22,224 nucleotides of DNA from a virus. The stretch is from positions 1 through 22,224 of the IMG/VR virus record IMGVR_UViG_3300010354_000753. One strand, given 5' to 3'. The position numbers and the translations under genes are program-made. The notes beneath the pieces are model-generated. The model did no database searches and was not told the origin of the DNA. It saw only the letters and a list, made by a program, of their open reading frames with translations. Shown in pieces: positions 1 through 22,224 of the stretch; positions within the stretch are counted from its first letter, which is position 1, and each line of letters opens with the position of its first letter.

Positions 1-320
1 AGACATCTTCTGGCAACCGCATTGTTGTCGATCGCGGTGCATTTGAGGCGATTGTCGATCTCGATGTCAATAACTCAGATCCTCGCACTCATGCAGAAAT
101 CATGCTCGACAAGATCGAGACGCTTTTGCAAGGCAAGGCAGATGCTGATGTTGCGAATTACTCGATTGCAGGCAGAAGTCTGACAAAACTCTCACCTCGT
201 GAGCTGCTGGATTGGCGCAACTATTACAAGGCTGAGGTACAGAAAGAATTAAACCTAGAGCGCATTCGTCGCGGTCAATCTACTGGCATGACGATCAAAG
301 TGAGGTTTCCTGGGAAATGA
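1..320 (+). CDS. gpW-like head-tail joining protein (5' partial)
   Basis: The reading frame is open from base 3 to the stop at 318-320, so the gene begins outside the window; an internal ATG at 102 is probably not the start. The visible 105 residues end in a segment (ANYSIAGRSLTKLSPRELLD, then WRNYYKAEV) that resembles the small gpW-type joining proteins found just before lambda-type portals. The order gpW-like then portal matches lambda W-B. In lambda, gpW closes the packaged head before tail attachment. It overlaps the portal start by 4 bases (ATGA), suggesting translational coupling. The assignment rests on position and the short conserved segment; the N-terminal half is unassigned. Confidence 0.6.
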   Translation, partial: TSSGNRIVVDRGAFEAIVDLDVNNSDPRTHAEIMLDKIETLLQGKADADVANYSIAGRSLTKLSPRELLDWRNYYKAEVQKELNLERIRRGQSTGMTIKVRFPGK

Positions 321-1795
321 AGCTCTTTGATTTTTTCCGTAGAAAGACCGAGCAGAAGATTGCAAAGCCTCTGTTGCGAAATTACAACGGTGCGGCTGGC
401 GGTCGTTTGCTTTCTGATTTTGTAATCAACAACCAGACTGCTGATTCTGCGCTGCAATACAGCCTGCCAACCTTACGCAATCGCTCGCGGGATCTTGAGC
501 GCAACAACGAATATGCTCGAAAGTATCTGACGCTGTTGCAGACTAATGTGGTTGGTGATGCAGGCTTTAATTTGCAAGTGAAAGCGCGAACGACTAACGG
601 CAGCCTGGACGGTCCTGGCAATACCATGATTGAAAATGCCTGGACTCGCTGGAGTCGTGTTGGCAATTGCACTGTCGACAAGAAACTGTCCTTTCTCGAT
701 TGCCAGCGACTTGCGGTGCGAATGCTTGCTCGTGATGGTGAGTGCTTTGTGCAGCTGCTGAACGGTCCAAGATACCAGGATGGTTTTGCAATCAAGTTGA
801 TGGAAGCTGATTGGATTGACGACCAGAAGAATGAGATTCTGAGCAATGGCAATCAGATTCGGATGGGCATCGAGATTGATGAGATGCAGTCGGTGGTTGC
901 TTACTGGGTGCTGACGCAGCATCCTGGCGATACGTCTTTCAGGACCAATGTGGCTCGAAAGCATATTCGAGTGCCTGCTGACAAGATCTTGCATCTTTAT
1001 ATGCCGAATCGTTTAGGAGTTCGCGGCGAACCTTGGATGGCTCCAGTGATTGACTCGCTGAAGATGCTCAGAGGTTACAGAGAAGCTGAGCTCGTGGCTG
1101 CGAGGGTTGCTGCAAGCAAAATGGGAGTTATTACGACTCCGACAGGCACTGAATACACAGGCGATGGCACAGAAAACAGCCACACGCCAATCATGAATGC
1201 TGACCCTGGGACATTCCATCAGTTGCCTGCTGGCTGGGACATCAAAATGTTTGATCCCACGCATCCAACGAGTGCTTTCGGTGATTTTGAGAAGGCAGTG
1301 CTGCGAGGCATTGCTAGCGGTCTGAATGTGGCTTATACGAGCTTATCTAATGACCTCGAAGCGACAAGCTATTCAAGCATCAGAGCTGGGACGCTTGAAG
1401 ATCGAGACAATTATCGAGTGCTGCAATCATTCATCATCGAGCACTTTGTCGATCCGATCTATCGTCAGTGGCTTGCCTCTGCGATGCTTAACAATTCATT
1501 CCCATTGCCTCCAACCAGGTTCGACAAGTTTGCAGATGCAACGGTCTGGCGAGGTCGCGGTTGGAATTGGGTCGATCCGTTGAAAGAGATTAACGCTGCG
1601 GTTGTTGGTCTCAACAATGGCATTTTGTCTATGCAAGACGTGGCAGCTCAATATGGCAGAGATGTAGAAGAAACCTTCTCAGCTATTCAGCGCGACAAAG
1701 AGCTTGCAGCACAATATGGGCTGAGCATGAGTTTTGAGCCCTTTGGTGAGAAGATGCCTGCTCCTGCAATGGTTGATGAAAATGCCGATTCCTAA
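317..1795 (+). CDS. Phage portal protein, lambda gpB family
   Basis: This 492-residue protein forms the dodecameric ring at one vertex of the procapsid, through which DNA is packaged and to which connector and tail attach. Family features visible: a basic start (KLFDFFRRK), then RNRSRDLERNNEYARKYL and TNVVGDAGF near residues 50-80, and LHLYMPNRLGVRGEPWMAPV near residue 230, all typical of lambda-type portals. Length is close to lambda gpB (533). The C-terminus is acidic. The start overlaps the upstream stop (ATGA) and the end overlaps the next gene by 14 bases if that gene starts at 1782. Confidence 0.93.
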   Translation: MKLFDFFRRKTEQKIAKPLLRNYNGAAGGRLLSDFVINNQTADSALQYSLPTLRNRSRDLERNNEYARKYLTLLQTNVVGDAGFNLQVKARTTNGSLDGPGNTMIENAWTRWSRVGNCTVDKKLSFLDCQRLAVRMLARDGECFVQLLNGPRYQDGFAIKLMEADWIDDQKNEILSNGNQIRMGIEIDEMQSVVAYWVLTQHPGDTSFRTNVARKHIRVPADKILHLYMPNRLGVRGEPWMAPVIDSLKMLRGYREAELVAARVAASKMGVITTPTGTEYTGDGTENSHTPIMNADPGTFHQLPAGWDIKMFDPTHPTSAFGDFEKAVLRGIASGLNVAYTSLSNDLEATSYSSIRAGTLEDRDNYRVLQSFIIEHFVDPIYRQWLASAMLNNSFPLPPTRFDKFADATVWRGRGWNWVDPLKEINAAVVGLNNGILSMQDVAAQYGRDVEETFSAIQRDKELAAQYGLSMSFEPFGEKMPAPAMVDENADS

Positions 1796-4241
1796 TGAAA
1801 GCATGGTTGAAGAGGCGCAGCGCGGACTGGCCTGGCGGCGAGAATTCGGACGTGGTGGGACTGCTGTTGGGATTGCTCGCGCTCGCGACATTTCTAATGG
1901 TGTTGATCTTCCGATGGCTACTATCCGACGAATGAAGGCTTACTTTGACCGGCACGAGGTCGACAAACAGGCTCAAGGATTTAGACCAGGCGAAGATGGA
2001 TACCCCAGCAATGGGAGAATCGCTTGGGCTCTGTGGGGCGGCGATCCTGGGCAGACCTGGGCAAATCGTCTTGTCGCGCAAGACAATGAAGAGGAAAGAA
2101 GCATGATTGAGGAAAGACCTTATCCAAACGAACATGCAGCGAGGCTGACTGATCCGGCGCAATACGATGGCTTTGCTCGCGTGAATGATCAGTTCGGACC
2201 AGGTATTGATGCGATCTTTGGGATCAAAGACGGTGAGAGCGAATTGCAAGCAATCAGGTTTGATGCAGATCGTTTCACTGCTGATGAGGCAAGAGAATGG
2301 CTTGCAGAGCATGACTATGACCCGATAGAATTCGAGGAGGCGACAGGAGAGGACGCAAGTGGCGACACTTCTGACGACAATGACGAGGATGAAATGGCTG
2401 CTGAAGAGCGCAAAAGCATTGCGAAGCTGAATACCAGGGCGATGACCTGGGAAGCATCTATCGACCAAAAAGCTCGCACTGCGCTGATCGCTGTCTCGTC
2501 TGAGGCTCCTGTCGAGCGATATTTTGGGACTGAGATTCTCAATCACGAGGCTCGGTCTATTGATTTGACATTTATGAATTCTGGTCGGGCTCCTCTTTTG
2601 CTCGATCATGACGCGACCAAGCAGATTGGGGTCGTGGAGTCTGTGACACTTGATGAGTCAACCCGTCGACTACGGGCAAAGGTTCGCTTCGGAAGAGGTG
2701 AGCTGGCAAGTGAGGTGTTTCAGGATGTTTCTGACGGTATCCGCAGCAACATTTCTGTCGGTTACGAGATCCGAAAAATGGATGAGGTAACCAAAGGTGA
2801 ATTCCGAGTCATGGACTGGTCACCTCTTGAAATTTCAATCGTGAGCATTCCTGCTGACCAGACAGTCGGCGTGGGTCGGTCGAAAGAAATGGATTCTTCT
2901 CAACCTGTCATTTTCCAAAAGGAAGAAATCATGTCTGATGTAAATCTCGATCAGATTCGTTCCGAAGCAGCAGCAAAAGCTCGTCAGGACGCATCTGCAA
3001 TTCTCGCTCTTGCAGCTCGCCACAATCGCAGCGATCTCGGTCGCAAAGCTATTGAGGAAGGCACAAGCATTGAGGCTTTCCGTGGTCAGTTGCTGGATGC
3101 AATCGGCAATGACAAACCTCTCGACACTCGTGCGACTGACATTGGTGCATCGCGTCATGAGCAAAAGGAATACTCCTTAGCTCGTGCTCTTCGCGCTATG
3201 ACCACCAATGACTGGAGGCAAGCAGGTTTCGAGCGTGAAGTCAGCGACACCATTGCTCGCAGCATTGGTCGTGACGCGAAGGGCATCTTTGTTCCTGATT
3301 TCGTATGGGGCAAACGTGCTGGTCCTATGTCGACTGCTGCAACAGGTGGCTCTGCTTCTGAGAATGTCTCTGACAAGCTCGTGCCAACGATTCAGGCTGG
3401 TGACATGTTCATCGAGGCTCTTCGCAATCGCATGGTGATGGCTGATCTCGGTGTCACGTTCATGAATGGTCTTGTCGGCAAGATCCAGATCCCCAAGTTC
3501 TCTGCTGGTGCTAATGCAGCATTTGTGGAAGAGCTCGCAGCGGTGTCTGACCAGTCTCCGACCGATGCAGCTGTGACGTTGCAGCCTCGTACGCTTGGTG
3601 CTTATGTAGACATTTCGCGTCTGCTTATGATGACCTCGGTTCCTGCTGTCGATCAGATCGTTCGCAACGACCTGCTTGCAAGCATGGCAGAGCGCATCGA
3701 GTATTACGCAATCAACGGCTCTGGCTCTAGCGGTCAGCCCACTGGCTTGCTGAATCTGTCGGGTATCAACGATATTGACATCTCTGCTGGCACTGATGTT
3801 GATTCGCTGACCTGGGCTGACATCGTTGCGCTCGTGAAGGCTGTGGAAGAGGACAACGGCGTGGTGAATCCTGCTGCTCTTGGCTGGCTGACTCATCCTG
3901 CTGTGAAAGCAAAGCTCGCATCGACTGCAAAAGTGTCAAGCACTGATTCGGTCATGATCTTGGCTGAGCCCTGGAATTCGCTCTATGGCTACAAGTTTGC
4001 AGCCACGGCAGCAGTTCCAACCAACCTCGATCCAGGCGATGGCGGCAATGACGCTTCGGCACTCATCTTCGGTGACTTCTCACAGTTGATGGTTGGAACC
4101 TGGGGCGCACCTGAGATCCTCGTCGATCCTTATACTGGCGGCACTGCTGGTACGGTTCGTATCATCGTGATGCAGGAAGTTGATGTTGCAGCTCGCAACG
4201 CAGTCAGCTTCGCGCTAACGAACGAAGTCTCGGTTGCCTGA
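1782..4241 (+). CDS. Prohead protease - major capsid protein fusion (HK97 fold)
   Basis: A single 819-residue frame joins four parts. (i) Residues 1-105: a phage-associated domain with the phrases GFRPGEDGYPSNGRIAW and LWGGDPGQTWA. (ii) About 107-190: a domain starting RPYPNEHAARL, followed by an acidic linker. (iii) About 210-365: a U35/HK97-type prohead protease with likely catalytic His276 (LLLDHDATKQ), Ser325 (RSNISVGY) and Glu350 (SPLEISIVSIPAD). (iv) 384-819: an HK97-type coat protein with a charged, scaffold-like N-arm and typical phrases (VFVPDF-like segment, SGSSGQPTGLLN, IFGDFSQLMVG). The start was placed at 1782, overlapping the portal end; ATGs at 1734 and 1803 are alternatives. 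Methionine 384 (base 2931) has a good ribosome binding site and could give free coat protein. In HK97-like phages the protease removes scaffold segments and itself during head maturation. Confidence 0.9.
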   Translation: MPIPNESMVEEAQRGLAWRREFGRGGTAVGIARARDISNGVDLPMATIRRMKAYFDRHEVDKQAQGFRPGEDGYPSNGRIAWALWGGDPGQTWANRLVAQDNEEERSMIEERPYPNEHAARLTDPAQYDGFARVNDQFGPGIDAIFGIKDGESELQAIRFDADRFTADEAREWLAEHDYDPIEFEEATGEDASGDTSDDNDEDEMAAEERKSIAKLNTRAMTWEASIDQKARTALIAVSSEAPVERYFGTEILNHEARSIDLTFMNSGRAPLLLDHDATKQIGVVESVTLDESTRRLRAKVRFGRGELASEVFQDVSDGIRSNISVGYEIRKMDEVTKGEFRVMDWSPLEISIVSIPADQTVGVGRSKEMDSSQPVIFQKEEIMSDVNLDQIRSEAAAKARQDASAILALAARHNRSDLGRKAIEEGTSIEAFRGQLLDAIGNDKPLDTRATDIGASRHEQKEYSLARALRAMTTNDWRQAGFEREVSDTIARSIGRDAKGIFVPDFVWGKRAGPMSTAATGGSASENVSDKLVPTIQAGDMFIEALRNRMVMADLGVTFMNGLVGKIQIPKFSAGANAAFVEELAAVSDQSPTDAAVTLQPRTLGAYVDISRLLMMTSVPAVDQIVRNDLLASMAERIEYYAINGSGSSGQPTGLLNLSGINDIDISAGTDVDSLTWADIVALVKAVEEDNGVVNPAALGWLTHPAVKAKLASTAKVSSTDSVMILAEPWNSLYGYKFAATAAVPTNLDPGDGGNDASALIFGDFSQLMVGTWGAPEILVDPYTGGTAGTVRIIVMQEVDVAARNAVSFALTNEVSVA
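2919..2933 (+). promoter_or_regulatory. Internal ribosome binding site and ATG for free coat protein
   Basis: AAGGAAG (2919-2925) lies 5-7 bases before an in-frame ATG at 2931. Initiation here would give a 436-residue coat protein, a normal length for HK97-type major capsid proteins, starting MSDVNLDQIRSEAAAKA. The site sits exactly at the protease/coat junction, where unfused relatives begin the capsid gene. Confidence 0.55.
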
Positions 4242-4244
4242 TAA

Positions 4245-4466
4245 ATGGACATTCGGATCTTGCAGACCTGTTTTGTAGTGGGAGGCAAGCACCGAGCTGG
4301 TGACATCATCTCAGTCGTTCCAACGATTGCAGAGCAGCTCATCAAGCGAGGGTTTGCGGTTCCATTGCATAACGACAGGTCTGTGGGTCTGGAAGTCAGC
4401 CAGGTAGATGCGGAAGTTTCAAAGCGCAAAGGCAGGAGGGTAGATCGTGGCAGTCGAATCGGCTGA
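4245..4466 (+). CDS. Small hypothetical head-module protein
   Basis: A 73-residue protein starting three bases after the capsid stop and overlapping the next gene by 20 bases. The core (LQTCFVVGGKHRAGDIISVV, then AEQLIKRGFAVP) has the look of small phage proteins in which a beta-strand-rich core ends in a helix and LI-RG-AV. It occupies the place of lambda FI or a similar small head-completion factor, but no sequence match to FI is seen. The C-terminal 25 residues are basic and come from the region overlapping the next gene. Function unknown. Confidence 0.6.
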   Translation: MDIRILQTCFVVGGKHRAGDIISVVPTIAEQLIKRGFAVPLHNDRSVGLEVSQVDAEVSKRKGRRVDRGSRIG

Positions 4467-4755
4467 TGATCGTGCGATCTTCCTGGCAGTCAATGACTTT
4501 GGGATTTCCGCGACTTTTACACACAGTGCAACGACGACGACAATTTCAGGCATCTTTGACAACGATTTCATCGAGGTCGATGCAGGAGGAGGGGTCGGTT
4601 TTGCACTACAGCAGCCAAAGTTCATCGCAAGGACAGCAGACGTTTCCACAGCGGTCGAAGATGACACGTTGGTGATTTCTTCAGTGACTTACAAGATTAA
4701 GGTTCGCCAGGATGATGGCACAGGCATGACGGTGTTGATTCTGGAGAAACAATAA
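4447..4755 (+). CDS. Head-tail joining protein, lambda gpFII/Phage_attach-like
   Basis: 102 residues from a GTG start at 4447, chosen because AGGAGGG (4434-4440) lies 6 bases upstream, the strongest ribosome binding site in the neighbourhood. The second half (FIARTADVSTAVEDDTLVI, then YKIKVRQDDGTGMTVLILEK) fits the small gpFII-like beta-barrel proteins that sit between the head connector and the tail. The position between capsid and tail terminator genes supports this. Its stop overlaps the next start (TAATG). Confidence 0.65.
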   Translation: MAVESADDRAIFLAVNDFGISATFTHSATTTTISGIFDNDFIEVDAGGGVGFALQQPKFIARTADVSTAVEDDTLVISSVTYKIKVRQDDGTGMTVLILEKQ

Positions 4756-5195
4756 TGGCTCACGGTCGCAAAGCGATTAGAGATCGAGTCGTGACGGTTT
4801 GCACAGGTTTGACAACGACTAGCACGAGAGTTCATAAATCGAGGTTGTATCCTCTTGCAAGTGGCAAGTTGCCAGCCTTAGCGATTTATGCACTTTCTGA
4901 GGTAAGCGAAGCGGTCACGATTGGATCGCCAAAGTATCATCGAAATCTAGATATTGCGATTGATGCGATGGCTGAGGCAAATACCAATGTTGATGACACG
5001 CTCGATCTTATTTGTGAGGAAGTGGAAACGGCGATCGGTGCAGATCGGACCCTAAATGGTTTATGCAAGGAAGCAACGCTTGTCTCAACAGACATCGAGC
5101 TTTCGGGCGAAGGTGAGAAACCCGTTGGGATTGCTCGATTGGTTTATCGAGTGACCTATCGGACTGCGGTTACAAACGCGACAGCCACGACATAA
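4755..5195 (+). CDS. Tail terminator / gpU-like minor tail protein
   Basis: 146 residues. The N-terminus (GRKAIRDRVVTVCTGL) followed by a segment around VHKSRLYPLASGKLPALAIY resembles tail terminator proteins, which cap the growing tail tube and form the tail side of the head-tail joint. Its place directly before the tail tube gene agrees with lambda U-V. The start ATG overlaps the preceding TAA. Overall identity to lambda gpU is not evident by eye, so the role is mainly positional. Confidence 0.6.
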   Translation: MAHGRKAIRDRVVTVCTGLTTTSTRVHKSRLYPLASGKLPALAIYALSEVSEAVTIGSPKYHRNLDIAIDAMAEANTNVDDTLDLICEEVETAIGADRTLNGLCKEATLVSTDIELSGEGEKPVGIARLVYRVTYRTAVTNATATT

Positions 5196-5206
5196 GGAGT
5201 TTTGAA

Positions 5207-5599
5207 ATGGCTACACATACTGGCTCAGAAGGCACAGTGAAGATCGGGGCGAATGCGATTGCTGAGATTCGCTCTTATACGATTGATGAGACGGGCGACA
5301 CCATCGAGGACACCACGATGGGTGATTCTGCTCGGACCTACAAAGCAGGGTTGAAGGACTTTACAGGCTCTGTGGACGTTTATTGGGACGAGACTGACAC
5401 AAGCGGGCAGATGGCTTGCACGGTTGGCAGCTCGATCACTTTGAACGTCTATCCTGAAGGCGCATCAACTGGTGACGTTTACTACACAGGCACAGCTCTC
5501 GTGACTGGCTTTAGCGTGACTGGATCATTTGATGGCATGGTCGAAGCATCAATCACCTTCCAGGGTACTGGTGGATTGACTAAATCGACTGCGAGCTAA
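5207..5599 (+). CDS. Major tail tube protein (gpV-like)
   Basis: 130 residues with a strong ribosome binding site (AAGGAG before 5207). The start GSEGTVKIGANAIAEIRSYT, the phrase FTGSVDVYWDETD and the end (VTGFSVTGSFDGMVEASITF) are typical of the beta-sandwich tail tube proteins whose hexameric rings stack around the tape measure. It lies between the terminator and the chaperone genes, as in lambda. It should be one of the most abundant virion proteins. Confidence 0.85.
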   Translation: MATHTGSEGTVKIGANAIAEIRSYTIDETGDTIEDTTMGDSARTYKAGLKDFTGSVDVYWDETDTSGQMACTVGSSITLNVYPEGASTGDVYYTGTALVTGFSVTGSFDGMVEASITFQGTGGLTKSTAS

Positions 5600-5602
5600 G
5601 GC

Positions 5603-5932
5603 ATGAAAGCGATCGACAGAGCAGTCGAGCATTTCAAGTCAAAGCCAGTTAAGCGCATAGAGGTTCCAGAGTGGGGTGACGATTCTGGACCTCTTGTCAT
5701 TTTTGCCAATCCGATCACGCTAAGAGAGCAAAGCAAGCTCAGCAAGATTGAGGGTGGCGATGCGGAGATGCTGATCGAAGTGTTGGTCATGAAGTCTGAG
5801 GACGGGCAAGGCAACAAGCTCTTTACGATCGAGGACAAGCCAAAGATCAGATCGTCTGTTGATCCAACCTTAGTGGCAAAAATCGTCAGCCAGATCATGT
5901 CGCAGTCACAGGAGAGCCTCGAAAAAAACTGA
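5603..5932 (+). CDS. Tail assembly chaperone, gpG-like
   Basis: The 109-residue product of normal decoding. Lambda-type gpG binds the tape measure during tail assembly and is absent from the virion. The gene starts directly after the tail tube gene and ends GAA AAA AAC TGA, so the slippery sequence sits immediately before the stop. The role follows from position, size and the frameshift signal; the sequence is moderately acidic and helical at its C-terminus (VAKIVSQIMSQSQESLEKN). Confidence 0.8.
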   Translation: MKAIDRAVEHFKSKPVKRIEVPEWGDDSGPLVIFANPITLREQSKLSKIEGGDAEMLIEVLVMKSEDGQGNKLFTIEDKPKIRSSVDPTLVAKIVSQIMSQSQESLEKN

Positions 5933-6132
5933 GGGAGACTCCCGAACGACAGCTCAAATTCGTCCTGGCAGAAAAACTTTCCATGACGGTCGATGAGCTT
6001 GAAGATAAAATGTCGTTTGAGGAGTTCCTAGAATGGTCGTGCTGGCTCAAGATACAGTCGGAGAAATCGCAACATGGCAGCAGCCCTAAATTTTCCGATC
6101 ACAGCAGACGATCAAACAAAGGCGGCATTTGA
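5603..6132 (+). CDS. Tail assembly chaperone frameshift product, gpGT-like
   Basis: A -1 slip at 5923-5929 would bypass the TGA at 5930-5932 and continue at CTG 5929 for 67 codons to TGA 6130-6132, giving a 176-residue protein. The extension reads LRETPERQLKFVLAEKLS, then MTVDELEDKMSFEEFLEW and CWLKIQSE, which is the conserved look of T domains (VDEL...EF.EW). The T part has no plausible start of its own. It overlaps the tape measure start by 59 bases. In lambda, gpG and gpGT together load the tape measure and recruit tube subunits. This explains the otherwise empty stretch 5933-6073. Confidence 0.85.
5923..5929 (+). other. Programmed -1 ribosomal frameshift heptamer A AAA AAC
   Basis: The bases are AAAAAAC with zero-frame phasing (GA)A AAA AAC, followed at once by the zero-frame stop TGA. 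This is a canonical X XXY YYZ slippery site in the position expected for a gpG/gpGT switch. Confidence 0.85.
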
Positions 6133-7861
6133 GAGTGTTCGTCGCAATCTAGATCAAATCCGCAAGTCTGCTGAGGATGTCCAAGGTGGATTTGCTGGAT
6201 TCAAAGCAGCTGCGGTCGGTGCAATTGCTGCAATTTCGTTCGGTGCAGTCATTAGTGGCATTCGAGGGCTCATCAACGAATTCGACGATCTACTCGACCA
6301 GGCTGAGCAAGTTGGGGTCGCTGCGGAGCGATTTCAGGCTTTAGCGGTTGGGGCAGAGCTCTCTGGTGCAAAGGCTGAAGATCTAAAGGCAGCTCTCACA
6401 AAGGTCGCTCAGAATGCTTTTGATGCGGCATCAGGTAACGAAACGCTTGCAGAGCAATTCCGAGCAATGGGGGTCGCGGTTGTCGACTCAACTGGCAAGC
6501 TGCGAGACACTGAGTCAATCTTTCTTGATCTTGTCGATCAGATCTCAAGGCTTGATGATGGCATTGCCAAGACTGGGATCGGCATTGATCTTATTGGCAA
6601 GAGCTTCACCAAATTCACAAACGGTGCTGCGGACATTCGGGCTGCTGCCGATGAAGCTAATCGGCTAAACCTGGTTGTTTCTGAGGCGACACAGAATGTC
6701 TTTGCCAAGTTCAATGACACGCTATTTATTGTTGCCAGGCAGATCAAATCGTTGATCGCTGAGGCTATTGCCCCTGCTGTCAAATGGTTTACAAGCCTGC
6801 TTGAGAAGGTCAAAAACTTTTTCTCGATTGGCAAGGCTGGCGGCGACAAGATCAAAGAGATGGCAGATGCTAATCGTGACGCTGCTTCAGCTGCTCAAGA
6901 ACATGCTACAAGCCTGCAAGCAGTAAACAAGGCGACAAGCTCATTGCCTGCACCAATCGCTAAGACATCTAGCATGATTGCTGCTCAAAAGAAGGCATCA
7001 GAGGAGCTTGCAAAGACTCTTAGGGATGTCGAATCGGTCACTTCTGATGTCGTCTACAAGATTGCAGAGCAAACGGAGAAAGCCTTAGATCAAGACGTAA
7101 AAGAGGTGCTCAAGCAATTTGGTGAGGATTCCAAAGAGGCTCTCAAGAAATATCAACTGGCGCAAGATGCTGCGAGTGAGGAGTTGGCTTATTGGCGCAA
7201 AGAGACTGAAGCGGTCCGAACACCAATGGAGCAATTCAACGATCGCATGGAAATCTTGAATGACGCATTGCAGCGCGGTTTGATTTCTTTCCAGGCTTAT
7301 GAAGGACTGAGCGGCAAAGCATTTGAGACATTCAGCAAAGCAATCGAAGCACCAAAAGACGGTCTCGAAGAAATCAGAGCATTGTTAGACAAGACGGGCG
7401 AATCTTTCACAGAGACATTCACTCAGATGCTTATGACCGGCAAGGCATCGTTTAAGTCGTTGGTTGATTCGATCATCAGTGATTTGCTTCGGTTGTATAT
7501 CAAACAGAAAATCACTGTGCCTTTGTTTGATGCACTTAAGACAATCGACTTTGGATCTATCTTGCCTGGTCGAGCTGTTGGCGGTCCTGTAAAGGGCGGT
7601 CGTCCTTATATGGTTGGCGAAAAAGGACCAGAGCTCTTTGTGCCAGGCGCATCAGGATCAATTGTCAGAAACCAAGACGTTTCGGCTGGCAGCGGTGGTG
7701 GTGATGTCATCATCAACCAGACTTTGCAAATCACGACTGGGGTGCAATCAACGGTCAGAGCAGAGATCGCACAGCTCATGCCACAGATTGCCAATGTCAC
7801 AAAAGCTGCCATTGTTGATGCTCGTGCTCGTGGTGGATCGTTTGCAGCAGCACTGAGGTAA
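6074..7861 (+). CDS. Tail tape measure protein
   Basis: 595 residues, mostly helical and alanine-rich. There is a hydrophobic stretch near residues 47-65 (KAAAVGAIAAISFGAVISGI), a second around 220-240, coiled-coil-like regions, and near 455-495 a segment (MLMTGKASFKSLVDSIISDL, LRLYIKQKI) typical of the C-terminal domain of lambda gpH-like proteins. A glycine-rich C-terminal region follows (GRAVGGPVKGGRPYMVGEKG PELF). The protein sets tail length and is ejected ahead of DNA. At about 0.15 nm per residue the tail would be near 90 nm, which agrees with a siphovirus. The gene begins inside the T extension of the preceding frame. Confidence 0.92.
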   Translation: MAAALNFPITADDQTKAAFESVRRNLDQIRKSAEDVQGGFAGFKAAAVGAIAAISFGAVISGIRGLINEFDDLLDQAEQVGVAAERFQALAVGAELSGAKAEDLKAALTKVAQNAFDAASGNETLAEQFRAMGVAVVDSTGKLRDTESIFLDLVDQISRLDDGIAKTGIGIDLIGKSFTKFTNGAADIRAAADEANRLNLVVSEATQNVFAKFNDTLFIVARQIKSLIAEAIAPAVKWFTSLLEKVKNFFSIGKAGGDKIKEMADANRDAASAAQEHATSLQAVNKATSSLPAPIAKTSSMIAAQKKASEELAKTLRDVESVTSDVVYKIAEQTEKALDQDVKEVLKQFGEDSKEALKKYQLAQDAASEELAYWRKETEAVRTPMEQFNDRMEILNDALQRGLISFQAYEGLSGKAFETFSKAIEAPKDGLEEIRALLDKTGESFTETFTQMLMTGKASFKSLVDSIISDLLRLYIKQKITVPLFDALKTIDFGSILPGRAVGGPVKGGRPYMVGEKGPELFVPGASGSIVRNQDVSAGSGGGDVIINQTLQITTGVQSTVRAEIAQLMPQIANVTKAAIVDARARGGSFAAALR

Positions 7862-7863
7862 TC

Positions 7864-8484
7864 ATGGCAATCACTTACCCCCTAACCTTCCCTGCAAGCC
7901 CTGGAATCGCCAGGCTTAGGATCACTCCTAGATCGGTCGTTTCAGTGTCACAAAGCCCGTTTACAGGCCAGCAGCAGGTCTATAAACATCAGGGCCAATG
8001 GTGGGAAGCTGAGGTCACCCTGCCTGCTATGTCTCGTGCTGAAGCTGAAGTCATCATCGCTTTTCTTCTTTCTTTGGATGGGCGTTATGGAACATTCATT
8101 ATGGGTGACCCTATCGGCGCGGCTCCGAGGGGCATTGGAACGGGGACACCATTGGTTAACGGCGGTTCGCAGACGGGCCAGGATCTTGTTACGGATGGCT
8201 GGACGGCGAATCAAACGGGCATTTTGAAGGCTGGCGATTGGGTGCAAATAGGCACAGGATCGGCAACAAAGCTGCATAAAGTCTTGGTTGATGCAGACAG
8301 CAATGGCAGTGGACAATCGACTTTGACTTTATTCCCAAAGCTCAGAAGCTCTCCAACTGACAACCAGGCAATCTATGTGAACAACACAAAAGGGCTTTGG
8401 CGGCTTGCTAGCAACGAAATGCCTTACGACATCGACGAAGCAAGCATTTACGGCATCACCTTTGCCTGTGTTGAGGCGATATGA
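7864..8484 (+). CDS. Minor (distal) tail protein
   Basis: 206 residues starting AITYPLTFPASPGIARL, a start seen in tail proteins lying between the tape measure and the tip protein. The phrases QWWEAEVTLPAM, LLSLDGRYGTFIMGDP and the end PYDIDEASIYGITFACVEAI suggest a beta-rich distal-tail ring protein, positionally equal to lambda gpM/gpL or a Dit. It starts two bases after the tape measure stop and overlaps the next gene by 4 bases. The specific tail position is an inference. Confidence 0.6.
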   Translation: MAITYPLTFPASPGIARLRITPRSVVSVSQSPFTGQQQVYKHQGQWWEAEVTLPAMSRAEAEVIIAFLLSLDGRYGTFIMGDPIGAAPRGIGTGTPLVNGGSQTGQDLVTDGWTANQTGILKAGDWVQIGTGSATKLHKVLVDADSNGSGQSTLTLFPKLRSSPTDNQAIYVNNTKGLWRLASNEMPYDIDEASIYGITFACVEAI

Positions 8485-9110
8485 GTCGCGGTCTTACAGC
8501 TGGCGCACTTGCTCAGATCGCAGCGACCGAGCTGCAACCGATTCTTTTATTTCAAGCTGAGTTTCAGTCGGGCACGATTTATATCTGGAATGGTATTGGC
8601 GATCTAAGTTGGAATTCGCAGACCTGGACGGGTGTTGGCACTTTTATGAGCTTTTCTGACATTGAGGAAAGCACAGAAGTTAAGGCAGTTGGTGCGACTA
8701 TTACGCTCAACGGCATTCCTAGCGATTTAGTGTCAACAGCTTTATCTGATGTCCGACAAAACAAGCCTGGCAAGCTCTATCTTGGCTTTTTATCTTCGGG
8801 CTCTATCGTTTCTGATCCTTATCTCATTTTTGCTGGCAGGCTGGATGTTGTTCATCTCGATGAGTCATCAGAAGGATCAACAATCTCTTTGCAATACGAA
8901 TCGAGGCTGATTGATCTTTCCAGGCCAAGAGTTTTTCGATATACACCAGAGGATCAAGAGCGAGAGTTTGCAGGCGATTTAGGCATGGAGTTTGTTCCAT
9001 CACTGCAAGACAAAAAGGTGACCTGGGGACGTGTAAGCAATGCTGTTCCATCAGGGGCTGGGTCAGGTGGCGCACCTCCTGTCGATGAACAACAAACAGC
9101 AGGGATGTAA
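8481..9110 (+). CDS. Minor tail / hub-like protein
   Basis: 209 residues with an ATGA overlap to the gene before. The core (LLFQAEFQSGTIYIWNGIGD, then GTFMSFSDIEESTEVKAVG and ITLNGIPSDLVSTAL) resembles tail hub or tip-associated proteins of lambda-like and related phages, and SLQYESRLIDLSRPRVFRYT is a typical C-terminal segment. Its stop overlaps the start of the gpJ-like gene (TAATG). It probably forms part of the tip ring below the tape measure. I cannot separate it from the other minor tail families by eye. Confidence 0.6.
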   Translation: MSRGLTAGALAQIAATELQPILLFQAEFQSGTIYIWNGIGDLSWNSQTWTGVGTFMSFSDIEESTEVKAVGATITLNGIPSDLVSTALSDVRQNKPGKLYLGFLSSGSIVSDPYLIFAGRLDVVHLDESSEGSTISLQYESRLIDLSRPRVFRYTPEDQEREFAGDLGMEFVPSLQDKKVTWGRVSNAVPSGAGSGGAPPVDEQQTAGM

Positions 9111-12100
9111 TGGGCTTTCTTGAAATCATCTTAGCAATTGCGAGCATGGCTGCCGGAGAGGCGGCTGTCAGTTATCTTGCTGTAACTGGTTGGCAAGCTG
9201 CTGCGGTTCGCTTTGCTGTCGCTCTTGCAGTTTCGACTGCCTCTAGAAACTTAGTCACTCGCAAATCATTCCAAAGCGAAGCTGAGGGCAGGATCATCAC
9301 GACTAAGGAGCCTTTGGCGGCAGCTAAGGTGATTTATGGTCGGGTGAGAGTCGGCGGCACGATTGTCTACATGGAGACCACTAGCAGCTCCAACGAATAT
9401 CTGCACATGGTGATCGTCCTTGCTGGTCACGAGGTTCACGCGATTGATGACATCTACTTTGATGATGAGCTTGTTCCTTTAGACGGATCTGGCAATGCAA
9501 CTGGCACTTTTGCCGACCTTGTAAGAATCAAGAAAGCTCTAGGCACTGATGCACAAACAGCCTTTAGCGATCTCGTGTCTGAGTCTGATTCGCTTTGGAC
9601 AAGCAATCACCGGCTGAGAGGTCGCGCTGCAATCTATGTGAGGCTCAAATACAACCAGGACAAGTTTCCCAACGGTGTCCCTAATATCACAGCCATTGTC
9701 AGAGGCAAGAAGGTTTACGACCCAAGGACCACGACGACTGCTTACAGCACAAATCCTGCTCTGATCGTTGCTGATTACCTTTGCAACACCAGATATGGAC
9801 TTGGCGCGACTTATGCCACAGAGATCGACGAAACAGCTCTGACAGCTGCTGCAAACATTTGCGATCAGGATGTCACGCTCGATGCTGGCGGCACTGAAGA
9901 TCGCTACACAGCAAACGGATCATTTGACACGACTGAAGTGCCAGAGAAGGTGCTTGCTGAGCTTTGCAGCGCAATGGCAGGTCATGTCACCTATGTTGGC
10001 GGCAAATGGTCGATTCTTGCAGGAGCCTATAGATCAACATCAATCACGCTTGATGAAGATGACTTGCGAGCAGGCTTTAAGGTGCAAACCTTGGTTTCTC
10101 GCAGAGATCAATTCAACTCAGTCAAAGGTGTTTTTAGCTCACCAGACAACCTTTGGCAGCCAACAGATTTCCCGTCTTATTCGTCTGCTACTTTTGTATC
10201 AGAGGACAATAGCGAGACGGTTTACAGAGATATTTCGCTCCCTTATACGACCAGTGCAGCCACAGCGCAGCGTTTAGCGAAGATTGAGCTTTACAAGGCT
10301 CGTGAGCAGCTTTCGATGACTTTGCCTTGCAAGCTCACTGCTTATGGGGTCCAAGTTGGTGATGTGGTCAATGTAACCAACACCAGGATGGGCTGGTCTG
10401 CCAAGGCTTTCGAGGTTGTAGGCACAAAACTTGTTTTTGATCTCGATGCTGGCTTTGGTGTTGATCTCGATCTCAGGGAAACGAATTCAAGCATCTACTC
10501 TTGGGATGAAACAACGGAAGAGCAAGAGTTCGTGCAAGCTCCGAATACCAACTTGCCAAACCCAAGATCTGTTCCTGCTCCTACAGCTCTGACGCTCACT
10601 GAGGTCAAAGTTCTTCTCAATGATGGAACCCTTGCCAATGGCATTCGAGTTAGTTGGACAGCTCCGAGCGATTATTTTGTCAAGGAATATGAGGTCCAAT
10701 ACATCAGGACTGGTGGGGCGATCGACTATGGGCTCATCAGCCAGGCTGCAACTTCCTCACAGTCATTTGGCGACATCACTGCAAGCGCAACCGCTACGTT
10801 GAATTATGGGTCGATCTCAGATGTCATCATTTCTGGCGAGCCTGAATTCAACAGCGGCACGACAACAACAACGCAGCTGACGATCGCTCCAGTCATCCAG
10901 GCTGTCGAATATACGGTCAAGGTCCGATCGGTTTCTCATTTGGCAGTGAGATCTGCCTTTGTGCAAGACACGATCACCACAGGCGGCGATACAACGGCTC
11001 CCGCTGCACCATCACTTATCACGGCAACCGGCAAGATCAGGTCAATTGTTTTGAATTGGGAAAACCCAACGGATCTTGATTTTGATTCGGTGGAAGTATT
11101 CAGAAACACGACCAACAGCGTTAATTCTGCGACCAAGGTTGCTCAGATTGCTGCTGACAATTGGACCGACACAAATCTTGATAGTGATGTCACGCGCTAT
11201 TACTGGCTGCGATCGGTAGACATGTCTGGCAATCGCTCGGCATTCAGCTCTTCAGTCAATGCAACGACTCAAACGATTGTTTCTGCTGATTTCAGTGCTG
11301 AGGTGCTCAATCTCTTTGCTGAGGCTGGGGCTTATGGGATTGAGCCTGTTGCATCATTGCCAGCAACTGGAGATTTTGTCGGGCAGATCAAGTTTGATAC
11401 GACTGCGGTTGCTCTCTATCGTTGGACGGGATCAGCCTGGGACGATGACATTTTTAGCATCACGACAGGATCTGTTACGGCAAGTGCTTTTGCTGCTGGC
11501 ATCGAACCTATTTCAGTCGTCAGCTCTTTGCCAAGTGCGTCAGGTTACACAGGTCCAAAGGTTGTTTTTCTGACCACAGATGGCAAGCTCTATCGCTATG
11601 CTTCTGGGGCGTGGACAACTGCGGTGCTCACCTCGGATCTTTCTGGGACGCTTGCATCTTCGCAATTCAGCAACAGCCTGAGACCTGTCGAGGTTGTTTC
11701 ATCATTACCAAGCAGCTCCAACTTCCAGGGGCGCACAGTTTTTCTCACGACCGACAACAAGATATATCGGCACGATGGGACAAACTGGACTGCTGCGGTC
11801 CCAGCTTCAGATCTATCAGGCACTGTTTCTGATGCACAGATCGCTGGCCTGGCGGCTGCGAAGATTACCGGCACACTAACCAATTCCCAGATCGCTGATG
11901 TCGCAGCTGCGAAGATCACGGGATCTATTGTGGGAACCCAGATCACAGATGGCGCAATCTCAACAGCAAAGCTCGCAGCAGGATCGGTGACTACTGCCAA
12001 GGTTGCAGCTGGAGCAATTTCAGCAGATGAGATTGCAGCCAACGCGATCACAGCAGTCAAGATTTCTTCGGGTGCAGTAGAAACGGCAAAGATTGCAGCA

Positions 12101-13750
12101 GGAGCGATCGAGGCTAGCAAGATTGCATCCAGTGCGATCACGACCGACAAACTTGCAGCCAATGCGGTGACGACCGAGAAGATTACAAGCAATGCGATCA
12201 CCACAGGACTACTGGCTGCGGGGGCTGTGACTTCGGACATTCTTGCAAGCAACTCGATCATCGCTGGCAAGATTGCTGCAGGGGCTATCAACTCATCGAG
12301 CTTGTTTGTGAGTGGGGTGATTACCTCTTCTCATATCCAGGCAGGCACGATACAAGGCGACAGGATTGCTGCTAATACGATCACTGGTGGTCTTATTGCT
12401 GCAAGCGGGATCATCACCTCGGCTGCACAGATCAATGATGCTGTCGTTACTAATGCAAAGGTCACAAGCCTATTCTCAAGCGATTACAACGGGCCGATTC
12501 CACCATCGAGCAGCAACTTTGGGACTGCTGGTTGGTATCTCGACAAGTCGGGCAGTTTCTACGGCAATTCGGTCTATCTGCGAGGTCAGCTTGTCAGCGG
12601 CACTTCAGGAGCGCAGCGAGTAGAAATCAACAAGACACTCGCAAACAAGCTAGCGGTCTACAACAGCTCAAACACGCTTATCGGGGCCATAGGTGGCTCT
12701 GGAGTCTTTGGCGATGCAGTCATTCAGTCTTATCCGCAAATCGTCAGCGGATCGTTTCAGGGTGCTTATATCGAGACTCCGAGTTATACGGGGTCAACCA
12801 ATTATGGCTACGGTCTTTATGCAAAGACAGCTAATGCAGAGCTTGATTCATATATCAATTACTGGGACAGCTCTAGTGGTTTAAGAGCTGCGGTTGCAGG
12901 CACTATTAGTGTTGGCGCAGCTCTCAGATCTGGAGTGCATGGCTATCGTGACTCTAGCTATTCGGCTGGTGGTCGTTTTTATGATGGCAGCACTGGAACC
13001 CTTGTAACGCTTGCTGATAGCAGTGGCTATGCCTTAAACATTCGATCTGGGCAACTCAGATATGGATCAACCACCATACAAGCTCCAAGCGGATCATCAG
13101 GCGATTTCTTGCGTGGGAACGGTTCTTATAGTGCCTTATCAGCCTCAGACATTCCGAATATTTCCGGCAATAAGATTACATCTGGTTTGGTTGACTGGGG
13201 TTATGTCGCAGGCTTTAAGAACGGATCGAGTCAAGTCAGAGGCATTGCAGGCACTGGATCAACAGCGACTTTGCAAGCGTTTTTAGGATCAGAGACCACC
13301 GACACGACCTCTGGGAACATGGTTTATTACACCGAGGCTGGGGGTTATTTCGGTGGGGTCTATATAAACCAACGAGGAACAACAGCGACCTGGAGCGCAC
13401 TTTATTCAGATGCTCGGATGAAGGATGTGCTTGGTCAAATACCGATTGCAGACCCTCTAGAAACGCTGAAAAAAATTGGCAATCCTGTGATCTGGAAATG
13501 GAACCATGAGGCATCTAGCGAGGTCTGGGGCTATACAGCACAGCAGATCGGACAAGGGCTTCCTGATGCGGTGATAGAGGCTCCAAGAACACCGAGAGGC
13601 GACTATCAGCTCGTGCCTGGCACAGAAGAACGGGTGCTGACTTTTGATAACACCAAGTTTCAGATGCTTAAGGACATGGCTTTGATTTCACTTATTGAGA
13701 AGATCGAGATGCTTGAGGCTAAGATCGCTGCGCTGGAGGCTAGATCATGA
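9110..13750 (+). CDS. gpJ-like tail tip / host specificity protein with S74 C-terminus
   Basis: 1546 residues. Regions in order: hydrophobic start (1-45); gpJ-type hub and tip domains to about 480 (RNLVTRKSFQSEAEGRIITT, KVIYGRVRVGG, LSMTLPCKL); a fibronectin III-like domain (about 490-625) and a second (about 630-720, SIVLNWENPTDLDFDSVEVF); three tandem ~58-residue modules (743-914); a repeat region of roughly 10-residue units with KIAAGAI pattern (914-1104); a fibre shaft; and an intramolecular chaperone (from Ser1433 in YSDARMKDVLG) with a C-terminal coiled coil. The S74 family cleaves itself before that serine after helping trimerisation. The protein likely forms the central tip fibre that contacts the host. 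Confidence 0.9.
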   Translation: MGFLEIILAIASMAAGEAAVSYLAVTGWQAAAVRFAVALAVSTASRNLVTRKSFQSEAEGRIITTKEPLAAAKVIYGRVRVGGTIVYMETTSSSNEYLHMVIVLAGHEVHAIDDIYFDDELVPLDGSGNATGTFADLVRIKKALGTDAQTAFSDLVSESDSLWTSNHRLRGRAAIYVRLKYNQDKFPNGVPNITAIVRGKKVYDPRTTTTAYSTNPALIVADYLCNTRYGLGATYATEIDETALTAAANICDQDVTLDAGGTEDRYTANGSFDTTEVPEKVLAELCSAMAGHVTYVGGKWSILAGAYRSTSITLDEDDLRAGFKVQTLVSRRDQFNSVKGVFSSPDNLWQPTDFPSYSSATFVSEDNSETVYRDISLPYTTSAATAQRLAKIELYKAREQLSMTLPCKLTAYGVQVGDVVNVTNTRMGWSAKAFEVVGTKLVFDLDAGFGVDLDLRETNSSIYSWDETTEEQEFVQAPNTNLPNPRSVPAPTALTLTEVKVLLNDGTLANGIRVSWTAPSDYFVKEYEVQYIRTGGAIDYGLISQAATSSQSFGDITASATATLNYGSISDVIISGEPEFNSGTTTTTQLTIAPVIQAVEYTVKVRSVSHLAVRSAFVQDTITTGGDTTAPAAPSLITATGKIRSIVLNWENPTDLDFDSVEVFRNTTNSVNSATKVAQIAADNWTDTNLDSDVTRYYWLRSVDMSGNRSAFSSSVNATTQTIVSADFSAEVLNLFAEAGAYGIEPVASLPATGDFVGQIKFDTTAVALYRWTGSAWDDDIFSITTGSVTASAFAAGIEPISVVSSLPSASGYTGPKVVFLTTDGKLYRYASGAWTTAVLTSDLSGTLASSQFSNSLRPVEVVSSLPSSSNFQGRTVFLTTDNKIYRHDGTNWTAAVPASDLSGTVSDAQIAGLAAAKITGTLTNSQIADVAAAKITGSIVGTQITDGAISTAKLAAGSVTTAKVAAGAISADEIAANAITAVKISSGAVETAKIAAGAIEASKIASSAITTDKLAANAVTTEKITSNAITTGLLAAGAVTSDILASNSIIAGKIAAGAINSSSLFVSGVITSSHIQAGTIQGDRIAANTITGGLIAASGIITSAAQINDAVVTNAKVTSLFSSDYNGPIPPSSSNFGTAGWYLDKSGSFYGNSVYLRGQLVSGTSGAQRVEINKTLANKLAVYNSSNTLIGAIGGSGVFGDAVIQSYPQIVSGSFQGAYIETPSYTGSTNYGYGLYAKTANAELDSYINYWDSSSGLRAAVAGTISVGAALRSGVHGYRDSSYSAGGRFYDGSTGTLVTLADSSGYALNIRSGQLRYGSTTIQAPSGSSGDFLRGNGSYSALSASDIPNISGNKITSGLVDWGYVAGFKNGSSQVRGIAGTGSTATLQAFLGSETTDTTSGNMVYYTEAGGYFGGVYINQRGTTATWSALYSDARMKDVLGQIPIADPLETLKKIGNPVIWKWNHEASSEVWGYTAQQIGQGLPDAVIEAPRTPRGDYQLVPGTEERVLTFDNTKFQMLKDMALISLIEKIEMLEAKIAALEARS
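11336..11851 (+). repeat. Three tandem ~58-residue modules in the tip protein
   Basis: Units start at 11336 (GIEPVASLP), 11498 (GIEPISVVSSLP) and 11675 (SLRPVEVVSSLP). Each reads SLP...G..V.F.T....LYR...G.W......SD/TG(S/T)...(A/S)(Q/F). The second and third are close copies (VVSSLPS, VFLTTD, YR, SDLSGT); the first has diverged. This is an internal domain triplication within the coding frame. Confidence 0.8.
11850..12420 (+). repeat. Short fibre repeats (about 10 residues) in the tip protein
   Basis: Degenerate units of about 30 bases code for patterns such as GAISTAKLAA, GSVTTAKVAA, GAISADEIAA, NAITAVKISS and GAVETAKIAA, with GAI/NAI and KIAA as the constant part. About 17 units can be counted. 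Such repeats usually form trimeric beta-structured shafts in phage fibres. Confidence 0.8.
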
Positions 13751-14028
13751 GCTGCACCTGGTCGATCACAAAAATGGCTTCTGATCTAGATGAGCATGAT
13801 CGTCCTAACGTGATTAGAGAAGTGACGATCTCTTGCACGAGTGACGATGAATCATTCTTCACGACTGTGATGTTAGATCCACCATCTCAAAGTTTTGTCG
13901 ATTTCAATCTGGTCACACAAGCATTGGTCTGGCAATGGGTCTACGCAAAGATTTCCAAAGAAGATATAGAGGCTATTGTTTTGCAGCGCATTGCAGATCG
14001 ACAAACTGTTTCACAAATGCCGTGGTAA
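13747..14028 (+). CDS. Hypothetical protein downstream of the tip gene
   Basis: 93 residues with an ATGA overlap to the tip gene. The C-terminal helix (LVTQALVWQWVYAKISKEDI, then EAIVLQRIADRQ) is of a kind often seen in small phage proteins encoded next to tail fibre genes, including cyanophages. The N-terminal half looks beta-rich (VIREVTISCTSDDESFF). Function unknown; it may be a fibre-associated or assembly protein. Confidence 0.65.
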   Translation: MSCTWSITKMASDLDEHDRPNVIREVTISCTSDDESFFTTVMLDPPSQSFVDFNLVTQALVWQWVYAKISKEDIEAIVLQRIADRQTVSQMPW

Positions 14029-14037
14029 GGAAATGAC

Positions 14038-14766
14038 ATGACACAAGCAGTACAACTCAGAAAAGGCACGACCTCTGAACATTCGACCTTTACCGGTTTG
14101 CAGGCAGAGGCAACTGTCGATACGACTAAGAAAACCATCGTAGTCCATGATGGGTCGACTGCTGGCGGCATTCCTTTATCCAGAGAGGATCTGAGCAATG
14201 CGAACCCTAGCAATCTGACTACGATTGTTGGGGCTGATACAGCATCGGGCGATCTCTTTGTTGTTTATGACGTTTCAGCGAGCGCGTTTAAAAAGATCAC
14301 CAGGGCTGAGCTGAACAATGCAATGGAGCAAGATGCACTGGCTTCGGTTGCGATCACTGGCGGCAGCATAAACGGCACGACGATTGGCGCAAGCACTGCA
14401 AGCACAGGGGCTTTCACCACCTTATCTGCCTCAAGCACAGTTAGCGGTAATGGATTCAGCACTTATCTAGCCAGCCCACCAACTATTGGCGGCACTAGTC
14501 CAGGACTTATAACTGGGACAACAATAACAGCGACAAATCAATTTTCTGGGCCACATAATGGATCTGTTGGCGCAACCTCGCCGTCGAGCGGAATATTTAC
14601 CTCATTGGCATCTTTAAGTGTTTTACAAAATGTCCAAACAATTGCATCATCATCATCCATTTCAGCTGGCAACAATGGGCTTTCAGTTGGGCCTGTGACT
14701 ATTTCTAGCGGTGTTGTTTTTACAGTTCCAAGTGCAAGTATTTGGAAAATTTTAGAAGGAGTTTGA
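14038..14766 (+). CDS. Fibre protein with Mtd-type N-terminal beta-prism domain
   Basis: 242 residues. Residues 1-50 (QLRKGTTSEHSTFTGLQAEA, then TVDTTKKTIVVHDGSTAGGI, PLSREDL) match, as I recall it, the N-terminal beta-prism domain of BPP-1 Mtd (FRGGTTAQHATFTG..., VVVHDGATAGGFPLARHDL). The rest is a low-complexity fibre with two copies of a G-(S/T)-hyd-(N/G)-(G/A)T-...-GIF/GAF-T-L motif common in phage fibres and a C-terminus (VVFTVPSASIWKILEGV) typical of trimeric fibre ends. The ribosome binding site is AAGGAAA (14029-14034). It precedes the DGR target by one base, so the two products are probably made together and may interact. No VR-like sequence is present here. Confidence 0.75.
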   Translation: MTQAVQLRKGTTSEHSTFTGLQAEATVDTTKKTIVVHDGSTAGGIPLSREDLSNANPSNLTTIVGADTASGDLFVVYDVSASAFKKITRAELNNAMEQDALASVAITGGSINGTTIGASTASTGAFTTLSASSTVSGNGFSTYLASPPTIGGTSPGLITGTTITATNQFSGPHNGSVGATSPSSGIFTSLASLSVLQNVQTIASSSSISAGNNGLSVGPVTISSGVVFTVPSASIWKILEGV

Positions 14767-14767
14767 C

Positions 14768-15778
14768 ATGGCCTATGGCAAAGTGCTCGCAAATGCGACA
14801 TCTGCAACCGGCGTATTTCGCAAAGCTGATCCCACAATCGTCGCATGGACCAAAACTGGCGCATTTACAGCTACAACAGCGACTGAATTAACGATTGAGG
14901 TAAATGGTGAATCGCAAATCATTGCGTCTGGAACCTCGATCACGATGCCAGGTTCGGCCACGACAGGAACAGATTATGCAATCTGGGCAAAAACTGATGG
15001 CACATTGCAAGCAACAACCGATCACACATCTGCTCCGGCGACTGGTGCTAGAAAAGTCGGTGGGTTTCATTACGCGCCAGGCGGCAACGCAACAGGGACA
15101 TCTGGCGGTAATACCACAGCAGGAATTAACGAATATTCTTTTTGGGACTTGAAATTCAGGCCAGCTTGTAAAGATCCTCGCGGCATGACGCTAGTGGCTG
15201 GATGTTTTTGGTCTGATATCTATCTTTGCGGGGTCGATCACTATACAAACGGGACGAGCAAATATAACGTCACGATCGCAGACGGTTCATCGCTGCCTAA
15301 GATTAGTGCAGCTTTTGGGGGCACAGGATCTAACTCTTATGCTGGCGGCACTTGGTTTGCTTTCAATGAAATTATGCGCGGAGCTGGTAAGCGACTGCCA
15401 AGATATACAGAGTTTGCTGCTTTAGCCTATGGCACGACCGAGGCTTCTTCGCTCGGATCTGATCCGACTACAACAGGGGTCAGCAGCGGCACGTACACAA
15501 GCAAATGGGGCGTGATGCAATCCAGTGGAGTTATGTGGCAGTGGTCAGATGACTTTATTGCAAGTGGCGATGGGACTGGCGGCTGGCAAACTGGACTTAC
15601 AGAAACCAGAGGCAATATTTATACTTACAATTCCTCGGCACGCGCTGGGATCTTGGGCGGCTCCTGGAGCAGCGGGTCGGATTCCGGTTCTCGTTGCTCG
15701 TACTGGAACCTCGATCCATCGACCTCGTTCAACAACATGGGGGCTCGCGGCGTGTGTGACCACCTGATTCTTGATTAA
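14768..15778 (+). CDS. mtd: DGR target: Mtd-like receptor-binding protein with C-type lectin fold
   Basis: 336 residues with a strong ribosome binding site (AAGGAG, 14756-14761). It lacks the Mtd N-terminal prism but matches the remembered BPP-1 Mtd sequence from its beta-sandwich onward: ARKVGGFHYAPG, GGNTTAGINEYS, KFRPACKDPRGMTLVAG, GTSKYNVTIADGS, FTSKWGV-like YTSKWGVMQSSG, and the end GARGVCDHLILD. The C-terminal lectin domain carries the variable region at residues 291-324. Relative to the TR-coded sequence the diversified residues are A291, R292, S299, S301, S302, L315, T319 and F321. GSRCSYW and GARGVC form the invariant frame. In BPP-1, Mtd binds the host receptor at the fibre tip and is changed by the DGR to switch host range. 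Confidence 0.95.
   Translation: MAYGKVLANATSATGVFRKADPTIVAWTKTGAFTATTATELTIEVNGESQIIASGTSITMPGSATTGTDYAIWAKTDGTLQATTDHTSAPATGARKVGGFHYAPGGNATGTSGGNTTAGINEYSFWDLKFRPACKDPRGMTLVAGCFWSDIYLCGVDHYTNGTSKYNVTIADGSSLPKISAAFGGTGSNSYAGGTWFAFNEIMRGAGKRLPRYTEFAALAYGTTEASSLGSDPTTTGVSSGTYTSKWGVMQSSGVMWQWSDDFIASGDGTGGWQTGLTETRGNIYTYNSSARAGILGGSWSSGSDSGSRCSYWNLDPSTSFNNMGARGVCDHLILD
15638..15760 (+). repeat. DGR variable region (VR) with initiation-of-mutagenic-homing block
   Basis: Aligns without gaps to 16172-16294 (offset 534). Differences at 15638, 15639, 15641, 15642, 15662, 15663, 15669, 15672, 15710, 15711, 15723, 15728 and 15729 are all at TR adenines (four to G, five to C, four to T). One more difference, at 15739, is G against template C. 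The 21 bases 15740-15760 are identical to 16274-16294, GC-rich, and correspond to the start of the homing (IMH) block; the sequences diverge after 15760. The 5' boundary is uncertain by a few bases because the template starts with five A. Confidence 0.96.
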
Positions 15779-15792
15779 GTGGCGAAAGCCAC
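15779..15792 (+). other. GAAA-loop hairpin just after the VR (homing signal)
   Basis: GTGGC (15779-15783), GAAA loop (15784-15787), GCCAC (15788-15792): a 5-bp perfect stem starting right after the stop codon of the target gene. In BPP-1 and other phage DGRs a hairpin or cruciform with a GNRA-type 4-base loop lies a few bases after the IMH and raises homing efficiency. No such hairpin lies at the matching place after the TR. Confidence 0.7.
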
Positions 15793-15798
15793 GTTGTC

Positions 15799-16173
15799 AT
15801 GGAACCAATCTCAGAGGCGACACAATGTTACGATCAGATGGCTATTATCGAAAAGTACGAAAGGGTCATAGCCTATCTATATCCAATTGCTCAATCGATG
15901 CCTCGTCGACATGGGATAGCCAGAGACAAGTTTTTGCATTGTCTTTTTTCGGTTCCAGATCTTTTATATCAAGCGGGGAAATCAAATCAGATAAGCAAGA
16001 TATATGCTGCAGATGCTGGATTGGCTCATCTGCGGTTTTGGATGCGATTTCTTTTTACGATCAAAAGCATGACGCAACATCAGCTGCAAACGGCTCAGGC
16101 TGTTTTGGCAGAAGTTGGGGCGATGCTTGGAGGTTGGATCAAAAGAAGAAGAGCGCAGGGGCATACTGGGTAA
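15799..16173 (+). CDS. avd: Avd, DGR accessory variability determinant
   Basis: 124 residues. Avd forms a positively charged pentameric barrel of four-helix bundles that binds the reverse transcriptase and DGR RNA and is needed for mutagenic cDNA synthesis. Visible family features: YDQMAIIEKYERVIAYLYPI, then AQSMPRRHGIARDKF, LYQAGKSNQISKIYAADAGL, LRFWMRF and LLAEVG-like VLAEVGAMLGGWI, closely like BPP-1 Avd as I recall it (MEPIEEATKCYDQM...). That homologue also begins MEPI, which supports the start at 15799. It begins 20 bases after the target gene stop, across the hairpin, and its TAA (16171-16173) overlaps the first base of the TR. Confidence 0.95.
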   Translation: MEPISEATQCYDQMAIIEKYERVIAYLYPIAQSMPRRHGIARDKFLHCLFSVPDLLYQAGKSNQISKIYAADAGLAHLRFWMRFLFTIKSMTQHQLQTAQAVLAEVGAMLGGWIKRRRAQGHTG

Positions 16174-16294
16174 AAACGCTGGGATCTTGGGCGGCAACTG
16201 GAACAACGGGTCGGATTCCGGTTCTCGTTGCTCGTACTGGAACAACGATCCATCGAACTCGAACAACAACATCGGGGCTCGCGGCGTGTGTGAC
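16172..16294 (+). repeat. DGR template repeat (TR)
   Basis: The invariant donor copy for the VR at 15638-15760. In the VR reading frame it holds ten AAC codons plus one AAA; AAC is the codon whose adenine mutagenesis can reach many amino acids without giving a stop. Seven AAC codons and the AAA are altered in the VR. The stretch 16208-16240, which encodes the structural frame GSDSGSRCSYW, contains only two adenines. The 3' 21 bases (16274-16294) start the IMH* block, after which TR and VR diverge. Confidence 0.96.
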
Positions 16295-16439
16295 GACATC
16301 GATTTATCGCTTCGTAAAGGCTTACGCATTACGAGCAGGCCTGTCAAAATGTGGTCAGCCAGCAGTGTCCTCCTTCGGGGAATACATCAAGAGGTCTGGC
16401 ATAACGTCAAGTAGGCAATCCAAAGACGGGGCTAGCACA
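16295..16439 (+). ncRNA. DGR RNA spacer between TR and reverse transcriptase
   Basis: About 145 bases without a plausible gene. The equivalent spacer in BPP-1 is about 140 nt and, as RNA, primes cDNA synthesis and binds the RT-Avd complex. A possible fold here pairs CGTAA (16313-16317) with TTACG at 16322-16326 or, in a longer bulged form, GCT-CGTAA (16309-16317) with TTACGAGC (16329-16336). There is also CCTTCGGG (16372-16379), a UUCG-type loop. The function is assigned by analogy and position. Confidence 0.7.
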
Positions 16440-17432
16440 ATGCCAAAACGACACAGGCATTTGATTGAAAAAATTGCGGACATCCAGAATTTGAGATCTG
16501 CATATATCAATACGGCACGATCCAAACGAATGACTCATGGATATTTAGAGTTTAAGGAATACGCCGAATCAAATTTATCATTGATTCAATCAGAGCTTTT
16601 GGATGGTGGCTATAAGATTGGTCCTTATAGAGAGTTTGTTATTTATGAGCCTAAGGCGCGATTGATTTCTGCTCTTGATTTCAAAGACAGGTTGGTGCAA
16701 CACGCACTTTGTAATGTTATTGGACCGATCTTCGAAAAAGCAATGCTTCCGCAAACCTTTGCATGTCGTGTTGGACTTGGCACACATGCAGGAGTCAAAT
16801 ATTTGCAAGCGGAAATGCGTCGAATTGATGCAACGCACTTTTTGAAAACTGATTTCTCAAAATATTTCCCATCCATAGATCATAAAATCTTGCATGAGAT
16901 GATTGATCGTAAAATTGACTGCGAAAAGACCCTGAAGATTCTAAGAGAGATTATTCCAATCAATGGAAAGGGCATCCCGATTGGAAGTTTAACTTCGCAG
17001 CTTTTTGCAAATGTTTATGGCGGTTCTGTTGATCGTTATATTCACTTTGAATTAAAACATCGAGCATGGGCAAGATACATGGATGATATTGTGATTCTTG
17101 GGCATGACGAAAAAGAGCTGAGAAGTTCGTTTTCTAAGATACAAATCTTTTCAAAAGAAAAGTTACTATTAGCAATAAGCAAGTGGCAATCTGGGCCTAT
17201 CAGCAGAGGCATCAACTTTCTTGGGTATCGTATCTGGCCCACGCACAAGCTCTTGAGGAAAGATTCTGTAATAAGAGCAAAACAAAAGATTTCAAAGTTT
17301 GTTCGTCTTGGCGATCAAGACTCATTAAGAAAATTCATTGCTTCATGGTCTGGTCATGCTCGTTGGGCAGACACGCACAACCTTTTTAATTGGATGGAGA
17401 ATCGACATGGCATCGTTTGTCATCAACAGTAG
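16440..17432 (+). CDS. brt: DGR reverse transcriptase
   Basis: 330 residues, near the 328 of BPP-1 bRT. It copies TR RNA into adenine-mutated cDNA that replaces the VR. Motifs: PKARLISALDFKDRLVQHAL (71-90), FLKTDFSKYFPSID with catalytic Asp138, the DGR-specific IPIGSLTSQLFANVYGG (179-195, SQ in place of the QG of other RTs), YMDD with Asp215 and Asp216, and NFLGYRIWPTHKLLRK after it. There is no RNase H or endonuclease domain, as usual for DGR RTs. The start at 16440 was chosen because the homologue begins M(G/P)KRHR and a longer open frame upstream covers avd and the TR. All catalytic residues are intact. It overlaps the next gene by 26 bases. Confidence 0.97.
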   Translation: MPKRHRHLIEKIADIQNLRSAYINTARSKRMTHGYLEFKEYAESNLSLIQSELLDGGYKIGPYREFVIYEPKARLISALDFKDRLVQHALCNVIGPIFEKAMLPQTFACRVGLGTHAGVKYLQAEMRRIDATHFLKTDFSKYFPSIDHKILHEMIDRKIDCEKTLKILREIIPINGKGIPIGSLTSQLFANVYGGSVDRYIHFELKHRAWARYMDDIVILGHDEKELRSSFSKIQIFSKEKLLLAISKWQSGPISRGINFLGYRIWPTHKLLRKDSVIRAKQKISKFVRLGDQDSLRKFIASWSGHARWADTHNLFNWMENRHGIVCHQQ

Positions 17433-17646
17433 GGCTGATCTTGATGCAATTGCAGGGACGGTAGAACATCAACGATTTATGCAGGCTTTGCGCGGGTCAA
17501 TGATTCGCAAGATCAATGTTCAGACGTATCCTGATGGATACAACCAGCCTGGCTATAGTGGACCGACATTGGAACCAGTTTGGCAAGATCAGGAAGATCT
17601 ATCTACGATCGAGCAATTTGGTTTTACCAAAGAAGATTTTGAGTGA
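17407..17646 (+). CDS. Hypothetical phage protein
   Basis: 79 residues starting ASFVINSRADLDAIAGT inside the end of the reverse transcriptase gene, with GGAG (17395-17398) eight bases before the ATG. Similar short proteins with an N-terminal N(R/S)ADLDA helix and a C-terminal TIE.FGFTKEDF phrase occur among phage late genes, often near tail fibre and lysis genes. The function is unknown. It is translationally joined to both neighbours and is not a standard part of DGR cassettes. Confidence 0.65.
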   Translation: MASFVINSRADLDAIAGTVEHQRFMQALRGSMIRKINVQTYPDGYNQPGYSGPTLEPVWQDQEDLSTIEQFGFTKEDFE

Positions 17647-17653
17647 GGATGAA

Positions 17654-17818
17654 ATGTCACGCGATGAGGCTTTAGCAGCAATCGAAAAGCACGAGGCTTT
17701 ATGTGCCTTGCAATATGCTCAGATAAACGCTCGACTAAAACGCTTGGAGCAGATTCTGCTTGGTGCTGGCGGTGCAATTATCCTGCTGCTGCTCAACCTG
17801 GTGCTAAAGCTGCATTGA
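17654..17818 (+). CDS. Small membrane protein, XhlA/holin-like
   Basis: 54 residues. The start at 17654 is supported by GTGAGGA a few bases upstream. It has an N-terminal amphipathic helix likely to form a coiled coil (EKHEALCALQYAQINARLKR) and one C-terminal membrane helix (LLGAGGAIILLLLNLVL). This layout is like XhlA-type lysis accessory proteins. With the next three genes it makes a lysis cassette. The role is an inference from layout and context; no family motif is certain. Confidence 0.65.
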   Translation: MSRDEALAAIEKHEALCALQYAQINARLKRLEQILLGAGGAIILLLLNLVLKLH

Positions 17819-17819
17819 C

Positions 17820-18008
17820 GTGGAAGCGATCACCGAAGCTGTCTCGAAATTGTGGTACTTAGGGGCGGCAGTGGTCGGCATTGCTGCTTATGCAGTGACC
17901 TTAAAAGTCAGGCTCGATTACTTGGAAAAGGGCTATGACAAGCAGATCACAGCTCTTTGGGACAAGGTCAATGAGCTCACTGATAAATTAGGAATCAAGC
18001 ATGTTTGA
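17820..18008 (+). CDS. Small membrane protein of the lysis cassette
   Basis: 62 residues from a GTG start one base after the preceding stop. There is one membrane helix near the N-terminus (LWYLGAAVVGIAAYAVTLKV) followed by a charged helical tail (LEKGYDKQITALWDKVNELT) that may form a coiled coil. It mirrors the preceding protein: helix first and coil second. It could be a holin, antiholin or spanin-like factor, but no lipobox or signal peptide cleavage site is seen. It overlaps the next gene by 8 bases. Confidence 0.6.
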   Translation: MEAITEAVSKLWYLGAAVVGIAAYAVTLKVRLDYLEKGYDKQITALWDKVNELTDKLGIKHV

Positions 18009-18483
18009 ACTACTTGGCGGCGGTCTGCTTGGCTCCATCTTTGGTGGCTTATTTCGACTTGCTCCTGAGGTGCTCAAGTTCATGGACAAAAAGAATGAAC
18101 GAGCTCATGAGCTACAGATGTTTACGCTGCAAACAGACTTGGAAAAGATGCGTGGTCAATTCAAGATGGAAGAGCGATACGTTGACCACAGCATTGCTCA
18201 GATAGATGCAATAAAAGAGGCATTCAAAGAGCAGGCAGAGACGGCGAAAGCAGCAGGCTGGTTTGTTGCAGCAATCTCTGCTCTAGTAAGACCTGGGATC
18301 ACTTGGGTTGCTTTTGGCATGTATCTGACTGTCAAAATTGTCGGTCTCATGATGGCTTTTGATGCTTCAGCTGATTGGCGTGAAGTCATTGTTAAAAGTT
18401 GGGATGAAGATGATTTTGCAATGATGAATATGATGTTAACGTTTTGGTTTATTGGTCGCTCGATTGAAAAATATCAAAAGTGA
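18001..18483 (+). CDS. Holin-like protein (GTA-type 3TM holin family likely)
   Basis: 160 residues with a glycine-rich hydrophobic start (LLGGGLLGSIFGGLFRL), a charged coiled middle (residues 28-75), and hydrophobic segments near 83-93, 98-118 (LVRPGITWVAFGMYLTVKIV) and 140-153. The RPGITW... membrane segment following a charged coil resembles the three-helix holins described for gene-transfer agents and many prophages. Holins open the inner membrane so that endolysin reaches the wall. The gene directly precedes and overlaps the endolysin gene (GTGA), supporting the role. Confidence 0.7.
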   Translation: MFELLGGGLLGSIFGGLFRLAPEVLKFMDKKNERAHELQMFTLQTDLEKMRGQFKMEERYVDHSIAQIDAIKEAFKEQAETAKAAGWFVAAISALVRPGITWVAFGMYLTVKIVGLMMAFDASADWREVIVKSWDEDDFAMMNMMLTFWFIGRSIEKYQK

Positions 18484-18947
18484 ACAAAGAAGCGATCGAG
18501 CTTGCAACTCAGATCATCAAGAGGTTTGAGGGATACGCTAAAAGACTTCCTGATGGTGGATGCACTGCTTATCCAGACCCTGGCACAGGTGCAGATCCTT
18601 GGACTATAGGATATGGATGCACAGGTGCAAATATAAAAAAAGGCACTGTGTGGACTAAGGATCAAGCTGAGACAGCACTATGCAATGAGGTTATTCACTT
18701 CATGGGAGCAGTGCTGCAAAGGTCCCCAGGGCTTGCTTATGACTCTCCGAGAAGGCTTGCGGCAATCACCAGTTTTGCATTCAATTGTGGCATTGGAAAC
18801 TATCGGATTTCGACGCTTAAAAAGAAAGTGGATGCAAAAGACTGGGATGCTGCCGCTATAGAGATCAGGAAATGGAATAAAGCTGCTGGACGAGTAATGC
18901 CTGGGCTTACGAGGAGGCGGGAAGCTGAAGCATTGCTGTTGCAATAG
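18480..18947 (+). CDS. Endolysin, GH24 phage lysozyme
   Basis: 155 residues from a GTG start overlapping the holin stop. It cuts the beta-1,4 bond between N-acetylmuramic acid and N-acetylglucosamine. The catalytic Glu17 lies in RFEG, followed by AYPDPGTGADPWTIGYG with the expected Asp and Thr42. FAFNCGIGNYRISTLKKKV and the end (GRVMPGLTRRREAEALLL) are standard for the RrrD/P22-type group. No N-terminal signal or signal-anchor segment is visible, so export should depend on the holin. The last 41 bases overlap the opposite-strand HTH gene. Confidence 0.95.
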   Translation: MNKEAIELATQIIKRFEGYAKRLPDGGCTAYPDPGTGADPWTIGYGCTGANIKKGTVWTKDQAETALCNEVIHFMGAVLQRSPGLAYDSPRRLAAITSFAFNCGIGNYRISTLKKKVDAKDWDAAAIEIRKWNKAAGRVMPGLTRRREAEALLLQ

Positions 18948-19143
18948 CAACTCGATTCTTGACTTGCAGGCGACGCTTGATCGCAGCAACATGAACCTTG
19001 ACCGTGTTGACTGAAATGTCTAACGCTTCTGCAATTTCTTCGTTGGTGCATCCGGCTGAGACAAGTTTTGCGACTCGTTTTTGTTTTTCAGTAATTCCAA
19101 GTGGTGATGGATTCTGTGGCAGTTCGCGCAGAGAACTATGCAT
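18907..19143 (-). CDS. LuxR/GerE-type helix-turn-helix protein
   Basis: Up to 78 residues. Residues 18-72 form a complete four-helix LuxR-type DNA-binding domain: TEKQKRVAKLVSAGCTNEEI, AEALDISVNTVKVHVAAIKR, RLQVKNRVAIATAML. There is no receiver or autoinducer domain, so it would be a stand-alone DNA binder, perhaps a regulator. The ATG at 19143 lies inside the HNH gene, 124 bases before that gene's stop, in the -1 frame relative to it. It may instead be reached by frameshifting from the HNH frame. The 3' end overlaps the endolysin gene on the other strand. Confidence 0.75.
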   Translation of the reverse strand: MHSSLRELPQNPSPLGITEKQKRVAKLVSAGCTNEEIAEALDISVNTVKVHVAAIKRRLQVKNRVAIATAMLQLPASS

Positions 19144-19421
19144 TTAAGAGCCTCCTTTTTAGCATCTGCGAACCTTCCTTGTCTGAGCAGATAGTTAATG
19201 TCTTGCTTTTCAGATGTTGGATGATGGAAGTCCAAAGCGGCAGGATGACTAAATCCACACTTTGTGCAAGCAAGTGTTGATTTCCAGGTTCGCCATTCTT
19301 CGCGGTATCGTTGTTTATTTTTAAGAGCCTTAGCTTTATGACCAGCTTGGTTCTTTTGATACCACACAGATTTGAAGGCTCTATTCCTGATCTTTTTGAG
19401 ATCATCATCAGAGAGAGACAT
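19020..19421 (-). CDS. HNH endonuclease
   Basis: 133 residues. The HNH core is complete: CTKCG (zinc pair), AALDFHHPTSEKQ (catalytic His region), then LCANCHRIHHH (second zinc pair and the terminal His). The N-terminus is basic and helical (KKIRNRAFKSVWYQKNQAGH). The last 20 residues, from NKNESQ, look like unselected sequence and lie over the LuxR-type gene. Stand-alone HNH proteins in phages act as homing or DNA-processing nucleases; its place next to recombination genes does not decide which. Confidence 0.85.
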   Translation of the reverse strand: MSLSDDDLKKIRNRAFKSVWYQKNQAGHKAKALKNKQRYREEWRTWKSTLACTKCGFSHPAALDFHHPTSEKQDINYLLRQGRFADAKKEALKCIVLCANCHRIHHHLELLKNKNESQNLSQPDAPTKKLQKR

Positions 19422-19473
19422 TGCGAGGCGAAGTCTACATATTGATCCATTTTTTGTCTCGCTTTTTGTTGTT

Positions 19474-20094
19474 TCATATTTGTGACCGTCTCTTGTTTAG
19501 ATCGTCAGTGATTGCATCTACTTCAATCAAGAATTGCACAGCTTTTTCAAGCAAATCGGCAAGCTCGTCATCAGTAGGTTCATAGCGAACAATAAAAAGA
19601 TCTAAGCCTGCCGGAAACCTTGGGTCATAACTCACAAAGTCGCACCATTTCCGGCCAGTGCAGGCCAATTGAGTTGCCATTTGTGCTTTGTGATCATCAG
19701 GCACTTTTCCTTCTGTCATCCAAGTCAGATGAGTGAGGCTTTCTGGGCATTTGATTTCAACGGCACCATCATCACCGACAAAACCGTCGGGAGATGCTCC
19801 AAGTCCAAGAATGACAGGATGGTCGACAAATCCCACCTCAGTGACGAATTCCCCAGTCTTTACTTCATAAGCAACACGAGCTGCTTGTTCTTGCTCAATG
19901 CCCCACTCCATTGCTCGATTGCTAAATGACGGAGTAGGGTTACCTGTTAGCCTTTCGCATACAAGCTGCATCCGATATTTCGCACGATCTGCTGTCTCTG
20001 TCTTATCCTTCTTGAAGGAAATCGCATCACGCATCTTGCTAGCTGTTAGTTTGCCAATGCGAATCGCAAACCATTCTGGTGATCGTTGCTCCAT
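19474..20094 (-). CDS. YqaJ/lambda-Exo-type recombination exonuclease
   Basis: 206 residues. It probably digests one strand from double-strand ends for annealing-type recombination. Motifs of the family: QRSPEWFAIRIGKLTASKM near the start, EWGIEQEQAARVAYE (57-75), then GASPDGFVGDDGAVEIKCP (99-117) with the PD-(D/E)xK pattern Asp, Glu-Ile-Lys, and KAQMATQLACTGRKWCDFVS. The gene follows the annealing protein gene with a TAATG overlap, which makes a Red-alpha/beta-like pair. Confidence 0.92.
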   Translation of the reverse strand: MEQRSPEWFAIRIGKLTASKMRDAISFKKDKTETADRAKYRMQLVCERLTGNPTPSFSNRAMEWGIEQEQAARVAYEVKTGEFVTEVGFVDHPVILGLGASPDGFVGDDGAVEIKCPESLTHLTWMTEGKVPDDHKAQMATQLACTGRKWCDFVSYDPRFPAGLDLFIVRYEPTDDELADLLEKAVQFLIEVDAITDDLNKRRSQI

Positions 20095-20654
20095 TATTTA
20101 ATTCCTAATTCTTTCTTGCGTTGATCTTTAGCCTCGACAATCTTTCCGAGTGCTTGCTTGTCGTGTTTATAGCCTTCCTGAGCCTCTGAATAAGCCTGTA
20201 CGAGGGTTTTCTTGTCGATTGCTTCGATGATGGCTTGCAGCAGGGTTTCTAGGCTTTTTGTGGGCATTTGCTCATTGTTTTGCGGTAAGGCATTTTTTAT
20301 TGCTGGATCTTGATCATCTTCGTAGATGTACAGACCAAGACCAAATAATGCACAGGCTTTTACAAGAGCTCGTTGCATCGCTTTGTTGACCTGTACGCAA
20401 TCAGGGTTAGTGATCGGACGATTAACATGATCCATGACCGGCAAGTGAGCGACTCTGGTGATGCCAAAGGCTGTGAGCTCGCAATAAACCATGTAGGTAT
20501 CGCCAAAGGACCTTTCTGGAAGGTAGGTAAACACTGCATTCGGATCAAGCTCAAGCATCTTGTCCCAGGCTCGTGCCCAGGGAACATAAGTAAGTTTTTG
20601 TTTTGTTTTTACATCTTCACCAAAGCTGATCTTTTTAATTTCTTGCATGTTCAT
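20094..20654 (-). CDS. Single-strand annealing protein, Sak/DUF1071 type
   Basis: 186 residues. The conserved N-terminal domain contains LTYVPWARAWDKMLELDPNA, then YCELTAFGITRVAHLPVMD, and NPDCVQVNKAMQRALVKACA with LFGLGLYIYEDDQD, typical of the DUF1071/Sak group of phage annealing proteins. The C-terminus is variable and charged. It is expected to bind single strands made by the neighbouring exonuclease and pair them with homologous DNA. Starts with an ATGA overlap to the upstream gene. Confidence 0.88.
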   Translation of the reverse strand: MNMQEIKKISFGEDVKTKQKLTYVPWARAWDKMLELDPNAVFTYLPERSFGDTYMVYCELTAFGITRVAHLPVMDHVNRPITNPDCVQVNKAMQRALVKACALFGLGLYIYEDDQDPAIKNALPQNNEQMPTKSLETLLQAIIEAIDKKTLVQAYSEAQEGYKHDKQALGKIVEAKDQRKKELGIK

Positions 20655-20911
20655 AACAGATGTCTCCCGATAGTGTTAAGCATTGCGACAATAGAACCCC
20701 AAAGCACAAAATAAAGTAAACCTTTTTCGACTCGATACTTGATGGCTGACAGGGGCAGTTTGTTGAGAAAGTAAATGTCTTGAATCCACAGCTGGTCACT
20801 TGCGATCATGTTTTGCAGTTTTGGTTTGTAGTTGCATCCAATCTTGACTCGTCTTTCTGCTGGTACTTTTATGGGAATGATTTCGTCATCTCTGACAATA
20901 AAAGGCATCAT
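20651..20911 (-). CDS. Hypothetical protein, possible membrane helix
   Basis: 86 residues from the ATG at 20911, preferred because AAGGAAA lies just upstream; a longer form from 20971 would run over the zinc-ribbon gene. The sequence has PIKVPAERRVKIGCNYKPKL and a helical segment IQDIYFLNKLPLSAIKYRVE, then a hydrophobic C-terminus (GLLYFVLWGSIVAML). It is not recognised. It is joined to both neighbours by 4-base overlaps within the recombination operon. Confidence 0.6.
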   Translation of the reverse strand: MMPFIVRDDEIIPIKVPAERRVKIGCNYKPKLQNMIASDQLWIQDIYFLNKLPLSAIKYRVEKGLLYFVLWGSIVAMLNTIGRHLL

Positions 20912-21087
20912 GCTTGTTTCCTTGATGGTGATTTTTCTACGGTCCAAAACTCTTCTGTGCAGTGATTGCATCTGTGACGACGCTCAACAAAATAGAAGTG
21001 CTTTTCAGGATTCCAAAAGGTCCGAGTCTCCAAGATCTTTGTTTTGTATCCATTACCATCAGTCGTTCGACAATGTGGACAGATCAT
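20908..21087 (-). CDS. Small NrdR-like zinc-ribbon protein
   Basis: 59 residues, read directly from the - strand. It starts MICPHCRTTDGNGYKTKIL and continues VERRHRCNHCTEEFWTVEK: two CxxC pairs about 35 residues apart in a zinc-ribbon layout like the N-terminal domain of NrdR or phage Ogr/Delta proteins, both nucleic-acid-binding regulators. There is no ATP-cone. It overlaps the upstream gene (ATGA at 21084-21087) and the downstream gene (ATGATG at 20906-20911), which fills an otherwise empty 170 bases and supports it as real. Confidence 0.75.
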   Translation of the reverse strand: MICPHCRTTDGNGYKTKILETRTFWNPEKHFYFVERRHRCNHCTEEFWTVEKSPSRKQA

Positions 21088-21350
21088 TTGCCGTCATCCT
21101 TTGTTTTTTCCAGATGATCAAGGATTGACCTAACAGCCTGCATCAGCAAGATCATGCGAGCAGCTTGATGAGCCATGTAAGAGTCAATATTCTTTAGGCC
21201 AATGGAAGCTTCTTCAAACTCACCTTGCAGGAATTCCCACTCTGTTTTTAATCGACTCTTAATCTGTGCTGGTGATGCAATCTGTCTTGCAGGACATAAG
21301 CGTCCCTGGTTGCAATCGTTGTTGCATGGTGGACATGTATTCCTATCCAT
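21084..21350 (-). CDS. Hypothetical protein with cysteine-rich N-terminus
   Basis: 88 residues. The start has four cysteines (CPPCNNDCNQGRLCPA), which may bind zinc, followed by a helical region (AQIKSRLKTEWEFLQGEFEE, MAHQAARMILLMQAVRSILD) that could form a coiled coil. The pattern CNNDCNQGR.CPA is common in small phage proteins of unknown role. It overlaps both neighbours by 4 and 8 bases. Confidence 0.65.
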   Translation of the reverse strand: MDRNTCPPCNNDCNQGRLCPARQIASPAQIKSRLKTEWEFLQGEFEEASIGLKNIDSYMAHQAARMILLMQAVRSILDHLEKTKDDGK

Positions 21351-21744
21351 AATTTTTTTCCTTAAGAATACGATTTAGATCAATCGCAAAATTGACGACG
21401 CTTGCATCTATACCGAGCCAGACATCTTCAAATCTTGTAAGACGATTTTTGGCTGTCGAAAATACGTCAGTGAAGGTTATGTCTCTCCAAGCAAATGGTG
21501 TTGTGAATAGCGGTATGTCACCATCTTTTTGCTTTTGAGAAAAAAATCTTGTTGTTCGGTCAAAGCTAAGATTATTTGTCCAAATGACTGGTTCTTCGTC
21601 ATCAGGATAAGACTTATGCTCACCCCATAAGGCAACTTCACCGACTTTTGCCAGATCTGCATTACAACAATGTCCGCATCTTGGGCATTCAAAGTCATCA
21701 AGATATGACCTTGCCTTTTGATACATGTTGTGATCCCCGCTCAT
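21343..21744 (-). CDS. Hypothetical protein with zinc-binding motif
   Basis: 133 residues. Near the N-terminus is FECPRCGHCCNADL, a possible zinc knuckle without an obvious second pair. The rest is unassigned (VIWTNNLSFDRTTRFF, ITFTDVFSTAKNRLTRFEDV) and ends in a basic helix. The start ATG overlaps the stop of the preceding gene (TAATG at 21744), indicating translational coupling. Function unknown. Confidence 0.6.
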   Translation of the reverse strand: MSGDHNMYQKARSYLDDFECPRCGHCCNADLAKVGEVALWGEHKSYPDDEEPVIWTNNLSFDRTTRFFSQKQKDGDIPLFTTPFAWRDITFTDVFSTAKNRLTRFEDVWLGIDASVVNFAIDLNRILKEKNYG

Positions 21745-22139
21745 TAATTCTTCTCCCGCAACTTGGCTTCAATGGCTCGTGCGAATCCCCATCGATCAAA
21801 CCACGCTGCATTACCTTCGTCGATTTTCTGGCACAGATAACTCAAGTCCTGAATTTCCTCATCCGTCAGCCCGACCCATTCACGCTTTGGTGGTGCGGTG
21901 TATAGGGGTTGCACTGGGTCGTTGTCTTTTGGTTTTGTGAAACACAAATACCTCTCCCCAATACAGTCAGTTGAAAGCCACGCCACCGGCTCCTGCTGCG
22001 CTAATGCTGCATTCCATCCTCGCTCATAAGCTTGCCCTAACTCGACGGCACGGTCGTGTTCAGTTTTCACGACACGTTTTTCCCATGCGTATTCTGCAAG
22101 TTGAATTTTTGTTTCGTAATCATCGTATGAATCGCTCAT
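21744..22139 (-). CDS. Hypothetical phage protein (PVAW...PLYTAPP type)
   Basis: 131 residues. The middle (AYERGWNAALAQQEPVAWLS, then PVQPLYTAPPKREWVGLTDE) is a pattern frequent in small accessory proteins of phages infecting beta-proteobacteria and some enterobacteria. The C-terminus (FARAIEAKLREKN) is nearly repeated at the end of the next gene to the right. The start overlaps that gene's stop (ATGA at 22136-22139). Function unknown. Confidence 0.65.
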   Translation of the reverse strand: MSDSYDDYETKIQLAEYAWEKRVVKTEHDRAVELGQAYERGWNAALAQQEPVAWLSTDCIGERYLCFTKPKDNDPVQPLYTAPPKREWVGLTDEEIQDLSYLCQKIDEGNAAWFDRWGFARAIEAKLREKN

Positions 22140-22224
22140 GCATTCTTCTCCTTTAACTTGGCTTCGATAGCTTCCGCAAAATCCAACACGTTCTGATGTT
22201 CATAGCAAATGTGAAACTCCACAG
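22136..22224 (-). CDS. Hypothetical protein, C-terminal fragment at the window edge
   Basis: The last 28 codons of a gene that starts outside the window. The end reads VLDFAEAIEAKLKEKNA and is a near copy of the C-terminus of the neighbouring 131-residue protein, suggesting a tandem pair that shares this tail module. It fits the operon by orientation and the 4-base overlap. Confidence 0.6.
   Translation of the reverse strand, partial: VEFHICYEHQNVLDFAEAIEAKLKEKNA

Follow-up and report, generated by a model that had tools for sequence, protein, structure and literature searches.

A BPP-1-Type Diversity-Generating Retroelement Whose Template Lies in a Putatively Translated Frame, with Coupling to the Reverse Transcriptase as Its Likeliest Role

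Introduction

The locus described here raises two questions: whether its diversity-generating retroelement (DGR) has diversified in nature, and why its template lies in a frame that runs without a stop from inside avd into the reverse transcriptase (RT) gene. The window, meaning the whole 22,224-nucleotide stretch of DNA analyzed, is IMG/VR record IMGVR_UViG_3300010354_000753, positions 1 to 22,224, to which all coordinates refer. Judging from sequence comparison, we consider it probable (roughly 0.7) that the locus is a BPP-1-type DGR with its template embedded in a frame that would be translated, translational coupling to RT being the likeliest role because openness and register of the frame appear to be kept and its amino acids do not.

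Locus Sets

Sequences with an RT match (236, window included, many of them the same contigs refetched) were reduced to 102 distinct cores of template repeat (TR) and variable repeat (VR). One core (L102), in which TR and VR were reversed, was left out, giving 101 loci, of which 94 had a usable avd match; the RT tree held 93. No TR/VR pair was obtained from 12 of the first 80 relatives, 11 of which had fewer than 730 bases upstream of RT. A further 25 loci outside the 94 comprised 8 fetched earlier and 17 fetched later. By the gap between avd and RT, the 94 loci were classed as open in frame X (63), open in another frame (23) or without an open frame (8).

Cassette Architecture

The DGR sits on a tailed phage whose portal is of the lambda type; megablast of the whole window against phages returned 0 matches. 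All features lie on the plus strand:

14038–14766 (+), tail protein with the Mtd N-terminal domain, upstream of the target (PF18454, Mtd_N, E 2.4e-14, residues 5–41)
14768–15778 (+), target, Mtd-like tail protein, 336 aa (Mtd PDB match; PF21916, mtd_2nd)
15643–15738 (+), VR, mutable part (A-site differences from TR)
15739–15763 (+), IMH end of VR (TR/VR comparison; role by BPP-1, PMC3240598)
15779–15792 (+), hairpin GTGGC-GAAA-GCCAC directly 3′ of the target stop (5 bp stem, GAAA loop)
15799–16173 (+), avd, accessory variability determinant (Bbp7 4dwl match; PF22296, bAvd, E 7e-28)
15813–15817 (+), Shine-Dalgarno-like AGAGG, 7 bases 5′ of the frame X start (sequence and group comparison)
15825–16439 (+), frame X, with its ATG inside avd, stop-free and running on into RT
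16177–16297 (+), TR, direct repeat with VR
16309–16436 (+), spacer RNA, Rfam Phage_DGR RF03022 (89.7 bits against a gathering score of 50)
16440–17432 (+), DGR reverse transcriptase, 330 aa (YMDD and IGSLTSQ in translation; PF00078)

The RT matched the solved bRT chain 8ub7 at E 6e-147, was 64% identical to BPP-1 brt and carries the catalytic YMDD; the IGxxxSQ motif is typical of DGR RTs. Avd matched Bbp7 (4dwl) at E 4e-50. The target matched Mtd in the PDB at E 1e-100, covering Mtd residues 52–381, and BPP-1 mtd at 53%; it begins at the second Mtd domain, the Mtd_N domain sitting instead on the separate upstream gene. By homology to solved structures of Mtd, a protein with the C-type lectin fold, the target is predicted to have this fold. 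These matches bear out the claims that target with VR, avd, TR and RT are all present and that key residues of RT, Avd and target are intact, and on their strength the element is classified as a complete DGR of the BPP-1 type.

In the IMH region, where a (GC)14 identical in TR and VR was sought, the GC-rich stretch contains a T, and its first base (15739) differs between VR and TR. No second VR was found among the repeats listed (at most three per locus, on both strands of the fetched stretch, plus the window region). The hairpin 3′ of VR has a GRNA-type loop and a 5 bp stem, shorter than the 7–10 bp given in PMC3240598. The first-pass annotation had mentioned neither this short hairpin, nor the separate Mtd_N gene, nor the hidden frame.

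Adenine-Specific Differences and Natural Diversification

VR (15643–15763) and TR (16177–16297) form a direct repeat with an offset of 534. When aligned by program, 15638–15738 held 13 differences, all facing an A in TR (13 of 29 A, 0 of 72 other bases; Fisher p 8e-9) and with products in about equal number (five C, four each of G and T), in agreement with the first-pass annotation. The 5′ edge of VR at 15638 did not hold up: positions 15638, 15639, 15641 and 15642 lie opposite an AAAAA stretch in TR that takes in the last bases of the avd stop codon (16171–16173), and they probably belong to the 5′ flank, outside VR, because they are identical in the near relatives L002 and L003, which otherwise show 20 VR differences. 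Over 15643–15738, differences can be counted securely at 9 of 24 A and at 0 of 72 other bases (Fisher p 1e-6; four became T, three C and two G), and the eight varied residues claimed earlier come down to six secured by A substitution, all at AAC codons (15662, 15668, 15671, 15710, 15722 and 15728). Two non-A differences lie 3′ of 15738, at the IMH end (C to G at 15739, G to C at 15761).

A TR/VR comparison alone cannot demonstrate activity, and relatives were compared. L002 and L003 are identical across the fetched stretch and were counted as one relative. From it the window differed at 3 of 2951 cassette bases outside VR and at 20 of 126 bases in 15638–15763 (p 6e-26, with cassette limits chosen after seeing where the differences end). 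Eighteen of the 20 were at template A; the others were 15701, where the two TRs differ likewise, and 15739, where the template is C. Comparison with this one relative thus indicates that the DGR has diversified in nature and supports its description as apparently active. In a set of 67 distinct TR/VR pairs that includes the window, VR departed from TR at 914 of 1755 A against 62 of 6166 other bases, a contrast partly built in, as the repeat finder penalized non-A mismatches harder; equal variation at non-A sites in relatives, named in advance as an observation that would count against the element, was absent. Shared ancestry of the loci was left in the T>G counts.

The 5 bp stem might be read as the mark of a relic in which diversification has ended, since the BPP-1 stem is 8 bp and removal of 2 bp depresses homing markedly, about as much as destruction of the stem does (PMC3240598). 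We regard this as extremely unlikely: the relative with 20 differences in VR and 3 elsewhere in the cassette bears the same hairpin, RT and Avd are intact, and the commonest stem among relatives is 6 bp (50 of the 89 hairpins found in 101 loci).

An Open Frame through avd, Template and Spacer

Frame X starts at an ATG on the third base of avd codon 9 and lies in the -1 frame relative to avd. It is stop-free through avd, TR and spacer and joins RT in frame (15825–17432, 535 aa). Within the window avd it contains 0 stops against 5.3 expected, and none of 400 synonymous shuffles was stop-free. At the 63 X-open loci, avd from codon 10 on held 24 frame X stops against 194 expected, with none in 58 loci, while avd's other off-frame held 294 against 308. 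Frame X stops in avd numbered 72 against 94 expected at the 23 loci with a gap open in a different frame, and 46 against 42 at the 8 loci without an open gap frame. Zero stop counts in the class called open (58 loci) are not evidence, because that class is defined by absence of stops; the evidence comes from the gap-defined classes and the shuffles.

Openness extended to the RT start. At 83 of the 94 loci, the window and 82 others, an upstream frame was open to the downstream start: the frame from the avd stop reached RT, either entering it or stopping at its start (bridged loci). When spacers were shuffled (200 rounds), a mean of 26 and a maximum of 37 of the 94 were bridged; after dereplication 55 of 64 were bridged (shuffles, mean 17.5, maximum 25), and outside the main set 11 of 25 (4 of the earlier 8, 7 of the later 17; shuffles, mean 4.2, maximum 9), although these shuffles overstate independence because the loci have common ancestry and a conserved spacer RNA. 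The frame ran into RT without a stop at 49 of the 94 loci and stopped at -5 to +5 of the RT start at 34; among the 11 unbridged, 8 lacked an open frame across the gap and 3 overran the RT start. Strict stop/start overlap was found at 12 of 94 loci (shuffles, mean 4.5, maximum 9). A stop at +5, which is partly forced by the first codons of RT, occurred in 17 of the 34 stopping loci and in 7 of the 11 bridged loci outside the main set.

Part of this could be a by-product of codon bias, composition or inherited conserved spacer RNA in an ordinary BPP-1-type DGR. Most genes put through the same stop test were mildly depleted of frame stops (observed/expected 0.86 for RT plus target of the loci, 0.66–0.95 for eight other window genes), the spacer RNA is conserved, the window spacer alone was bridged by chance in 14% of shuffles (142 of 1000), and outside the main set 14 of 25 loci lack the open bridge. 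For X-group avd, however, the ratio was 0.12, and avd's other off-frame was near expectation. Insertion of 1–2 bases at the TR end cut the bridged loci from 83 to a mean of 45 (maximum 56, 200 rounds). The register also mostly survives changes in spacer length: the RT tree needs at least 36 changes of length but only 12 of length modulo 3 (p 4e-5, assuming changes that are independent and unbiased). Moreover, two frames with two start sites, described below, reach the same end. We hold this by-product explanation to be unlikely; composition or codon bias alone is disfavored by avd's other off-frame, RT, target and window genes.

Start Sites

An ATG or GTG at avd position 7.7–8.7 was present in 50 of 63 X-open loci and 4 of the 31 remaining ones, with median ribosome-site energies there of -5.4 in open and -0.9 in closed loci. 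In the second group, the 23 loci open in another frame, an ATG lay 5 or 8 bases before the avd stop in 19 (site energy -4.6 to -9.4) and 4 bases after it in 2; their frame reads TR in the frame of the target on its way to RT. RT starts scored -4.4 or better in 44% of cases against 19% of all ATGs, but the score is a weak guide, because avd starts do so in only 14%. Masking of the RT start was unsupported, as the fold of 16290–16470 was no better than that of shuffles (z -0.2).

Relative to avd, X coincides exactly with the -1 frame, and at 46 of the 58 open loci it continues into RT, as would be expected were RT made as an Avd-RT fusion through -1 ribosomal frameshifting in avd. The border of the open region argues against such a fusion, which we judge very unlikely. 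In 22 of the 58 open loci a stop lies just before the ATG or GTG (the last one ends at avd codon position 1.7–8.7), 58 of the 63 gap-defined loci are free of stops from avd codon 10 on, and a start with a ribosome site is kept at that border (7.7–8.7). In 12 open loci, furthermore, RT is in another frame; X ends on the RT start in 10 of these and overruns it by 22 and 404 bases in the remaining two.

Product of the Frame

The stop-free run into RT at 49 of 94 loci, and the statement by the authors on Pseudoalteromonas phage ACA1 that translation of its TR extends RT at the N terminus (PMC10612066), could mean that X encodes a genuine protein, or a domain at the N terminus of RT in the 535 aa fusion, with a function of its own. 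Against this, substitutions in the spacer fell on X codon positions in the ratio 121:130:147 (17 disjoint in-frame pairs), and 25:34:34 and 32:23:34 in the stopping groups (5 pairs each); 218 of 293 changed X codons in the in-frame pairs were non-synonymous. Four-fold sites of avd, changes at which are mostly non-synonymous in X, diverged at about the RT rate (0.38 against 0.42, 22 ungapped pairs). The RT ATG is retained in 44 of 46 open in-frame loci, and the solved form of bRT has 328 aa. A functional X protein is disfavored by the small codon periodicity and the lack of constraint at avd four-fold sites, and we consider this reading quite unlikely.

Discussion

The comparisons show a frame that is open beyond chance, held in register and placed in its starts and stops, with no detectable amino-acid constraint. 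Selection appears to keep X open and in register, not its amino acids. From this pattern we infer translation of X, its coupling to RT and a switch of the RNA between messenger and template.

In the proposed scheme, ribosomes would begin at the ATG at 15825 in avd and read the -1 frame across TR and spacer, arriving at the RT start either by an in-frame run-on, as in the window, or by a stop on or beside the RT start codon, as in other relatives; L020 has X in the RT frame, and in its sister L023 the shifted frame ends in ATGA on the RT start. Their passage would cover template and spacer and open the RT start. One RNA would alternate between messenger, making RT, and template, making cDNA. 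As template, TR RNA would be copied by the RT-Avd complex with errors at A, a chemistry taken from BPP-1, and the cDNA would replace VR in the Mtd-like tail protein, upstream of IMH and hairpin, so rewriting the tip of this host-binding protein. The window lacks a stop overlapping the RT start, X continuing there in frame, and for that reason its X-RT pair is not filed as a translationally coupled gene pair; it may work like one.

Whether most BPP-1-type DGRs, the prototype included, have a template that is also coding, in an RNA either translated for RT or folded and copied, with ribosomes led by a frame overlapping avd through TR and the RT-binding spacer to the RT start, seems to us evenly balanced. 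Repair by the native BPP-1 operon in E. coli ran at ~1e-8, which the authors of that work blame on the lack of a clear ribosome-binding site before brt, and addition of such a site gave a 100-fold gain (PMC12875486). If coupling holds, that missing site would be explained; the hidden frame would determine how much RT is made and whether mutagenesis is active, RT expression might fail when TRs are engineered (which could account for the weakness of the native operon), and DGR regulation would become directly testable. Reading of the TR by ribosomes in the prototype family would tie RT level, template folding and mutagenesis together. Taken alone, the DGR is one more natural, diversifying element of the Mtd type; the hidden frame carries more weight.

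Comparison with Known Systems

An open bridge is not universal among DGRs, being found in 11 of the 25 further loci; among eight other phage DGRs, hand-picked from 128 records, TR lay inside the RT frame in 3 and 5 were unbridged (a ninth locus, L252, is a Bordetella phage and is not among the eight). A large survey places TR between genes in most cases (PMC8144416), and translated TRs are described as uncommon by the authors on ACA1 (PMC10612066). In the part of the DGR literature covered, the ACA1 statement and group 3 of DiGReF were the only prior print on the hidden frame. In DiGReF group 3, as in the window, TR overlaps an ORF linked to RT; unlike here, the group is based on annotated ORFs, the BPP-1 order is given as TR upstream of RT, and a frame overlapping avd is not mentioned in the available part of that source (PMC3521204).

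As in the window, TR lies inside the RT-containing frame in the VHML-type DGRs of Vibrio phage VP58.5 and Pseudoalteromonas phage ACA1 and in Aeromonas phage phiARM81mr. In all three this frame starts at the avd end, with an ATGA junction in VP58.5 and ACA1, and ACA1 shares with the window a tail fiber whose N-terminal part is on a separate gene. Unlike the window, where the first ATG of the frame is internal to avd, all three have it at the avd stop or immediately 3′ of it, and their RTs are only 39–42% identical to the window RT.

The closest counterpart is the BPP-1 DGR (mtd, bbp7/avd, TR, brt). The window differs from it in having Mtd_N on a separate gene, a 5 bp rather than an 8 bp stem and a different phage backbone. 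The two agree in gene order, Mtd target, Avd, TR before RT, spacer RNA family and A-specific TR/VR differences, and BPP-1 itself bears an open frame through avd, TR and spacer.

Components of the retroelement and its repeat

The first-pass annotation had claimed a complete diversity-generating retroelement (DGR). Reverse transcriptase (RT), Avd and target gene were matched to BPP-1 counterparts, and the template repeat (TR) and variable repeat (VR) to each other as a direct repeat.

DGR features of the window
14038-14766: Mtd N-terminal domain gene, separate from and upstream of the target
Target gene: matches Mtd residues 52-381 (E 1e-100)
15643-15763: VR copy of a 121-base direct repeat (repeat search)
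15779-15792: hairpin GTGGC-GAAA-GCCAC, 3′ of the target stop
Avd gene: product matches Bbp7 (E 4e-50)
16177-16297: TR copy of the 121-base direct repeat (repeat search)
Spacer: Rfam RF03022 Phage_DGR
16440-17432: RT; matches the solved BPP-1 RT (E 6e-147), 64% identity to brt

Alignment of 15638-15738 with TR by program reproduced the 13 mismatches reported earlier, every one facing an A of the downstream copy (13/29 template A, 0/72 other bases). This stands as a count over that interval, but the first four oppose an AAAAA run into which the avd stop codon extends and were taken as flank, since their positions are identical in the near relative L002, whose VR departs from that of the window at 20 other sites. 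The secure count is 9/24 template A and 0/72 others (p 1e-6), so six asparagine codons were altered, not eight residues as had been proposed. Two non-A mismatches lie 3′ of the interval, at 15739 and 15761. Position 15739, at the edge of the IMH (the 3′ end of VR), is G in the window VR and C in the window TR, L002 VR and L002 TR, a non-A change adjoining the expected cDNA start.

Natural diversification of VR

L002 and L003 showed no differences over the fetched stretch. The window differed from them at 100 sites in 4267 bases upstream (10440-14706), at 4 in the 8 bases directly after 14706, at none in 14715-15637, at 20 in 15638-15763, at 3 after 15763 up to 17791, and at 8 in the 203 bases past 17791. 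Flank divergence from L002 was 2.3% upstream and 3.9% downstream of a near-identical cassette (14715-17791, VR apart), the limits of which were chosen after the differences were seen. Near identity outside VR, while the flanks differ, suggests that the cassette was exchanged as a block; it looks recently shared, with VR rewritten meanwhile. Template A faced 18 of the 20 VR differences, which, with so few in the remainder of the cassette, supports the description "apparently active". At 15701 the two VRs differ just as their TRs do at 16235, as expected if TR information was copied into VR. The five solved Mtd variants have 11 differing positions in the aligned VR; read by eye from alignments, window and L002 differ at every one of these 11 and at two further positions.

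Template bias across relatives

VR differences were not spread equally over non-A sites in relatives: among 67 distinct TR/VR pairs (first loci), 914/1755 A and 62/6166 other bases differed, a contrast to which the repeat finder added by penalizing non-A mismatches more. The commonest non-A TR-to-VR change in 102 distinct pairs of relatives was T to G (51 cases), well ahead of T to C (16), T to A (3) and G to T (4), and the T to G changes were concentrated at four codon sites (12, 15, 5 and 5 cases). T to C is given as the preferred change in a survey of other DGRs (PMC6642488). The T to G excess may represent dC misincorporation at template U.

A hidden frame through avd, TR and spacer

In the window ORF list, the RT frame is open upstream to 15771, over TR and avd. 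This hidden frame, X, lies in the avd -1 frame and starts at ATG 15825, with AGAGG seven bases upstream. The avd -1 frame contained 0 stops versus 5.3 expected from synonymous codon shuffles, 0/400 of which were stop-free; control genes in the same frame showed only mild stop depletion (0.86 for RT plus target, 0.66-0.95 for eight window genes). The window spacer alone was bridged in 142/1000 shuffles.

The length of the open stretch upstream of RT was bimodal among relatives. Ninety-four loci (window included) were classed by any frame open from avd stop to RT start, and were termed bridged if that frame entered RT or stopped at its start. Forty-nine ran in-frame into RT, 34 stopped at -5 to +5 of its start, 3 overran and 8 were without an open frame; changing the test order gave a split of 53 + 30, again 83/94 bridged. 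Bridged loci numbered 26 on average and 37 at maximum in 200 rounds of spacer shuffles, 45 and 56 when 1-2 bases were inserted at the TR end, and, for a dereplicated set (55/64 bridged), 17.5 and 25 in shuffles, although these shuffle-based chances are too small because the loci share kinship.

The class, assigned from the gap only, predicted avd: the 63 loci open in the avd -1 frame had 24 stops there versus 194 expected (zero in 58/63), compared with 72 versus 94 in the 23 loci open in another frame and 46 versus 42 in the 8 without one. An ATG or GTG stood at avd position 7.7-8.7 in 50/63 of the former and 4/31 others, and the median ribosome-site energy at that position was -5.4 for open loci and -0.9 for closed ones. 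Such energies are a weak guide, since avd starts themselves score poorly: 44% of RT starts and 19% of ATGs overall reach -4.4 or better, but 14% of avd starts. In the second group (23 loci), an ATG precedes the avd stop by 5 or 8 bases in 19/23 and follows it by 4 bases in 2/23, 2/23 being without such an ATG; the open frame of this group crosses TR in the register used by the target.

On the RT tree, spacer length underwent a minimum of 36 changes; its remainder modulo 3 underwent a minimum of 12, versus 24 expected if changes were unbiased and independent (p 4e-5). The RT ATG was retained in 44/46 loci with X running through. Outside the 94, among 25 distinct loci with RT identity of 39-81% to the nearest of eight references, 11 were bridged (4.2 expected, maximum 9, in 300 shuffles); 7/11 stop at +5, a position partly forced by RT's first codons.

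Possible role of the frame

No amino-acid conservation of X was visible in spacer substitutions (121:130:147 by X codon position, 17 in-frame pairs) or at avd four-fold sites, which diverge about as RT's (0.38 versus 0.42, 22 pairs). Sequence comparison indicates that X is maintained as an open, in-register frame and that its product is not. Such a pattern is consistent with RT being translationally coupled to ribosomes streaming across the template, and we infer that X would be translated and would couple RT to avd. In a recent study the native BPP-1 operon was nearly inactive in E. coli, which its authors ascribed to no clear RBS before brt; adding an RBS gave a 100-fold gain (PMC12875486).

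Comparison with known systems

TR lies inside the RT frame in 3/8 other phage DGRs, and the ACA1 authors already report this for their phage, calling it uncommon (PMC10612066 section 3.13). For the BPP-1 kind, the literature searched gave no earlier record of a frame that turns the template into coding sequence; this frame occurs in BPP-1 too. The BPP-1 record (L243) names bbp4, brt, bbp7, mtd and bbp9, with bbp6 not listed in the region; perhaps an ORF once called there was later dropped. The RT of Bordetella phage vB_BbrP_003 (L252) looks truncated as deposited, since its frame ends ~200 bases before BPP-1's and the annotation spans 792 bases.

The portal protein (317-1795) has 57% identity to Roseobacter phages CRP-406/821, and no RT or DGR gene was among 36/43 CRP-821 features listed. 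Mtd relatives occur in Marinomonas phage P12026, with no RT among 17 features listed, and in Synechococcus phages S-CBS1/3.

The first-pass annotation was right about the DGR, which belongs to the BPP-1 kind and departs from it in minor ways. Its hairpin stem has 5 bp versus 8 bp in BPP-1; VR has diversified between phages with the same 5 bp hairpin (window and L002). ACA1 has a split comparable to the separate Mtd N-terminal gene of the window.
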